DNA from: Rhodocytophaga rosea
GTDB taxonomy: Bacteria > Bacteroidota > Bacteroidia > Cytophagales > 172606-1
Length of the DNA: 64,000 bases
Assembly: GCF_010119975.1 (NCBI RefSeq)
Contig: NZ_CP048222.1
Location: forward strand, 8,904,501-8,968,500
Direction: 5' to 3'
Shown here: positions 1-64,000 of the stretch, piece by piece
Layout of the letters: every line of letters starts with the position of its first letter
How positions within the stretch are numbered: the stretch's first letter is position 1
Notes under the pieces: generated by a model
What the model saw: only the letters and a program-made list of their open reading frames with translations
What the model was told of the DNA's origin: nothing
Databases searched by the model: none
Program-made: the position numbers and the translations under genes

Positions 1-691
1 GATGGAAATCCAGGTATGGATTGTCTACTTCTTTTAATGGATGGGTGTAGGTTGAACTTCAGCCAAGCCCTACCGAGGCGCGCTTCTCGTCAAGGCTTTT
101 AGAATTTGTTTAGTGAAGGTAGTTAGGCAAGCCGTAGCATGATAATACTGTTTCACAATTGGCACTTAGTAGTTAGCAAGTGGTCATTCTGAAGGGATAA
201 GTGTGTTGGCAAGAGCCATCAACTTAAACAGGAAAGAGAGTCGGTGCATGGCACTTTGGCAACTTGAGGGCTTAGTCAGATTCTTCCAGCAGATCGTGCC
301 TACTAAGGGAAGCATACCTGCAAGGTAATCGACTAGATAAATGTTTAAGCAGAAAAATAGATGTACAAATATTTGTTATTGCTTTTGAGCCGTATTATGA
401 AAGGCAATTAGAAGTAAATCCATTTCCCCCTTTGGCTTTACTTCTAATGTGTCTAATATATTGGGAGGGCCTGAATCAATGGTATGAACCCCGGGACAGA
501 GCTCCGAACCCTTGTTTCCGAGGCAGAGCCTCGGGGAATTAAACCACTAATGATTAAATAGATAACAGATTCATCAAATTTTTAAATATACATTTGTGTG
601 TATATATGGTTTACTCTTCAAACAAAAACATTGAATGCACGTACAATCAATAAAAGCTGAAGAATACATTCTTCTTTCAACTCTGTTTACG
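1..691. other. intergenic region without a recognised gene
   Basis: No convincing reading frame is visible before the lipoprotein gene. A 12-bp inverted repeat (ATTAGAAGTAAA at 407-418, TTTACTTCTAAT at 437-448) encloses a C-rich core and resembles repeat family B described below. I looked for a group II intron 3' end because of GAGCCGTA at about 387, but the pairing strand of domain V is absent. Confidence 0.5.
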
Positions 692-1111
692 ATGCAATCT
701 TTATCATTTACTTTGAAACAAATAAGATATTTCAATCTGCTTACTCTAATTGTGCTGTTGATTAACTCTTCCTGTAAAAAGGATGATGTATCGCGCAATG
801 ACTTTACTGGCCGCTACGATCTAACAGAAAATAGTATTACCCAAGGCAGTAGCCGCACCTATGAAATCAATATCAGGCGTTCTTCACAGGGCAATGATCA
901 GGTAATTATTGAGAATTTCTATGGGGCAGGGATTACGGTGAATGCCACATTAAGCAATACGCGTATCACTATTGCTGAACAGGAATCGGGTAATTTTATC
1001 CTACAAGGAATTGGTGCCTTAAATGGCTCAGAATTGACCTTAACCTTTGATGTAGAAACTAAAGGGACCTCCATCATTGACTATTGTACAGCTACTGGTA
1101 CACGAAAGTAA
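692..1111 (+). CDS. small lipoprotein of unknown function
   Basis: The product has about 139 residues. After a short basic and hydrophobic segment comes a lipobox-like stretch ending in SSC followed by KKDD, so it is probably an outer-membrane lipoprotein exported by Sec. The mature part is rich in short polar beta-type segments and is free of recognised catalytic motifs. I chose the second methionine (692) rather than the one at 635, because only then does the signal peptide begin near the N-terminus. It stands alone, with a convergent hypothetical gene downstream. It resembles the many short lipoproteins of Cytophagales that have no assigned role, and no function can be given. Confidence 0.65.
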   Translation: MQSLSFTLKQIRYFNLLTLIVLLINSSCKKDDVSRNDFTGRYDLTENSITQGSSRTYEINIRRSSQGNDQVIIENFYGAGITVNATLSNTRITIAEQESGNFILQGIGALNGSELTLTFDVETKGTSIIDYCTATGTRK

Positions 1112-1280
1112 GATTAAGATTCTTCATTAGCCATTGTTTACTGCTATTTAAGCTTATGAAAATTACCTACTAGTCAATTGGTTACTTAAAATGGGTAGTC
1201 AAAATAACTCCTCTCTAAAATATCTAGAATCATGTAAGGCTAGTGGTGAACTGTGTTGATAAATAAGGGTGATAAAAGGC

Positions 1281-1583
1281 TTATCCTTTGTCTTCAAGAT
1301 AGAATTTGACAGAAATAAATATCTCATTTTTACTGAAGACCCATTTTTGAGGGGTTGCATAGATATACTCAGGATCTAGGGCATTTACCTCTTTCCTGGC
1401 TGTATCCATCAACTCTACATACAAATCATTCTGTTTATTTTTAAATTGATTGTAGATCCCTTCCCCATCTATAATGCGAATGATAATTCCTATCCATTGC
1501 CGTTCCTGTCTATAGTCGTAGCTATGCATGTGGCAGACAAGCTGTAATTTAACGCTAGCAGAAGTATATTTTTCTTCCATCAA
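1281..1583 (-). CDS. hypothetical protein, 100 aa
   Basis: This is a soluble, mixed-charge protein of 100 residues without signal peptide or membrane segment. I do not recognise the family. The start at 1583 is followed by a glutamate- and lysine-rich N-terminus. The codon pattern looks coding, and no better frame exists on the other strand. It precedes the equally small 70-residue gene on the same strand, separated by about 95 bp, so the two could share a promoter region, but nothing links their roles. Confidence 0.5.
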   Translation of the reverse strand: MMEEKYTSASVKLQLVCHMHSYDYRQERQWIGIIIRIIDGEGIYNQFKNKQNDLYVELMDTARKEVNALDPEYIYATPQKWVFSKNEIFISVKFYLEDKG

Positions 1584-1677
1584 TACTCATTTGTATAGGT
1601 ATAATCTCTTTCTCAAATAAGATAGTCTAATTTTATATATTATTCGTAGCTGACTCAGGCTGGAGAGACGTTTTATT

Positions 1678-1890
1678 TTAATAGCTTCCAGCTTCATCAA
1701 TACAATTGCCCTGATCATCATACAAATAAGCTTTCAGCATCGTATCTCCTTTTCTTACACATTCATATTTGGCTTCTGAGAGAGTATCATAATCGGCATA
1801 TACCCAGCTTTCTCCATCAAAGGTATCAACTTGCACTAACCTGAATTTACCTTCAGGTGCTTGTAGTTCTACACCATTTTTATCTTTCAT
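1678..1890 (-). CDS. small hypothetical protein, 70 aa
   Basis: The predicted protein is acidic and has 70 residues, many of them tyrosine and aspartate, with regular alternation suggesting a small beta fold. It has no signal peptide and no cysteine pairs beyond two isolated cysteines. The family is not recognised. Composition and an intact frame support a real gene, although its length leaves doubt. It is transcribed away from the disrupted lipoprotein gene that starts at 1962. Confidence 0.5.
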   Translation of the reverse strand: MKDKNGVELQAPEGKFRLVQVDTFDGESWVYADYDTLSEAKYECVRKGDTMLKAYLYDDQGNCIDEAGSY

Positions 1891-2169
1891 ACTAATTTTT
1901 CCTTTAAATGTTCTAAGTATGTTAAAGATTGCAAAATTTGTGTGAATAAATCTGAAGTTATATGGAATTTCTCAGAGTAAACTTTCAATTATTTAAACCG
2001 GTATTTATAAGCATGATACTTCTTAGTTTTCTTGTAGGTTGCAAGGACAATAGCTCTATTGACAATAAAGCTATACAAGCAGAGATAGATAAAATTTTAA
2101 ATATTCAGGAAGAAGCTTATGACCAAAACAGTGTAGTAAGCGACCAACTAGTAGTTCATAAAATATAAG

Positions 2170-2652
2170 ATGTCAGGTAAATTAGGTAATTTGATCAAAA
2201 AAGCCATGGTCATTTATCGAATTACCCTCAGTGCTGAAGAAAGAAGGATCTTAAGTAGTTGGATAAATAAAGGCAGCCGAAAGGCCAAAGATATTCAAAA
2301 AGCCTATGTGCTGTTAGCCAGCGATGAAACAACAGGCAGGCAAAGTGAGACTGAGTTGGCAGAAACTTATAAATTATCTACCAGAAGTGTGGAGCGTATC
2401 CGTAAGTGTTTTTGTGAGCAGGGCATGGGCATGTTTGATAAGAAAACAAGAAAATTAAGAAGCGACAAAAAGATAGATGGGAAGGTAGAAGCGCATCTGC
2501 TGGCATTAGTCTGTAGTGAGCCGCCTCAAGGACAGGCAAAATGGAAACTGCAACTGCTGGCAGACAGATTAGTAGAACTCAAGGTGATTGACTCCATTTC
2601 CCATACGAGTGTGGCAAGCCTGTTAAAAAAAATGAGCTTAAGCCTTGGCTGA
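2170..2652 (+). CDS. IS630 transposase, first phase (helix-turn-helix half)
   Basis: The 160-residue frame holds the N-terminal DNA-binding half of an IS630 transposase: a helix-turn-helix of the type LAETYKLSTRSVERIRKC and a second winged segment typical of the family. Its stop follows the motif LSLG. Just before the end is a run of eight A (2625-2632). A -1 shift there gives KPWLRPMW and continues into the catalytic half at 2658. The second IS630 copy at 55.8-56.9 kb breaks at the same place with a similar A run, so the split is probably a programmed -1 frameshift rather than damage. Confidence 0.8.
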   Translation: MSGKLGNLIKKAMVIYRITLSAEERRILSSWINKGSRKAKDIQKAYVLLASDETTGRQSETELAETYKLSTRSVERIRKCFCEQGMGMFDKKTRKLRSDKKIDGKVEAHLLALVCSEPPQGQAKWKLQLLADRLVELKVIDSISHTSVASLLKKMSLSLG

Positions 2653-2657
2653 GGCCC

Positions 2658-3314
2658 ATGTGGGTGATCCCCCCTAAACAAAATGCAGGGTTTGTTTATC
2701 AAATGGAAAAAGTGATTTCAGTCTATGAAAGGCCATATGATGAAAAGCAGCTGCTGGTCACTTTGGATGAATCACCCAAACAACTTATTGAAAGCAAACA
2801 CTTCATAGGCAAAGATGGAAAACAGTATCAGGACAGTATCTATACAAGACATGGAGTGCGTGATATCTATATGGTCTTTGAGCCATTAGCCGGTAAACGA
2901 TATTGTTTTGTGGAGCAAAACCACAACCGTTTCACCTGGGTAAAGATTCTAAGCCGGTTGTTGGATACTACTTACAAAGCATGCGAGAAAATCACTTTAG
3001 TAGAGGATAACTTGTCGGCTCACAAACCAAGTGCTTTTTATGAACTTTATCAACCTGAGAAAGCTAAAGCGTATTTAGACAGGATAGAGTTTATCTTTAC
3101 CCCGGCTCATGGCAGTTGGCTCAATATGGCAGAAATAGAGCTATCAGTGTTACAAAGAGATTGCCTTGACAGGCACATTGCCACAGAGGATGAGTTAATA
3201 AAACAGCTAAGCGCCTGGCAGGAGAGCAGAAATAACAAAGCAGTAAAAGCTAATTGGCAGTTCACCAATCAAGATGCCAGGGTTAAACTCAAAAAACTAT
3301 ACCCGACTATTTAA
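2658..3314 (+). CDS. IS630 transposase, second phase (DDE half)
   Basis: This is the catalytic half, 218 residues as an open frame. DDE features can be read: an acidic residue in LLVTLDESP, a second in TLVEDNLSAH, and the glutamate of GSWLNMAEIE, which is the IS630 signature near the C-terminus. The first ATG in frame lies after the presumed shift site, so the natural product is likely the fused protein of roughly 380 residues that also includes the upstream half. All three catalytic positions are present, so the element may still be active. Confidence 0.8.
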   Translation: MWVIPPKQNAGFVYQMEKVISVYERPYDEKQLLVTLDESPKQLIESKHFIGKDGKQYQDSIYTRHGVRDIYMVFEPLAGKRYCFVEQNHNRFTWVKILSRLLDTTYKACEKITLVEDNLSAHKPSAFYELYQPEKAKAYLDRIEFIFTPAHGSWLNMAEIELSVLQRDCLDRHIATEDELIKQLSAWQESRNNKAVKANWQFTNQDARVKLKKLYPTI

Positions 3315-3832
3315 TGTTTATAGACTACTAGTAAAGTATATCGCATTTATGATCATACAGTGATAGTAACTGCTCTGCAACAAACTTTTAAAGTCTTCCA
3401 TACAGACACCATCTATTTTAATAGCCGTTATACAAAAGTATTTGTTAAGAAGGAGAAAGAGTGGAAAATGGCTTTTGTCACGTATGCACCTCTGCCATTA
3501 CAGTATATAAAACCTCAGAAAAGCAACCCTAATGTGTTTAAAGACTATGCAGGGCTTTACCAGTCAGGTCCATCAACGGCCGATACCATAACTGTAATTG
3601 ATAGAAAGGTTTATCTGAATGCAGGTACTGACAAGTCTGAGCTAATTCCTATCAACGATTCAACATTTTATGGAGAAGGATACTTCGGAAAAACAGTTTT
3701 TATTAGAAATGATCAGGGAAGAGTAACCCATAATTATTTTGAGTTTACAGATGGGCAACGGATTATCTTTCCTAAGATCAAATAAACAGATACATGTGTT
3801 GAGCCTAGAAAACCCTCATAAGACTTAAAGGT

Positions 3833-3858
3833 TGTCAGGCTTCCTGTTTTTCGTAGAG
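3833..3858 (+). repeat. family A dispersed repeat
   Basis: The site reads TGTCAGGC, then TCCTGTTTTTCG, and departs from the consensus only at the right end. It lies between the broken lipoprotein gene and the carbonic anhydrase gene. The rest of 3786-4057 holds no gene. Confidence 0.6.
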
Positions 3859-4057
3859 TCTTTAAGGATAAAATCCTTTCGCTGAAAATCGTGAATCTTC
3901 AAAAGTAGCGGTAATATAAAAAGGGCGAATTGCATTACTTCTCTATAAATTTACGTATGTGTTTAGCTGCTATCTAGAACAGCTATTAACTTGGTGTCCA
4001 CTCTTACGAGGGAATTCCATGCTAAAATTGTTTATGTCAAACAAAGGATGAAGAAAT

Positions 4058-4699
4058 CTACACCTCCTGGGTCAGATCATAAATTTCCTGAATGGAAGAA
4101 AGTATTGTTGGGAAATCAATATTCAAATCAATGAGTCTGCCTGTAGAAATGTCAAACACCCAACCGTGAATCTCCGGATACTTATTCTTAAGATAGGCTT
4201 TTTGAAAGACAGCCATTTTAATTACATTTATACATTGTTCCTGCACATTCAGCTCTACCAGCCGCTTATAGCGTTCCTCCTCATTGGAAATGGCATTCAG
4301 TTCATTTTTATGCAACCGGTAAACGTCCCGAATATTACGAAGCCAGGGATTAAGTACACCAAGATCTTTACTTTGCATCGCTGCCTTTACTCCACCGCAA
4401 TAATAATGGCCACAGACAACGATGTGTTTCACCTGCAGATGTTCTACTGCATAGACAACCACTGATAGGGAACTGTTATCATTGTTAGGAACAAGGTTGG
4501 CAATGTTTCGGTGCACAAACATTTGACCCGGCTCGGTTCCGGTTATTTCTTCTGCCGTTACCCGGCTATCACTGCAGCCGATATAGAGAATTTCCGGAGA
4601 TTGTCCTCTAGAGAGATATTGAAAAAAATCAGCCTGAGTGGCTTTTTTCTCAGCCACCCACTTGCTGTTATTCTCAAATATTTGATTATACAAGTCCAT
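4058..4699 (-). CDS. beta-class carbonic anhydrase
   Basis: The enzyme interconverts CO2 and bicarbonate in the cytoplasm. All zinc-site residues of the beta class are visible: C42, D44 and R46 in the motif CSDSR, and H98 and C101 in HYYCGG. The Asp/Arg dyad is intact. Length (213 aa) and absence of a signal peptide match cytoplasmic members such as Can/CynT. It is a single gene with no operon partner. Bicarbonate supply to PEP carboxylase, encoded at 13.2-15.8 kb, is a plausible metabolic link but the genes are far apart. Copies of repeat A lie on both sides in inverted orientation. Confidence 0.93.
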   Translation of the reverse strand: MDLYNQIFENNSKWVAEKKATQADFFQYLSRGQSPEILYIGCSDSRVTAEEITGTEPGQMFVHRNIANLVPNNDNSSLSVVVYAVEHLQVKHIVVCGHYYCGGVKAAMQSKDLGVLNPWLRNIRDVYRLHKNELNAISNEEERYKRLVELNVQEQCINVIKMAVFQKAYLKNKYPEIHGWVFDISTGRLIDLNIDFPTILSSIQEIYDLTQEV

Positions 4700-4906
4700 G
4701 AATGAAAACTTTAAGTGTTAAATAAAAAAGCACCAGTGAATAAGGGATACGTTTGAAGGGCAAAAATAAATAGTAAAACCCAAAAACTAGCGCTTTTGTT
4801 GAAACTACTTAGGTAATCTTTATCAATCCGCCTGATTTTTGCACTTTAATTCTGTCCTAAATTTAGAAGGAGATCCATCTTCAAGATTTTCTTCTACATA
4901 AGGTTC

Positions 4907-4928
4907 CAAAAACAGGGAGTCTGACAAC
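4907..4928 (-). repeat. family A dispersed repeat, reverse orientation
   Basis: The site reads CCAAAAACAGGGAGTCTGAC, the reverse of the family A consensus. It faces the copy at 3833-3858 across the carbonic anhydrase gene. The remaining spacer (4700-5047) shows no gene. Confidence 0.55.
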
Positions 4929-5047
4929 TGCATCTCGAGGAAGTTTAAGTAACTTATAAAAGTTAGATGCAACAAGCAGGAGAACATGTTTATATTGTCC
5001 AATCTTGCAATTCTGATAAGAAATTAAATTTTCACTTTTACCAAAAG

Positions 5048-5647
5048 ATGATCAATACTGCTAAAATGTATGCACACAACATCTATGTCTTTCTTTTTGA
5101 TGGGTTTTCAGACTGGGAGATTGCTTATCTGACACCTGAACTTTACAAAAGCGATAAAGCCAATGTATACACATTCACGGTCGATGGAATGGCTATCACT
5201 TCTGGTGGTGGCCTGAAAATCTCTCCGCATGTATCAATCGAACAAATCAATAGTCAGGAGGTTTCCATGCTTGTTCTTCCTGGTGGAACAGTATGGGAGG
5301 AAAAAAAACCGACAGGCATCGATCATTTGCTTGAAGAAATTCATGTCAATGGCAAAACCATCGCTGCTATTTGTGGAGCCACTACTTTTATGGCAGAAAA
5401 AGGCTACCTGGATGATATAAAGCACACCAGTAATGCCTTGCCATATCTAAAGCAATTTGCACCTGCCTACAAAGGCAGCAGAAATTATGTATCTGATCTG
5501 GCAGTAACCGACCGCAATATCATTACGGCCAACGGGGTTGCCCCCATAGAATTTGCCAGGGAGGTTTTCAAAAAAGTTGCCCTCATTAGCGAAGAAGGCA
5601 TTGAGCAATGGTATCAATTATTTAAAAATGGAGTCTGGTCTGATTGA
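5048..5647 (+). CDS. DJ-1/PfpI family protein
   Basis: The product is a cytoplasmic glutamine-amidotransferase-like fold of the DJ-1/PfpI/ThiJ superfamily, about 199 residues. The nucleophile elbow AICGATT carries the conserved cysteine (C109 counted from this start), and the N-terminal strand IYVFLFDGFSDWE with its acidic residue is typical. The start could be 5048 or 5066; the upstream methionine at 4967 adds an unconserved extension and is unlikely. Members include deglycases, chaperones and amidase-like proteins, so the exact activity is open. It is monocistronic as far as can be seen. Confidence 0.85.
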   Translation: MINTAKMYAHNIYVFLFDGFSDWEIAYLTPELYKSDKANVYTFTVDGMAITSGGGLKISPHVSIEQINSQEVSMLVLPGGTVWEEKKPTGIDHLLEEIHVNGKTIAAICGATTFMAEKGYLDDIKHTSNALPYLKQFAPAYKGSRNYVSDLAVTDRNIITANGVAPIEFAREVFKKVALISEEGIEQWYQLFKNGVWSD

Positions 5648-5725
5648 TTGTTGATATGAAAAAATCCATTGATAAACAATCAGTATGGTTAGGAATGTGG
5701 TTCTTCTCTTGCCCAAGCAAACAAA

Positions 5726-5753
5726 TTTCAAGAAAGGGGGAGTAAAATTAACT
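5726..5753 (+). repeat. family B palindromic repeat, half element
   Basis: TTTCAAGAAAGGGGG is followed by AGTAAAATTAACTC. This matches the left arm and core of family B, while the right arm is lost. Confidence 0.5.
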
Positions 5754-5790
5754 CACCTTGCCATTGCAAAACAAGTTTCTATAGCAAAGA

Positions 5791-6612
5791 TCAATTTATT
5801 GTCATCAGCATCTGCTGCAATACTTCTAGCACTCCGTTTTCATCATTACTTTTTGCTCTAAAACGGGCTGCCTTTTTTATGTCAGGATGCGCATTTTCCA
5901 TCGCATAACTAAAATAGGCCCGTTGCATCATCTCCAAATCATTTAAATAATCGCCAAAGGCCATGGTTTCTTCAATCGAGATGCTATACTTATTTTGTAG
6001 CAGGGCAATAGCCCTTCCTTTATCAGCCAGTTTGTGGGATAAGTCTAACCATATCTTGCCTGATACCTTTACTTGCAGCAAGTCTCTCTTTTGCTGAAAA
6101 TGCCGGTAACTATTTGCTTCCGCTCCGGCTAAGTCACAGATGGCTATTTTTAGAAATTGATCATCTTCTACCTGCATGAGATCTTCTACTAGTTCAAACT
6201 CATCATAGTAAAGTTTTACCTTCGAAATAAAATAGGGATGAGAATTTTCAACATATGCTTTTTTCTTGCCACATAGCACAATATAGGTATCAGCAATAGT
6301 TCTGGCTTCCACAAGCAACTCTTTTGCGATCGATTGCTCTATAGCTTGTACCAAGATCTCTTCTCCCTGGTCTACTACATAGCTTCCATTTTCAGCAATA
6401 AAGATCAAGTCCTTTTTTATGGCCTCGAAACGGTTGGCTAGATTAAAAAACTGCCTGCCACTGGCTACTGCAAACAGGATACCTCTTGCTCGTAGTTTAT
6501 CAAAAACAGTATAAAAGTCATTACTTAACTGATACGCAGAATTGACCAGGGTACCATCTATATCGGTTACCACTAACTTTATCTTCGACCAATCTTTTAG
6601 TATTTCACTCAT
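5791..6612 (-). CDS. HAD-superfamily phosphatase, Cof type
   Basis: This is a probable sugar-phosphate or nucleotide phosphatase of the Cof/YidA type. Motif I is VVTDIDGTLV near the N-terminus, motif II lies in FAVASGR, and motif IV is AFGDYLNDLEM close to the C-terminus; between them is the large C2-type cap domain that marks the subclass. The ATG at 6612 gives 273 aa and places motif I at the usual distance from the start. The longer form from 6681 adds 23 residues without conservation and is rejected. It has no operon partner. Substrate cannot be read from sequence. Confidence 0.9.
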   Translation of the reverse strand: MSEILKDWSKIKLVVTDIDGTLVNSAYQLSNDFYTVFDKLRARGILFAVASGRQFFNLANRFEAIKKDLIFIAENGSYVVDQGEEILVQAIEQSIAKELLVEARTIADTYIVLCGKKKAYVENSHPYFISKVKLYYDEFELVEDLMQVEDDQFLKIAICDLAGAEANSYRHFQQKRDLLQVKVSGKIWLDLSHKLADKGRAIALLQNKYSISIEETMAFGDYLNDLEMMQRAYFSYAMENAHPDIKKAARFRAKSNDENGVLEVLQQMLMTIN

Positions 6613-6755
6613 TAAACATGGGGTTATCTGCTCTAAGGCTAGCAAAGCCTGGTAAGTAGGATGATCAAAGTTAGGGGGCAAATTAGCTAAAACTTTTCAT
6701 CCAGTCACACATAGAATGAAGAGACAGATTTCTTCTCATTCATTTGAAGTAGTGG

Positions 6756-6798
6756 GTATCAAGAAAGGGGGTTAATTGAACTTCCGGTTTCTTGATAC
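6756..6798. repeat. family B palindromic repeat, complete
   Basis: This is the clearest full-length copy. Outer arms GTATCAAGAAA and TTTCTTGATAC pair perfectly, and inside them GGGGTTAATTGAACTTCC forms a second imperfect palindrome. It lies just outside the IS5-type element. Confidence 0.7.
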
Positions 6799-6825
6799 TA
6801 CTATGTAAATCTTAATTAATGATTA

Positions 6826-7688
6826 GAGAATGTTTTGAAATATTATTCGGTTTTTCTTTTGAGCAGAGTATCAATAAAGGCTAATTGTAGCATGGCTTCC
6901 GAACTTTCTGTGCTTTTTTCAAAATCACGGCTCAACCTACGCTTAAAATTGAGCCATCCGTAGCTACGTTCCACTACCCAACGGCCCCCTGCCGGGACAA
7001 AGCCTTTCACGCTTTCAGGCTTTTGTACAATTTCTACACTCCATCCATATTGTTTTTTCACTTCTTCCACAAAAGTCTCTGTGTAGCCATTATCTGCTTT
7101 CAGGGTATGCAGGCGGGCGGACTTGCCCTTCAACTTAGCTGCTAACTCATATCCTGCTGTGGTGTCTGATATATTAGCAGCTGTAATATGCACCGCCCAG
7201 GGGATACCTAAACAGTCCACAGGCAGATGTCTTTTTCTGCCATTCACTTTTTTATTGCCATCTATGCCTTTATCCTGACTGGTAAATTGTATAATCTTAA
7301 CACTTTGGCTATCAATGGCCAACACGCTTGGCAGGGCTTGTCTGCCTGCTTTTTTTCTTTCTCTGCCTGCTAAAAAAGCTAACAACTCTTCAATAATGCC
7401 CCGCTTTTTCCACTGCCTGAAATGATAGTAAATGGTTTGCCAGGGTGGGTACTTACTTTCCATATTGCGCCATTGGCTGCCCGTAGTTAGCAGCCAAAGC
7501 AGTGCATTGATTATCACCCGTTTTTCATGTTTAATCTTTCTTTGGTTATCAATTATTTCCTTGATAACTTCCCATTCAGGGTCAGTGAGCGCAGAGAATT
7601 TTTCTTGCATAAACTTGATGATTAGACACCTCAAGTTTACTCACTGATTCTTTCTTTTACCCTATTTTTATTCTTCCAAAACGTTCTC
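6826..7688 (-). mobile_element. IS5-family insertion sequence (IS427-like)
   Basis: The inverted ends read GAGAATGTTTTGAAA on the left and, reversed, GAGAACGTTTTGGAA on the right. They are flanked by TTA on each side (6823-6825 and 7689-7691), the TNA duplication known for the IS427 group. The 863-bp length fits one transposase gene. Confidence 0.85.
6843..7610 (-). CDS. IS5-family transposase
   Basis: A DDE transposase of about 255 residues, counted from the methionine at 7610. The upstream methionine at 7634 is less likely because homologues begin with the segment LTDPEWEVI close to the start. Catalytic aspartates are seen in LAIDSQS and LKADNGY, and the glutamate in WVVERSYGW is the hallmark of this family. 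The N-terminal DUF4096-like domain with QWRNM and the conserved YHFRQWKK are also present. The frame is intact and the ends carry a direct repeat, so the element may be active. Confidence 0.9.
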   Translation of the reverse strand: MQEKFSALTDPEWEVIKEIIDNQRKIKHEKRVIINALLWLLTTGSQWRNMESKYPPWQTIYYHFRQWKKRGIIEELLAFLAGRERKKAGRQALPSVLAIDSQSVKIIQFTSQDKGIDGNKKVNGRKRHLPVDCLGIPWAVHITAANISDTTAGYELAAKLKGKSARLHTLKADNGYTETFVEEVKKQYGWSVEIVQKPESVKGFVPAGGRWVVERSYGWLNFKRRLSRDFEKSTESSEAMLQLAFIDTLLKRKTE

Positions 7689-7717
7689 TTAATCCATTAA
7701 TTTTTTCTTCCATACAG

Positions 7718-7743
7718 CTGTACGAAAAATAGGGAGCCTGACA
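7718..7743 (-). repeat. family A dispersed repeat, reverse orientation
   Basis: CTGTACGAAAAATAGGGAGC followed by CTGACA is a near-consensus copy. It lies directly between the IS5 element and the decayed relaxase-like gene. Confidence 0.65.
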
Positions 7744-7759
7744 CCGGGATTTTCTAGGC

Positions 7760-8416
7760 GGCCGGGAGAAGCTGCAGGATATGCAGACCAGCTTTGCCGA
7801 GAAGGTAAAGCCCCAGGGCCTGGAGCGGGACATCGAAGGCAGCAAAGACGCAGCACCAGGAATTATAATATTTTTACGGGGAGATAAAGCAGTTCAGCCA
7901 AGAGCCGAGCTTGAATTTAAAATTCGAGCCGGTGGGCATCGAGGTGCAGGCGCCCGAGAAGGCGCAGTTGGGAATCGGCTACAAGCAGTATCCGGCGCAG
8001 TTTGCTATCCAGGAAACGCAACGGATTAACCAGGTACTGCGGTTCTGCGGGACCAGGTGCAGGAGAATGAGAGGAAGGCCAAAGAACGCCTTAAAACACT
8101 TCATGAGGCTGTGCAGGCGGGGAAGGTAGCCCAGCAGACGGAATGCGTACTAGAGGGTAAAATATCGGCCTTAAATGAGAAAGTAACAGGTTTGAAGGAA
8201 AGCAATGCCCTGGCCGGTAAACTTTTACAGGCCGTAACCCACGGAATCGTAAAACCCCAGGAGCTGAAACAGGCCATTGAGCAGGTACCGGGTGCCGAAG
8301 ATAAACGACAGGCCAATATCCGGAGCATTCTGCAGGAAGCAGGGATTTCAGTTAAGCAGCCGGATATCAAACAAACCCGGGGACAGCAGCGGGGCATGGG
8401 TGGAATCAGTATGTAA
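7760..8416 (+). pseudogene. decayed coiled-coil gene, possibly a mobilization relaxase C-terminus
   Basis: Three frame segments can be joined: about 7760-7905, 7911-8045 and 8047-8416. The second reads FEPVGIEVQAPEKAQLGIGY, and the third is a long charged coiled coil (ERLKTLHEAVQAGK, then LNEKVTGLKE) ending with TRGQQRGMGGISM. Base composition is richer in G and C than the flanking DNA. In style this resembles the C-terminal region of MobA/VirD2-type relaxases of Bacteroidota, but the catalytic N-terminus is missing, so the assignment is weak. At least two frameshifts make it non-functional. Confidence 0.45.
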
Positions 8417-8453
8417 TTTTCCCCCCTACCGCCCTAACGAACATAGATTTTCG

Positions 8454-9578
8454 TCAAATCGTCTTTCGAACCGAGCATATGGCGATATTTTCTTTTTTCC
8501 CCTTAAGTTGGATGGCACCCAATGTTTCCGTTTCAAATTCATCTTCGGGCACGTTCAGTTTCTGCAGCAGGGGCTCAGATATCAGCAGCGTTTTGCCATA
8601 GTCATTACAAACACTTTGGATTCTTGCTGTTGTGTTGATCGTGTCCCCGTGGTAGGCGACCTCGAGTTTGATTTCTCCGATTTCCACAGCGGTGACTTTG
8701 CCTGCGTGAATTCCTGCTTTAAATTCTGGTATCCAACCGTACTGTTGCTGATAATATGGTGACCTTGCACGAAGCCGTTTTTCACAAGCAAAGAAAAAAC
8801 GGATGCAACAAAAATTTCTTAGCCCTTCCCTTGTTTGCCAGGTAAGAACGATTTCGTCGCCCACATACTGGTAGATCTGTGCGTTGTATTGGGCGATGTC
8901 CCCATTGATATCACTGAATGCATCCCTGATGAATGCGCTGTACCGCAGGTGCCCCAATTGTTCAGCAATGGAAGTAGATGATTTTAGGTCCATGAAGAGG
9001 AAAATTCGCTCTTCTTCCCTTGGAGTTCTGTACCGGCCAAGCAACAAAGGAACTAGCACGCCCGGGCCGTATCTGCGGTTCATCTGGTTGATGAAACTGA
9101 TCATCAGGGTCATAAAAAAATAATAAATGGCTGAGGCTAGGTAAAAAGAGTTCCAGGCAGCAGCGACAGGCATCCTGGCAGCACTTGAAAATATAATGTT
9201 GAAAAAATCATAAAAAACAAAATGAAGCAGCAGCACGATCAACGTCAGGATAAGAAATGAAATGAGGGTTTTTATAAACAGCAGGCTTGCAAAAGATTTC
9301 TTTCTAAACAACCCCTTTCTTAGGTAAAAGTCAGCTAAGCCAAGGCTCAGACCATAAAAAATAACCATGAGGAGGGAAACCATCAAGAGGGGCACGAAAC
9401 TGACCACTGCTTTTATCTGGTAGGTTATGGAAATGGCTTGTGCATGGAAATACATCAGTAACGCAAGAAGGAGGTTCGCGAAAATCCAAAAGGTGATCTG
9501 AATCGACAAGAATGTCAACAAGGGAAAACGAGCCGTGATTCGTTGTGCTCGGCTGGTGTAATCAGATTGTGAACTCAT
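8454..9578 (-). CDS. membrane-bound class III adenylate/guanylate cyclase
   Basis: The N-terminal half (about residues 25-170) contains four or five hydrophobic helices, and the C-terminal half is a class III cyclase catalytic domain. Both metal-binding aspartates are visible, in LFMDLKSST and in YQYVGDEIVLTW. The later conserved segment GDTINTTARIQ carries the Asn and Arg positions used for transition-state stabilisation. The product is predicted to form cyclic nucleotide at the inner membrane. Crp/Fnr-type proteins are encoded at 26 and 37 kb, but those sequences do not show whether they bind the nucleotide. The AraC-type gene upstream on the same strand may be cotranscribed (gap about 40 bp). 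Confidence 0.88.
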   Translation of the reverse strand: MSSQSDYTSRAQRITARFPLLTFLSIQITFWIFANLLLALLMYFHAQAISITYQIKAVVSFVPLLMVSLLMVIFYGLSLGLADFYLRKGLFRKKSFASLLFIKTLISFLILTLIVLLLHFVFYDFFNIIFSSAARMPVAAAWNSFYLASAIYYFFMTLMISFINQMNRRYGPGVLVPLLLGRYRTPREEERIFLFMDLKSSTSIAEQLGHLRYSAFIRDAFSDINGDIAQYNAQIYQYVGDEIVLTWQTREGLRNFCCIRFFFACEKRLRARSPYYQQQYGWIPEFKAGIHAGKVTAVEIGEIKLEVAYHGDTINTTARIQSVCNDYGKTLLISEPLLQKLNVPEDEFETETLGAIQLKGKKENIAICSVRKTI

Positions 9579-9618
9579 TGTTGATGTCAGTAATCATGTT
9601 AGAGCACGTTGCTGTGCA

Positions 9619-10533
9619 TTAATTGAAAGAACGCCTGAAATCCACAGGCGACACACTGGTTTTGAGCTTGAAGAGTTTACTAAAGGATTGGGGATGTTCG
9701 AATCCTAACTCATAAGCTATTTCGCTGATCGAAGCCTGGCTTGTAGACAATCGTTCCTTTGCTTTTTCGATCAGATGATGATGAATGTGCCCTTGTGCAT
9801 TTTGCCCTGTGAGTGACCTGAGCATATCACTTAAATAATTGGCGCTGACATTTAACTCGCTGGCAAGATACTGGACAGTTGGGAGACCCTGTTTTTGCAG
9901 GACTTCTGAGTTGAAGTAGGCATGCAAAACCTGTTCTACCCTTTGTAATAAAGTACTGCTTACCGCCTTACGGGTAATGAATTGCCGGCTATAAAACCGG
10001 TTGGCGTAATTGAGCAGCAATTCAATCTGAGAAATAACAACGTCCTGGCTGAAAGCATCAATTCTGCTTTTCAATTCTTCTTCAATACTTTGAAAAACTG
10101 AAATGATGGTGGCTTTTTCGCTTTCAGACAAGTGCAACGCTTCATGGATTGAATAGGAAAAAAAACCATAGTCTTTGATTTTCCTAGAGAGTTCGTAACC
10201 CAATAAAAAATCCGGGTGGAAAAGTAAAGTATACCCAGATTGATCACTGAGTGGCGGGTGACCTCCGGTGATTTGATTGGGCGAAACAAAGAACATTCCG
10301 CCTTCATCAAAATCGTAGTAATGCTGCCCGTATTTGAACTGCCCCTGGAAGTTCATTTTATAAGAAATCTTGTAGAAGTTCAGAATATGCGGATTGGGTA
10401 GTTTTGCCAACGGAATAGCGCCGTCTGCATTGTTTATCAAACTTACCAAGGGGTGCATAGGTGCCGGTATGTCCAGCACCCTATGCAACCTTGATAAAGA
10501 ATTGATTCTGTGGTTAGACATTTCGTCCTTCAT
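9619..10533 (-). CDS. AraC-family transcriptional regulator
   Basis: The 304-residue protein has an N-terminal cupin-like sensor part and a C-terminal pair of helix-turn-helix motifs (about residues 205-300). The segments VQYLASELNVSANYLSDMLR and ISEIAYELGFEHPQSFSKLF are the two recognition regions of AraC/XylS proteins. It lies 10 bp downstream of the alpha/beta hydrolase stop on the same strand, which suggests one transcript with that gene and perhaps with the cyclase gene. The ligand is unknown. Confidence 0.9.
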   Translation of the reverse strand: MKDEMSNHRINSLSRLHRVLDIPAPMHPLVSLINNADGAIPLAKLPNPHILNFYKISYKMNFQGQFKYGQHYYDFDEGGMFFVSPNQITGGHPPLSDQSGYTLLFHPDFLLGYELSRKIKDYGFFSYSIHEALHLSESEKATIISVFQSIEEELKSRIDAFSQDVVISQIELLLNYANRFYSRQFITRKAVSSTLLQRVEQVLHAYFNSEVLQKQGLPTVQYLASELNVSANYLSDMLRSLTGQNAQGHIHHHLIEKAKERLSTSQASISEIAYELGFEHPQSFSKLFKLKTSVSPVDFRRSFN

Positions 10534-10542
10534 AGTATCTGT

Positions 10543-11472
10543 TTATAATTTGCTGTCAATTCTACCTTTTGCACTTGCTACCCCGTTCAGCGCTTTCTTT
10601 GCTTCTTCCCAACTACCATCTTTCTGATTGAGTGCACTGTGAAGATACGCTAGAATGCTTTCGCAAACAAAGGTTACCCTCTCCGGATTTTCATCACTTG
10701 TCTCGCGGGCATCATAGCCTGATATACCGCCAAAAATGTGTTCAGCGCCAAACACTGTGAGCAGGTCCTTGGGACCGTGACTTTGGTAATATGCGTCCGC
10801 ACGCCAGTTGTCCACATCAGAGAACATGAGGTTTTTATCTTTGTCCCCATTCACAATGAGTGCTGGCAAAGTCATGGTGCTGAAATTGCCGGCCGCCAAC
10901 ACAGGATAGTGCTGTCTGGCGGCTCCGTTAAATCCTTCGGGTCCACCAGACACGCCAATGAGCACCCGGGCCTTTAATCTTGGTTCTGCGGCATTCACGA
11001 TTTTACCTATTGCCGGGTCAGTTACCTCCATGCCAGCTAGCATGGCTACCGTGTGGCCTCCCATGGAATGGCCAATGGCAGCAACCTTCGTTTTATCGAC
11101 CCTTCCGCTTAACCCAGGTACTGTGGAAATAATCTGGTCCAAATGATCCAGGATGTATTTCATGTCCGTTGCCCGCGAATTCCAAAACAGGGGAGCTTCG
11201 GGAATGGATGGGTCAAGTGTCAGTGTTTTGGAATCTTGGTGTGTCGGTTGAATGACGACAAACCCGTACGAAGCAAAAAAATCAACAAGTGGGCCATAAC
11301 CTCTGTAGGAAGAGAGAAAGTTGGAGGCGCCATGGCCGTGGGAAAGAAGAATGACGGGCAGGTTATTTCCGCTCGCGGGAGCAGAAACTTTCATTTGGAG
11401 GTCTACGTGACGGCCGGGAACTGGTAATATAACCGGACTGAAGCTGATGATGGGAGTTTGTGACTGTTTCAT
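10543..11472 (-). CDS. alpha/beta hydrolase, dienelactone or PAF-acetylhydrolase type
   Basis: The 309-residue cytoplasmic hydrolase has an oxyanion segment LLSHGHGAS, the nucleophile elbow GHSMGG (S136), an acid in NGDKD and the catalytic His near GAEHIFGG. The broad layout matches the chlorophyllase/dienelactone hydrolase-like group. No signal peptide is seen. It leads an apparent transcript that continues into the AraC gene, so the regulator may respond to a substrate or product of this enzyme. A strong hairpin lies 25 bp upstream of its start. Confidence 0.85.
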   Translation of the reverse strand: MKQSQTPIISFSPVILPVPGRHVDLQMKVSAPASGNNLPVILLSHGHGASNFLSSYRGYGPLVDFFASYGFVVIQPTHQDSKTLTLDPSIPEAPLFWNSRATDMKYILDHLDQIISTVPGLSGRVDKTKVAAIGHSMGGHTVAMLAGMEVTDPAIGKIVNAAEPRLKARVLIGVSGGPEGFNGAARQHYPVLAAGNFSTMTLPALIVNGDKDKNLMFSDVDNWRADAYYQSHGPKDLLTVFGAEHIFGGISGYDARETSDENPERVTFVCESILAYLHSALNQKDGSWEEAKKALNGVASAKGRIDSKL

Positions 11473-11496
11473 TTTAGTAGCGATTAAATTTTGATA

Positions 11497-11523
11497 TAGG
11501 CAAAGGTCATCAACCTTTGCCTA
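11497..11523. promoter_or_regulatory. perfect hairpin upstream of the hydrolase gene
   Basis: TAGGCAAAGGT (11497-11507) and ACCTTTGCCTA (11513-11523) pair over 11 bp with a 5-nt loop. It is not followed by a T run in the direction of the gene, so an operator or a leader structure is as likely as a terminator. Confidence 0.5.
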
Positions 11524-11569
11524 CCCGGCGTAGTGAAATCGGGGCATTACGTAGCCAAACTCCGGAAAG

Positions 11570-12291
11570 GTTTCAATAACTTGGTGGAATGTTATAAGGA
11601 CAGGTATGGTGCTCTCCTGATCATGTCCAGAATTTGGGAGCGCCATATTCTACGCTTCGACAGCAAGGCAAACATCTGATCACCAAGCTTCGCTCAGATG
11701 CAGATCCATATGGTTTATGGCAAGGTGTCGGCCAACCCAAACAGCGAGGAGCGAGGCGTAAATATGCCGGCAAAGTCAACTTTGAGGACTTGGCAAGTTG
11801 GTCACATATGGGAGAAGGTACTATATATGCTTACCTGCAACTCTAGGCACAATGGCTATATTCTAAAAAGTATCACCGCAGTCTGTTAGTGGTTTTAGTG
11901 CGCAATACCAAAACCAACAAGTATGTCTTACTAGCCTCAACCGATCTCCAACAAGAGCCACAATAAGTAGTGCAATACTATCAACTGCGTTTTCAACTCT
12001 AATTTCGTTTTTCGCGATGCTAAGCAGTTCACGGGATTGACCCAATGTCAAGCACGAGAGGAGGCTAAGATGAATTTTCATTTGAACCTCTCTTTGAGTG
12101 CCGTCAATATTGCCCGAGTGGCCCTTCAAGAAGACCAATCCTATCTCAACTCTATGAATACCTTCCTACGCAGGCAAACAAACCGGCGAATAGCTGAATT
12201 GATTTATCAGCAACTCAGCACTTGTAGCTCAGTAGACTTTAAACACTATAAGCCGCTGGATTTTCAATTCTGGCCTAAAAAAGCCACGTAA
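11570..12291 (+). pseudogene. degenerate DDE transposase
   Basis: Pieces in several frames can be read as one transposase: LITKLRSDADPYGLW, KQRGARRKYAGKVNFEDLA, then FRDAKQFTGLTQCQA with the acidic residue region typical of the C-terminal part of IS4-like DDE enzymes, and finally NFHLNLSLSAVNIARVAL. Stops and frame changes interrupt it at about 11846 and 11970-12040. The N-terminal part is missing. No inverted repeats were found, so only an internal and C-terminal relic remains. Confidence 0.6.
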
Positions 12292-12397
12292 ACTTTTCTT
12301 AAACTGTATACACTATTGCATAATTTAATTCACCGGCCATCGAAAAGGCCTGGTTGTTAAATTCAAGCAGATAAAAAATAATGGGAATAAAGAAGTT

Positions 12398-12518
12398 TGT
12401 CAAGCCCCTGTTTTTCAGACAGAAACTGAGAAAAAAAATGACTCAAATTAAGATTAGCCCCTTTCTTTAGATTTAAAACAAAGGGGTAGTTAAATTAACT
12501 TCCCTACTGTTGAAACTG
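12398..12518. repeat. paired family A and family B repeats
   Basis: A family A copy (12398-12422, TGTCAAGCCCCTGTTTTTCA then GACAG) is followed by a family B copy (about 12457-12518) with the core TAGTTAAATTAACTTCCC. The two families occur together at several places in the window. Confidence 0.65.
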
Positions 12519-12605
12519 AATTTTGAAAGAATAGAGTTTGATGACTCAACTAGTTGTTTTGTTACTTCGTTATGTTACAAGTGTACTTAGTAGTCTCAAT
12601 ATCTT

Positions 12606-12782
12606 ATGAAATATCTCAATATATTAATCCCTGCAGCTTTAGTCGGGTATCTTATTTATCTTATTTATCAAAATATACAATTGCAGCAAACAGATGATCT
12701 TCTGCTACAATCCTTTCTGTTACTTTTTGGTATCGGCATTATTATTTATAGATTCCTTAAGTTACGCAAGACGAATTCTTAA
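12606..12782 (+). CDS. small two-helix membrane protein, 58 aa
   Basis: The frame encodes a 58-residue protein with two hydrophobic helices (about residues 4-21 and 36-50) separated by the polar linker QLQQTDD and ending in a basic tail KLRKTNS, which suits a small inner-membrane hairpin protein. No known family was recognised. Support is the clean amphipathic plan and an intact frame; no clear ribosome-binding site is present, as is usual in Bacteroidota. Confidence 0.5.
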   Translation: MKYLNILIPAALVGYLIYLIYQNIQLQQTDDLLLQSFLLLFGIGIIIYRFLKLRKTNS

Positions 12783-13101
12783 TGGAACCTGATTTCATAA
12801 GTGAAGGATCTTTTCTTAGATACCTATTCATACATACTATAGTAGACAAGGGTTCTCTCTGAAAGTTGCTACAAGTAAATAATGTAACTACTCCTTATGA
12901 TGAGCTTAAAAAGGGCTATATTCTAAATCTCTATAAGTAACACCAAAGGATTAGCTATAATAATTGCCCGTTTGTAATTACTTCATAAAAAAAACAGATT
13001 CTTTAAGAAGAGGAAAACAGTAAGCGTGATTTGATTAATAAATCTGCTCTCTTTGTACCCTCCATTTTTATGTGGGAACTTCACACTGCCTTCTTAAGGC
13101 A
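12783..13101. other. intergenic region, no gene seen
   Basis: This 319-bp spacer is AT-rich and holds no supported frame, repeat or RNA gene. Confidence 0.5.
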
Positions 13102-13139
13102 AAAACAGAGCAATAGATACGATGCTATTGCTCTGTTTT
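13102..13139 (-). terminator. intrinsic terminator after PEP carboxylase
   Basis: A 15-bp perfect stem (AAAACAGAGCAATAG with CTATTGCTCTGTTTT) closes an 8-nt loop and has T-rich ends in both directions. It lies about 38 bp past the ppc stop codon. Confidence 0.8.
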
Positions 13140-13177
13140 ATTTATTATTGAAGCTGGAAAAGAATTAATATAGATGC

Positions 13178-15751
13178 TTAGGCAGAATTTCTCTCTGCAT
13201 TAATAATCCCGAAAGAGCAGCGAATTACGAGGTTTTCATAATTTTTCTTGTTTGGTGTTTCTGCTGATTGCTCTTCCATTTTGCGAATTTTAGTAAGCGC
13301 AAATTGTTGTATGGTAAGCAATGGCAGCTCAATGCGTTGACGCATCTGGATAGAAAGTTGTTCTACTGGCTTATCATCCATCAGTTTGGCCGAGCCTGTC
13401 AGACGCAGTACATGCTTTTTGGTGCATTCAAACTCATCGAAAATCATATTCCAAACTTTGCCATACTTAGGATGATCGGATAAGAAAGCTGTCAATGGGA
13501 AAAAGCATTTACTCATGGCCATTTCACAATTACCTAATAAGGTACGGAAGAAAATAGAGTTTTTATACAACTGCTCAACATCTGCCCATCTACCTGATTT
13601 ATCCATTTTATCCAACGCCATCCCTACACCATAGTAGCCGGGTAAATTTTGTTTTAACTGGCTCCAGGAACCTACATAGGGTACTGCCCGCAAATCATTC
13701 AAATTCAGCTTACCGGCTTTACGTTTGGCTGGCCGGCTGCCAATATTGGTTTCTGCATAATAACGTAATGGGCTGGCATAATTCAGGTAATCCAGAAAAT
13801 CCGGACGGTTCTTTAATTGATTATACGCCTCATAACTTTCAAAAGCTAGGTCTTGTAAAAGCTGCTCTTCTGCTTGGGTAAGCGTTGTATCTGTTTTATG
13901 GAGGGCATTCGTAATACCTGCGTTGAGCAACTGCTCTATATTAAACTGGGCAGAATCTACCGTACCAAAGTTGGAACTGATCGTTTGGCCTTGTATAGTC
14001 AATTGTATTTCTTTATTTGCAATATTGCTGCCCATAGATGCATAAAACTGGTGTGTTTTACCACCACCTCTGGCCGGCGGGCCTCCCCTGCCATCAAAGA
14101 AGATTACATCCACATCGTATTGCCGGGAAATAGCACTTAGGGTTTCTTTGGTTTTATAAATACTATAATTTGCCATTAAATAGCCACCGTCTTTGGTGCC
14201 ATCTGAAAATCCCAGCATGATGGTCTGCACATTTCTTCTGCGGGAAAGATGCTGCCGGTAAGCCGGATTTTCATAGAGATTTTTCATTACTTCTCCGGCA
14301 TGCTGCAGATCATTAATGGTTTCAAACAGCGGCACAATGTCTACGGTTAATTCATCTGGCTTCCATCCGCTAAGTAAGAATAGGCCATATACTTCTAGTA
14401 CATCCAGGGCGCTGGTACTATGGCTGATAATATACCGGTGGCAACCTTCTTCTCCATTTGTTTGCTGGATATTTTTTATAGCTGCCATAGATTCCAGGGT
14501 ATCCTGCATTAATTCATCTTCCAATATAGCCGGGTCAGCAGGGGAAGTTACTTTCAGCAGAGCGGCTATTTTCTGTGATTCTGACAAATCTTTATAATTC
14601 TTTGGTAGCAAAGAACTTTTTTCGGCAATTGCTTCCATGGCTTGTGCATGAACCGAACTATCCTGCCTTATATCCAGAGAGGCAAAATGCAGCCCAAATA
14701 ACTCTACTTTTCGCTGCAGATTTTCTACCAGGTTTACAAATAATCCATTATGGGTTTCCTGCAACGTCTGGCGCATTTGTTCCAGCATATTCATAATTTC
14801 ATCTTTGGAAAGATCTGCTTTATGACCAGGAACAAATAAATTATTGAATAGCTTTTGTTCCAATGTGGCTAATACATTGGCAACTCCCTTAAACGTAAGC
14901 CGGCGTTTCAGCTTCCGCACATCTGCATAATAAGATCTGATAATAGCTCCCCGTAGCGCATCTGCCACTTTCAAGGTAGTTTCGGTTTTTACAAAAGGAT
15001 TACCATCCCGGTCACCTCCAGGCCAGAAACCCATTCGAATGATGGCATGCTTGCCATATATATCGGAAGGGAATTGATTTTTCAGCGAAGTCAATATTTG
15101 CCCGGCTGATTGGTAAAAGACATTCTCCAGATACCAGATCAGGCTTACTGCTTCATCATATGGTGTGGGTTTTTCTTTTTTGAAGAAAGGTGTTTTACCC
15201 AGTTGCAGCAAATAACTATTTACCTGTGCCGTACTGTCATGGATAATAGCTTTAGATAAATCATTAATAATACCTAGAACTTCGCTAGGATAAAACTGGG
15301 TAGGATGTGCCGTTAATACCAACCGGACTGAAAATTCTTTCAGCTTATTTTCCAATATTTGCCTGGTTTTGCTACTAGGTACCTGCGATTGTAAATTTTT
15401 TAAAGTTCCCGGACCATTCATATCATGTATATCTCGGAAAGCAGCATCTTCCAGGGCATCGAACAAAACTACCTGCCGCTCAGCATATTGCACAAAGCGG
15501 AAAAGTAAATCTGTTTGTTCTTGTTCTGTGCGGTACGGGGTATACTGTTGAATAAAGGTATTGATAATATCCTCTGGGCTCTGTCTTTTATTGTATCCTT
15601 CTTCACAGTGCAATAAAAACAAAGAAAGCAAGATGCCAGTTTTTTCTACCCGGTGAAAGGGTAGCGCAGTAAAGAGGCTGTTATATAACTGAAATTTTAG
15701 ACCTACTTGATGATTGTAAATTTGTAAGAGATTACCAGCAGAACCATCCAT
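13178..15751 (-). CDS. ppc: phosphoenolpyruvate carboxylase
   Basis: The enzyme carboxylates phosphoenolpyruvate with bicarbonate to oxaloacetate, replenishing the TCA cycle. Recognisable signatures are VLTAHPTQ with the catalytic His (H149), GFWPGGDRDGNPFV, the loop GFSDGTKDGGY, and FFDGRGGPPARGGG, which holds conserved arginines of the active site. Length (857 aa) is near the bacterial norm of about 880-930. The C-terminus is odd: the usual ending with a terminal glycine is replaced by an extended tail, so the allosteric site may differ. This divergent form is common in Bacteroidota. The gene is monocistronic and ends at a strong terminator. Confidence 0.95.
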   Translation of the reverse strand: MDGSAGNLLQIYNHQVGLKFQLYNSLFTALPFHRVEKTGILLSLFLLHCEEGYNKRQSPEDIINTFIQQYTPYRTEQEQTDLLFRFVQYAERQVVLFDALEDAAFRDIHDMNGPGTLKNLQSQVPSSKTRQILENKLKEFSVRLVLTAHPTQFYPSEVLGIINDLSKAIIHDSTAQVNSYLLQLGKTPFFKKEKPTPYDEAVSLIWYLENVFYQSAGQILTSLKNQFPSDIYGKHAIIRMGFWPGGDRDGNPFVKTETTLKVADALRGAIIRSYYADVRKLKRRLTFKGVANVLATLEQKLFNNLFVPGHKADLSKDEIMNMLEQMRQTLQETHNGLFVNLVENLQRKVELFGLHFASLDIRQDSSVHAQAMEAIAEKSSLLPKNYKDLSESQKIAALLKVTSPADPAILEDELMQDTLESMAAIKNIQQTNGEEGCHRYIISHSTSALDVLEVYGLFLLSGWKPDELTVDIVPLFETINDLQHAGEVMKNLYENPAYRQHLSRRRNVQTIMLGFSDGTKDGGYLMANYSIYKTKETLSAISRQYDVDVIFFDGRGGPPARGGGKTHQFYASMGSNIANKEIQLTIQGQTISSNFGTVDSAQFNIEQLLNAGITNALHKTDTTLTQAEEQLLQDLAFESYEAYNQLKNRPDFLDYLNYASPLRYYAETNIGSRPAKRKAGKLNLNDLRAVPYVGSWSQLKQNLPGYYGVGMALDKMDKSGRWADVEQLYKNSIFFRTLLGNCEMAMSKCFFPLTAFLSDHPKYGKVWNMIFDEFECTKKHVLRLTGSAKLMDDKPVEQLSIQMRQRIELPLLTIQQFALTKIRKMEEQSAETPNKKNYENLVIRCSFGIINAERNSA

Positions 15752-15973
15752 AAATTGTAAAATTGTAAAAAAGTTGATTAAGTATGTTGCCTGTCAGCAG
15801 GCAAAAGAAATAATATCTGGTTAAACTACGAAAAATTAGTTTGTCCACACATGAATAGAGAAAAAATTAACGATCGCATCATATATAGGTAAATGGTCAT
15901 TGGTCCATAGCCATAGGTACTTTATATTAAAATGACCAAAAATGGCTATTGACCAATACTGATCTCCTCCCAA

Positions 15974-15998
15974 TGTCAGGCCCCTGTTTTTCGGACAG
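15974..15998 (+). repeat. family A dispersed repeat, consensus copy
   Basis: TGTCAGGCCCCTGTTTTTCG followed by GACAG is the best family A match. It lies 48 bp before a family B copy. Confidence 0.7.
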
Positions 15999-16045
15999 AA
16001 GCCAAGTAGAAAATTCAGGTGTGAATTTCTCCTCCAATGTTGATG

Positions 16046-16092
16046 AGTTTCTCCAAAGAGGCGGTTAAATTAACTACCCCTTTGGAGAAACT
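16046..16092. repeat. family B palindromic repeat, complete
   Basis: Arms AGTTTCTCCAAAG and CTTTGGAGAAACT pair perfectly over 13 bp. The core GGTTAAATTAACTACCCC is itself palindromic. Confidence 0.75.
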
Positions 16093-16129
16093 GTATGAAT
16101 GGAAAAAAGATAATAGTATCCATTAAATT

Positions 16130-16206
16130 CCCCTTTTCTCAATTTTAACGTTGATGGCACTAAAAAGGGGAGAGTTATTTTAACTCCTTCGTTATTTGAA
16201 ACTTAA
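16130..16206. repeat. family B palindromic repeat, divergent
   Basis: The copy includes AAAGGGGAGAGTTATTTTAA and CTCC, with a trailing TTGAAACTTAAG. A further partial copy lies at 16376-16412 (GTTAAAATGG, then CTTTCTTGATACT). Confidence 0.55.
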
Positions 16207-16628
16207 GAATCTAGATACTGGATACTAAATCCGCTCATTTTCCAGTTTCCACTATTTTAGGTGAAGTCCAGGTGGTCTTCCCCCAGAAAAGTGGACACCT
16301 AGAGAAGATCTGCTTTTAACTATGTAAAAAATTTAAACAAAAGTTTACTAAGGATTACATTCTTGGTAATTAGAAATGGTTAGTTAAAATGGCTCCCTTT
16401 CTTGATACTAATCTCTTGCTCATAGTTAAGAATGAATCCCGCTTTCTTGAAACTTAATGAAGGGGATAGAGGGGAAAGAATTGTATTGGCCAATTTTATT
16501 TCTTAATTTCTCCTTCCACTTGCGCCCTTTATCAAAACAAAAGCTAGAATGGTGCGAAAAGTACAGCGACTCTTCCACTGGGTGGATACATTTGGCCTAT
16601 TTTTGATTAAAAATCAACACGTTAAGTC

Positions 16629-18962
16629 ATGATAAAGAACAATCTGAAAATCGCTATACGGATACTCTGGAAAAACAAACTTTTTTCATTAGTCAATATA
16701 CTGAGCTTGTCATTGAGTATGGCAGTTGGTGTTATTCTCTTTACAGGCCTAAAAGCCACTTTTGATAAAGACCATTTTCATCCAAAATTAAATCAACTCG
16801 TGCGGATACTCACGCAGGAAACAAAGGAGGGGGAACAAACCAAATGGGCAACAACTCCATTGCCGTTGGCAGCTCAACTGGAAAGCGTCTCTTTTGTTGA
16901 AAAAACGGTAAAAGTACGTCTGGCAGGAAAACATAACCTGCAAACCGACAAAGGTGATGTACCTATTGACATAAAATTTTCAGAGCCTTCTTTTTTTGAT
17001 GTTTTTGGCTTTCAATTGCTCTCAGGTAAAGCACAAAGCCTTGCCAATAATCCCACCATCCTTTTTTTAACCCAAAAAACAGCAGAAAAGATATTTGGTA
17101 ACGCAAATGCTTTAGGGCAAACGGTTCAATTTGAAAATTTAGGCTATTATACCGTTGGGGGAATTATCCAGGACCCGCCTTTAGAAACACATCTGCCTAT
17201 TGAAGCAATGTTATCTATTAATGCTACCCAACTGCTTGAAAAAAAAGGAGCAATCCGTGATATTTCACAAAATTGGGAAGACTTCAAGAGTTGGGCAATT
17301 TATGCCCGTTTAAAATCAGAAGGTAATTTAGAGCAACTTAATGCAACGCTCCAGAACTATAACCGCAAACTGGATAAGAGCCATCTTCAGTTTTTGGCAC
17401 AACCCATAGAAGACATTACCCCTGGAAAAATTGATCTTAAAAATAACCCCAATGCGGGCGTTAGTTGGGAAGATGTAAAAACGCAGCTATTCATCATTCT
17501 ATCTTTAACCCTTTTAGCTGCTTTCAATTATATCAGTTTGGCATTGGCGCGTGCTTTCTCCCGGGCGCAGGAAGTAGGTATCCGCAAAACCATAGGCGCA
17601 ACAAGAGGACAAGTTATCGGTCAATTTTTAATGGAATCGACCCTTGTTGCCCTGTTTGCTTTGTTGTTTACAGTGCCATGTGTTACTATTTTAGCCCACT
17701 ATATACCCGATATGGATGATGTGACATTCTCCTGGGATACAGCCTTAATAGTAGGCTTGATAACCTACGCAGTCATCACAGGCGTAGTAGCAGGGGCATT
17801 TCCCTCATGGCTATTGTCAGCGTTTCAGCCTATACAGGTTTTGCGTAAAATGAAGAATATAAAGCTGTTCCGGGGTGTTGGTGTTTATAAAGCTTTGATT
17901 GTCGTTCAATTTTCTGTGACCATCATGCTGATGATATTGGTTGTCATAGTAGCCGATTATGATAGAAAAAACAATGCAATCATCAGATCAACTGTGCCAT
18001 CCAATGTGCTGACACTGGATTTAAAAGGTGAAAAATATCAAAACCTGCAAAACGAAATAAGTGGGTTAAGTCAGGTGGAAACGATTTTGGCTACTAACTG
18101 GTACTATGAACCCATTAAAATGGGTAAAGATTCTGTAACGCTAAACGATAAAACTCTGGAAATAAATTACGTGAGTATTGACCCACGAACAATCGAAAGG
18201 GAAGGTATCAGCTTACTAGCTGGGCAAAATTTTCCTTCAACTATGCCCCAAAGTACGGAGCAATATGTGTTGGTGAATGAAGCTGCCGCAAAATTATTGG
18301 AATCTAAATCGGAGACCCTGGTGGGGCAAAATCTCTTGCTTGACTCTGCCTCTGTACAAGTGATTGGCATCATACCCAATGAGATTATTGGCCAACAACT
18401 CCCTTTAATCTATCGGTATTTGCCAAATGAAATAACCACCTTGACCATAAAAATAAAGCCAAATACAGAAATGGAAGCGACCAAGGCCATTCAATCGGTA
18501 TGGAAAGACCATTTTCCTGAGAAAACAGCAAATCTTTATAACTTAAAAGAATATCGTTATTCAGGAGAAATCAGTGGAGAAATGGAAATCTTTGGAGGCT
18601 CTGCCCTGATTGTTATGATAATCGCTGCTTTGGGCATTTTAGGCATAGCCAGTTACTCAGTAGAAATACGCACCAAAGAACTGGGCATAAGAAAAGTATT
18701 GGGTGCAAGCAATCTAAAACTGGTGTGGACAGTTACCCAAAATTTTGGTATTCTTCTCCTGCTTGCCGGCCTTATTGGTGTTCCGGCGGGCTTGTTTTGC
18801 GGTAATTTATTAAGAGAAGAAATGGGCAGTCATCTTGATTTGGGTCTTATAAATATAAGCATAGGCTTTGGTTTGGTTGCCATCATTGGGTTACTGGTTG
18901 TCCTATCCCAAACCATTCGAGCGGGGCAAATTGAACCTGTAAAAGTTTTAAAAGCAGAGTAA
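16629..18962 (+). CDS. ABC transporter permease, MacB/FtsX type
   Basis: A 777-residue inner-membrane protein with two tandem halves. Each half has a periplasmic MacB-like core domain and an FtsX permease domain. Hydrophobic segments occur near residues 20-40, 285-305, 335-355, 375-400, 425-445 and in the last 130 residues, and GIRKTIGATRGQVI and GIRKVLGASNLKLV are the coupling-helix motifs that contact the ATPase. The start MIKNNLKIAIRILWKNK is typical of these Bacteroidota permeases. No ATPase gene is adjacent, so it must work with one encoded elsewhere. Known relatives move lipoproteins, peptides or antibiotics outward; substrate here is unknown. Confidence 0.92.
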   Translation: MIKNNLKIAIRILWKNKLFSLVNILSLSLSMAVGVILFTGLKATFDKDHFHPKLNQLVRILTQETKEGEQTKWATTPLPLAAQLESVSFVEKTVKVRLAGKHNLQTDKGDVPIDIKFSEPSFFDVFGFQLLSGKAQSLANNPTILFLTQKTAEKIFGNANALGQTVQFENLGYYTVGGIIQDPPLETHLPIEAMLSINATQLLEKKGAIRDISQNWEDFKSWAIYARLKSEGNLEQLNATLQNYNRKLDKSHLQFLAQPIEDITPGKIDLKNNPNAGVSWEDVKTQLFIILSLTLLAAFNYISLALARAFSRAQEVGIRKTIGATRGQVIGQFLMESTLVALFALLFTVPCVTILAHYIPDMDDVTFSWDTALIVGLITYAVITGVVAGAFPSWLLSAFQPIQVLRKMKNIKLFRGVGVYKALIVVQFSVTIMLMILVVIVADYDRKNNAIIRSTVPSNVLTLDLKGEKYQNLQNEISGLSQVETILATNWYYEPIKMGKDSVTLNDKTLEINYVSIDPRTIEREGISLLAGQNFPSTMPQSTEQYVLVNEAAAKLLESKSETLVGQNLLLDSASVQVIGIIPNEIIGQQLPLIYRYLPNEITTLTIKIKPNTEMEATKAIQSVWKDHFPEKTANLYNLKEYRYSGEISGEMEIFGGSALIVMIIAALGILGIASYSVEIRTKELGIRKVLGASNLKLVWTVTQNFGILLLLAGLIGVPAGLFCGNLLREEMGSHLDLGLINISIGFGLVAIIGLLVVLSQTIRAGQIEPVKVLKAE

Positions 18963-18977
18963 AAAAGGTAAACATAT

Positions 18978-20142
18978 TAGGGTTTCCGCACTAAATATTA
19001 AGTTTTAAGAATAGCTAACAGGAAATTAGTGTCTCTGTTAGCTTTTTTTCTTTTCCGTTTGACACTCACGCAAGAAGGCTCTTTTTTGAGCAGATGCAAA
19101 GACCACTTTCTAATCAGATGCAGATTGATGGGTCCTTTATCTTTCCTGACTTTAGCCTCATCTTCCCTAAAGGTAACATCTAGTTGCCAATGCAAGCCAT
19201 TCTCTATCGCCCAATGGCCTCTTATGTAGCGGCTGTACAAGGCAGGGTCTGTATCTGTTAAACTGCTTATATAGAACAGGGTTTGTTCTTGCTTTTTGCC
19301 TGCTATAATGCGTTTTCTTTCTACCATGACTAAAGTATGTAAGTCCTGCCATTTTTCCTTTTCCTCTACCAAATCAATGCATTGAGCAATATATACCCTA
19401 CGTTCTTCTCCTCTGCCATGGGCTTTATCTAGTTGCTGATTAAAAGCGAGAGCAGACTTATTGATTTGCATAAAATGGGCTACCTGCTCATAGAGTACAC
19501 CTTGATTAGCCTTTAGGGCAATCACATAATGGGCTTGCTTATCCCTGATCTTTTCTACAATTGCCTGCTGACAAGCAATAGCATCTATAGTAATGATACT
19601 ACCTTTGCAATCAAGGGTATCTAATAAAGCAGGAATAGTTGTAATCTCATTACTCTTGGCTTCTACGGCTACTTGTCCAAAGCTTAAGCTATGTTCCTCT
19701 ACCCATACATTGACCATACGAACCAAAGCATGCTTTTTGCCTGCAGGTATAGTACCTCTCAATTCTTTGCCATCTATACATACCTGCTTGCCTGCTAAGG
19801 AGAAGCCAGCTACACACGCTTTGAAGCATTGCTCCAAACTATGGCTATCCAGGTGTCTGATCACCCGATTTAAAGTGTCAGCAGAAGGTATACCATTAAC
19901 AAAACTTAATCCTAGTTCTTGCTGCAGAAACGCTGTATTATCTTTGCCATAATCTGCTATCTCGTCAAAGTCATCACAATCGGCTATTACCCCACATAAA
20001 ACTAAGCCTAAAATATCTGCTAATAGATGTAAGCAGCGGCCTTGCACCCGAAAATCAGCTACTTTGTTTAGTATCTTTTTAAGTTCCATGCACAAAGTTA
20101 GCCCCTCTTTCCTTTTTCTCTATCTTTGGTGCGGAAACCCTA
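18978..20142 (-). mobile_element. ISAs1-family insertion sequence
   Basis: Perfect 14-bp inverted ends (TAGGGTTTCCGCAC) bound the element. The 9-bp sequence TAAACATAT is repeated exactly on both sides (18969-18977 and 20143-20151). The intact duplication points to a recent insertion. Confidence 0.92.
18998..20095 (-). CDS. ISAs1-family transposase
   Basis: This transposase has 365 residues. The N-terminal half carries an H-repeat-associated (DUF4372/DDE-like) segment with LADILGLVLCGVIADCDDFD, and the centre has CIDGKELRG and IITIDAIACQ, which contain two catalytic aspartates. The C-terminal RGHWAIENGLHWQLDV holds the glutamate. These are the family's standard markers. The frame is complete and the element's target duplication is perfect, so it is probably functional. 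Confidence 0.92.
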   Translation of the reverse strand: MCMELKKILNKVADFRVQGRCLHLLADILGLVLCGVIADCDDFDEIADYGKDNTAFLQQELGLSFVNGIPSADTLNRVIRHLDSHSLEQCFKACVAGFSLAGKQVCIDGKELRGTIPAGKKHALVRMVNVWVEEHSLSFGQVAVEAKSNEITTIPALLDTLDCKGSIITIDAIACQQAIVEKIRDKQAHYVIALKANQGVLYEQVAHFMQINKSALAFNQQLDKAHGRGEERRVYIAQCIDLVEEKEKWQDLHTLVMVERKRIIAGKKQEQTLFYISSLTDTDPALYSRYIRGHWAIENGLHWQLDVTFREDEAKVRKDKGPINLHLIRKWSLHLLKKEPSCVSVKRKRKKANRDTNFLLAILKT

Positions 20143-20151
20143 TAAACATAT

Positions 20152-20463
20152 GTATTAATCAATGGCTTTTGTATGTCTTCGTGTGCGGATGTGGCAGCCA
20201 TTTTATCTTTTAACAAAAAAGCCATATGTATAGGACATCAAACCGGAGGAGGCTATCAGAGGAATCACAGCGGATTAATACCAGAAACTACCATGCCTCC
20301 TTTTAATTTCACGATCAGTGTACCCTTACAAAAATCTGTTTATCATGTTGACAGCTCAAAAAATATAGGTACAGGGACAATACCAGACTTTGAAGTCAAC
20401 CAGACCATTAATGACATGTTGGAAGGGAAAGACATAGCGAAACAAACGGCTATTGAGCTGTAA
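20152..20463 (+). pseudogene. C-terminal fragment of an S41-family peptidase
   Basis: The fragment of about 100 residues contains SCADVAAILSFNKKA and GHQTGGGYQRNHSG, the region around the S41 catalytic lysine and downstream loops, followed by PDFEVNQTINDMLEGKD. Everything upstream, including the catalytic serine region, is missing. The IS element begins immediately before it, but the DNA on the other side of the IS is the ABC permease gene. So the truncation predates the insertion or came with a larger deletion. It is not expected to be active. Confidence 0.6.
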
Positions 20464-20830
20464 AAAAATAACTCAAACTAGTTCAAAGGCTGGCAAGCCC
20501 TAGTTTTGGGTATACCGGCAAGAAGATAAATTATCACAATTCAGAGTTTCAAAAATGGAGTTGTTAAATGAACTACCCCTTACTTGAAACTTAAATAGCT
20601 TAAGTACAAAGTCTGATCGGTTTCTGCTTTCCATCCTGCTCTTTTCTGATGCCTACCTGCAGGCTAACCTACTGAATTGCTGTCTAGAATTTTACTTAGA
20701 CTAACACAGAAGATTAAATTAAGATAGCCTCATCCTCTATAAAAGATAAAATAGGGGTTAAGCCATTTTGGTACATTTCTTGTAATAAATAAAACAAAAT
20801 AAAGATAGCATTGAAGTTAACCGTACAGCT
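20464..20830. other. intergenic region with a family B repeat
   Basis: It holds no supported gene. A family B copy with arms AGTTTCAA and TTGAAACT lies at 20545-20592 (core GTTGTTAAATGAACTACCCC). Confidence 0.55.
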
Positions 20831-21022
20831 ATGATACAGCCAAAAGAAGTGAATTTGGTTTCTACACTTGTTGCTCCTAGTAGAATTCCATCTTTAGAAA
20901 GATATTTAGCTATTACTCAAGTTCAACCCCTGACAGCTTTGATGGAAGAAATTATTGCCTTTCAACTGGAAGAACAAGCTTTATTTACCAATTTTGAATC
21001 TTCCACTAACTGCCTCAACTAA
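20831..21022 (+). CDS. possible small protein, 63 aa
   Basis: The frame would encode a 63-residue soluble protein with a predicted C-terminal helix (ALMEEIIAFQLEEQALF). No family is recognised, and no neighbouring gene supports it. It is listed because the frame is intact and its composition is plausible. Confidence 0.3.
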   Translation: MIQPKEVNLVSTLVAPSRIPSLERYLAITQVQPLTALMEEIIAFQLEEQALFTNFESSTNCLN

Positions 21023-21040
21023 TAGCCAAAAGGGTATTCT

Positions 21041-21067
21041 TGTCAGGCTCCCTGTTTTTCCAGACAG
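21041..21067 (+). repeat. family A dispersed repeat
   Basis: TGTCAGGCTCCCTGTTTTTC then CAGACAG, one base longer than the consensus. It lies just before the IS1182 relic. Confidence 0.65.
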
Positions 21068-21130
21068 GTTCAGAAAAGAGTTGTATATCCTTTACGTGAA
21101 AGGCAATCTTATGATTAAAACAAATGGGTC

Positions 21131-22025
21131 TGAGTGTTGCACAACGAAAAAGAGGGCAAAATAAAGGACAGGCAGTTGCTGAAGAGGAAGTATTTGACTT
21201 TTAATTTTTGGTTGATGTATAAGAATAAGCAGTTTTTGCAAATTGTAAGCACAAGGCGTCCGAAGCTGATGCACATTCATAGCAGGTTCAGCATCATTTT
21301 ATGAGCGGCTTGTTTACCTTTTGCATTGCTTCTGCTCATGCCAAAGTAATTGAGTACGCTGCCAAAAACAGGTTCTATGGTAGCCATTCTTTGGCCTTTC
21401 CTTCTCTTGCCTTCCCTGCTTTCCACCCGCTGCTGCATGCGTAATGGACCGATGATGCGGAGCATTAGGTCCAATGATAGCGGCGGTAAATGCTAAACAT
21501 TAAGCTTTGTCGCCTTTTTTTACCACAACATTCTTTTTTTAGCGGACATACACTACAGTCTTTTACTTGAGCATGATAGTAATGGTTAGCAAAGCCTTTA
21601 TCCATTCTAATACCATGGTAATAGAGCAACTTTTTGTTGCAGCATACATAGGCATTTTCCGCTATATCATAAGTGAATCCTTCCCTTGATTGACCCGATG
21701 GCGTAGTCAATTGGGATGGTAACTACCATGTAGAAGAATGAAGCCTTTGATGTGGCATGCCTCCAATGAAGCATGGAGCCGATGAGCGCTCGTAGCAGGT
21801 CTATTCTCCCCAGAACTAAAGCCTGCATCGGCTAATAAGTATTGAAAAGGTAATCCATACTGGTTAAGCTTTCTCGATAACTTGTCTACAATTGCCAATG
21901 AATAACCCCGGGGCAGCGCCCGCGATATCGAGGTTAAAACAAAGAGAGCTGTCCAGTATGTTTCTTCTGATAATGGATTTCTAGCGAAAAAAGGCACTTT
22001 GCAGGAGCATAGCCGGAGGCTATGA
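21131..22025 (-). pseudogene. truncated IS1182-family transposase
   Basis: Four frame pieces reproduce the C-terminal half of the same transposase that is encoded at 58.6-60.2 kb: VDKLSRKLNQYGLPFQYLLAD, the cysteine cluster DCSVCPLKKECC, RRKGQRMATIEPVFGSVLNY and a final PCAYNLQKLL. Stops and frameshifts separate them. The outer end retains GTTGCACAACG, the terminus shared with the 58.6-kb copy, while the other end is lost at about 22025. It is a dead 5'-truncated copy. Confidence 0.75.
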
Positions 22026-22204
22026 ACCGAAAAGTAAAGAAGTTGCAGTCAAAAAGACATATTTGTAACTTAAAGAAACTAACTCAAACAGCTTCTGAAT
22101 AATTTTGTTCCCACGTAGGAATAGATATGCACATTCATATCTCGAGTCATTCACTGATAGCAACCTAATTTTCCTAAAATTGTCTTTTGATGCTGGCATT
22201 CTAC

Positions 22205-22981
22205 TTATAAAACATCTAGATTTTTTGCCACAACAAAAAACAGCAGGTTGAGCAGAAACTGGCATATATAGGCAGAAAACATCATGAATGCTGCACAAAG
22301 TACACCAGTCCATCGTTTGAAGCCGAAAAACTGCTTGTATACCCACACATTATACAACAGCGTAACCACAACATAGAAGTTAATCACATACCGGGGTGTA
22401 GTGGAATAGCATTCAAATAGGGGCACCATAGAGACAAACAGCAGCAATTGCTGGGAAGTGATGTAGGTGTTTAATACAATATTTTCGGCATAGTTGTAGG
22501 CTTTTCTGCGTAACAACCAGGAGAATATGGCAAAAACTGGTATGGTTATAATATTAATAAGGGTTGTATAGGTATCAGCATAAAGCCAGAAACCAGCTAG
22601 CCGTGAGTCTGACGCTATGCTCAAAATTCCTGAAGTCGGCTGTCCGGAGAAGAAGTGGTAACGGGTAGAAAAAAAAGCAGCGACCGCACCAATCAGTAAT
22701 ACATATTTATGGGGAGGATAATACTTTATGCGGCGGCCCTCGATATACTCCCGGATGGCTTCTCCAGGCTTGATACACAGGGATTTCAAGGTGAATATAA
22801 ATCCCTGATTTACATCTACTACAGAAAAGAAAGCCTCCCAAAGCAATGGCTTTACTTCCAGCTGCCTAGTAGCGGTAGCCTGTCCGCAATGATAGCAGTA
22901 ATTACCCTTGCAGGGAGTGTTACAATTTTTACAAACGGTTCTATTCTTTTGCCTGGAAACTTTTTTGGAAGTTACTTCCAT
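22205..22981 (-). CDS. DUF3667 membrane protein with zinc ribbon
   Basis: The 258-residue protein begins with a four-cysteine zinc ribbon (C17, C20, C29, C32; CKNCN and CYHCGQ), followed by a long hydrophobic region with about five membrane helices. This plan is that of the DUF3667 family, common in Bacteroidota and functionally uncharacterised. The gene starts just 11 bp after the YHS-gene stop on the same strand, so the two are probably cotranscribed from the palindrome-controlled promoter at about 23.46 kb. Confidence 0.85.
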   Translation of the reverse strand: MEVTSKKVSRQKNRTVCKNCNTPCKGNYCYHCGQATATRQLEVKPLLWEAFFSVVDVNQGFIFTLKSLCIKPGEAIREYIEGRRIKYYPPHKYVLLIGAVAAFFSTRYHFFSGQPTSGILSIASDSRLAGFWLYADTYTTLINIITIPVFAIFSWLLRRKAYNYAENIVLNTYITSQQLLLFVSMVPLFECYSTTPRYVINFYVVVTLLYNVWVYKQFFGFKRWTGVLCAAFMMFSAYICQFLLNLLFFVVAKNLDVL

Positions 22982-22992
22982 AGTCTTACTGC

Positions 22993-23436
22993 TTAATCTT
23001 TTTTAGCTACTTCCGGCCAGTTGTTATCAGCCTTTTCGATAAATTCCTTTTGGCTTTTGTTCCAGGTTTGCTGTACCTCTTTGTTGTAGTTTAGGTACAA
23101 CTTATCCGCTACAATGGTCCATGCCTCAGGGTCGGTGGGGGCTTTGTAGCTTTTAGACATACCATAGGCACAATAGCCGCCATACTGCGGAGCAAATTTT
23201 TCCGGGTTGGCTATAAAATCTTCCTTATTTTGCAGGCTGGAAAAATGCCAGTCAGCACCCTTCCAGGTATGGGTGAATTCTTTTTTACCCTCTACCGGTT
23301 TGCCTTCTTTGAAATAAGCTACCGGGTCGTAGCCTCTGATAGCTCCTTGTGCATTGGTGAATACTTCCCCTTTCTGGGCAAAAGCGGACAAGGCAATAAA
23401 CAAAATAAAAAATAAACTACTGGCAATGATTTTCAT
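22993..23436 (-). CDS. exported YHS-domain protein (first copy)
   Basis: The 147-residue protein has a signal peptide (MKIIASSLFFILFIALSAFA) and a YHS-like domain. YHS domains in metal-transport and oxygenase proteins are small cysteine-bearing modules thought to bind metal; here GYDPVAYFKEG and PQYGGYCAYGMSK are the core motifs, with one conserved Cys. The start at 23436 is chosen over 23475 because it puts the signal peptide at the N-terminus. A 16-bp palindrome and a Bacteroidota promoter precede it. A second YHS gene at 26820 has the same promoter plan. Confidence 0.88.
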   Translation of the reverse strand: MKIIASSLFFILFIALSAFAQKGEVFTNAQGAIRGYDPVAYFKEGKPVEGKKEFTHTWKGADWHFSSLQNKEDFIANPEKFAPQYGGYCAYGMSKSYKAPTDPEAWTIVADKLYLNYNKEVQQTWNKSQKEFIEKADNNWPEVAKKD

Positions 23437-23458
23437 AGTGATTTGATTTAATAACACC

Positions 23459-23486
23459 CAAAAGTATCCTGGCAAATTGTCACCAA
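23459..23486 (-). promoter_or_regulatory. promoter of the first YHS gene
   Basis: On the minus strand TTGG (23483-23486) and TACTTTTG (23459-23466) are separated by 16 bp. They match the Bacteroidota -33 and -7 elements. The palindrome at 23488-23503 ends one base upstream of the -33 element. Confidence 0.7.
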
Positions 23487-23487
23487 G

Positions 23488-23503
23488 TGTCGGGTAGGCG
23501 ACA
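23488..23503. promoter_or_regulatory. 16-bp palindromic operator, divergent promoters
   Basis: TGTCGGGTAGGCGACA has arms TGTCG and CGACA. It lies between the YHS gene and the two-component operon. In both directions exactly 21 bp separate it from a -7-like octamer (TACTTTTG on minus, CACCTTTG at 23525-23532 on plus). A near-identical site lies at 26755-26770. Confidence 0.8.
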
Positions 23504-23570
23504 AACAGCTTATTTTTTTCTTCTCACCTTTGTAACAGTAGGGCCAAACCGGTAAATCATTAAGCAGTTC

Positions 23571-24284
23571 ATGAAGAAAGTACTGATTATCGAAGATGAT
23601 ATACATCTGGTAGAACTTCTGTATATCCATCTTACTGACCTGGGTTGCCAGCCTTCCATAGCACAACTCGGTAAAGAAGGCTTGCAGAAAATGATTCAAG
23701 ATAGCTATGACCTGGTTGTATTGGATATTATGCTGCCCGACCTGAATGGCTTTGATATTTGTAAGCAGATACGCAGCCATGATATACGTATACCCATTCT
23801 GATGCTGAGTGCCAAATCTGAGGAGATAGACAAAGTACTGGGTCTGGAACTGGGTGCAGATGATTACCTGACCAAGCCTTTCTCTATCCGCGAATTTATA
23901 GCCAGGGTGAAAGCTATCTTCCGCCGCAGCGAATCCCAAACTCTCTCTCTTCAAGAGGTGCCTGCCGGAGCTTTTACCCTGGGCGATGTGTACATTGATC
24001 CCCATAAGCGGAAAGTACTGTTAAAAGGCAAAGTGGTAGAACTCACACCCAAAGAGTTTGACTTGCTCTGGTTACTGGCTTCTCATGCCGGCTACAGCTA
24101 TTCCCGCAAAGACATTCTTCGGTTGGTGTGGGGTTACGAGTTTGACGGCTACGAGCATACAGTGACTGCACACATCAACAGGCTCCGAAGCAAAATAGAA
24201 CCCTTACTTTCTGCACCAGCCTATATTCTTACATCCTGGGCAGTAGGGTACCGCTTCACAGATGCTTTTTCACCTCAACCATGA
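23571..24284 (+). CDS. OmpR-family response regulator
   Basis: The 237-residue protein has a receiver domain (residues 1-115; acidic pair in IIEDD, phosphoacceptor D52 in VVLDIMLPD, K in LTKPF) and a C-terminal winged helix with ELTPKEFDLLWLL and VTAHINRLRSKIEP. It overlaps the following kinase gene by 4 bp (ATGA), so the two form a translationally coupled pair. The palindrome upstream places the operon under the same control as the YHS genes, or makes it a regulator of them. Confidence 0.95.
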   Translation: MKKVLIIEDDIHLVELLYIHLTDLGCQPSIAQLGKEGLQKMIQDSYDLVVLDIMLPDLNGFDICKQIRSHDIRIPILMLSAKSEEIDKVLGLELGADDYLTKPFSIREFIARVKAIFRRSESQTLSLQEVPAGAFTLGDVYIDPHKRKVLLKGKVVELTPKEFDLLWLLASHAGYSYSRKDILRLVWGYEFDGYEHTVTAHINRLRSKIEPLLSAPAYILTSWAVGYRFTDAFSPQP

Positions 24285-25768
24285 GCTACCAGCATACTCC
24301 TCCTGCCAGGTTTACAAACAGTTTGTACTGGAAGATATTCTACATTTTCCTGTTCTTGCTCAGCTTGTTATCTTTTGCCTATGTATACATGACGGTAATA
24401 TCCGCCAGAAGGTATTTTGAGGCCTCTCATCAGCGGCTCAACCGCAATGTAGCCGCCCATATTGCCCGTTTCTCCTCCCCTTTTCTCCATGATACCCTGA
24501 GTAAAGCCCAGGCAGAAAAAGTGTTTTTTAATGCCATGGTCATGAACCCAAGTATTGAAGTATATCTGCTAAATCCGGAAGGCAAGGTCCTCTCCTATTA
24601 TGCACCCGAGAAAAAACTACATTTGTCTGCCGTTTCGCTGGTGCCTATCCATGCATTTATTACAGCTGTAGGTAACGATTATATCCTAGGTGACGATCCG
24701 AGAAACAGGGATAAGCAAAAAATATTCTCGGCAGCCAGCATAGAGAAAGGCGAAAAGCTGGTGGGCTATATTTATGTGGTACTGGCAGGAGAAGCATACG
24801 ATACTACTATGAAAACGCTGCTTAACAGGCATATCCTGGGCCTGGCCACTCAGATTATGGCCATTACCCTGGCCGCCACCCTGCTCATCGGCCTTTATGC
24901 TTTTAGGCTGATTACCCGCAACCTGAAAGCAGTTATCAGCACTGTAGAGAAGTTCCACAAAGGAGATTTGCAATCCAGAATAAAAATAGTATCCAGGGAC
25001 GAATTTGCCTTGCTTGCCAGCACCTTTAACCAGATGGCCGATACACTGGCCGGAAACCTGAAAGTGTTAAAAACAGCAGAGGCCCTGCGGCGCGAACTGA
25101 TAGCTAATGTTTCGCACGATTTACGGACACCCATTGCCGCCATACAAGGCTATGCTGAAACCATCATGATGAAAAGTAAGTCGCTGACGAATGCTGACCG
25201 GGAACGCTATACCGGCATTATTTTGCAGAGCAGCGAAAAACTGCGGAAACTGGTAGAGGAACTCTTTGAACTTTCCAAACTGGAAGCCAGTGAGAGTAAG
25301 CCGCATATGGAAGTATTCAATGTGGCCGAGCTGATGGGAGAAGTATTCGTGCAGTACCGGATACTTGCCCAGCCCAAGCACCTTTCTGTGAGCTATACCA
25401 GTTTACAGGCAGCTATACTCGTATGTGCCGATATTGGGATGATAGAAAGGGTCATGCAGAACCTGATAGACAATGCCATCAAATACACACCTGAAAAGGG
25501 CAGTATCTCTATACAGGTAGATGTTATAGGAACGCAGGTGCATATCTCAGTAACCAACACAGGTCCAGGTATTCCTTCCGGACAAATCCCTCACCTATTC
25601 AGCCGCTATGCCACCTCAACCCCCGATAAAAGCCCTCCTTCCGGTATGGGACTAGGACTGGTAATTGTGAAAAGAATACTCGATTTGCATTCATTTCCTA
25701 TTTCTGTAGAAAACACAGCTTCCGGTGAAACACGATTCACTTTCCGGATGCCGGTATACCAGCCCTAA
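24281..25768 (+). CDS. sensor histidine kinase
   Basis: A 495-residue inner-membrane kinase. Membrane helices lie near residues 18-40 and 185-205 with a periplasmic sensor of about 140 residues between, then a HAMP domain, the dimerisation helix with H279 in NVSHDLRTPI, and an ATPase domain with N-box NLIDNAIKYTP and G-box GMGLGLVIV. It is the partner of the response regulator before it. The sensor part is not similar to any domain I can name, so the signal is unknown. Context with YHS and DM13 proteins hints at a redox, metal or envelope signal. Confidence 0.95.
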   Translation: MSYQHTPPARFTNSLYWKIFYIFLFLLSLLSFAYVYMTVISARRYFEASHQRLNRNVAAHIARFSSPFLHDTLSKAQAEKVFFNAMVMNPSIEVYLLNPEGKVLSYYAPEKKLHLSAVSLVPIHAFITAVGNDYILGDDPRNRDKQKIFSAASIEKGEKLVGYIYVVLAGEAYDTTMKTLLNRHILGLATQIMAITLAATLLIGLYAFRLITRNLKAVISTVEKFHKGDLQSRIKIVSRDEFALLASTFNQMADTLAGNLKVLKTAEALRRELIANVSHDLRTPIAAIQGYAETIMMKSKSLTNADRERYTGIILQSSEKLRKLVEELFELSKLEASESKPHMEVFNVAELMGEVFVQYRILAQPKHLSVSYTSLQAAILVCADIGMIERVMQNLIDNAIKYTPEKGSISIQVDVIGTQVHISVTNTGPGIPSGQIPHLFSRYATSTPDKSPPSGMGLGLVIVKRILDLHSFPISVENTASGETRFTFRMPVYQP

Positions 25769-26052
25769 AGGTAACCTGAAGAAATACAGGCCACGAATTT
25801 TAACCAGTAACCGATACAAATAATACATTTTGTTGAGATTTCCGTGAGACTTTCCTCCAGTTAAAATTTTAGGTTTGTTTGCCAATAATTACCCTGCCCT
25901 GGCCAGGTTATAAAAAGTATAAGCAAAAAGGTCAATACGGCTTCAGCGTTGCATTCATGTAGTGCCAACGTTCTGCATAGCGGATTACCAAATTATGTAT
26001 AGTTTTAGTAAATTTAGCAGACCCCTTGCTATTCCTATCAAACTGCCTCATC

Positions 26053-26733
26053 ATGGAAACTGTAAAATACTGGTACCTGAAAAACCACAATCTCTTTTCA
26101 CAAATGAAGGAAAGCGATATTCAAACACTTTGTGTGATTACTGGTTTCAAAAAAGCCTTGAAAAATGAAGTCATCTATTTCACCCACGAACCCATCAGGC
26201 GCATTTATATACTAAAAAAAGGCATCCTGAAAATCGCTCTCATGGATGAAGCTGGCAACGAGCAAACCAAAGAAATTATTCACCAGGGAGACATTTTCGG
26301 AGAGATTACCCTCAATAAACACGCCCACCAGGAAACTGAATACGCCAAAGTCCTTTCAGATGAAGTAGTGATATGTTCCTTTACATTGGATGATTTTGAA
26401 CGTGTACTGGAGCAGAATCCCCTGATTTCTATTAAATTCTCCAAACAGGTAGGCGATAAACTCAAAATGCTCGAAAACCGTTATGCCAACCTTATTTTTA
26501 AAGATGTACGCACCCGCGTAGTAGAATATGTAAAGACCTTTGCCAAAGACAATGGCAAACTGGAAAATAACCACTGGGTAGTAAAAAACTACCTCACCCA
26601 TCAGGACTTAGCCAGCCTTACCGGCTCTACCAGGCAAACCGTAACTTCTATTCTTAACCAGCTGGAGAAAGAAAACAAGCTGGTCTACTCCCGCAGCAAA
26701 ATCACCATCCCCGATATAAATAACCTGCGGTAA
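26053..26733 (+). CDS. Crp/Fnr-family regulator
   Basis: The 226-residue protein has an N-terminal cyclic-nucleotide-binding-like beta barrel (GDIFGEITL is the characteristic phosphate-loop region) and a C-terminal winged helix with LTHQDLASLTGSTRQTVTSI, the recognition helix. No four-cysteine FeS cluster motif of true Fnr proteins is visible, so it may sense a different ligand. I chose the ATG at 26053; the 26026 start adds a hydrophobic extension. It is 86 bp upstream of the second YHS gene, and the palindrome TGTCG-N6-CGACA lies between them, so this protein is the best candidate to bind that site. Confidence 0.93.
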   Translation: METVKYWYLKNHNLFSQMKESDIQTLCVITGFKKALKNEVIYFTHEPIRRIYILKKGILKIALMDEAGNEQTKEIIHQGDIFGEITLNKHAHQETEYAKVLSDEVVICSFTLDDFERVLEQNPLISIKFSKQVGDKLKMLENRYANLIFKDVRTRVVEYVKTFAKDNGKLENNHWVVKNYLTHQDLASLTGSTRQTVTSILNQLEKENKLVYSRSKITIPDINNLR

Positions 26734-26754
26734 CAAAATAAATTTTCCCCCAAC

Positions 26755-26770
26755 TGTCGTTTACCCGACA
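26755..26770. promoter_or_regulatory. 16-bp palindromic operator, second copy
   Basis: TGTCGTTTACCCGACA, reversed, differs from the 23488 site at only 2 of 16 bases. It is centred 29.5 bp before the -7 octamer, the position expected of a class II Crp/Fnr activator. Confidence 0.8.
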
Positions 26771-26799
26771 TTGGCAGCCTTCAATGTTCTTTACCTTTG
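26771..26799 (+). promoter_or_regulatory. promoter of the second YHS operon
   Basis: TTGG (26771-26774) and TACCTTTG (26792-26799) with a 17-bp spacer match the Bacteroidota -33/-7 pattern. The -33 element abuts the palindrome. Confidence 0.75.
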
Positions 26800-26819
26800 A
26801 ATCAACAAAGCAAAGAACC

Positions 26820-27296
26820 ATGAAAAATCTACTCGTTTTACTTACTACCCTGACCGCCGTTGCAGGTATATTTCACCAGGCTTGGGCACAGAATGAAGGA
26901 TCAAGAAGACTCAAACATTACAACCTGGAGCAAACCCTCGCCATTGGCGGCTATGATCCGGTAGCCTATTTTACGCAGAATAAAGCCCTGGAAGGCAAAA
27001 AATCCAATACCTATACTTACCAGAATGTGACCTATTACTTTGCCAGCCCGACTAACCTGGAATCTTTCAAAAAAGAACCTGCCAGATATGAACCCCAATA
27101 CGGCGGCTGGTGTGCCTATGCCATGGGTGAAACCGGAGAAAAAGTGGAAATAGACCCAGAAACATTTAAAATACTCGATGGCAAGCTGTATTTATTTTAT
27201 AATAAGTTATTTACCAATACCTTGCCCAAATGGAACAAAGATGAGGCAAACCTGAAGAAAAAAGCCGATATCAGCTGGGCTAAACTCTACCAGTAA
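26820..27296 (+). CDS. exported YHS-domain protein (second copy)
   Basis: A 158-residue homologue of the 22993 gene, with the same signal-peptide plan and the motifs GGYDPVAYFTQ and PQYGGWCAYAMGE; the C-terminal LYLFYNK and the tryptophan-containing tail also match. The two are divergent enough not to be a recent duplication. The start at 26820 is supported by the signal peptide (MKNLLVLLTTLTAVAG). It opens a same-strand run of about ten genes. Promoter and operator lie directly upstream. It may carry or buffer metal in the periplasm, but this is an inference from the YHS family. Confidence 0.88.
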   Translation: MKNLLVLLTTLTAVAGIFHQAWAQNEGSRRLKHYNLEQTLAIGGYDPVAYFTQNKALEGKKSNTYTYQNVTYYFASPTNLESFKKEPARYEPQYGGWCAYAMGETGEKVEIDPETFKILDGKLYLFYNKLFTNTLPKWNKDEANLKKKADISWAKLYQ

Positions 27297-27314
27297 ACCA
27301 TATCCTCCATAGCC

Positions 27315-27740
27315 ATGAGAAAAAAATATATATTTCTATTGCTGGCAGGAATACTGATGCTGGCAGCTTGTAAACAAGATGAACCCGCCCCTGTAGTGGA
27401 AATGCTGGACCTGGGCAATGATACTCTACAGCTTACCGGTATGTTTCAGCAGGAAGTGCATGCTACCAGCGGAACCGTAAAGATGTTGCGCCGTGAAAAT
27501 GACCAGCTCCTGGTACTGGAAAACTTTAAAACAGATTATGGACCTTCTTTATATGTATATCTTTCCAAAGACAGAGGGTTTACACAAAGCCTTAACCTGG
27601 GTTTATTAAAATCCACCTCCGGCACCTTCAGCTATGAGGTAGCTGCCACAGTAGATACCAGAGAATACCCTTATGTGCTTATCTGGTGCCGGCAGTTTGC
27701 CGTTCTGTTTGGTTCTGCCAGGCTTGAAACACCTCAATAA
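27315..27740 (+). CDS. lipoprotein with a DM13 domain
   Basis: The 141-residue protein has a signal peptide and lipobox LAAC (C19), then a single DM13 domain: GMFQQEVHATSGTVKM, YGPSLYVYLSKD and YVLIWCRQFAVLFGSA. The Cys in IWC is the conserved cysteine of the domain. DM13 occurs beside DOMON and cytochrome domains in animals and bacteria and was proposed to take part in electron transfer; that role has not been settled. It is 18 bp after the YHS gene and certainly in the same transcript. The neighbourhood (YHS, DoxX, YceI) favours a membrane or periplasmic redox function. Confidence 0.85.
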   Translation: MRKKYIFLLLAGILMLAACKQDEPAPVVEMLDLGNDTLQLTGMFQQEVHATSGTVKMLRRENDQLLVLENFKTDYGPSLYVYLSKDRGFTQSLNLGLLKSTSGTFSYEVAATVDTREYPYVLIWCRQFAVLFGSARLETPQ

Positions 27741-27785
27741 ATACTGCTTCTATACATATCCTTCCACCCTCTACCACCCAAAATC

Positions 27786-28181
27786 ATGAAAAAAACAACC
27801 CTGTATCTTTCCTGGGCATTACAAATACTCTGTGCCATTATTCTGCTGCAAACACTGTTTTTTAAATTCAGTGGCGCTGAAGAATCGGTGTATATTTTCG
27901 ATAAGGTAGGGCTGGGCGCAGTAGGCCGCATCGGCACCGGGATTGCAGAAATGTTTACATCCATTCTGCTTCTGATTCCTGCAACAGCCTGGCTGGGCGC
28001 TATCCTGGGTATTGGCCTGATGGCTGGAGCCATTATGTCTCACCTGACTATACTGGGCATTGAGGTCATGGGCGACGGCGGATACCTATTTGCTCTGGGC
28101 CTTATTGTGCTGCTTGGTTGTGTAACGGTGCTGTATACCCGTCGCAAACAAATACCTGTATTGGGTGCCCGGCTGAAATAA
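27786..28181 (+). CDS. DoxX-like membrane protein
   Basis: A 131-residue inner-membrane protein with four hydrophobic helices, the layout of the DoxX/DoxD-like family. Members include quinone-linked oxidoreductase subunits in archaea and the SodA-linked DoxX of mycobacteria. Motifs supporting the family are the first helix with LLQTLFFKFSG and GRIGTGIAE, which match the family pattern. It follows the DM13 gene by 45 bp, giving a compact YHS-DM13-DoxX trio. Confidence 0.75.
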   Translation: MKKTTLYLSWALQILCAIILLQTLFFKFSGAEESVYIFDKVGLGAVGRIGTGIAEMFTSILLLIPATAWLGAILGIGLMAGAIMSHLTILGIEVMGDGGYLFALGLIVLLGCVTVLYTRRKQIPVLGARLK

Positions 28182-28363
28182 ACAATTGCCCGGTTGATGT
28201 ATCAATTAAGAGTTTAGCCATTCGTTTTTAGCGAGTAGCCTGTAGCTAGATATCTGGAAAGCAATAAAATAAGCCAGCAAAAACACCTCAATACTTCTGC
28301 TCAAAACTTAAAACAGCCGGCCTGCGACGCTTCCCAGTATGTTCCTCCCACAACCACCTCTTT

Positions 28364-29107
28364 ATGAAAAACATAGTTAGTTGTATATTGTTCATTTTCC
28401 AGCTGCCCCTTGCAGTATATGCACAAAAAGACTTTGTTGCCTACCAGTGTTTCTCTCATCTGGAACTGGCTTTGTCTACAAGAGGCGGACAAGCGGCAGT
28501 GGCATTATCCGGGGCAAAACTCTATGGACTGGGGCAGAAAAAGCGTTTTAAAGCCGGCTTTGGTCTGCGGTTTACTTCCTACTTTGGCAACAATCAAGAC
28601 TTTGTAACAGCTCCTGCCCGGCTTACCAGCGGCAAAACCGGACCTACGGTTATCTTTACTGAAGACATCCCGGCAAACTTCGACACTCTTTTTCTGTCCA
28701 ATTCCCAGATTAACTTTCTGAATGCCGCTATCTTTCTGCAATATAGTATTTTGCCCCACCTGGACGTAGGGTTTAATATTGATGCCATTGGCTTTAGTAT
28801 TGGCCAGGAACAAACCGGCACCTTTATGGCCTTGCAGAGTGACGAAGCCTCGCTGCATAACACCCGTCAAAGCGCCAGACCTACTTCTTTCAACCTGCTG
28901 CTCTCTTCAGATAACGACATTGGAAGCCTGAATTCAGAGTTTTTTCTGCGATACTGGATAAAACCTGCCTGGGGAATAAAGATAGGTTATACTTTCCTGT
29001 TTGCCGAATATACCACCAGCCGGGAACTGACGTATACCAATGACCGCTTCCGCAACAAAGCTGGCATGTTTATGCTTGGATTCACCTATGCACCTTTTAA
29101 AAAATAA
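28364..29107 (+). CDS. exported protein, possible outer-membrane beta-barrel
   Basis: The 247-residue protein starts with a signal peptide ending in VYAQ and continues with alternating polar and hydrophobic residues and aromatic strand ends (FKAGFGLRFTSYFGN, AIFLQYSILPHLDVGF). The final strand MFMLGFTYAPF and the F near the C-terminus fit outer-membrane barrels. No family is recognised. It lies 182 bp after the DoxX gene and 5 bp before the YceI gene, so it may lead a second transcript or belong to the first. Confidence 0.7.
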   Translation: MKNIVSCILFIFQLPLAVYAQKDFVAYQCFSHLELALSTRGGQAAVALSGAKLYGLGQKKRFKAGFGLRFTSYFGNNQDFVTAPARLTSGKTGPTVIFTEDIPANFDTLFLSNSQINFLNAAIFLQYSILPHLDVGFNIDAIGFSIGQEQTGTFMALQSDEASLHNTRQSARPTSFNLLLSSDNDIGSLNSEFFLRYWIKPAWGIKIGYTFLFAEYTTSRELTYTNDRFRNKAGMFMLGFTYAPFKK

Positions 29108-29112
29108 GCCTT

Positions 29113-29661
29113 TTGACATATTCCCCTAACTATATCCGGTATTTGAGTATTGCAGCCATCCTGTTGGTGCTCACTGCCTTCATAAGGGTGAACTGGAAGT
29201 TGAAGCATTCGACTGTTACTTTTAAAATAAAACATGCCGGATTGCTGGTAAACGGCTCATTAGCTAGCACGCAAGCCAATATAAATTTTGATCCGGCTAA
29301 TCTGGCACAAAGTACCATTGTTGCCTCTGTGGAGACAAACACTATTGAAACAGGTATTGCTTTGCGAAACAAGCACCTTCGAAAAGAACAATATTTACAC
29401 GTAGACAAATTTCCCAGGATCACCATGCGTTCCACGAGGATGGAGAAAACGGGCTCACAGGATTATCTTGCCTATTTTGATCTGACCATTAAAGGAACAA
29501 CAAAAAATATTCAGGTACCTTTTAGGTTTGTAGAAAATGCCTGTGGCGGAGATTTTAAAGCAGAATTCAGCCTTAACCGGCTGGATTATAAAGTACGCGA
29601 ATCCAGCTGGCTGATGGACAACGAAGTACAAGTTTTTATTCAATTAAATGTAACCCGCTAA
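29113..29661 (+). CDS. YceI-family protein
   Basis: A 182-residue secreted lipocalin-like protein: WKLKHSTVTFKIKHAG, then VETNTIETGIALRNKHLR and a closing SWLMDNEVQVFI are the YceI signatures. Family members bind amphiphiles such as polyisoprenoid quinones in the periplasm. The start codon appears to be TTG at 29113, because no ATG lies before the signal-like hydrophobic segment; an internal start would remove it. Its stop overlaps the DinB start (TAATG), so the two are translationally coupled. Confidence 0.85.
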   Translation: MTYSPNYIRYLSIAAILLVLTAFIRVNWKLKHSTVTFKIKHAGLLVNGSLASTQANINFDPANLAQSTIVASVETNTIETGIALRNKHLRKEQYLHVDKFPRITMRSTRMEKTGSQDYLAYFDLTIKGTTKNIQVPFRFVENACGGDFKAEFSLNRLDYKVRESSWLMDNEVQVFIQLNVTR

Positions 29662-30173
29662 TGCCCTCAACTTTACAGCAACACACCGTAAGTACCCTTC
29701 ATCAATTGATTGATTTGCTTTTGCAGCTCGACTCTCTTACTTACGCACAGCCGCTGCCCATATTATCGGGCGGTTCTCTGAGCGGGCATGTGCGCCATAT
29801 TGCAGAATTTTACCTCTGCCTGTTTCAGGGTCTGCAAAATGGACAGGTAGATTACGATGCCCGCAAGCGTAATCGTTTACTGGAAACCGATAACCTGTTT
29901 GCTATACAAACCCTGCAAGAAATTATAAGGAATGTAGAAGAAATAGAGGAAGATAAATTGCTGTACCTGAAAGCCGCTTATATGGCTGAAGGGTCCTTGC
30001 TGGTGCAAACCACACTCTACCGGGAGTTGATTTATAACCTGGAACATTGCATTCATCACCTAGCCACGATCCGCATTGGAGTAAGTGCCTTAACAGACCA
30101 GTATTCTATACCGCACAACTTCGGTGTAGCTCCCTCCACCATCCAACACCGGCAATCCACATGTGCACAGTAA
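29661..30173 (+). CDS. DinB-like four-helix protein
   Basis: A 170-residue soluble helical protein of the DinB/YfiT superfamily, in which three histidines typically bind a metal. Here H in SLSGHVRHIAEF and in ELIYNLEHCIHHL are at the expected positions. Relatives include bacillithiol and mycothiol S-transferases, but the substrate cannot be told. The gene overlaps its neighbours at both ends (start with YceI, stop with the NRDE gene), so all three are made together. Confidence 0.7.
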   Translation: MPSTLQQHTVSTLHQLIDLLLQLDSLTYAQPLPILSGGSLSGHVRHIAEFYLCLFQGLQNGQVDYDARKRNRLLETDNLFAIQTLQEIIRNVEEIEEDKLLYLKAAYMAEGSLLVQTTLYRELIYNLEHCIHHLATIRIGVSALTDQYSIPHNFGVAPSTIQHRQSTCAQ

Positions 30174-30880
30174 CTTTTATTCCAGAAGGCAAGCAGGGCT
30201 TTATTTTAACCTCTAACCGCGACGAAAAACTTACCAGGCCCCTGTCAGAGCCACCCCGCAGGTACCACCTGGATTCGGGCATTGTGGTGTTTCCCAAAGA
30301 CCCGCAGGCAAACGGCACCTGGATAGCCATGGGCAGCAGGAAAATAAGTTTATGTTTGCTCAACGGGGCTTTCTCCAATCATGTAAGCAGGCCTCCTTAC
30401 CGCCGTAGCCGTGGACTGGTGCTACTGGATTTTTTTGACTACACCTCAGCTACTGGGTTTATTTCTACTTACGATTTTGAAGGAATTGAGCCTTTCACAT
30501 TGCTTGTACTGCAAACCCAGGAAAAGCTTTCGTTGGTAGAAATCCGGTGGGATGGCACACATATTCACCTGATGCCAAAAGATGCTGCAAAACCGCAAAT
30601 ATGGTCTTCGGCTACTTTGTATGCTCCCTCGGTGTGTGTGCAACGGGAGCTGTGGTTTACCCGGTTTCTGGCTATGCAGGACCAACAGGCAGAGGCAGAT
30701 ATTATGCACTTTCACCGCTTTGCCGGCATAGACGATAGCCACAATGCCTTATGTATGCAGCGCGGCAACGAAATACAAACCGTGAGTATTACGTCTATCC
30801 GGGCCAATGATGCCGGAGAGCAGGTAATGACCTATCATGATCTGGTGCGGGAAACCAGGCAGTCTTACCGCATTTTCTGA
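30161..30880 (+). CDS. NRDE/TANGO2-family protein
   Basis: The 239-residue product begins MCTVTF and has the family motif LTSNRDEK at residues about 19-26. That N-terminal Cys and the NRDE motif resemble an N-terminal nucleophile hydrolase active site. TANGO2 homologues have been linked to heme handling and lipid homeostasis in eukaryotes, and the bacterial HtpA/NRDE group is related. The ATG at 30161 exposes the second-residue Cys and is preferred over the longer frame from 30047, which only duplicates the DinB C-terminus. The gene overlaps the DinB gene by 13 bp. Confidence 0.85.
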   Translation: MCTVTFIPEGKQGFILTSNRDEKLTRPLSEPPRRYHLDSGIVVFPKDPQANGTWIAMGSRKISLCLLNGAFSNHVSRPPYRRSRGLVLLDFFDYTSATGFISTYDFEGIEPFTLLVLQTQEKLSLVEIRWDGTHIHLMPKDAAKPQIWSSATLYAPSVCVQRELWFTRFLAMQDQQAEADIMHFHRFAGIDDSHNALCMQRGNEIQTVSITSIRANDAGEQVMTYHDLVRETRQSYRIF

Positions 30881-30924
30881 GAAACAGCCTCCTCTTTTAT
30901 ATACAATCTATTTTATTGCCCAAT

Positions 30925-31974
30925 ATGAATTCTGTAAAGTATTTGAACCTTTGGACCAGGCTGATCAACTGGGAATACTGGCCCTTTGAAGTAGTATATT
31001 TCCCGATCTTCTTCTACTGGTTATGGTTGTCTGTGAAAGCCCGGTCCTTTTTTTTCTTTTCTGCGGCCAATCCCTCTATAGAATCAGGTGGTATGCTGGG
31101 CGAGTCTAAATACGGAATATTAAAGAGCTTGCCGGAAGAGTTTATCCCTAAAACGCTCTTCATAAAAACACCTGCGGATATAGATGCTATTCTAAAAAAA
31201 ATACAGGCCGCAGGCATCACCTTTCCGCTGATCGCCAAACCAGATGTAGGGGAGCGGGGCTGGAAAGTAGAAAAAATCCATAACCGGCAGGAACTGGAAG
31301 TCTATATACAGCAAATGCGGGTACCCTTTCTGATTCAGGAATATGTAGCCTATGAGATTGAACTAGGCGTGTTTTACTACCGCTTCCCTTCCCAGACAAA
31401 AGGCCGTATTTCTTCTGTTGTAGTGAAAGAATTTCTCACCCTTACAGGAAACGGAAAATCTTCACTGCAGAAGTTGATACTCAATCACCAGCGGGCAAGG
31501 CTCCAATATGAGGTATTGGCAGAAAAGTATCAGGTGTTGATGAAAGAAGTGTTGGCGGATGGCAACAAAATCACCTTGGTCTATATTGGGAACCATTGCC
31601 GCGGAACCAAGTTTGTGGATGGAAATTATCTAATTAACGAAAGCCTGGTTAGTGTATTCGACAACATCAGCTGTTCTGTGCCTGGCTTTTATTATGGCCG
31701 CTACGATATCCGCTGCCGGAGCCTGGAGGAACTATACCAAGGCAAAAGAATAAAAATCTTAGAACTGAATGGTGCAGGTGCTGAACCAGGGCATATTTAC
31801 GACCCCAAGTTTCCGTTCCTTCAGGCATACAAAGTGCTGTTTGATCACTGGAACGTATTGTATCAGATCAGCAAGGCTAATTATGAGAAGGGCATCGCCT
31901 ATATGAGTGCTCGGGAAGCCTGGCAAACGGTGAGCAAACTCCGAAACTACCGCAAACAGATGAAAGAAGCATGA
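30925..31974 (+). CDS. ATP-grasp-domain protein with N-terminal hydrophobic segment
   Basis: This is a 349-residue protein. An aromatic hydrophobic stretch (about residues 20-45, WPFEVVYFPIFFYWLWL) may anchor it to the membrane. It is followed by an ATP-grasp fold: FPLIAKPDVGERGW (phosphate-loop region), FLIQEYVAYEIELGV and ILELNGAGAEPGHIY, the metal-binding acidic and Asn residues. ATP-grasp enzymes join a carboxylate to an amine or thiol. No partner substrate is evident. Starting at ATG 30925 is preferred over the TTG at 30916. The gene is followed by a LysE-type exporter, so a ligase-plus-exporter pair for a small amide is conceivable but unproven. Confidence 0.8.
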   Translation: MNSVKYLNLWTRLINWEYWPFEVVYFPIFFYWLWLSVKARSFFFFSAANPSIESGGMLGESKYGILKSLPEEFIPKTLFIKTPADIDAILKKIQAAGITFPLIAKPDVGERGWKVEKIHNRQELEVYIQQMRVPFLIQEYVAYEIELGVFYYRFPSQTKGRISSVVVKEFLTLTGNGKSSLQKLILNHQRARLQYEVLAEKYQVLMKEVLADGNKITLVYIGNHCRGTKFVDGNYLINESLVSVFDNISCSVPGFYYGRYDIRCRSLEELYQGKRIKILELNGAGAEPGHIYDPKFPFLQAYKVLFDHWNVLYQISKANYEKGIAYMSAREAWQTVSKLRNYRKQMKEA

Positions 31975-31990
31975 AACAAGTTTTCCAATT

Positions 31991-32602
31991 ATGAACCATT
32001 TAATACTTAATTTTATGGCCGGTGCTCTGGTGAGCTTTTTGGGTTCCCTGCCAGTAGGTATCCTTAACTTAACCATTATGCAGATATCCCTGCAAAAAGG
32101 GCTCAAAGGAGCTTTGCTTTTTGCTTTGGCCTGTGCCATCATAGAACTGGGATACAGCTACATAGCTGTACGCATGAGTGGGGCACTGGTGGACTTTGCC
32201 ATGTACAAAAACCCAATTCGATTTTTTTCTATTGCCTTATTTCTGGTAGCAGGCATTGGCTACCTGCGTAAAAAACCTTCCGGACAAGTGGTGCAATATA
32301 GCCTGGGGCCTTTTTCTTTAGGAATTGTACTTAGTATCCTCAATGTAATGGCTATTCCTTTCTGGCTGGTATATACGGCTGTATTATCGGCTTCCCAATG
32401 GATTGCTGTTGACGCTGCAATAGAGATAGCCTGGTTTGTAACAGGCATCTCCCTAGGAACCCTACTGGGTTTAATGACTTTTGCCCTGTTAAGCCGGCGC
32501 ATACATAAGCAGTTTTCGCTGCAAAGCAGCCTGGTTAACAAAGTGGTAGGCTTAATACTGATTGGCTCCTCCCTGCTGGAACTAATACACCTAGTAAACT
32601 AA
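31991..32602 (+). CDS. LysE-family exporter
   Basis: A 203-residue inner-membrane protein with six hydrophobic helices. GSLPVGILNLTIMQISLQKG near the N-terminus is the family signature. LysE/RhtB proteins export amino acids and related small molecules. It follows the ATP-grasp gene by 16 bp and precedes the hydrolase gene by 23 bp, so it is cotranscribed with both. Substrate is unknown. Confidence 0.85.
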   Translation: MNHLILNFMAGALVSFLGSLPVGILNLTIMQISLQKGLKGALLFALACAIIELGYSYIAVRMSGALVDFAMYKNPIRFFSIALFLVAGIGYLRKKPSGQVVQYSLGPFSLGIVLSILNVMAIPFWLVYTAVLSASQWIAVDAAIEIAWFVTGISLGTLLGLMTFALLSRRIHKQFSLQSSLVNKVVGLILIGSSLLELIHLVN

Positions 32603-32625
32603 CCTAACAAATTCAATTCATCACT

Positions 32626-33498
32626 ATGCATCATCCTAAGCCTGCTTACATCAAATGGTTTTCAGGCACCGGTATCCTGCTGCTTCTGGCGCTGTTGCCC
32701 AGGTGTATGAGCCTGCATATGTCTGATAAGAAGGTAGCAGAATACTTTAAGGATGCACCCGCTAAACCTTCCTTTTACGAATATACGCTCAATAACCACC
32801 GCATACATTACGCAGCTATGGGTGCTGATACACTGCCTATGGTGGTGTTTGTTCATGGTTCACCTGGTTCCTGGGATGCTTTTATCTCCTTTTTTAAAGA
32901 TACCACTCTTTACAAAACAGCAAGAATAGTATCGGTAGACAGGCCTGGATTTGGAAAATCGGGGTATGGCAAGGTAGAAAAATCCCTGCAAGCGCAAGCG
33001 GCCTTACTCATGCCTATTTTACAAACTAGCAGATCTACCACTCAACCTCTGTTGGTGGGCCATTCTCTGGGAGGCCCGGTAGTCAGCCGCATGGCGATGG
33101 ATTATCCCCATCTGGTAGGTGGCTTAATACTGGTGGCTCCTTCCATTGACCCGGAACTGGAAAGATGGGAATGGTACAGGCATTTGGGCAAATTTTTCTT
33201 GTTCAGGGCCATTATTCCCAAAGAACTTGACGTAAGCAACCAGGAAATTTTACCTTTAAAAAAGGAACTCGCCAGCATGCTGCCGATGTGGGCAACAATC
33301 CAGGTTCCGGTAACTGTTATTCAAGGGGAAGAAGATAAGCTGGTGCCTCCTGGCAATGCCACATTTGCCAGAAAAATGCTTGTAAATGCTCCTACACAGG
33401 TGTGGATGATACTTGATATGAACCATTTTATCCCCTGGAGCCGCCCAGACCTGATTACTCAGGCCATACTTGAATGGATGCATAGCCATGATAAATGA
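32626..33498 (+). CDS. alpha/beta hydrolase with N-terminal signal or anchor
   Basis: The 290-residue protein starts with a hydrophobic segment (about residues 12-28, ending PRC), so it is probably exported or anchored. It then shows an alpha/beta hydrolase with oxyanion segment VFVHGSPGSWDAF, nucleophile elbow GHSLGG (S147), acid in GEEDKLVP and a His in DMNHFIPW. It appears to close the long same-strand transcript. The frame is intact. The substrate cannot be read. Confidence 0.85.
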   Translation: MHHPKPAYIKWFSGTGILLLLALLPRCMSLHMSDKKVAEYFKDAPAKPSFYEYTLNNHRIHYAAMGADTLPMVVFVHGSPGSWDAFISFFKDTTLYKTARIVSVDRPGFGKSGYGKVEKSLQAQAALLMPILQTSRSTTQPLLVGHSLGGPVVSRMAMDYPHLVGGLILVAPSIDPELERWEWYRHLGKFFLFRAIIPKELDVSNQEILPLKKELASMLPMWATIQVPVTVIQGEEDKLVPPGNATFARKMLVNAPTQVWMILDMNHFIPWSRPDLITQAILEWMHSHDK

Positions 33499-33952
33499 TG
33501 AAACTATTGATGAGGAAAGTATATTTTAATTTACTCTTAGTTGATGTACTTGCATCATCTACTAGAGGGTCTTGGCCTGATATAGCTTATCAAAGTTGCA
33601 TATATTTTAATCCCCTCTAAAAAAAGTACAAGAGGGGATAATTGGTATACCCTAATTTTACTTCAAAAATTTTCTTTCCCTTCTTGTCTAAATATGAAGT
33701 TTCGAGAAAGGGGAAGTTAATGAAACTATATATTTATACTATTGGATGTTTGTCCACTTATATTATATCTGACAAGGTACAGGATAACTACAGGAAAACT
33801 TTTGCTACAGGAAAGCTGTGATGGTTTATCTACTTTTGTTACTTTTATCAAAAGTAACAACCATTAACTTACTAAGCTGTAGGAATGAGAAAAATAGAGC
33901 CTATTGCTTAACATAAAATAGAACATTCATAAATTAAAAAGAATTTTATAAA
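33499..33952. other. intergenic region with a partial family B repeat
   Basis: No gene is supported. The family B copy at 33698-33727 starts with AGTTTCGAGAAAGGGGAAGT and ends TGAAACT, so the central core has been shortened. ACTTTTG repeats near 33840 are of no evident meaning. Confidence 0.5.
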
Positions 33953-34435
33953 ATGCCTTCTCCAATCACCGCCCATATTACTTCTCTCTTCACTCAATCT
34001 CCGTTTAACTGGCAACAATGCCTCTCCGATATTATTGCCGCCTTTGATTGCACAACCGGAACCATTCACATTCTGGATGCAGAAACAAATCTATTAAAGT
34101 TGCAGGCTCAACAGGGATTACCTAATTTTTTACTTCCTAAAATGACAGAGATTCCTATAGGAAAAGGAATGGCCGGTATTGCCGCCCAACGCCTCAAGCC
34201 TGTAGAGATGTGTAACCTGCAGACGGATGATTCGGGAGTGGCACGACCTGCCGCTAAAGAAACCAAGGTAGAGGGTTCAATTGCTGTTCCCATGTTGCTG
34301 GATGGGGAGTTGTATGGTACACTTGGGATTGCAAAGCCTGTTCCTTATAATTTTACAGAAGAGCAAGTGAGCGACCTGATGGAAATTGGGGCAGAGATGA
34401 GTCGTTTTATTCGCTCCCATTCCCTCCAACCTTGA
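33953..34435 (+). CDS. GAF-domain protein
   Basis: A 160-residue cytoplasmic protein consisting of one GAF domain. It resembles free-standing GAF proteins such as methionine-R-sulfoxide reductase relatives and small ligand sensors. CTTGTIHILDAE and GKGMAGIAAQ are recognisable GAF features. No cysteines of fRMsr type are seen in the right positions, so a sensing role is more likely than reductase activity. It is a single gene, with the segment IRSHSLQP at the end. Confidence 0.8.
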   Translation: MPSPITAHITSLFTQSPFNWQQCLSDIIAAFDCTTGTIHILDAETNLLKLQAQQGLPNFLLPKMTEIPIGKGMAGIAAQRLKPVEMCNLQTDDSGVARPAAKETKVEGSIAVPMLLDGELYGTLGIAKPVPYNFTEEQVSDLMEIGAEMSRFIRSHSLQP

Positions 34436-34515
34436 TAATATTCACAGGATAAGTAAATAGTTCTTGTTGGTATATAGCTTACCTATATGTATTATAACTA
34501 AGTCTGACTCTGTTA

Positions 34516-34731
34516 TTATTGCGGTGTAAACACATAGGTTCTTTCAATCATGTCTCTGGATTTGACAAAGATGGACTTATTAGCAACATCCGTCCAGGCA
34601 GTAGCACTGACCAGTTTGTTAGCTTCTTCTTGGGAGAGGGTGCTTACTTGATTTTTTTCAACAAGTTTAGCTTGGTAGAAAGCATTGGTTCTGGACCAAT
34701 ATTTAATGATTAATTGTTTTTCTGATGGCAT
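34516..34731 (-). CDS. small hypothetical protein, 71 aa
   Basis: A charged, helix-rich 71-residue protein without signal peptide. No family was recognised. Composition looks coding, and it has no overlapping alternative. It runs opposite to the GAF gene. Confidence 0.45.
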   Translation of the reverse strand: MPSEKQLIIKYWSRTNAFYQAKLVEKNQVSTLSQEEANKLVSATAWTDVANKSIFVKSRDMIERTYVFTPQ

Positions 34732-34848
34732 TAAGTAAAATGATTATGTTAAATAAATCTACGTAAATGTGTTACAAAAGATAATCCATTCTTAAAATAA
34801 TTATTTATGCTTGTTATATCATAAAGCTTTTTGAAGGATAATTAACAA

Positions 34849-34929
34849 GGAGTTAATTTAACTTCCCCTTTTGAGTGACTTAATTTTAATAATTTCTTAA
34901 ACTTCTGTACGAAAAACAATAAGCCTGAC
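34849..34929. repeat. paired family B and family A repeats
   Basis: The family B copy (34849-34882) has core AGTTAATTTAACTTCCCC. The family A copy (34904-34929, reverse) reads CTGTACGAAAAACAATAAGC then CTGACA. They are 21 bp apart. Confidence 0.65.
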
Positions 34930-34991
34930 ATAGGGGCTGCCTATTGGATTAGCGGTTTGTTGTTATTTGATGGTTTATATAAACCTTAATT

Positions 34992-35399
34992 TTATGCTGT
35001 TTTTTGATTGAATGTCTTGGTCACTAGATCGGTATCCATATATTCTCTTAACTCGTGTATTTTCCCCGCCCAAATACGACATACCCAACAATACTTGTTA
35101 TTGTATGTTTTACCATCAGGGGTGGTATTCTGTCCGCTAGCTTCCACTACTACGTAATCCTCATCTGCAATAAAACGGTGTGCAATTGCTTTGTAGGGTG
35201 GAACTAACGTGGTTCTTACCGCACTCCAAAGTTGATCAACAATCACTTTCTTCCCATCAAATACTTTAGACCATTGACCCGAACCCATCCAGATCCATTG
35301 CATATCTTCCGCCATTGCTTCGATAAATGGTTGGTCATTGCCTCTAGACAGCTCAGAAAATATCTCTTGCATCAGGTGTTTGTTCTCTATAACACTCAT
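34992..35399 (-). CDS. SnoaL/NTF2-like protein
   Basis: A 135-residue soluble protein of the SnoaL/NTF2 fold. The conserved opening IFSELSRGNDQPFIEAMAED with a following WIWMGSGQW and the final strand with KIHELREYMDTDLV are typical. Members include small isomerases and many proteins of unknown activity. It is monocistronic. Confidence 0.8.
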   Translation of the reverse strand: MSVIENKHLMQEIFSELSRGNDQPFIEAMAEDMQWIWMGSGQWSKVFDGKKVIVDQLWSAVRTTLVPPYKAIAHRFIADEDYVVVEASGQNTTPDGKTYNNKYCWVCRIWAGKIHELREYMDTDLVTKTFNQKTA

Positions 35400-35595
35400 T
35401 GTTTATTAGTTTTATTTGTTGGTTTATTGTAATCTTATAATGTAATGACAACTAAAGAATTAGATATTTGTCCTGTAGCGGCAATAGTAATCTGTTAGCT
35501 AATTAGTATAGTAGAAACTTTATTGTAAAGCTGCTCTATTGACAATACATGTTAACTGTGCGTGCTTCTCGTCATGAAGGCATGGTCTATTTTCC

Positions 35596-36159
35596 TTAAG
35601 ATCCCATGCTACCTGTCTTGACTTTTCCTGCTCTCCGGTAGTTGGCTATAATCACTCCACTTGCTGTGATTGCACTTTCAATTAATGTAAATGCTGCCGG
35701 AATCGGGCCATTGTCAAATAACTTTTTTCCTTAGCCAAGCGTCAAAGGGTGAATCATCAGCCAGAACTCGTCCACCAGATCATTTTGAAGCAAGAGTTGA
35801 ACAAGTTCGCCACTGCCCCAAACTTTGATATCCGAACCCTTTGATTTTTTGAGCTTTTCGATATCTGAGAGGCTAGTATAGAAAATAGGATTGTTCCAAT
35901 CTGACTTTTTTAGGGTATTAGACAAGACGTATGTGGTGACTTCATTGATAGCAGGCCAATTGTCTGCATGCTTGGGCCAATAGAACTCCCATATCTGGAA
36001 TGTTTTCCTGCCCAACAAAAGAATCTGCCGGTTGCATCAGTTTTTCCATTATCTTAGCTGAACCCTCATCTCCATAAGGGGCAACCCAGTCGCCATAGTT
36101 GAAACCGCCTGATGTATCTTCTTCAGGTCCATCAGGTGCTTACGATAATAAAAAGCCAT
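35596..36159 (-). pseudogene. frameshifted dihydrofolate-reductase-family gene
   Basis: Reading the minus strand in three frames gives a continuous RibD/DHFR-family protein: PDGPEEDTSGGFNYGDW, then LGRKTFQIWEFYWPKHAD and SDIKVWGSGELVQLLLQNDL, then after HPLTLG the segment KLFDNGPIPAAF and IIANYRRAGKVKTG. A frameshift lies near 36020 (inside TTTTGTTGGG) and another near 35728 (an A run). The start region near 36159 is also damaged. Such proteins act as small NADPH-dependent reductases in other bacteria, but this copy is broken. Confidence 0.75.
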
Positions 36160-36301
36160 TACATGGAAGGAACCTCAACAGAGTAGGGTTAAAAAGCGGA
36201 ATTAGCTTTGCTGCCCTGTAAGATGTAGGCCACCGGACGCTTACGATAGAAATGAGAGTGATTCGAAAGGGACATTTCCAATCAGTTTATTTTATATATA
36301 A

Positions 36302-36485
36302 TTATCTTATTGTAAACTCCACTCTACGGTTATTAGCTATACCTGCCTCGCTTTTATTGGTGTCAATCGGCTTATTTTCGCCATACCCCTTTAAAAAGAG
36401 CCGATTTTGAGAAATACCTTTAGAAATTAAATAATTCACTACACTTTTTGCTCTCTTCTCCAATAATGGCTTACTTATAAAGAAT
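36302..36485 (-). pseudogene. OmpA C-terminal domain fragment
   Basis: The minus strand encodes PLLEKRAKSVVNYLISKGIS, then LKGYGENKP and NNRRVEFTIR before a stop. This is the peptidoglycan-binding OmpA-like domain with its conserved Arg. Nothing upstream continues the frame, so only the final domain remains. Confidence 0.75.
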
Positions 36486-36657
36486 TAGGCTATGGCATAA
36501 AGTGATAATTTTGATTTTCGACTTCAAATATACCTTATGCATACTCCCTATTGCTCAAACTAACACTATTTATTCATTGCTTCAAACAGCGAATTAGATT
36601 TGCAGGACAATTATCTGTCGGTTATTTATATTATCAACTTAAAATAACAATAATTAT

Positions 36658-36842
36658 TCAAGCGTGGGGTCTATTATTCCATCGATAGTTTCAATATTAT
36701 TTCTAAAAGCAATAATTTCTTTTGGTAGATTGTCTGCAGAAAGTTCCGGATTGAAGTGTACAAGAATTTTCAAATCATTACAAACTGTCAAGGCTGAAAA
36801 AGTCTTTTGTCAGATTAGCGAAATTGCCACCAAGTTTCTCAT
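36658..36842 (-). pseudogene. NAD(P)H-dependent FMN reductase fragment
   Basis: On the minus strand, MRNLVAIS is followed by an in-frame stop, then ALTVCNDLKILVHFNPELSA and DNLPKEIIAFRNNIET, the N-terminal flavodoxin-like region of the FMN_red family. The gene ends shortly after. The plus-strand frame at the same place has no family match. Confidence 0.6.
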
Positions 36843-37012
36843 TTGCTCACAACCTTGCTTAAGAGACTCCCTTCACATGCCTATACTAGATGAAGTTTTT
36901 GTATGTTGTCTAGTTACTTAAAACTCGATCAAATTCCTGAAGCTCCCAGTAATGACGTTTTCTTTGTGCGAGGATGGTTATATTGCACAAAGGAATAAAA
37001 TGGCAAAATAGA

Positions 37013-37036
37013 ATTTCTTGAGATAGATCAAGAAAT
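37013..37036. promoter_or_regulatory. FNR-like operator before the second Crp/Fnr gene
   Basis: A perfect palindrome with 9-bp arms (ATTTCTTGA and TCAAGAAAT, 6-bp spacer) contains TTGAGATAGATCAA (37018-37031), one base from the TTGAT-N4-ATCAA FNR box. TAATTTG at 37054-37060 is a candidate -7 element. Confidence 0.65.
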
Positions 37037-37112
37037 AAGAATTAATGTTGTCGTAATTTGCTATTTACAGCGCTTCCTGAAGCAATAAAACTCCCATTTA
37101 AAGAAATATGAA

Positions 37113-37688
37113 ATGATTGAAAACTTTAAATCTTTTTGCTCAGCTATAGTAAAATTTAATGAGGAGGAGTGGGCAGCCATGGAAAAATGCCTTGGTGTAA
37201 AAACCTTAAAAAAGAATCAGCATTTTCTTAGGAGTGGAGAAGTGTGTACCAAAATGGGTTTTATTACTCACGGCTCTACACGGCTATATTTTTTGATTGA
37301 TGGAATCGAGGTCACCAAAGATTTTTGCTTTGAAAATACGTTTACCGGGTCTGTTGCAAGCTTTCAGGCGAGGAAACCTGCCCGGTTTAACGTGGTTGCC
37401 ATGGAAGACACCCAGTTAGTAACACTGGAATTCGCCTTACTGGAAGGACTTTTTGCCAGATACCATTGCTGGAGCAATTTAATAAGAATTGTACTTGTAC
37501 ATTTTGCTATCCGAAAAGAAAACAGGGAGATCTCTTTTCTGCTGAATACAGCCGAAGAGCGATACATGGATCTGATTGATACTAACCCGGGAATTCTTCA
37601 GCGGGTATCTTTAAAATATATTGCGTCCTACTTAGGAATAACGCCTGAAACGGTGAGCAGAATACGAAACAAAATGGCCGGTAATTGA
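37113..37688 (+). CDS. Crp/Fnr-family regulator (second)
   Basis: The 191-residue protein has a cyclic-nucleotide-binding-like domain and a C-terminal helix-turn-helix (SLKYIASYLGITPETVSRIRNK). It lacks the N-terminal cysteines of FNR. The plan matches the many Bacteroidota Crp/Fnr proteins of about 190 residues. FNR-like boxes lie upstream of this gene, of the membrane-protein gene at 37786 and of the lipoprotein gene at 38431. Autoregulation with two targets is the simplest reading. Confidence 0.9.
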   Translation: MIENFKSFCSAIVKFNEEEWAAMEKCLGVKTLKKNQHFLRSGEVCTKMGFITHGSTRLYFLIDGIEVTKDFCFENTFTGSVASFQARKPARFNVVAMEDTQLVTLEFALLEGLFARYHCWSNLIRIVLVHFAIRKENREISFLLNTAEERYMDLIDTNPGILQRVSLKYIASYLGITPETVSRIRNKMAGN

Positions 37689-37713
37689 TATAAAAAAAGC
37701 TTGTACTAGCAAA

Positions 37714-37727
37714 TTGATCAACATCAA
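37714..37727. promoter_or_regulatory. FNR-like operator before the membrane-protein gene
   Basis: TTGATCAACATCAA is a perfect TTGAT-N4-ATCAA box. Its centre is 29.5 bp upstream of CAACTTTG (37750-37757), a likely -7 element, the same spacing as at the YHS promoter. Confidence 0.7.
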
Positions 37728-37785
37728 GAATTTTCATTGTCTTTAGTTTCAACTTTGTTCCATCACAAATAAAACTACAGAAATT

Positions 37786-38305
37786 ATGAAGATTTACACG
37801 CTACGAACAGTATATCTGTTCCTTTATTTATTCATCGCCTCCCAGGGAATGTTTTATCTTATCGGAATCAAGAATGTTTTATCTTATCGGAATCAATAAA
37901 GCACTGCATAATATATCCATTGCCTCATTTATAGAACAAAGAAAATCAATAGATGCAGTAATAGGTGATCCTCTCCGTTTTCTCTACTTTTCTTCCATTG
38001 GAATTGCTGTCCTGCTTCTGGTTTTCACTTTTAGAAACCCAAGGTCGGTTGTTTTTATTACTGTACTGCTGTCTTTTGCCTGTATTCTGGGAGATATGAC
38101 GCTTGCTATTACAAAGTCGATTCCGTTAAACGAAATCATTAACAACTATCCTGCAAATAATTACATGGATATGCAGACGCTCAGAAGCGAGTGGCTATCC
38201 TATATCAGTCTCCGGGGAGCTATAGCCATAACAGGTTTACTTATATTATTGTCTGGGTTTCTGATAGAATCATTTCAAAATGCAGCGTCCGGTGAAAGAA
38301 GTTAA
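37786..38305 (+). pseudogene. four-helix membrane protein gene broken by a 25-bp duplication
   Basis: The first 20 codons (from ATG 37786, MKIYTLRTVYLFLYLFIASQ) and the frame from 37874 belong to one protein, with four hydrophobic helices and the segment WLSYISLRGAIAITGLLILL. The 25-bp unit at 37847-37871 is repeated exactly at 37872-37896, which shifts the frame. Without the repeat the gene is one intact frame of about 165 residues. The layout is like DUF1772-type membrane proteins, a weak assignment. Translation could also start at 37874, giving a protein without the first helix. Confidence 0.75.
37847..37896 (+). repeat. perfect 25-bp tandem duplication
   Basis: Two identical adjacent 25-mers, beginning GAATGTTTTATC. 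The unit is not a multiple of three, so it changes the frame of the surrounding gene. Confidence 0.9.
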
Positions 38306-38362
38306 AATCAATATCGCTCATATCCCTAGAACAATAATCAAGCTTTTTTTCAGCACATTCAT

Positions 38363-38410
38363 TTCTTGATCTACCTCAAGAATCCACAATTGATCATCTC
38401 TTTACTTTAC
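38363..38410 (+). promoter_or_regulatory. FNR-like operator and promoter of the lipoprotein gene
   Basis: TTCTTGA and TCAAGAA form a 7-bp palindrome (38363-38382), with TTGATCTACCTCAA inside. TACTTTAC at 38403-38410 fits a -7 element at nearly the same distance as at the other two sites. Confidence 0.6.
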
Positions 38411-38430
38411 AATAATTAAACTAACTCATC

Positions 38431-39213
38431 ATGATCCTTAGATCCAATAAAAATTTAATACCATTTCTTTATGTATTTATCGCCCTGTTTTTTTCCTGTA
38501 AAGCAGACGACAATGACGCAAACCAGCATCCTAAGCCAATAGAAAATGAAGAGGGATATGCCACTGGAATAATAACTGATACCAATGGCAATCCGATTTC
38601 GGGTGCTAATGTGAGGATTGACAATACCATGTTTTACAATTCTAATACGCTTGCTATAACAGATAATGCCGGAAAGTATAAAGCCAAGCTTGCTACTGTT
38701 GGAACTTATAATGTAACAGCTGTTTTAGTAAAAGAGCTAAATGGCAAATCCTATACAATTGATCTTCATCCTGAGAAATATGAAGTAATGAGCAATGCTG
38801 GCGGGGTGAGGAATTTTCAACTGAAACTAACTGGAGAAAAGGCAGATGGCCTGGGATACTATGGAGCAACCGTTGGTATTAATTCGGCTGTAGGCAGTTA
38901 TATTTATGACTCAGAAAATATAGAATTTACGCTTGTACCAGTAGGAAAATTAATTGATGGTTCAACCGGAAAAACACTAATTGTAAAAGAAGGGGCTGCT
39001 TATACCCAGGATTATGGCTATCTGGTGGATATACCATTGGGACGATATCAAATAAAGGCAATGTATTCCACGGAAAATGGGAAAGTTCCTCTGAAAATTC
39101 GCAAGAAGTTCGATGAGGCATCTGTTTATTCCACAACTTTTACACTTGATTTTGATCCGGAAACCAGCTTTGGGAAAAACATAGCCATTATAGAGTATGA
39201 TTATTCCAAATAG
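38431..39213 (+). CDS. lipoprotein with carboxypeptidase-regulatory-like domain
   Basis: The 260-residue lipoprotein has a lipobox ending FFSC (C23), then a carboxypeptidase-regulatory-like (Ig-like) domain at about residues 43-115: GIITDTNGNPISGANVRID and DNAGKYKAKL are the family's turn motifs. The remainder is beta-rich and unassigned. It is predicted to be anchored in the outer membrane. An FNR-like operator and promoter precede it, which suggests control by the Crp/Fnr protein encoded at 37113. Confidence 0.8.
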   Translation: MILRSNKNLIPFLYVFIALFFSCKADDNDANQHPKPIENEEGYATGIITDTNGNPISGANVRIDNTMFYNSNTLAITDNAGKYKAKLATVGTYNVTAVLVKELNGKSYTIDLHPEKYEVMSNAGGVRNFQLKLTGEKADGLGYYGATVGINSAVGSYIYDSENIEFTLVPVGKLIDGSTGKTLIVKEGAAYTQDYGYLVDIPLGRYQIKAMYSTENGKVPLKIRKKFDEASVYSTTFTLDFDPETSFGKNIAIIEYDYSK

Positions 39214-39264
39214 CATAATGGCAGTTTCAAAGCTTGTTTTCTTCACAAACTACAGTCTACTAAA

Positions 39265-39728
39265 ATGGTTAAATCAAAACTCACGGCTACCATATGGCAT
39301 CCGTCAAAAAAACAAATTGTAACAAATCTATCCGGAGATATTGATCACACGGATTCTTATTAACTTATTAAATGGATAAACTCCTTAGAAAGGAACTTAA
39401 GTTTTTTACCCGACAATCAGCCCTTTAAAATTCTGGTAAATCTCCACGGATTTGAGGCTGTTGATCTCGATCTGCATAAGAAGTTCAGGGGTTAATTCCG
39501 GAAACTCTGGCCAGGTATGGCTGGAAAACAGGTTATATAAGTTTGTTTGAAGAAGCTGAAAGGATGAGCATTAGTATAACACGTGGAATTACTTGTGTGA
39601 CTGCAGCCCATGTGGATCATGACAAGTCAAAAATTGAAAAACATGATACAATGTTCGGTAAAATAAATGAGCGTTTTTTTACTGATAGTAAACAAGCAGA
39701 AATCTGGCTAGAACAAAAAGAGGTGTAA
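39265..39728 (+). pseudogene. degenerate STAS/SpoIIAA-like gene
   Basis: Three frame pieces can be linked. The first begins MVKSKLTATIWHPSKKQIVT with SGDIDHTDSY, and is followed by a stop. The second gives NSLERNLSFLPDNQPFKILV and NLHGFEAVD. The third has EEAERMSISITRGITCVTAA and ends ERFFTDSKQAEIWLEQKE. The FFTD-plus-WL ending is characteristic of small SpoIIAA/STAS-like proteins of Bacteroidota. Stops and frameshifts make it non-coding today. Confidence 0.5.
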
Positions 39729-40361
39729 AGTTTTAATCTTACTCCTGGGATTGCGTTGCCTTACCAACATGGGAACAGATAGTTAAAAATGCAAAAGGAG
39801 TGTAATAATTTCAATGAAAGGCCCTCATGAAGCAAAATAATGACATCTCAAACAAATGTTAACATCGTTATTGATTTTTTTTTGTGGCAATGACCTTTCT
39901 GGAAATAAGTACTTCTGGCTTTTTTCCTTTCCTATCATTTATATTTTCCTGCTGTTTTATGCTAAACGGGTGCAGAAGTACTATTAAAAACCCTACAACA
40001 GGCTGAGGAATTGTTAGACAAGCTTTCCATCTAACACGAACTTCTGCATGAAGCCAAAGTAAAGGCAGTTAAATAATTTGCCACTTTCTTGATACTCTGA
40101 TTACCAACTCCAGTATGGCCAGTCAGTTATTAACTTAGTGTCCATTTTTTGCAGGAAGACCAATTAACAAGATGTAGAAGAAGAGTACTTACAGTATTGT
40201 ATTAGCTTAAATCGCACTTATTCCTGTAAATCTCTCATATCTAAGTGTATATCTACAGTATATAGTAAAAAAATTAACAAGTAAGTTTTAAAGCTAACTT
40301 TAAAATATTGCTACAAGTAAGTATGTTACTTTCGCTATAGTAATATATTTATTTTTAGTAA
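39729..40361. other. long spacer with a family B relic
   Basis: I see no gene in these 633 bp. A partial family B copy lies at 40061-40097 (GGCAGTTAAATAATTTGCC, then CTTTCTTGATACT). GTGTCCATTTTTTGCAGG at about 40139 resembles the stretch at 3990. Confidence 0.5.
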
Positions 40362-40568
40362 ATGACTATCTTTTTAGTTACTCATGATATAGCGAATGCG
40401 ATAAATCAACTCATTGCAAAAGCAGAAAAGAGTATCATTCTGATTTCTTCTTATATCAGTTTTCCTCCTATGCTTTTCCAGCGCGTACAATTTGTTGATA
40501 GTCGTGGTATATGGATGGCTATCGTTTTGGAGTTAGTCAAAATTTGCCATTCAAACACTACCCAATAA
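40362..40568 (+). CDS. small protein resembling a phospholipase-D-like N-terminus
   Basis: The 68-residue frame reads MTIFLVTHDIANAINQLIAK and EKSIILISSYISF, the first strand-helix-strand of PLD-like nucleases. The HKD motifs are absent, so it is either a fragment of a longer gene or an unrelated small protein. Nothing downstream in any frame gives a convincing continuation. Confidence 0.4.
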   Translation: MTIFLVTHDIANAINQLIAKAEKSIILISSYISFPPMLFQRVQFVDSRGIWMAIVLELVKICHSNTTQ

Positions 40569-40632
40569 ATATTAGACTAGTTACTTACTCTTATAAAACT
40601 TCAATTTAAAAAAATCTAACCTTTAATAAACA

Positions 40633-40800
40633 ATGGAATCTCTTCAGCCCAACGTAAAAAGAAAATTGTTTTTTCTCATTGTAGCCCTTTTAGTAGGAAT
40701 TTCTACATTGGGTATTTTATCCAATAATAAACCAGTAGGTGCAACTATGGTTAAATCATCTGAAAACATTAAACAATCCCAAGCTGGGCAACATCCCTAA
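40633..40800 (+). CDS. small single-span membrane protein, 55 aa
   Basis: The protein begins MESLQPNVKRK, followed by a hydrophobic helix (LFFLIVALLVGISTLGIL) and a polar tail. The basic N-terminus before the helix suggests the tail lies outside. No family is recognised. The frame is intact and its plan is clean, so a real small gene is likely. Confidence 0.5.
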   Translation: MESLQPNVKRKLFFLIVALLVGISTLGILSNNKPVGATMVKSSENIKQSQAGQHP

Positions 40801-41113
40801 ATAAATGTCCTTATAAGGATACATTCTGTGTGGTTAGTGAACCTTCTAGAGAGGAACTGCAAAGATGGATAAGCTACTTACTATCGTATGTAGTCAGATA
40901 AAAGGGGACAAATACCTAAGAGAATAAATAGCTTTCATTAACTACCCCTTTGGCTTTACTTTGTACTTTAATAATTAATAAGCTACAGAATTTTCTAATT
41001 TGAGTCTATTTAAAAAGTGGGAGCCCTACAGGGCTTAATTTGGCATTCTTTGGAAGTTATATAAATGCCATTTTCTAAAATTGGGGTTGATTCAGGTTAG
41101 CACATAATCTGAT
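40801..41113. other. intergenic region
   Basis: It holds a short family B relic at 40930-40960 (CATTAACTACCCCTTTGGC) and no gene. Confidence 0.45.
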
Positions 41114-42499
41114 TTAAAATCTGCCTACCTGCCATCCTTTGCGGTAACTACGATTGAGGTATTGATTAGCTTGGGCATCATTTGGAAATTTCATTTTATC
41201 ACTATCCCATTCTAAAACTTTGCCCGGTACTCTGAGCGCCACTGTTCCTAACAGAATAGCTTCTGTCATCGGTCCGGATTGGGCAAAGTGTGATTCGGTT
41301 TTCTCCCCGCCCAAACAGGCCTCTACAAAGTGATGATAATGATTGCGCTCTGAAAGCTCCGCAAGTTTGTAATCCTTGAATTTATTCTCCGGTAACAGTA
41401 CCGGCATACCTCCATGTGGGATGAGCAGGGCTCCTTCTGTGCCTATCAGCATGGCAGATTCGGCCGGGTATTCTTTGCCTGAAAAGAGCTCTTGTATCTG
41501 TTGGGGCGGGTAAAACGCCCCATCAAACCATTCCAGAGTCAATTCGGTGGCTTCTGTAAGTTCATTCCCTGGAAACACCCAAGTGATATGGTCTCCTTGC
41601 GGCCAGGTATCCCCTCTGCGTTCTGGGGAATCCTGCCAGGCTTGCTGCACCTGGGCTACCACTGTTTTAGGTGCTTTCAAGCCAAGGCCTTTCCAGACAG
41701 CATCAAATATATGACAGCCAATATCGCCAGACCATCCTGTTCCAAAGTCTTGCCATGCCCGCCACTTGACCGGATGATAAATCTCAGGGCTATAGGGGCG
41801 CATGGGAGCTGTGCCAATCCATAGATCCCAGTTCAGATGAGCAGGTGGGGTTTGTCCCCCAGCCGGACGAGGTCCTACCAGCCGATAGTTCTCGATAGCA
41901 GCCGGACGGTTGGAGCAAAGATAGGCATGCTTGACTTTCCCTATGGCTCCCCCTTTAATCCATTGAACGGCGGTTCGGTCCCCCTTGCCTGAGGCAATCT
42001 GTGTTCCTAGTTGAGTAATCACTCCGGCCTTGACGGCTGCCTGAGTCAGGGCTCGAACTTCAGCCACATCATGACACATAGGCTTTTGGCAATACACGTG
42101 CTTTCCCTCTCCAATGGCCCGGTAAGCGATGGCAAAGTGATTATGATCCGGTACAGTTACGTTTACAGAGTCAATTCTTTTTCCTTCTTTTTGAAGCAAT
42201 TCACGCCAATCCGTATAGGTACGTGCATTAGGAAGAACCTCGGCCGCCTTTTTTAAGTGGGTAGCATCCACATCACAAATGGCTACAATCTCCACATTGG
42301 AATGCTGCTTGAATTGTTGTAGGTCGTGCCAACCCATTCCTCCCACGCCGATGCAGGCATGATTGAGTTTTCTGTTTTGTGCGGCAACACTTGCCGTAGA
42401 ATCAAGAAGCAGAGGAGAGGTAATGGCAGCCGTGGTGAGGGTAGATAAAAATTTCCTGCGGGATAGAGTGTAAGTTTGTGCTTTCATCAAGGGAGTCAT
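41114..42499 (-). CDS. Tat-exported Gfo/Idh/MocA-family oxidoreductase
   Basis: A 461-residue NAD(P)-dependent oxidoreductase acting on sugars or related polyols. The N-terminus has a Tat signal (SRRKFLSTLTTAA, RR pair), then a Rossmann motif GVGGMGWHDL and VQKPM-like CQKPMCHD, the EKP-type cofactor and catalytic region. The C-terminal half has WRAWQDFGTGWSGDIGCHIF, typical of the periplasmic members in Bacteroidota. The start may be 42499 or 42487; both keep the signal. It stands alone, and its substrate is unknown. Other family members are involved in glycan breakdown. Confidence 0.9.
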   Translation of the reverse strand: MTPLMKAQTYTLSRRKFLSTLTTAAITSPLLLDSTASVAAQNRKLNHACIGVGGMGWHDLQQFKQHSNVEIVAICDVDATHLKKAAEVLPNARTYTDWRELLQKEGKRIDSVNVTVPDHNHFAIAYRAIGEGKHVYCQKPMCHDVAEVRALTQAAVKAGVITQLGTQIASGKGDRTAVQWIKGGAIGKVKHAYLCSNRPAAIENYRLVGPRPAGGQTPPAHLNWDLWIGTAPMRPYSPEIYHPVKWRAWQDFGTGWSGDIGCHIFDAVWKGLGLKAPKTVVAQVQQAWQDSPERRGDTWPQGDHITWVFPGNELTEATELTLEWFDGAFYPPQQIQELFSGKEYPAESAMLIGTEGALLIPHGGMPVLLPENKFKDYKLAELSERNHYHHFVEACLGGEKTESHFAQSGPMTEAILLGTVALRVPGKVLEWDSDKMKFPNDAQANQYLNRSYRKGWQVGRF

Positions 42500-42925
42500 A
42501 TCAGGTGATTAGATCATACTTTGCAGAGAGACTCTTCCCTATACAAAGTGGATGATCAATGAAATACTTAATGATAGTAAATTTGTAGGTAAATGAAAAG
42601 TTATGAATAGGTTTTAGATCATATTTCAAAGTTAAAAATCATCCCATTTCGAGTAACCGAGTGTTTAGATTAAGGTGCATCTATTCAGATCTGTGTTTGC
42701 TCTCACCAATGTCAACTCCTACTTTAAAACCTAAGTGGTTATTTCTGCTTCTAATTCTACTACTCCCAAATTAGCTACTGAAGCAGGAACCACATTGTAC
42801 TCTACAGTAATCAAGAAGTGTAATTAATTTAACCACCCCATTTTGAGAATGGTGCGATTGCTTCATGCTTTTAAGTTTGAGTGGTCCGATCGATTACTGA
42901 TTCCATCCGATCAGACTGCCGAAGT
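42500..42925. other. intergenic region with a family B repeat
   Basis: There is no gene. A family B copy with the core TAATTAATTTAACCACCCCA lies at about 42808-42850. Confidence 0.5.
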
Positions 42926-45900
42926 TCATCGCTGTAGCAAAAGCTTAACCTGACTTACCCCCTTATTCGTCTTTAGTCGAGCTACGTACAAACCCGTCGG
43001 CAATTGAGCGGCCACCAGTTGAAAAACGTACTCCTCCTCTGCCACGGCTTCGCCTTCGTAGAGGGTGGCAACCACTCCTCCCTGCAGGTCATATAGTTGC
43101 AAGCTAACCGACTGACTTTCTTGAAGGCGAAAACGCAGGGTGACACCTTCGGTAAAGGGATTGGGAGATGCTTGCAGGGAAAGCGAGGGATCTTCCTGGG
43201 AGATAAGGTCGGCATTTTCCTGGATGCGGGCCGTATTTTCCATTACCACTGGGCCGGGTTCGGCCACCGACTTGAGCACCCAGTAATCGGCAATACCCCG
43301 GTTTGTTTCGCTTTTATCTCCCCCAATTCCAGATAAAGATAAGCCAGCCAGTAGGTAACCCCCATCATTGGTAGGTACTACTGTTCTTAAGTAATCATCT
43401 GCACTACCCCCAAATCGCTTGTCGCTCACGCTCATAAAATTTCCCGGCAGATGTATCGTGAATCTGACCATCCAATAATCCTTCCCGCCCCGGCTGGGAC
43501 GAGTCCGGTTGCCGCTCACCCCGGAGTTTGAAATACCGCCCAACGCATAGTCCCCATTTCTAAGAATAGCTACTGAGGTAGCCTGATCATCGCCACTTCC
43601 CCCGAAACGTTTGTCCCATTGCTTAGTGCCATTGTTGCTGATTCTCACTACCCAGTAATCCTGTCCGCCCTGACTAGCCTGGCTCTTGTCGCCACCGATG
43701 CCGGAAGCAGAACTACCGGCCAATAGGTATTCACCATTACCTGTTGCAAGTGCACTGAACAACTGTTCTGAACCACTGCCCCCAAAACGTTTGTCCCACT
43801 GCTTGGTGCCACTGCTATTGATTTTCACTACCCAGAAATCATTTCCTCCCCGGCTGTCTTGCGTCTTATCGCCACTGATCCCGGAACTGGATGAACCGGC
43901 CAGCAAGTAGCCGCCATCTGCACTTTGAAGGACGGCGTAAGCAGTTTCTAAGCCACTGCCCCCAAAACGTTTGTCCCACTGCTTTGCTCCACTGCTACTG
44001 ATTTTCACCAACCAATAGTCACTTCCTCCCCGACTGTCCTGCGTCTTATCGCCACTGACCCCGGAACTGGATGAACCGGCCAGCAAATATCCCCCGTCCG
44101 TGGTTTGAATAGCAGAGTTAAGGACCTCTCTGCCACTGCCCCCAAAGCGTTTATCCCATTGCTTGGTGCCACTGCTGTTTATTTTCACTACCCAGTAATC
44201 ACTGTCGCCCCGGCTGGCTTCGCTCTTATCACTGCTAACCTCTAAACCGGAGTAAGAATAACCAGCCAGCAGGTAGCCCCCGTCTGTGGTCTGGATAGCT
44301 GATTCCAGGTATTCATATCCGCTGCCTCCAAAACGTTTGTCCCATTGCTTAATACCGCTGCTGTTGATCTTTACCACCCAGTAATCCGCATTGCCCCGGC
44401 TGTCTTGCGTGCGGTCACCGCTGAGACCTGATTCGGATTGACCAGCCAGCAGGTAGCCTCCGTCGGTGGTTTGAAGGGCCTCTCTCAATGCATCGTCCCT
44501 ATCACCACCAAAACGTTTGTTCCACACGATGCTGGCATCCGGCGGATAGGTTTTCATTAACCAATAGTCAAAGTTGCCCCGGCTGCTTTGTGTCTTTTCG
44601 CCGCTTACCGGGGAATCGGAATAACCCGCCAGCAGATAGCCTCCATCCGTGGCCTGTGTTACCGAGCTGGCAACGTCTGATCCGCTTCCACCAAAACCTT
44701 TATCCCACTGTTTGGCGCCACTCTCGTTGATCTTCACCATCCAGTAATCGAATCCACCCCGGCTGGCTTCTGTTTTGTCACCACCGATTCCGGAGGAGGA
44801 ATAACCAGCCAGCAGATAGCCGCCATCTGTTGTTTGGATTATCTTCATAAGCACATCCGGGAGATTGCCGCCATAGCGTTTATCCCACTGTTTGCTGCCT
44901 GAACTGTTTATTTTTACCAGCCAGAAGTCGTTGGCACCCAGATTGGATGTACTTTTATCTCCACTCATTCCAGAGGAGGAATAACCAGCCAGCAGATAGC
45001 CGCCATCCCCCGTCCGGACTACCGAAGTAAGAAAATCAAGCTGATCTCCTCCAAAACTTCGGTCCCACTGCTTAGTGCCGCTGCTATTGATTTTCACTAC
45101 CCAATAATCCCCATTACCCCGGTTATTTTGACTCTTATCGCTGCTCATATCAGACCTGGAGAATCCAGCCAGCAGATACCCGCCATCGCTGGCCGGCACC
45201 AAGGCTTTAAGTTCATCACTGTCGCTGCCTCCAAAAGAGGTTGTCCACTGCTGCTGCCCGCTGGATGTAATTTTGATGATGGAGTAATCATATTGCCGAC
45301 CAGTACCCCTGTCTGCAGTGCCCCCAAGCACGTAGCCCAGGTCACTGGTCGGGATGATGGAAGTAAGCAAATCTGATCGGCTGCTGCCATAGGTTCGGTC
45401 CCATAGTTTGGCACCATTCGCATCAATCTTCACAATCCAGAAGTCTTCAGAACCGATGTTGGCACTGGACTTATCCCCACCACTACCGGAACTGGAAATA
45501 CCGCCGAGGAGGTAACCCCCATCACTGGCAGCAATGACAACTGAGAGATATTCATTATTGCTCCCTCCAAAACGTTTGTCCCACTGCTTGGTACCGTTGC
45601 CGGATATTTTCACTACCCAGTAATCGCTGCCACCCCGGCTGCCATCGGTCTTGTCCCCTCCACTGCCTGAATCAGAAGTACCAGCCAGAAGATAACCGCC
45701 ATCAGCCGTTTTTATTGAAATAGGCGATGCTTCTCTGAGGGTACCCCCAAAACGATAGTCCCATTCCCGGTCAGGTGATGCCTGCGCGAATACCGAGACG
45801 GCGAATAGGCACAGCATGAAGGCAACCAGCACCCATTGCCGGACAATAGAGAAGGGATTCGTGAAACATGGGCTAGAAGTATGCCGGGAATCCAGCACGG

Positions 45901-45934
45901 GTGGATTGTCAAGGGAGGTAGAGGTGGTTGTCAT
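42926..45934 (-). CDS. secreted protein of 14 tandem repeats with T9SS sorting domain
   Basis: The 1002-residue protein has a hydrophobic export segment (about residues 33-52, ending VFAQ). After it come 14 repeats of about 60 residues, most of the form QWDKRFGG, then GGYLLAG, SGDKT, SRG, DYWVVKINSSG. The C-terminal 85 residues are a type IX sorting domain (ASPNPFTEGVTLRF and a closing QVKLLLQR), so it crosses the outer membrane by T9SS and is released or anchored. The repeat is the one annotated in other Bacteroidota as a T9SS-associated WD40-like or propeller-type repeat; two seven-bladed units would use 14, which is an inference. Repeat 3 is shortened and repeats 7 and 13 are divergent. 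Confidence 0.88.
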   Translation of the reverse strand: MTTTSTSLDNPPVLDSRHTSSPCFTNPFSIVRQWVLVAFMLCLFAVSVFAQASPDREWDYRFGGTLREASPISIKTADGGYLLAGTSDSGSGGDKTDGSRGGSDYWVVKISGNGTKQWDKRFGGSNNEYLSVVIAASDGGYLLGGISSSGSGGDKSSANIGSEDFWIVKIDANGAKLWDRTYGSSRSDLLTSIIPTSDLGYVLGGTADRGTGRQYDYSIIKITSSGQQQWTTSFGGSDSDELKALVPASDGGYLLAGFSRSDMSSDKSQNNRGNGDYWVVKINSSGTKQWDRSFGGDQLDFLTSVVRTGDGGYLLAGYSSSGMSGDKSTSNLGANDFWLVKINSSGSKQWDKRYGGNLPDVLMKIIQTTDGGYLLAGYSSSGIGGDKTEASRGGFDYWMVKINESGAKQWDKGFGGSGSDVASSVTQATDGGYLLAGYSDSPVSGEKTQSSRGNFDYWLMKTYPPDASIVWNKRFGGDRDDALREALQTTDGGYLLAGQSESGLSGDRTQDSRGNADYWVVKINSSGIKQWDKRFGGSGYEYLESAIQTTDGGYLLAGYSYSGLEVSSDKSEASRGDSDYWVVKINSSGTKQWDKRFGGSGREVLNSAIQTTDGGYLLAGSSSSGVSGDKTQDSRGGSDYWLVKISSSGAKQWDKRFGGSGLETAYAVLQSADGGYLLAGSSSSGISGDKTQDSRGGNDFWVVKINSSGTKQWDKRFGGSGSEQLFSALATGNGEYLLAGSSASGIGGDKSQASQGGQDYWVVRISNNGTKQWDKRFGGSGDDQATSVAILRNGDYALGGISNSGVSGNRTRPSRGGKDYWMVRFTIHLPGNFMSVSDKRFGGSADDYLRTVVPTNDGGYLLAGLSLSGIGGDKSETNRGIADYWVLKSVAEPGPVVMENTARIQENADLISQEDPSLSLQASPNPFTEGVTLRFRLQESQSVSLQLYDLQGGVVATLYEGEAVAEEEYVFQLVAAQLPTGLYVARLKTNKGVSQVKLLLQR

Positions 45935-46030
45935 GGCTAAAAGTGAGTTAAGGGTGAAAAGAAATCGAACCTGTACAGTCGGTATTGCATTCCGAATGGC
46001 AGCTGGCAGCGTCAGTAAAGATAAGTGAGC

Positions 46031-46150
46031 GGCTTTGAGGGACTGAACGCTGTTGTTTCAAAGACAAACGTTCTTGTTGCAAGCCTGCATTTTCTTCAGA
46101 ATACTGGAGAGCCAACCGAGCATCACTTGGCTGCAAACCCATTAAGGAGG
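46031..46150. repeat. imperfect direct repeat, copy 1
   Basis: About 115 bp here and again at 46924-47042 share blocks such as GCTGTTGTTTCAAA, CAAACGTTCTTGTTGCAAGC and CTTCAGAA. The minus strand in both reads LMGLQP and NAGLQQERL. No gene could be assigned. The rest of 45935-46359 is otherwise empty. Confidence 0.7.
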
Positions 46151-46359
46151 TGCAAGGGCAATATCGATGCCGTTGAGCCAAACGCTTCCCCAACTCCAGG
46201 TTAAGTGTTGTCTGGGATAGGATGATTCCAGGCATCATGGAGATTTTCTTTCGGAAAATGCTCCTTTGGCGAGCGGGAAGTAACAATGGGTTGGTAAACG
46301 ATCGGGTTGAGGACAGTAAGCATTGAGGAGGGAAGCCGGTATTTCCTGCCCCAATCAAC

Positions 46360-46746
46360 TTATCGGTTCGCTGCGGTGGCTGGCGGTGTGCTGAATGCCG
46401 ATAGCTGCTGCCCTTCGACTGGTTTGAGAGACGGTCTTGATTGAGCCTTTCCGATAGTTTTGGGAAGGGGCTTAACAAGCTGTCTGGGCTTGTTATACGG
46501 TAGTACTGGTACTAATTCACACTTGCCAGTTGCGTCGCAATAATAATCCTTACAATTTAGGGTCATCTCCTTATCCTCGCACTCTTTACAGCTAGTAAAA
46601 CCTGCCACAACAAGTTCACATTCTCGGTACAATTTTTTGTCAGGATCATAATTGGGAGCTTGTGCGTAAGCAGAACATCCAGTTAACAGAATTGTAGATA
46701 GACTCATTAATAAAGCGAATGCACTGATGAAAAAGATACCTTGCAT
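46360..46746 (-). CDS. cysteine-rich lipoprotein
   Basis: The 128-residue product starts MQGIFFISAFALLMSLST and has a lipobox LLTGC. The mature part has six cysteines in a pattern CEL, SCKECEDKE, LNCKDYYC, GKCEL, which suggests disulfides or metal. A proline-rich tail follows. Start 46746 is chosen because it puts the signal peptide at the N-terminus; 46818 does not. It lies between the secreted repeat protein and the TPR regulator on the same strand. No family is recognised. Confidence 0.65.
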   Translation of the reverse strand: MQGIFFISAFALLMSLSTILLTGCSAYAQAPNYDPDKKLYRECELVVAGFTSCKECEDKEMTLNCKDYYCDATGKCELVPVLPYNKPRQLVKPLPKTIGKAQSRPSLKPVEGQQLSAFSTPPATAANR

Positions 46747-46923
46747 AGCTTTACTTTTTGTAGTCTCTTGTTGATTAGAAATCAAAGGGCTTTTTTTAAC
46801 TTTTACAAAATAGTACATAAAATTAAGTATTATAAAGATAATGGCCTACTCTGTTAAGGGTTTTCGGCATGGCCCGTGAATGGCTTGCAGATGCTTACTG
46901 GTCACAGGATAAAAGTAGGGGAA

Positions 46924-47042
46924 TGCTTTGTAGGAAATGAATGCTGTTGTTTCAAAAGCAAACGTTCTTGTTGCAAGCCGGCATTTCTTCAGAAGATGGG
47001 AGAGTCAACCGGGTATTCCCTGGGTTGCAAGCCCATCAGAGC
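46924..47042. repeat. imperfect direct repeat, copy 2
   Basis: The second copy of the element at 46031-46150. It lies in the spacer between the lipoprotein gene and the hybrid kinase gene, otherwise without gene. Confidence 0.7.
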
Positions 47043-47134
47043 GTAGTAAAGGCTGTGTTTCCCAACCGCCGATAGTGAGAAAGGGGGAGTCAATAAGCAT
47101 CGGCATTGGCCAATTCCTGCGGCCAAAAAGCGTA

Positions 47135-49906
47135 TTATGTTCGACCAAGGAGAGAGGCAGGGTACTCACTTGGATTGACGCCATACATCTTGCGAAAAAT
47201 GCCGGCAAAATACGATACATTGGTAAAGCCTACCTGATACATTACTTCCGAGACATTGCCGTAGCCCTGCTCCAGCAGAGAGGCCGCCCGCTTGAGACGA
47301 ATGGTGCGGATAAACTCGTTGGCTGACTGGTCGGTGAGGGCTTTCAACTTGCGGTGCAGTTGTACCCGGCTCAAGGCAATTTTCTCCGCCAGGATCTCTA
47401 CCGTAAAGGCATCGTCGGAGAGATGTTTTTCAATGATGGATAGGGCCTTGATGAGAAACGTTTCGTCGGCGGAGGTGATGGCAATGTCTCGGGGTTGTAA
47501 TTGCATTTGACGGCTGAACCGCTGTCGCAACTGTTTTCGCTGCTTAAGCAGGTTGTTCACGCGTACCTTCAACTCTCGCAGGCTAAAGGGCTTGGCCAGG
47601 TAATCGTCGGCTCCGGTTTCCAGACCGGCCAGTTTACTCTCTTCAGAAGCCTTTGCCGTGAGCATAATCACCGGAATGTGACTGGTACGTTCGTCGGTTT
47701 TCAGTTGCAGGCAAAGTTCAATCCCATCCATGTGGGGCATCATCCGATCGGTAATGATTAGGTCAGGAATGTGTTCTCTGCCCAGGTCCAATCCCTCTAC
47801 ACCGTTTGACGCCTCCAGCACCCGAAAGCCTTCCTGGAAGCTCTCCCTCAGAAATTCTCTTACTTCCATATTGTCTTCCACCAGCAAAAGCAGGGGTAAG
47901 GACTTTTTCTGTATAGATTGGTATGTGGCCGGTAACTTACCATCCCTCATTGGTTTCGGGTGATTAATGTGTAAGGGTTCATCCCCCCTTTCTGCCGGGC
48001 TACTGACTTCAGCATGGCAATCGGTCAAGGGTAAACGTACGGTAAATTGAGTACCCACACCAATTTCACTCTTCACTTGGATGTGTCCTTGGTGCAATTC
48101 CACCAATTCCTTCACCAAGGCCAGCCCAATGCCAGTTCCTACTCCCCACTCTTGCAGGGTATCTACCTGGAAAAACCGATCAAAAATGTATGGGAGCTGG
48201 TCGGTGGCTATTCCGATGCCTGTATCTTCCACTCTGATTGTGAGTACTGGATTAGCTTCCAGGCTATCCGCTTCACCTGCCAACGTCAACGATACGCTCA
48301 CCTGGCCATTTTCCGGGGTGAATTTGAAGGCATTAGAAAGCAGGTTGCTCAGGATTTTATCCAGTACGTCCGGATCGAAACGGGCAAGAATACGCCCATA
48401 GGCTGAGCGGAAAAGCACCTCGATATTTTTACTTTCGGCCAGTGATGAAAAAGAAAAGGTGATAAATTTGATCTGCTTTTGAATGTCTCCCACCACCGGA
48501 TGAAAGGTCATCGAACCGGCTTCCAGTTTAGAAAAGTCCAGCAATTGGTTGATCAGTTGTAGCAAGCGCCGGGCATTTGATTGCATCAGATGGAGATCTT
48601 TGAAATCGGGGTGATCACCCTTAAGACCTGCTAGTTTCTTTTCCAAGGGACCTAAAATCAGTGTTAGCGGCGTGCGAAGTTCATGGGAGATGTTGGTGAA
48701 GAAACGGGTTTTCAGCCGGTCCGCCTTTTCGGCCTCATTTTTCACCTGCTGTACCCGATGGCTGATTTGCAAATGATGGATTTGCTGGCTTACTTCCTCA
48801 TTGTTCACCTCTTTTAGCAGGATATTGTACTGCTCCAGGTGAAAGAAGGCTTCCTGATAATTGCCTTCCTTCTTTAGAGCTTTAGAGAGGGCCAGGTGGA
48901 TTTTGTACATCAGGTCTTTTGCCTGAACTGCTTCGCCCAACCGGAGGGCCTGGTGCAGAAAAGGCAATCCATGTGCTGCCTCCTCATAGCCATCAGCCAG
49001 AAACAACAATACTTCTGCCTGTCCTTTCTTATCGCCGATCCCTGCCCGGATTCGAAGGCTTTGGTTGCAGTAATCCAGCGAATTAGTATTATCACTCAAT
49101 TTAAGATAAGTCTTCCCCAGATTGAACAGGGTGTTGCCTTGTCCTTTTTGATCGCCGATGGTTTTGGAAAGTTGTAATCCCTGGAAACTAAACTGTAATG
49201 CCTGCCCATAATCGCCCAACCGGTAATAGATGGTTCCGATGTTGTCCAGGCAGCCGGCCTGTCCCCACTGATCGCCGATGATTTGCCAGATGGATAGACC
49301 CTGGTGGTAGTACTGAAGGGCTTCCCGATAATCTCCTGTTTCAAAATAGACGATACCAATGTTGTTGAGTAAGTAAGCTTTTGGCATCAGGGCGCCAATT
49401 TCCCTGGCAATAGATAAGCCGAACAGGAAATACTTGAGGGCATTGTTATAATCTCCCAGGTAGCGGTAGGTTACCCCCATATGGTAGTAAGCAAGTGATT
49501 CTCCTTCCCGGTAAGGGATGCTTTGCCTTAAATCTAAACTTTTGAACAGGAAATTCAATGAAGCCGCATACTCTCCCAGGCTCCGTTGAATAATGCCGAA
49601 GTATTCATATATGTCCGACTGGCCGGCAAGGTGATGGAGTTGAATAAATAGTTGGAGCGCCTCCTGCAAGATAACCAGGGCTTGCTGGTAGTTTGCCCGC
49701 CGAATATGGCAGAATCCCAGCGTACGCAGTCCTTCTGCCAGGCCTTGTTGATAGTGGATGTCTGTTGCCAGGTCAACCGCCTGCTGGCTGAGAAAGAAAG
49801 ACTGGTTGCTGTCGGTTACTCGAATGTCCCAGGCTGCCTGGTTCAAGGCATCAATTTTTTCCTTTTTTCCTTGGCCTGCATGACCGGCGGTAGTTGAATA
49901 GGGCAT
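47135..49906 (-). CDS. TPR hybrid histidine kinase/response regulator with AraC output
   Basis: In 923 residues it combines tetratricopeptide repeats (about 20-370; GDYREALQYYHQGLSIW and similar), a coiled linker, HisKA (FFTNISHELRTPL), HATPase (NLLSNAFKFTPE and GIGLALVKE), a receiver (about 685-800; IITDRMMPHMDG) and an AraC helix-turn-helix at the C-terminus. Classical Bacteroidota hybrid two-component systems have a periplasmic sensor and membrane helix, but no hydrophobic segment or signal is visible here. The TPR part therefore appears cytoplasmic and probably senses through a partner. The secreted repeat protein and lipoprotein genes lie downstream on the same strand and are likely targets or partners. 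Confidence 0.93.
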   Translation of the reverse strand: MPYSTTAGHAGQGKKEKIDALNQAAWDIRVTDSNQSFFLSQQAVDLATDIHYQQGLAEGLRTLGFCHIRRANYQQALVILQEALQLFIQLHHLAGQSDIYEYFGIIQRSLGEYAASLNFLFKSLDLRQSIPYREGESLAYYHMGVTYRYLGDYNNALKYFLFGLSIAREIGALMPKAYLLNNIGIVYFETGDYREALQYYHQGLSIWQIIGDQWGQAGCLDNIGTIYYRLGDYGQALQFSFQGLQLSKTIGDQKGQGNTLFNLGKTYLKLSDNTNSLDYCNQSLRIRAGIGDKKGQAEVLLFLADGYEEAAHGLPFLHQALRLGEAVQAKDLMYKIHLALSKALKKEGNYQEAFFHLEQYNILLKEVNNEEVSQQIHHLQISHRVQQVKNEAEKADRLKTRFFTNISHELRTPLTLILGPLEKKLAGLKGDHPDFKDLHLMQSNARRLLQLINQLLDFSKLEAGSMTFHPVVGDIQKQIKFITFSFSSLAESKNIEVLFRSAYGRILARFDPDVLDKILSNLLSNAFKFTPENGQVSVSLTLAGEADSLEANPVLTIRVEDTGIGIATDQLPYIFDRFFQVDTLQEWGVGTGIGLALVKELVELHQGHIQVKSEIGVGTQFTVRLPLTDCHAEVSSPAERGDEPLHINHPKPMRDGKLPATYQSIQKKSLPLLLLVEDNMEVREFLRESFQEGFRVLEASNGVEGLDLGREHIPDLIITDRMMPHMDGIELCLQLKTDERTSHIPVIMLTAKASEESKLAGLETGADDYLAKPFSLRELKVRVNNLLKQRKQLRQRFSRQMQLQPRDIAITSADETFLIKALSIIEKHLSDDAFTVEILAEKIALSRVQLHRKLKALTDQSANEFIRTIRLKRAASLLEQGYGNVSEVMYQVGFTNVSYFAGIFRKMYGVNPSEYPASLLGRT

Positions 49907-50215
49907 GAATAAAATTCCTCAATAACAAGCCTTCAGTGGAAGGGAGAATCAATTCGGCAATCATCTATTATACTTGGAATGAGAATCAAACGATTCCTGA
50001 AAGATATCCCAGGCTGATATAGAAGCGAACTCAATGTGGTATGGTAAACCAATTCAATATAAAGAAAATGGAGGGATTCATGTGAGTTCTTATGATAAAA
50101 CTTTAAGATTCTTCAGAGAGGGGGTGACTATCTAATCAAGATTCTTTTGGATGGGAGTTTCAGCATGAGGTCCTACCAATATATTAGATAGGCATAAGTA
50201 AAGCCAAAGCGGTCT
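49907..50215. other. intergenic region
   Basis: No gene or repeat with a strong claim was found between the hybrid kinase and the IS1182 fragment. Confidence 0.45.
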
Positions 50216-50552
50216 GGCTGTTGCACAACTATTGCTTTTGATTTTGGCTTATGAATAGTAAATTCAGGGATGGTAGGCAAACGAAAAATTACCCAAAGTT
50301 GCCTTTCACAGGCAGTAGAAGACTATATTCCAAAGGATAATCTGTACCGGCGCTTAAAGCCGTTGTTAGATTTAAACTTTCTTTATGATATAGTCAAACC
50401 TTATTATGGTAAGTGTGGGCAGAAATCAGCAGATCCGGTGGTATTTTTCAAACTATAACTGATCGCCCATTTTGAAAACCTGTGTTCCGAGCGGGCTCTT
50501 ATCAAAAAGAGTCAGTTGAGGCTAGACATCCTGTACTTTCTGGATTATAATC
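50216..50552 (+). pseudogene. IS1182 5' fragment
   Basis: It starts at the IS end GGCTGTTGCACAAC and encodes the N-terminus MVGKRKITQSCLSQAVEDYI and KCGQKSADPVVFFKL. A stop then interrupts the frame, which resumes with FENLCSERALIKKSQLRL and LDILYFLDYN up to the TA used by the IS630 insertion. The C-terminal half is missing. Confidence 0.75.
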
Positions 50553-50589
50553 TAAGTACAAGCAATTATATTATGACGGCTGAGCGCCA

Positions 50590-51132
50590 ATAATAGATAA
50601 AACTTTATCCGGCATAGCATTATAGCGTTCAAAGAAGTTAATCGTTGCTTTCATTAATTCCGTTACCGAAACAAACCACTCACAGTGCGTGACTTCCCGC
50701 CGGAAATGACGCCAGAGCATTTCAATCGGATTCAGCCAGGGACTGTAGGTAGAGTAACACTAACCGACCGGCAGCAGCCCGCAGAACTTCTTCTACTTTA
50801 CCCCCACTATGTGTGTCGGTATTGTCCCAAGCTATATACACCCTTTGTCGGGGATGCTTCTCCAATAAGTCTTCCAAAAGCTTGGCTATTTGTTCACGTT
50901 TCTTTCGTTTTTCCACTCTTAGCACTGTTTGACCACTATGATAATTTACTGCGCCAAGGCCATAATGCTTCTTAGGTTGACCGGGCGTGGGAATCATCAC
51001 TTGCTGGCCTACCGGACTCCACATCGCTTTGAGTGTAGGATGCCAGGTAACATTAAATTCATCGGCATAGTAAAATACAGCCGCCATTTCTAAATTTTCT
51101 CTCTTGTACGCAATCTCCTTTTTTTTCTTCAT
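50590..51132 (-). pseudogene. IS630 transposase, catalytic part
   Basis: The frame from 51132 reads VFYYADEFNVTWHP (first acidic residue) and VYIAWDNTDTHSGG (second). Near 50760 a short deletion breaks the frame before the glutamate motif. The last segment, YSPWLNPIEMLWRHF, lies in another frame and continues to about 50590. Two breaks mean the transposase is inactive. Confidence 0.75.
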
Positions 51133-51610
51133 AGTCTACTTCCGGACTGCTAATCTTATGTTGGGGTCTGGATAAGACGATACCGCCAGCCTTCAAATGT
51201 TGGCGTAGGGCTTCACCACTGATACGAATGCCGGTTTTTTCTGCCATATAATCCACTAATCTGTCCAGTGTCCACAGAGAAAAAGACAAATCTAATGTCC
51301 TTGGTCTGCGTCGCACACTGCTAAGGAGTGCTATTTTGTAAGCTTCTGTCACTTTGCCAGGACTATCACTTTTAGGAGCATCATAAAGTTCCCCAATACC
51401 TTCTGCCTGATACCGCTTCAGCCATCGCTGTACGGTTCGCTCACCTTCCCGTACAATCTGAGCTATTTGAGGGGCTGTCAAACCTTGTTCGGCTGAAAGT
51501 AAAATCATCTGTGCCCGTGTGCGCATATGCGGTAGTTTTGTACTACTATATAGTTCGTCTAACTCTTTCAGGGCTACTTCCAGTAATTTCTCTATCTTTA
51601 TCGCTTGCAT
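51059..51610 (-). pseudogene. IS630 transposase, N-terminal part
   Basis: The 183-residue frame holds the helix-turn-helix half (LTAPQIAQIVREGERTVQRW, then RPRTLDLSFSLWTLDRLVDY). A run of eight A at 51119-51126 ends the frame, and the continuation lies in the frame of the next entry. Here the phase relation is +1 (or -2), different from the two other IS630 copies, so an indel is more likely than programmed frameshifting. Confidence 0.75.
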
Positions 51611-51781
51611 TCTAGAAACATAGAGAAATATTGCTATCCGTCAAATCTTCCTTGCTTGTACTTAGAGAAATTGAAAACTTCTATTTTGTAAACGTTTTGA
51701 TTCTCTAATTTATAGATTTATCTCTCAATGGTTAGTAATAGCTTGTTAGGTTCGCAACTGTTACAGGCAGAGTGAGGCTGA

Positions 51782-53029
51782 TTAAGTACTGTTCTCCTTT
51801 GCCTTCAACCTATCCATGTTTTTAGTAATGATTGCTTTGTCTGCGTTTGAATGTGCTAGCTGGTAAGCACTTTCAAAACGCTCTAATGCTTTGGTATCAT
51901 CAATGCCTGTATAAAGATTACCCAGTAAAGAATAGTAAAAATGGTTGCCATACAGGTTTAGTTTCTCCGCTTCCAGGATGGCTTGCTGTTTTCCACCCGT
52001 TTTGGCTAGGGCAAAAGTACGGTTTAAGGCCGCAATGGGCGAATATTCCAGAATCAACAGCTGATTATAAAGTTGCAAAATACTATCCCACTTTTCAAGG
52101 CTGTCTTCCTTTTGTGTATGCCAATAGGCAATACCTGCTTCCAGATGGTATTTTGACAGTATATTCCCTGTGGCAGCACACCTTAAAAAGTAGGTTCCTT
52201 GCTCAATCAGTTCTTGACTCCAAAGCGTTTCATCCTGCTCCTCATATAAGATGATTTCACCATTCTGGTCTGTTCTGGCTTCAAAGCGTGAGGAATGAAA
52301 ACACATTAAGGCCAATAAAGCGTTTACAGCCGGAGTATTTGTGGTTGGGTTATCTCTCAACAGATAAGTCAGCCGTATAGCTTCTGCACAAAGGTCTTTG
52401 CGAAGTACCGTATTTTGAGACGTAGAATAATAGCCTTCAGAAAATAATAAGTATAACGTTGTTAAAACAATCTCTAAGCGGTTGTTGATCTGAGAGAGAG
52501 TAGGCTGTTCAATTTTTATGTTTTCTTCTTTAAGTTTATCTTTAGCCCGCTTTAGCCTTTTGTAAATCACTTCTTTATTGGTTAAAAAAGCGTCTGCAAT
52601 TTCCTGTATGCCAAACCCACAAAGCAAATTCAAGGCAAGGGCAATTTGAGATTCATTCGATAGACACGGATCACAAACTGTAAAAATCATAGCCAGCTGG
52701 CTGTCAGCAATATTTTTGGTAGACAGATCTATTTCAAGTTCAGCTGCTTTGGGCGAACTATATTTTATGTCTGCTGACAGCTTTTGTTCAAAAAATGCAT
52801 GTCGCTTTAAATGGTTTTTAGTTTTATTCTTAGCCACTGTGTAAAGCCAGGCGGTCGGATTTTCGGGTACGCCCTTTATGCTCCACAACTCGGTGGCAGC
52901 CAGAAAAGTATCACTTACAATATCTTCGGCAATTTCAATATGTTCAATGCCAAATAAATAACAAAGTACCGACACTATTTTCCGGTGCTCTGTTCTGAAT
53001 AAATGTGGCAACAATTCTCTTTCTTCCAT
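51782..53029 (-). CDS. ECF42-type sigma factor with C-terminal TPR-like domain
   Basis: This 415-residue protein has an ECF sigma70 region 2/4 N-terminus (ENPTAWLYTVAKNKTKNHLK is region 2; IADAFLTNKEVIYKRLKRAK is region 4) and a long helical C-terminus (DUF6596-like) that replaces an anti-sigma factor. This is the architecture of the ECF42 group, known to occur next to DGPF/YCII-domain genes. The gene for such a protein lies immediately upstream. A hairpin between the two genes is placed only 12 bp before the start codon, so expression of the sigma factor may be attenuated. Confidence 0.88.
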   Translation of the reverse strand: MEERELLPHLFRTEHRKIVSVLCYLFGIEHIEIAEDIVSDTFLAATELWSIKGVPENPTAWLYTVAKNKTKNHLKRHAFFEQKLSADIKYSSPKAAELEIDLSTKNIADSQLAMIFTVCDPCLSNESQIALALNLLCGFGIQEIADAFLTNKEVIYKRLKRAKDKLKEENIKIEQPTLSQINNRLEIVLTTLYLLFSEGYYSTSQNTVLRKDLCAEAIRLTYLLRDNPTTNTPAVNALLALMCFHSSRFEARTDQNGEIILYEEQDETLWSQELIEQGTYFLRCAATGNILSKYHLEAGIAYWHTQKEDSLEKWDSILQLYNQLLILEYSPIAALNRTFALAKTGGKQQAILEAEKLNLYGNHFYYSLLGNLYTGIDDTKALERFESAYQLAHSNADKAIITKNMDRLKAKENST

Positions 53030-53040
53030 ATTTTCAATAA

Positions 53041-53070
53041 AAATGCCTTTGTATGTTTACAAAGGCATTT
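53041..53070 (-). terminator. hairpin between the DGPF and sigma genes
   Basis: AAATGCCTTTGTA and its exact reverse TACAAAGGCATTT form a 13-bp stem with a 4-nt loop and are followed on the minus strand by a T-rich stretch. It is both a terminator candidate for the DGPF gene and a possible attenuator for the sigma gene. Confidence 0.75.
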
Positions 53071-53079
53071 TTTTACTTC

Positions 53080-53436
53080 TCAGGGATGATCCTCAACTGA
53101 AACTGCTTTTCTTACTTCTACATTTCCACCCAATTTTAATATAGGGCAGCCCTGGGCAATTTCTACAGCTTCATCATAATCAGCCGCTTTTATGATAATG
53201 AGCCCTCCGATTGATTCCTTGATTTCAGCATAAGGCCCGTTGATCACATGTTTATCTGATTTTACCACCTTGCCATCAATGTCCCAGCGTTGCAGAGGCC
53301 TGGCCAGTTTGTTTTGAGCGGCAATTCCGCCAAACCAGTTTTGCCACTCTTTAATAGAATCCTGCATTTGTTGGGGAGAAAGCTGTGCTTCTTTACCCTT
53401 AAAATCCCTACGGAAAATTAATAAGAAATCGTTCAT
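53080..53436 (-). CDS. DGPF/YCII-related protein
   Basis: A 118-residue protein of the YCII-like DGPF family: FLLIFRRDFKG at the start, WDIDGKVVKSDKHVINGPYA and GGLIIIKAADYDEAVEIAQGCP. The DGP of the family name is replaced by NGP here. Such proteins are found beside ECF42 sigma factors and often several per regulon; biochemical role is unsettled. It is cotranscribed with the sigma gene or separated from it by the hairpin. Confidence 0.88.
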   Translation of the reverse strand: MNDFLLIFRRDFKGKEAQLSPQQMQDSIKEWQNWFGGIAAQNKLARPLQRWDIDGKVVKSDKHVINGPYAEIKESIGGLIIIKAADYDEAVEIAQGCPILKLGGNVEVRKAVSVEDHP

Positions 53437-53463
53437 GTAGCTTTTGATTTAAATTGATCGATG

Positions 53464-53916
53464 TTAACCGAATTGACCGACCCTATATGTTCCCGGCGTG
53501 TTAGCAAAGGCGAGGTTCATGCGGTTCCATGTGTTTATAGTAGTAATAGCTAGGGTCAGATCAATTAATTCCTCATCGGAAAATTGTTTTTTGGTTTGAT
53601 TGTATACCGCATCTGGTACCTCGCAATGAGTCAAGGCTTCTGCCCAGGCTAGTGCCGCTCTTTCACGGTCAGTATAATAAGGAGCTTCCTGCCAGGCACT
53701 CAAACCATACAACCGTTGTTCAGTTTCGCCTTTGGCACGTAAATCTTTTGAGTGCATATCCAGGCAATAGGCACAACCATTGATTTGAGATACCCTGAAA
53801 TAAACCAACTCCAGAAGGTTTACTTCAACTGGTGACTTTTTCAAATAGCCACCAATGCCATACAGGGTTTTTAACGCGTTTTGTCCTTTGTCGTGGATGC
53901 TAATTCTTTGTTCCAT
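53464..53916 (-). CDS. AhpD-like carboxymuconolactone decarboxylase family protein
   Basis: A 150-residue protein with the CMD core and the catalytic pair C48-x2-C51 in GCAYCLDMH (H55), the redox centre of AhpD-type peroxidase partners. Members reduce hydroperoxides or act as alkylhydroperoxidase-like proteins. It lies 27 bp upstream of the DGPF gene and is probably part of the same operon, so the ECF42 sigma may answer oxidative stress here; that is an inference. Confidence 0.88.
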   Translation of the reverse strand: MEQRISIHDKGQNALKTLYGIGGYLKKSPVEVNLLELVYFRVSQINGCAYCLDMHSKDLRAKGETEQRLYGLSAWQEAPYYTDRERAALAWAEALTHCEVPDAVYNQTKKQFSDEELIDLTLAITTINTWNRMNLAFANTPGTYRVGQFG

Positions 53917-54052
53917 TGTGTAAAATTTTAATTGTTACACCCTAGTGACAATTCAATTCTCAATATTGGACAAATTGGTAAAAATATTTTATCAATTTAT
54001 TCCCTCCATGCCAACTACCTAATATGACTCATGTAAAAGATAAACAAGGTTC

Positions 54053-54068
54053 AAGTTTTTCGTACAGC
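54053..54068 (-). repeat. family A half site
   Basis: CAAGTTTTTCGTACAG is the right half of the family A consensus in plus orientation; the left half is not recognisable. Confidence 0.35.
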
Positions 54069-54213
54069 ATCCAATAGGTTTAATGAATGAGTAAATAAGC
54101 AAATGAGCAAAAAGAATAAAATGTAACATACGCCCTGTTAACAAATGGCTTATTGAGGTGTACCCTGATGTTCGGACAGCAATCGGTGAGAAATAAGATG
54201 GATAAGTTTCTCA

Positions 54214-55092
54214 CTATATTTGCACTTTTCCTGTGTTGGTCTGAAAATATACCTGAGCAGGAGTAAGGTAATCTAACGACTGATGTGGCCGCTGATAGTT
54301 ATAGCGGGTAAAGTATTGATCGATACCCGACCAAAGTTCCTTTCCATTAATGGGAGCACATAAATATACGTATTCATATTTAACATTGCGCCACAATCGT
54401 TCAATAAAAACATTATCTAAAGCTCTACCTCTGCCATCCATAGAAATACGAATGTCTCTAGTTGATAACTTATCAGTAAAAGCCGTAGCTGTAAACTGCG
54501 ATCCCTGATCTGAGTTGAAAATCTGTGGCTTTCCGTATTGAAAAGAGCTTTCTAATGCATCCAGACAAAAATCTACTTCTAATGAGTTGCTTAACTGCCA
54601 GGCTAATACAAACCTAGAGTACCAATCCATGACGGCTACTAAATACATGAATCCTTTGGCCATTGGGATATAAGTGATATCTGTACTCCATACCTGATTG
54701 ACTTGCTTTATTTTTACTCCTCTCAACAGGTAGGGATAAATTTTATGTGTCGGATTTGCTTTACTCAAGTTTGGCTTAGGATAAACTGCTTCTAACCCCA
54801 TTGTCCTAAGCAATCTGGAAACTCTCTTATGATTTACCTGATAACCTTTCTGTCCTAGAAACCACTGCATTCGCCGAATGCCATAATAGGGAGTGTCCAT
54901 GTACTGTTCGTCTAACAGACGCATTAGCAATAGGTTTTCCTCACTTTCTTCGCAAGGTCGGTAATAATATCCCGAACGATGTAAGCCCAGCAGTTCACAC
55001 TGCCTTGCGATACTGAGACCGGAATGGGTCGGATCTATTAGCAATCGTTTCTGAGAATTATCCCACACCTGATTTTTTTTTAAGCCAGTCAA
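54214..55092 (-). CDS. IS3-family transposase OrfB
   Basis: A 292-residue integrase-type protein: HTH_21 segment with YYGIRRMQWFLGQKGYQVNH, then the catalytic core with VWSTDITYIP, FNSDQGSQFT and the glutamate of NVFIERLWRNVKYE. All three DDE residues are present. It overlaps OrfA by 35 bp over a run of nine A. Confidence 0.92.
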   Translation of the reverse strand: MTGLKKNQVWDNSQKRLLIDPTHSGLSIARQCELLGLHRSGYYYRPCEESEENLLLMRLLDEQYMDTPYYGIRRMQWFLGQKGYQVNHKRVSRLLRTMGLEAVYPKPNLSKANPTHKIYPYLLRGVKIKQVNQVWSTDITYIPMAKGFMYLVAVMDWYSRFVLAWQLSNSLEVDFCLDALESSFQYGKPQIFNSDQGSQFTATAFTDKLSTRDIRISMDGRGRALDNVFIERLWRNVKYEYVYLCAPINGKELWSGIDQYFTRYNYQRPHQSLDYLTPAQVYFQTNTGKVQI

Positions 55093-55345
55093 GTTCTACC
55101 TGTAACTGGCCAATCTGCTGGTATAGTCGGTCTAACAATGATTGCTGATTTTCTTTTTTCCCTTTGGTTTCTTCTTTAAAGACTTCCATCCCCTCTTGCA
55201 AAAGTTGCTTTTTCCAAAGACCTATTTGGGTAGAATGTACTCCGAACTTTGCTGTCAGCTCACTTATCGTTTGTCTTTCTTTAACAGCCTCTAAAGCTAC
55301 TTTGAACTTAAACTCGGCTGAGTAGCGCTTGCGTTTGTTTTCCAT
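55058..55345 (-). CDS. IS3-family transposase OrfA
   Basis: A 95-residue helix-turn-helix protein (FKVALEAVKERQTISELTAK, then GVHSTQIGLWKKQLL) with a leucine-zipper-like tail. Its overlap with OrfB lies at nine A (55072-55080). The OrfB phase is +1 relative to OrfA, where -1 is usual for the family, so transcription slippage or an indel in the A run should be considered. Confidence 0.9.
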   Translation of the reverse strand: MENKRKRYSAEFKFKVALEAVKERQTISELTAKFGVHSTQIGLWKKQLLQEGMEVFKEETKGKKENQQSLLDRLYQQIGQLQVELDWLKKKSGVG

Positions 55346-55421
55346 TAGTTGTATTTTTCAAATAGTTAAGTTATTAGTTTCCATCTTAACTATCTGTCCC
55401 ATTTTTGGGGTACACTATATA

Positions 55422-55596
55422 TTATCAGGCCCCTACTTTTTACACAATTATATGGAAGAAAATATTAACAATTCAGAGTTTCAAGATAGGTTAAGTTAAT
55501 TTCCCCTTTTCATTAACTGTCAAATCGATCCTACTTCACTATCAACTCTACTATTATTTTTTCTATGTAGCTGTCCGAAAAATAGAAAACCTGAGA
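55422..55596. repeat. composite of families A and B, possible miniature element
   Basis: A plus-strand family A relic (55422-55444, ATCAGGCCCCTACTTTTTAC), a family B copy (55475-55518, core AGTTAATTTCCCC) and a reverse family A copy (55571-55596, CTGTCCGAAAAATAG) lie in this order. Inverted A copies around a palindrome would fit a non-autonomous element of about 175 bp. Confidence 0.5.
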
Positions 55597-55775
55597 TAAA
55601 GAGGTAAATCTAAAGATGCAGATTTATATAATCCTACATAGAAGACTATTGATCATGATTTGGGTTTTGGGTAGAGCACACTTATTAACATATTTCGACT
55701 GAATAGCTAGCTTTCTAAGATAGTACCTCGATTAGCAGCTTTGCAATTTTAAACTAGTGTTCTAGCAATTTAATT

Positions 55776-56453
55776 TCATGTATTAATTTTGCTAATTTCT
55801 ATGTATCTGTTTTTTAGTTTTACACGAGCTTTCTCAGTTGTAAACGACCAGTTGACTTTTACCGCTTTTAGATTTCGATTCTTTTGCCAAATAAGAGCCT
55901 CGGATTCAAGTATTTCCTGATTTGCGATTCGTCTGTCTAAGCACTGGCGTGCAAGGGATGAAAATTCCATTTCTGCCATGTTTAACCACGAGCCGTGTTT
56001 AGGTGTAAAATGGAATTCCAGCTTATTTTTGAGTTGCCGGGCCTCTTCGAAGGGTAAATTTTCATAAAATGCCCCATAGGAATGGGTTTGATAATTATCC
56101 TGAACAAGTTTGATTTTAGTTTCAGTTGGATAATGTTCTTTGACCACCCACTGCATAAAGTGGCTATAATCAGCTTTAGTTTTTGTGGTGGTAACCTTTA
56201 TATGCCGTTGCCCGGTATCCATATTGTAAGCCAGTAGCACATTACAAACGCCATTTCTTAGGTATTCCTGATGTTGTTTTTGTGTGCAATTAGCTTTAGC
56301 CGGAATGGGTGTCAACACATGGTCAATAAGTTGACAAGGACGTTCATCAAAGCATAAACGGACAATCCCTTCCTCTTGAGGTTGAGCGTACAAATCTAAA
56401 ACATCTTCCATAGTGGCAACATATTCGCCATTGATGATACCAATGCACCACAT
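55776..56453 (-). CDS. IS630 transposase, second phase (DDE half)
   Basis: The 225-residue catalytic half has LCFDERPCQL, KLVQDNYQTHSYG and the signature HGSWLNMAEMEF with its glutamate. It starts after the same -1 shift as copy 1 and is expected to be made as the fused product with the following entry. The similarity to the copy at 2.2-3.3 kb is clear but low enough that the two are distinct elements. Confidence 0.85.
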   Translation of the reverse strand: MWCIGIINGEYVATMEDVLDLYAQPQEEGIVRLCFDERPCQLIDHVLTPIPAKANCTQKQHQEYLRNGVCNVLLAYNMDTGQRHIKVTTTKTKADYSHFMQWVVKEHYPTETKIKLVQDNYQTHSYGAFYENLPFEEARQLKNKLEFHFTPKHGSWLNMAEMEFSSLARQCLDRRIANQEILESEALIWQKNRNLKAVKVNWSFTTEKARVKLKNRYIEISKINT

Positions 56454-56458
56454 TTGCT

Positions 56459-56902
56459 TTAACCAAGGCTTAAGCCTGCTTTTTTTAAAACTTGCCGGAT
56501 GGATTCATTGGATATAGTTTCAACATAGTTAAGTTCAACCATTTTTTGGTTCAATAAGGATAAAGTCCAACGGGCAGAGCCGGCAGGCGACTCACTACAA
56601 GCCATACTGGTAATCTGTGCTTCCAAGCGTTGTGTAACGATAGGGGGTTGACCACTTCTGGGGCGTTCTTCCAAAGCATTAGATAGCCCTCCGGCAAAGT
56701 ATCGCTTTTTAATGCGATAATAATGGTTACTGTCGATGCCTAATTCTGATTGAACTTCAATCCTTGATTTACCTGAATTCATTAATAATAAGGCTCTTGC
56801 ACGAGTTATTTTGCGACTCTTGTGCGTTCCTTTTTTTATAATTGAGCTCAGTTCGGTTTTTTCTGATTCTGACAAACTTACTTTAGTAGCGATCCGTGCC
56901 AT
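56459..56902 (-). CDS. IS630 transposase, first phase (helix-turn-helix half)
   Basis: The 147-residue frame holds the winged-helix part (RIEVQSELGIDSNHYYRIKK, then ALEERPRSGQPP). It ends with GLSLG, like copy 1. A run of seven A precedes this end, and a -1 slip gives KPWLKQMW and continues into the catalytic half. Confidence 0.85.
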   Translation of the reverse strand: MARIATKVSLSESEKTELSSIIKKGTHKSRKITRARALLLMNSGKSRIEVQSELGIDSNHYYRIKKRYFAGGLSNALEERPRSGQPPIVTQRLEAQITSMACSESPAGSARWTLSLLNQKMVELNYVETISNESIRQVLKKAGLSLG

Positions 56903-56996
56903 GAGAATAAAAAGTTTATCCTCAAAATTAATAACTAAAATTAAATTGCTAAAACACTAGTTGTATGCTTTATCACCTGATTAATAGGTAATATCT

Positions 56997-58076
56997 TTAC
57001 TCACGTTTCTGGGTAAAGAGCCAATCCAGCACCCCTGGTGTATCTTCTGCTATTTTCCAGCCATGCCCTCCATCCGGGGATTCCGTATAGCGGGGATCTG
57101 CTCCTGCCTTTCGGAGAGATTCGATCACCTGCCTAGAACCGCTTACCGGAACATGTATGTCGTTTGCTCCATGGAAAGCCCATATAGCCACATCCTGCAT
57201 GTTTTCTGCAAGAGCAGCATCCCCTGCGCCGGCCACAGGTATGGCGGCAGCAAACGTATGGGGATGTCTCCCAATGAAGGACCAGGTTCCATATCCGCCC
57301 AATGAATGGCCTGCTACATAAAGTCTGTTTTCATCAATGGAAAACTCCTTCTTGAGGGTAGTGATTGTCTCAAAAACCAAGGTATCTACGGTAGGTAAAT
57401 TGGAAAACCCTCCCCATGAATAGTTAGGTGGACATTGAGGAACAAAAAGAAAGGCAGGATATTTCTCTCTGTTTTCCGGTTTGGATAGCATCCTAGCAAA
57501 CAGATCTCCTTCAATATTCCTGTAATTGTCCCTACCCCAGCCTCCCGCTCCGTGCAGGCATACGACCATTGGATATTGCTTATCGGGAATATAATTGAGT
57601 GGTTTAAGCAGACGATACCGTAAGGTATCGCCTTGACTATTTATGAAGCTTCTATTTTCAAAGGGTTGGGCCAATGCTTTGGTACTCCCAGATATATGCG
57701 TCCTCCAATAACTTTGGGTTTCTAACTTGATGCCAAATACTATCAGCATCAGAAAGGCTATTAGTCCAAGCCCGCTTAGAAGCCCCGAAAATTTATAGGG
57801 ACTTGATGAGTCAGCAGTTGATTGTGATTCCCTAAGTTGGGTATAAAAAAGCAAGATAAGGGGAGCAACCTCCAGGCTACTAGCGAGGGTAAGCCATTGA
57901 CTTAATCGGATGATGGTACTACCGGGCAGTTGTGATTGAGAATACAAGCTCAGGATCATCAGATAGAGGGAGAATCCCACATTGATTAATTTGAAAATCC
58001 CCATTGTTTTTAAGTAGGGATTTTTTCCTGCTTTGGAAACTACAAGGCTGATGGCAAACAATAAACCAGCACCCAA
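56997..58076 (-). CDS. membrane-bound alpha/beta hydrolase, prolyl-oligopeptidase type (C-terminal part)
   Basis: The frame begins, directly after a TAA, with hydrophobic helices (about four) and is followed by an alpha/beta hydrolase domain: VVCLHGAGGWGRDN (oxyanion), the nucleophile elbow AGHSLGGYGTW, an acid in GANDIHVPV and a His in GGHGWKI. This is the form of PHB-depolymerase-like or prolyl-oligopeptidase-like enzymes (residues about 140-355). In the same frame upstream lies the 107-residue gene piece at 58077, so the two were probably one protein of about 467 residues, separated by a single stop codon. If TTG is used as a start, the hydrolase could still be made. Confidence 0.75.
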   Translation of the reverse strand: MGAGLLFAISLVVSKAGKNPYLKTMGIFKLINVGFSLYLMILSLYSQSQLPGSTIIRLSQWLTLASSLEVAPLILLFYTQLRESQSTADSSSPYKFSGLLSGLGLIAFLMLIVFGIKLETQSYWRTHISGSTKALAQPFENRSFINSQGDTLRYRLLKPLNYIPDKQYPMVVCLHGAGGWGRDNYRNIEGDLFARMLSKPENREKYPAFLFVPQCPPNYSWGGFSNLPTVDTLVFETITTLKKEFSIDENRLYVAGHSLGGYGTWSFIGRHPHTFAAAIPVAGAGDAALAENMQDVAIWAFHGANDIHVPVSGSRQVIESLRKAGADPRYTESPDGGHGWKIAEDTPGVLDWLFTQKRE

Positions 58077-58400
58077 TTAAAAAATACCTGCAGGGACATA
58101 ATAGGGCTGTATTCGTTTTAGCATTAACAGTAAGTGCACCCATGGATTTTGACAAAAACCTGCGAAAACAGTTATGGCTCCTGTTATAAATGCAAATTTA
58201 TAAGCTTGATGGTAAAAATATCTTAGCATCAATAGGGAACCAATCAATGCCGTACCTATCAACACAAGTGACCAGTAGGCAAAAGAATGCAGGTAGGGCA
58301 TTTCGAATCCAATCTGAAAAAAAATAATGCTCTGGAATAAAGCAGCGATGAGGTAGAGTGCGAGAAAAAAGAGGCCAAAGTAATAAAAGTCTCGATTCAT
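58077..58400 (-). CDS. N-terminal part of the split membrane-hydrolase gene
   Basis: A 107-residue hydrophobic protein with about three membrane helices. It ends in PAGIF and a TAA, after which the frame continues without interruption into the hydrolase. Read alone it would be a small membrane protein with no family. The continuity of frame and of hydrophobic segments makes a single broken gene more likely. Confidence 0.6.
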   Translation of the reverse strand: MNRDFYYFGLFFLALYLIAALFQSIIFFQIGFEMPYLHSFAYWSLVLIGTALIGSLLMLRYFYHQAYKFAFITGAITVFAGFCQNPWVHLLLMLKRIQPYYVPAGIF

Positions 58401-58587
58401 ATAGTAGTCTTTTTATTGCCGGCAAGATCACGTATATGCCAATATAGGAAGATATAGACTACCAATACTATATGTAGCCTATTTAGAAAGGTTTGCCACA
58501 CTGGTCATCTCCTACTATTAAGTTGACAAAAAATAATAAAAAATTAGTTTCTCTTTTAACCCTGTAATGAAGTTTCAGCAAATGGGT

Positions 58588-60153
58588 GTGGCTGTTGCAC
58601 ATCCTTAACTTTTAATTTTGGCTTATGAAGTGTAAATTCATGAATGGTAGGCAAAAGAAAATTTATCAAGGATTGCCTTTCACAGGCCATAGAGGACTAT
58701 GTTCCAAAAAATAATTTCTACCGACGTTTAAAGCCGTTGTTAGACTTGACCTTCTTACACAAAGCGGTAGCCCCTTATTATGGCAAGTGTGGGCAAAAGT
58801 CAATAGATCCAGTCGTATTTTTCAAGTTACAATTGGTGGCCCATTTTGAAAACTTGTGTTCCGAGCGGGCTCTTATCAAAAAGAGTCAAATGCGACTAGA
58901 TATTCTTTATTTCCTAGATTATCGGCTTGGGGAGCGTTTACCTGGACCTGAAATAAGATTTCATCTTAGGTCCGTCACAGTACTTTATCCCGTACACGGA
59001 AGCGATTACCAAGTAGTGTGTTTGAAGCTTGTTTTCAGAGGATACTCTCTAAGTGTGTAGAAGCAGGGATAGTTAGTGGGCATACACAGGTAGTAGACGC
59101 TGCTTTTGTTGAGGCAAATGCCTCATTAGATACCTTTAAGCGAAAAGCTATACTAGCATGGCAGTTACTCAAGGGAGAGGCTAAACAAATTGACACTGCT
59201 GATCTTTCAGAGTTAAAACCTCCCTTCACTGCTATGGAGAAAATAGCAAAGCCTACAAAGAAAGGAAGAAACAACACGACTCATCAAAGTCTGACAGACA
59301 ATGATGCACGTATCAATCAAAAGCCTGGTAAGCCCTCTCGCCTATATTATCTGTCTAGCATGGCTGTAGATTCCTATAAACATGTAATTACGCATATAGA
59401 GGCAAATTTGGCCGATGAACGTGATTCTAAACATCTACTACCTATTGTAGACAAGCTATCATATACACTAAATCACTACGGGCTACCGATCCAATATTTA
59501 CTAGCCGATGGAGGCTTTGGCTCAGGCCAGAATGGACCTGCTACGTGCCTGAGCATCGGCTCCATGCTTCTTTAGAGGCACGCCATATTAAAGGCTTCAT
59601 TTCTTTACCTGGTAGTTATCATCCCAATTGACCACGGAATCGGGTCAATGAAGAGAAGGATTTAGGTATGATGCTATAAAGAATGCCTATGTATGCCGCA
59701 ATGAAAAACTGCTCTACTATCATGGTATTAGAATGGAAAATGGCTTTGCCACTCATTACTACCATGCCAGAGTAAAAGAATGTGGAGTGTGTGCTTTTAA
59801 AAAGCAATGTTGTGGCAATAAAAGGCGACAAAGCCTCACTTTCAGTGTCTATCGTCACTATCATCAGCGTATGCAGCAGCGCATAGAAAGCAAAGAAGGC
59901 AAGAGAATGAAAAGACGCAGAATGGCCACGGTAGAACCTGTTTTTGGCAGTTTACTTAACTATTATGGCATGAAAAGAAGCAATGCAAAAGGCAAACAAG
60001 CCGCTCACAAAATGATGCTTATGGCCGCTTGTGCCTATAATCTGCAAAAGCTAATTACTTGCTTTAACCATCCAAGAGCCAAAGCTCAAGTCCTCCCTCT
60101 TGGGCAAGAACTTGCCCTTTATTTTATCCTTCTGTACGTTGTGCAACAGCCAC
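58588..60153 (+). mobile_element. IS1182-family insertion sequence
   Basis: Inverted ends GTGGCTGTTGCAC (58588-58600) and GTGCAACAGCCAC (60141-60153) are perfect. GGGT flanks each side (58584-58587, 60154-60157), which may be the target duplication. Confidence 0.85.
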
Positions 60154-60167
60154 GGGTGTATTTTTAA
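58644..60167 (+). pseudogene. frameshifted IS1182-family transposase
   Basis: Three frames make one transposase. The first (58644-about 58940) has MVGKRKFIKDCLSQAIEDYV and KCGQKSIDPVVFFKLQLVAH. The second (about 58970-59575) has VEANASLDTFKRKAILAW and LSYTLNHYGLPIQYLLADGG. The third (59733-60167) has the cysteine cluster ECGVCAFKKQCC and MATVEPVFGSLLNYYGMKRS. Frame breaks at about 58950 and 59545-59700 inactivate it. DDE residues can still be placed (D in LLADGGFGSG and E in TVEPVFG). Confidence 0.8.
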
Positions 60168-60449
60168 CTACAGATGTCTATGACAGGGAGTTGCCACTGT
60201 TTATATAAGGTCCCTGCGATTAGAGTTGGTTTTTCTTAACTTTCTCTGATAAGGCTTTTCTTCTGTCTCAGTGCCATAAGCAACAATACTGAAGTTTAGA
60301 AAGCCTATAGTATACCCTACTTGTAAAGAATCGAGCCTTCTAAAATAATCTTGCACCAATCCTTTATATTTGAGTATAGCAAGAATTATCTCTATACTAG
60401 TAGGCATACTACCACCAGCCATTGTGCAAACTTCCCTATTGGGCAACAA

Positions 60450-61142
60450 ATGAACGACAATGACACAAATCGACTTTCCAGACTGACTGCAATTTTAACT
60501 CAATTGCAAACTAAACGCCTGATCACTGCCTCAACACTTGCAGACAAATTTAATGTTAGTGTAAGGACCATTTACCGAGATATAAGAGCATTAGAGCAAT
60601 CAGGTGTTCCCATTATTACAGAAGAAGGAAAAGGCTATACATTAATAGAAGGTTACCATATTCCACCTGTTATGTTTTCGCAAAGTCAGGCAAATGCTTT
60701 AATCCTTGCCCAGCAGTTGGTATTAAAAAACAAAGACATTTCGTTTATAAAAGATTATAGCGAGGCAATCGACAAAATAAAAGCAGTGCTAAGACAATCG
60801 CAAAAGGACCAAGTCAATTTACTTGCCGACCGAACCCAATTTGAGCAGAATCTTAGCAGAGAAAGAAACAGCAATACTATTTCGCAATTTCAATATGCGT
60901 TGACCAACTTCTTTTTGACAAAAATTAATTACATAAACCAACAAAATGAAATATCATGCCGAACTATTGAGCCATTTGCAATCATTAGCACAACAGAAAA
61001 TTGGCTACTGATTGCCTGGTGTCGAACACGTAGCGAGTTTAGATTTTTCCGCTTAGATAGAATTACAAAAATGGAAATACTTCCAGACAAGTTTGAACAA
61101 CATAAAATGACCTTACAAGAACATTTTGATAAATATCATTAA
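60450..61142 (+). CDS. HTH/WYL-domain transcriptional regulator (YafY type)
   Basis: A 230-residue regulator with an N-terminal DeoR-like helix-turn-helix (ITASTLADKFNVSVRTIYRD) followed by a WYL-type C-terminal domain (ISTTENWLLIAWCRTRSEFR has the WYL-like W-x-LLIAW strand). The ATG at 60450 gives the usual length; the 60351 start adds an unrelated segment. It precedes the RidA and YdeI-like genes by a short spacer and may control them. YafY proteins often regulate neighbouring detoxification genes. Confidence 0.9.
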   Translation: MNDNDTNRLSRLTAILTQLQTKRLITASTLADKFNVSVRTIYRDIRALEQSGVPIITEEGKGYTLIEGYHIPPVMFSQSQANALILAQQLVLKNKDISFIKDYSEAIDKIKAVLRQSQKDQVNLLADRTQFEQNLSRERNSNTISQFQYALTNFFLTKINYINQQNEISCRTIEPFAIISTTENWLLIAWCRTRSEFRFFRLDRITKMEILPDKFEQHKMTLQEHFDKYH

Positions 61143-61217
61143 TTGATTTTGACCCCTGACATAAGGCTGTCACCATCTTGCTCCATCTTTGTATTGTTAA
61201 TTTTAAATCAATAAAAA

Positions 61218-61610
61218 ATGAAAAAGCAAACATTTGACCCTTGGGCCTGGGGTAAAAATACAAATTCGGTACAAGCAGTTGAAGTAAAAAACGTAAGTGG
61301 CACACTCTACTGTTCGGGGCAAGTAGCCTTGGATGCTAATGGAATCCCGAGTAATGACACGATGCGTTCGCAACTCATTTTAACTATCCAAAACTTAGAA
61401 CACCTGATAAGCGTATCAGGCTATGCGTGTAAAAACATTGTAAGATTGAATGTATTCACCACCTCTACACAAGAATTTTTCACTACCTGTATGGATGTTT
61501 ATCTACCTTTCATTCAACAGCACGGAATTAAGCAAGCAACTACCTTACTTGAAGTAAAAGGACTTTTTGCAACTTTAACCGTGGAGCTTGAAGCTACTGT
61601 TGTCAAATAA
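61218..61610 (+). CDS. RidA-family protein
   Basis: A 130-residue trimeric RidA/YjgF-type protein that clears enamine/imine intermediates. SGTLYCSGQVALDANG and RSQLILTIQNLEHLISVSG are the conserved segments, and the C-terminal VEVKGLFATLTVELEATVV fits the fold (VELEATV replaces VEIEAVA). The catalytic Arg near the C-terminus is not obvious, so the protein may belong to a Rid subgroup without deaminase activity. It is followed after one base by the YdeI-like gene. Confidence 0.88.
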   Translation: MKKQTFDPWAWGKNTNSVQAVEVKNVSGTLYCSGQVALDANGIPSNDTMRSQLILTIQNLEHLISVSGYACKNIVRLNVFTTSTQEFFTTCMDVYLPFIQQHGIKQATTLLEVKGLFATLTVELEATVVK

Positions 61611-61611
61611 C

Positions 61612-62196
61612 ATGCAGAAAAAAGGAGTAGAAATATTTTATCCCTCAAGCCATACAGCTTGGCTGGATGCATGGTTAGAGACAAACCATGCATCCAGCCA
61701 AGCTGTATGGCTTGTTTATTATAATAAAAGGTCAGCTAAAAAATCTATCACTTGGAGCCAGGCCGTAGATGTAGCTCTATGCTTTGGGTGGATAGATAGC
61801 AAAAAAATAAAGATAGATCAGGAAACATCGCAGCAGTTTTTCAGCAAAAGAAAACCAAACAGCACCTGGTCAAAAATCAACAAAGGAAAAGTTGGACAAC
61901 TCATTGAAAGAGGCCTGATGAGCGAAGCAGGTTACAAAAGCATTGAAATAGCCAAACTCAATGGTTCTTGGACTATTTTAGATGAAGTTGAGGACCTAGT
62001 AATACCCAAAGACCTTGATGCGAAATTTAAAGCTAAACCAAATTCAAAAGATTTTTTCCTGAGCCTGAGTAAATCAGTTAGAAAATCAATTTTGCAGTGG
62101 CTTAAATTTGCCAAACGAGAAGAGACCAGAGAGAAACGGGTCACCCAAATTGTAGAACTTGCGTTCCAAAAGCAAAAACCGAATCATTTGCAATAA
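61612..62196 (+). CDS. YdeI/OmpD-associated family protein
   Basis: A 194-residue cytoplasmic protein with the YdeI-like (bacteriocin-resistance-associated) signature: WLVYYNKRSAKKSITWSQAV then ALCFGWIDSKK and FSKRKPNSTWSKINK. The C-terminus has KSVRKSILQWLKFAKREETR. It starts one base after the RidA stop. Residues 12-35 are encoded by a perfect 31-bp inverted repeat (see the next entry), which changes the normally conserved residues in this place. Confidence 0.85.
   Translation: MQKKGVEIFYPSSHTAWLDAWLETNHASSQAVWLVYYNKRSAKKSITWSQAVDVALCFGWIDSKKIKIDQETSQQFFSKRKPNSTWSKINKGKVGQLIERGLMSEAGYKSIEIAKLNGSWTILDEVEDLVIPKDLDAKFKAKPNSKDFFLSLSKSVRKSILQWLKFAKREETREKRVTQIVELAFQKQKPNHLQ
61646..61714. repeat. 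perfect 31-bp inverted repeat inside a gene
   Basis: Arms at 61646-61676 and 61684-61714 are exact reverse complements with the 7-nt loop AGAGACA. The repeat lies inside the coding region of the YdeI-like gene, without breaking its frame. Confidence 0.95.
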
Positions 62197-62439
62197 GAAA
62201 GCACATACGCCTATCATAATATAACCAGTATTGAGGCGGGCATTGTAAGTCAGCTTATTTTTCAGAAGTGGCTTTAGATTGGTACGTTATATATACAGCC
62301 ATCGAAGCTAAGTTACTCCAAAAGGGGAATTTTGGTAATTCATAAAAGCAGAAATGTCTACTTGTCATAGCTATAGTGAATCCTAACCTTATGAGTTAGT
62401 TACTGATTTTATCATTGATGAGGCAATTGAAAACCTGCC
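62197..62439. other. intergenic region
   Basis: The only notable feature is a short AAAAGGGGAATTTT stretch at about 62320, which recalls family B but lacks arms. Confidence 0.4.
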
Positions 62440-63405
62440 TTACCATCTGCCTTTCATCCATTGTCTTTGATTTTCTTGACTGAGAAAGGTCCAGGCAAGA
62501 ATACGGCTTGTTTTATTGCCCTGCCTCATGGGAATAGTTTTTGTTTGAACCACTCCCTGCTTTTTAAGTGCTTGGTAAGCCCTGGGCAAAGTAGTTTGTT
62601 TGGAAACCAGGGTGGAAAACCACAAGCAGGATACAGCCCATCGTTTACTTTCACTGATCATATGGGTTATAAACTTTTCTTCTCCTCCCGGACACCATAG
62701 TTCATTAGGTTGACCGCCAAAGTTTAATATGGGTTTACTAACTTTTTTATGTTTTAAATTGGATAGTTTACGAACTGCTCCAGCCTGGGCTTCTGCTAAA
62801 GAAGCATGAAAAGGAGGGTTGCAGATCGTGATATCAAAGCGTTCCTCTTTCTGAATGATTCCTTGAAAAATTGCTTTAGGATTGGGTTGTATCCTACATG
62901 CAATATGCCCCTGTAAAGAAGGATTGCTTTCAATAATTTTGTTTGCTGATGCAATGGACACAGCATCGATGTCTGTCCCTACAAAGGACCAACCATATTC
63001 TGCATGGCCAATGATGGGATAAACACAATTAGCGCCTGTGCCAATGTCCAAACATTTGATTTTATTCCCCCTTGGTATTTGACCTTGAACATTGAAACTA
63101 CCTAACAGATCAGCTATGTAGTGTATATAATCTGCTCTTGAGGGGATAGGCGGAGATAAATAATTTGCAGGGATATGCCAATAATCAATTTGGTAATAAT
63201 GCTTTAATAGCGCTTTATTGAGTATTTGCACAGCTTGTGGATTAAAAAAATCAATGGATTCATCCCCGTAGAGGTTCAACTTTACATAGGAAGCTAACTG
63301 CGGGCAAGTCTCCATGAGCAGTTTAAAGTCATAGCGTGCCCGATGCTTGTTACGTAGATGTAAAGTGGATTTTTCCCTAGGATGTATTTTCTTTTGATCA
63401 ACCAT
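62440..63405 (-). CDS. rlmF: 23S rRNA (adenine(1618)-N6)-methyltransferase
   Basis: This 321-residue enzyme methylates A1618 of 23S rRNA using S-adenosylmethionine. CLDIGTGANCVYPIIG is motif I, TDIDAVSIASA motif II, and ITICNPPFHAS holds the NPPF catalytic motif. Early segments HPREKSTLHLRNKHR and FDWHIPANYLSPPIPSR-like IDYWHIPANYLSPPIPSR are typical of RlmF. I take the methionine at 63405 (MVDQKKIHPREK) rather than 63423. It is a single gene, ending near a gene-free spacer. Confidence 0.93.
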   Translation of the reverse strand: MVDQKKIHPREKSTLHLRNKHRARYDFKLLMETCPQLASYVKLNLYGDESIDFFNPQAVQILNKALLKHYYQIDYWHIPANYLSPPIPSRADYIHYIADLLGSFNVQGQIPRGNKIKCLDIGTGANCVYPIIGHAEYGWSFVGTDIDAVSIASANKIIESNPSLQGHIACRIQPNPKAIFQGIIQKEERFDITICNPPFHASLAEAQAGAVRKLSNLKHKKVSKPILNFGGQPNELWCPGGEEKFITHMISESKRWAVSCLWFSTLVSKQTTLPRAYQALKKQGVVQTKTIPMRQGNKTSRILAWTFLSQENQRQWMKGRW

Positions 63406-63801
63406 GTATAGAGTATAGCCCAATAGCTATAGTATTTTTTGAGTAGTATTTTCATCAGTAGAAATAGGAAAGGAGGGCATGATTGAATATGCATACCTGA
63501 AGGTTTCCTACACTGACAGTTATACCTACAACACTACTTAAGGTCAAAGTATTACGCTGCATCCGGTTTTCTTTCCTGGTTGGTTAAAATGTAGTAGCTA
63601 CTATTTGATCTGACAGTGTAGAGATATCGGACAAAAATCGGATACTGTTCCGGACCCGGTCTTCTCCTGTCCAATGCAAAGATATGCCTTCAGTCAAAGT
63701 CAGTCAAGGGTAAACGGAGCCGATGCTCACAACATATACAGGTCCAAACGGCTCGTTCCTCGCCGCCCTTGCCTGATTTGCCTTCCGGCATCAAAGGGCA
63801 T
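63406..63801. other. intergenic region
   Basis: No gene supported. The plus-strand frame at 63674-63889 lies opposite the transposase fragment and is a shadow. Confidence 0.45.
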
Positions 63802-64000
63802 CTACCAGGAAAAGACCTCAGGTGCAGTCAAAGGAGCTTCCCCTAACATTTTAATTTTAGCTAGATGCAGGGAATCGACAAAAGTCTGATAAGGGGTTTT
63901 TCCAAAACAGTACCTGCCGGTATGGGGCCTTCGTTAGTTATACTCCACGAGCCATTCATCCAAATCTTGTTGCAATGCTTCCAGACTTCGATACACTTCT
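63802..64000 (-). pseudogene. IS481/IS3-like integrase fragment, continues past the window
   Basis: The minus strand reads VYRSLEALQQDLDEWLVEYN, then an in-frame TAA (63934-63936), then RPHTGRYCFGKTPYQTF and EAPLTAPEVFSW with a stop at 63802-63804. These are the C-terminal residues of an IS481-type transposase (WL..YN.ERPH.G). The internal stop makes it likely to be inactive. The beginning lies beyond the window. Confidence 0.7.

Follow-up and report, generated by a model that had tools for sequence, protein, structure and literature searches.

The window, that is, the whole 64-kb stretch of DNA analysed, contains a group of genes arranged around two palindromic sites, which are referred to below as operators because of their proposed function. 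The features concerned are, in order of position:

22993-23436, minus strand: YHS1, member with Cys of a YHS-domain (seleno)protein family (PF04945, NF041384; signal peptide by eye)
23466-23459, minus strand: -7-like octamer TACTTTTG of YHS1, 21 bp from operator 1
23488-23503: operator 1, palindrome TGTCGGGTAGGCGACA, common to the putative divergent promoters of YHS1 and the response regulator
23525-23532, plus strand: -7-like octamer CACCTTTG of the response regulator, 21 bp from operator 1
23571-24284, plus strand: OmpR-type response regulator (domain search)
24281-25768, plus strand: sensor histidine kinase (HAMP, HisKA, HATPase_c), with relatives in genomes G002 and G006
26053-26733, plus strand: Crp/Fnr-family regulator, candidate operator binder (recognition helix TRQTVTS; co-occurrence and proximity)
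26755-26770, plus strand: operator 2, palindrome TGTCGTTTACCCGACA, 5' of YHS2
26792-26799, plus strand: -7-like octamer TACCTTTG of YHS2, 21 bp from operator 2
26820-27296, plus strand: YHS2, YHS-domain protein, first gene 3' of operator 2 (NF041384; PF04945 below cut-off; signal peptide by eye)
27315-27740, plus strand: DM13 protein, lipoprotein-like by eye (PF10517; directly behind the site in loci L206 and L227)
27786-28181, plus strand: DoxX-like membrane protein (PF13564 below cut-off; directly behind the site in L195 and L233)
28364-29107, plus strand: beta-barrel/OMP-like exported protein, so labelled by eye (no Pfam family; homologues directly behind the site in L194, L207, L209 and L222)
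29113-29661, plus strand: YceI-like protein (PF04264)
29661-30173, plus strand: DinB-like protein (no Pfam match itself; the L199 homologue matches DinB_2 below cut-off)
30161-30880, plus strand: TANGO2 family protein (PF05742; homologue behind the site in L211)
30916-31974, plus strand: ATP-grasp-like protein (RimK domain, marginal), conserved in the cluster
31991-32602, plus strand: LysE-type transporter (PF01810; homologue behind the site in L219)
32626-33498, plus strand: alpha/beta hydrolase, the last gene of this co-directional run (conserved in L026-L028)

A preliminary description of this DNA had reported the two palindromes as the same sequence with two changes, and their coordinates and sequences proved right; the two changes hold with operator 1 taken on the minus strand (TGTCGCCTACCCGACA), and four bases differ when both are read on the plus strand. 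Each operator is palindromic at six of its eight base pairs, and the half-site in both is TGTCG, not the CRP-type TGTGA. The distance of exactly 21 bp to a -7-like octamer was likewise borne out at all three promoters, and the Crp/Fnr gene does lie just before the second site; the motif is absent from the upstream region of the Crp/Fnr gene itself in the window. A sigma70-type scan returned 16 promoter-like sites against 18.2 expected, and terminator-like sites numbered 19 against 11.3 expected (sd 3.3), the interval 28181-28364 containing none.

In the 8.98-Mb genome, TGTCGN6CGACA occurs at three places, two of which are the window operators, and its backwards pattern occurs at four, so that the palindrome alone is not enriched; what is enriched is the combination of palindrome, spacing and octamer. 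The pattern TGTCRN6YGACA-N21-YANNTTTG has three exact occurrences, all in this locus, none with one mismatch and nine with two, and its reversed control yields 34 at up to two mismatches. A search for further copies, proposed in the preliminary description as a check, therefore found the full unit nowhere else in the genome. YANNTTTG itself is found 118 times on both strands of the window, hence a chance of about 0.001 at a given position. The third TGTCGN6CGACA place (C1:2354357) has no octamer within the search allowing up to two mismatches, and the site was not found in a paralogous YHS/TANGO2/LysE stretch (L189).

The unit and its spacing recur in relatives. Among 49 Bacteroidota loci around a Crp/Fnr relative (L026-L074), 31 contain the unit; 43 of 49 octamers lie at spacing 21 and six at the remaining spacings from 8 to 35, and at spacing 21 controls with permuted half-sites gave 0-1 and those with other gaps none. 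Exact palindromes in 163 loci fetched via protein matches only are followed by 41 distinct octamers at spacing 21 and by three at all other spacings from 0 to 59. Exact sites are present in 30 of the 194 genomes of the order (40 sites; three for the reversed-pattern control). Motif, 21-bp spacing and octamer are also kept 5' of orthologous YHS genes in several genera, a second check that had been suggested; YHS2 orthologues stand behind the same site in relatives, in G004 with one mismatch each in palindrome and octamer. A chance origin of the unit is ruled out by its rarity in the genome, the spacing bias and the pattern controls. The idea of a general Crp/Fnr motif of the phylum was rejected as well: G001, a genome of the same genus, has no exact site, and neither the Crp/Fnr gene nor YHS2 was found in it at the thresholds used.

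Exact sites and the Crp/Fnr gene co-occur strongly. With presence of the gene defined as a match at E<=1e-30, the site is found in 27 of the 57 genomes of the order that have it and in 3 of the 137 that do not (194 genomes, p=4e-14). Of the 37 genomes with both, 19 have an exact site no more than 5 kb from the Crp/Fnr match, and for 11 of the 19 the distance is 12-400 bp. Among eight genomes of the family, five yielded both Crp/Fnr and YHS2, and the other three yielded neither. Several counts nevertheless stand against the link: in 18 of the 37 genomes no exact site lies close to the Crp/Fnr gene; exact sites are absent from 30 of the 57 genomes with a match at E<=1e-30, and from 11 of the 30 with one at E<=1e-60; and 3 of 30 site-bearing genomes of the order, together with 8 of 18 from the class only, have no Crp/Fnr match at E<=1e-30. 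G322, with sites before MsrA and MsrB, and G132, with a site before MsrA, belong to those having no match at that threshold.

The protein belongs to the Crp/Fnr family, with matches to PF00027 (cNMP_binding, 1.3e-13) and PF13545 (HTH_Crp_2, 2.2e-11); a structure model (pLDDT 78) gives the expected fold only, with Foldseek matches to GlxR/CRP, and CooA chains are among its PDB matches. In CRP, R180 and E181 contact operator bases. The Arg of R180 is kept in 41/41 relatives and E181 is replaced by Gln in 41/41, which fits TGTC in place of TGTG. This RQ recognition helix is also found in Bacteroidota relatives without a site at their loci and so cannot by itself account for specificity. The window protein seems to lack the cAMP-binding Arg: the residue at CRP R82 (numbering without Met1), which binds the cAMP phosphate, is Glu, and the column, approximate since the loop is gapped, holds E, S, T and others, with Arg in 5/41. 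FNR, an iron-sulfur O2 sensor, uses four cysteines for its [4Fe-4S] cluster; the window protein has two, C27 and C108. C108 is invariant, and H12 and C27 mark the site-linked clade. His77, a haem ligand in CooA, may correspond to I85 of the window protein.

The preliminary description had proposed a class II activator placement, which agrees with the geometry of the unit. If the -7 box spans -12 to -5, as given in an excerpt of PMC9723704, the centre of the palindrome falls at -41.5. A logo of 53 units has the palindrome end at -34, beside the -33 region, and a purine in 94% at the predicted start base. The fourth half-site base, which distinguishes TGTC from TGTG, is C in 94% and never G in units found with a pattern tolerating one mismatch only. 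Judged from sequence, and with the start deduced from the -7 box, the promoters have the make-up of class II Crp/Fnr-activated ones, namely a centre near -41.5 and a fixed core-promoter spacing; transcription of YHS2 is predicted to begin near 26804. The corresponding base for YHS1 is T, not a purine, which counts against the proposed geometry. Since the palindrome end adjoins the -33 region, the site could instead be a Crp/Fnr repressor operator, at which RNA polymerase would be kept out until a signal lifts the block. We consider this improbable, because the strict spacing (41 octamers against 3) and the centre at -41.5 are demands of polymerase contact, whereas a repressor tolerates many positions; moreover, the first octamer base is C instead of T in 53% of the 53 units (32/79 in a wider set), which suggests weak promoters that need help.

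Sites located blind to gene content precede YHS, DM13, DoxX, LysE, TANGO2, DinB-like and OMP-like genes; at other such sites the first gene is, by Pfam, of the MsrA, MsrB or AhpC/TSA type. At 57 exact sites examined of 61 listed, the first gene is a homologue of the window cluster at 27 (24/54 leaving aside the window's own three), and 20 precede no linkable gene or no open frame. In G002, the same palindrome, followed by an octamer that deviates at one base, stands at the head of a co-directional run whose last genes are those of the response regulator and kinase. The small regulon put forward earlier is supported, the link to the sensor kinase recurring in G002; DM13, DoxX and YceI have no site of their own in the window and are connected with the regulon solely through their position downstream of YHS2.

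The protein encoded at 26053-26733 is probably a dedicated local class II activator of envelope redox and repair genes and of the sensor kinase pair. Its dimer would bind TGTCR-N6-YGACA centred at -41.5 and recruit RNA polymerase at three promoters: that of YHS1, that of the response regulator-kinase pair, and that of YHS2 with the co-directional DM13, DoxX, OMP-like, YceI, DinB-like, TANGO2, ATP-grasp, LysE and hydrolase genes, which we infer to form an operon. Operator 1 would thus drive two divergent promoters, and raised levels of the response regulator and kinase may add a second regulatory layer. The regulon most likely protects or repairs cell-envelope proteins against oxidants, because in relatives MsrA, MsrB and AhpC/TSA-type genes stand behind this operator-promoter unit; the link is one of gene content only, and an oxidant would be the signal.

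Carbon monoxide or another haem-borne gas, as for CooA, is an alternative signal to which we give a small chance, similar to that of the repressor reading. The CooA operator TGTCGGCnnGCCGACA, as printed in an excerpt of PMC545781, fits TGTCR-N6-YGACA; each arm agrees in its five outermost bases, and the window sites keep the inner GC/GC only in part. CooA also shares the Crp/Fnr fold and the activator role proposed here, its chains are among the PDB matches, and His and Cys (H12, C27) mark the site-linked clade. However, the N-terminal haem ligand of CooA, Pro2 according to part of PMC12750200, is replaced by Glu in the window protein (Met-Glu-Thr), which instead has the invariant C108 and the clade-specific H12 and C27, and no CO dehydrogenase was recognised by eye among the first genes behind the sites.

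That the palindrome is recognised not by Crp/Fnr but by the response regulator (23571-24284), which would thereby control its own operon, is very unlikely: its gene does lie directly behind operator 1, and its G002 relatives close a run headed by the same palindrome, but OmpR-type regulators usually read direct repeats, G004 and G007 (genomes 75% and 72% complete) have site and Crp/Fnr and no kinase homologue at E<=1e-60, and response regulator and kinase matches were both seen in the available DNA of L026 only among the 49 loci, in contrast to 31 with the unit.

The proposed Crp/Fnr activator can be set beside three further systems. It shares with E. coli CRP the fold, domain make-up, recognition-helix Arg and class II position, and differs in the R82 and E181 positions and in an operator with TGTC instead of TGTG. 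The RpoE2/SigE (ECF sigma) regulons of Haemophilus and Neisseria likewise join methionine sulfoxide reductases with a DoxX operon; in H. influenzae, according to PMC7907618, RpoE2 answers envelope oxidants and joins msr genes and a DoxX operon in a hypochlorite response. There the regulator is a sigma factor, and YHS, DM13 and YceI are not named in the main text of that paper. HcpR, the haem-dependent NO regulator of P. gingivalis and others, is also a Crp/Fnr protein tied to redox stress (PMC12750200, in part), whereas its delta-proteobacterial sites are TTGTGA-N6-TCACAA or atTTGAccnnggTCAAat in the excerpt of PMC545781.

A bolder reading, which we offer as tentative, is that of a Bacteroidota-wide Crp/Fnr subfamily distinct from both cyclic-nucleotide sensors and CooA. 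Its members would themselves detect envelope oxidants via H12, C27 and C108 (as thiol or through bound haem or metal) and, acting at a CooA-like operator fixed at -41.5, would turn on a hitherto undescribed envelope redox-repair programme of YHS, DM13, DoxX and Msr proteins, in which the activator also drives the sensor kinase pair as a second tier. No prior description of such a regulon was found in the open-licence literature searched. The 21-bp spacing with YANNTTTG is strict enough for further Bacteroidota genomes to be screened for the regulon with nothing but the pattern, as in this analysis. If binding holds, a CooA-type operator would serve a protein without the Pro2 ligand of CooA. 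For the little-characterised YHS (seleno)proteins, DM13, DoxX-like, TANGO2 and DinB-like proteins of Bacteroidota, this work thus proposes a regulator, an operator and a function that can be tested.

The preliminary description had placed two palindromes, three -7-like octamers and a Crp/Fnr gene in this region, and inspection of the window sequence bore out their coordinates (palindromes oriented toward the YHS genes):

23488-23503, operator palindrome between the divergent YHS1 and response regulator genes, TGTCGCCTACCCGACA
26755-26770, operator palindrome upstream of YHS2, TGTCGTTTACCCGACA
26053-26733, forward strand, Crp/Fnr gene, encoding the proposed activator

In the 8.98-Mb genome, TGTCGN6CGACA is found 3 times versus 4 for the backwards-read pattern. 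The rest-of-genome search for palindrome and octamer 21 bp apart found exact full units (TGTCRN6YGACA-N21-YANNTTTG) only three times, all in the window; genome-wide, no full unit carried a single mismatch and nine carried two, the reversed control giving 34 matches with up to two. Another YHS gene lies elsewhere in this genome (L189, G000:C1:6129000-6137000), with TANGO2- and LysE-like genes nearby and no operator at that locus. Left of YHS1, a transposase-like ORF (18998-20095) and transposase remnants (about 21300-22000) are so named from visual inspection of the ORF list.

A profile built from ten proteins related to the Crp/Fnr protein yielded eighty loci, of which 49 were taken as Bacteroidota loci (L026-L074) and 31 as outside controls (L075-L105). 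Unit and spacing recur in Bacteroidota relatives: with up to one palindrome mismatch, the unit was found in 31 of the 49 loci versus none of the 31 controls. When one palindrome mismatch and spacings of 8-35 were allowed in the 49 loci, 43 octamers stood 21 bp away, and spacings of 10, 12, 17, 18, 22 and 34 had a single octamer each; at spacing 21, eleven permuted half-sites gave 0-1 matches, and palindrome gaps of 2-5 and 7-10 gave none. Exact palindromes in 163 loci obtained via protein matches only had 41 distinct octamers at 21 versus 3 at all other spacings from 0 to 59 (48 versus 3 in a wider set, partly of loci chosen by their sites); related species are treated separately in these spacing and conservation counts, which are therefore not independent events. 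Named site-bearing hosts include Runella, Emticicia, Flectobacillus and also Flavobacterium, where the palindrome departs from the strict form at two positions.

Across 194 genomes of the order, exact units occurred in 30 (40 units; reversed pattern, 3) and Crp/Fnr relatives at E<=1e-30 in 57. With genomes counted irrespective of kinship, gene and unit were present together in 27, the gene alone in 30, the unit alone in 3 and neither in 134 (p=4e-14), the corresponding table at E<=1e-60 being 19, 11, 11 and 153 (p=1.5e-11). Among 395 genomes of the class, 21 bore 26 units (reversed pattern, 2), three site-bearing genomes being common to both sets; the gene was present in 10 of 18 class-only genomes with a unit versus 4 of 21 hand-picked genomes without (p=0.02). 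Of the 37 genomes with both, 19 had an exact unit no more than 5 kb from the gene, 11 of these at 12-400 bp. Within the window's family, where some of the draft genomes compared are incomplete, the Crp/Fnr gene and YHS2 were both found in five of eight and neither in three. In G222:C40, the gene (2535-3203) sits between two outward-facing exact units (2154, 3224; L226, L237). Units without a Crp/Fnr match at E<=1e-30 were found in G132, G322 and nine other genomes of the order and class-only sets; in G322, where exact units precede MsrB (G322:C10:40455, L218) and MsrA (G322:C37:30221, L236), a different regulator may read the same operator. Units with AT-rich centres precede a thioredoxin gene in G383 (L229; 60% complete) and G258 (L230; 83% complete); neither genome gave a Crp/Fnr match at E<=1e-30.

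As to the window's own Crp/Fnr protein, the CRP recognition Arg is kept in all 41 aligned relatives, and the position of CRP E181 is Gln in all 41. Since CRP E181 and R185 contact the base pair differing between TGTGA and TGTCR, the predicted recognition helix would fit the TGTCR operator. The protein is unlikely to bind a cyclic nucleotide, because the CRP R82 column, in a poorly aligning loop, holds Arg in only 5 of 41 relatives. H12 and C27 are present in all 37 loci L001 and L026-L061; among the 13 loci L062-L074, both are absent in 11 and C27 alone in 2. C108 occurs in all 50. The unit, with at most one mismatch, accompanies 29 of the 37 H12/C27 loci versus 3 of the 13 others. The CooA operator (PMC545781) has the same form, but CooA carries Pro2, which the window protein lacks.

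The -7 box of Flavobacterium psychrophilum occupies -12 to -5 (PMC9723704, available portion), which would place the palindrome at -49 to -34, centred at -41.5; on these inferred start sites the layout is a class II arrangement, in keeping with the earlier proposal. Among 53 distinct units with at most one palindrome mismatch, the inferred +1 base is a purine in 94% (T for YHS1), the promoter-proximal half-site (CCGACA) is more conserved than the far half, and octamer base 1 is C for T in 53% (in a larger set whose count left that base free, 32 of 79).

Strand and spacing suggest the operon structure of the window genes, and the 182-bp gap ahead of 28364 may hold a further promoter. Of 61 exact units in the order and class genomes, 57 had their downstream DNA inspected: the first gene was a window-cluster homologue (YHS, RR, OMP-like, DoxX, DinB-like, DM13, TANGO2 or LysE) at 27, or 24 of 54 minus the window's own three, and 20 of the 57 had no linkable gene, or no open frame, behind. 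Other first genes by Pfam were MsrA (L216, L231, L236), MsrB with a SelR domain (L218), AhpC/TSA (L202, L215) and thioredoxin (L230); by eye, L232 resembles L231 and L229 resembles L230. At L117, the DUF2652 gene described below comes first. Two family members of another genus, G002 and G006, have additional units upstream of a gene with a DM13 match and others before MsrA, all with one octamer mismatch. In G002, the DM13-match gene is Ig-like/DM13 lipoprotein-like, DM13 scoring below its cut-off, and is followed by a gene without a Pfam family, a response regulator and a histidine kinase. One palindrome in G006 is common to MsrA and a DUF2652 gene in opposite directions, the same arrangement as at YHS1 and the response regulator. 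Selenocysteine occurs at GxU in the YHS family, according to the part of PMC13188914 consulted, and the window's YHS proteins carry GYC and GWC, so that a redox cysteine is likely in both.
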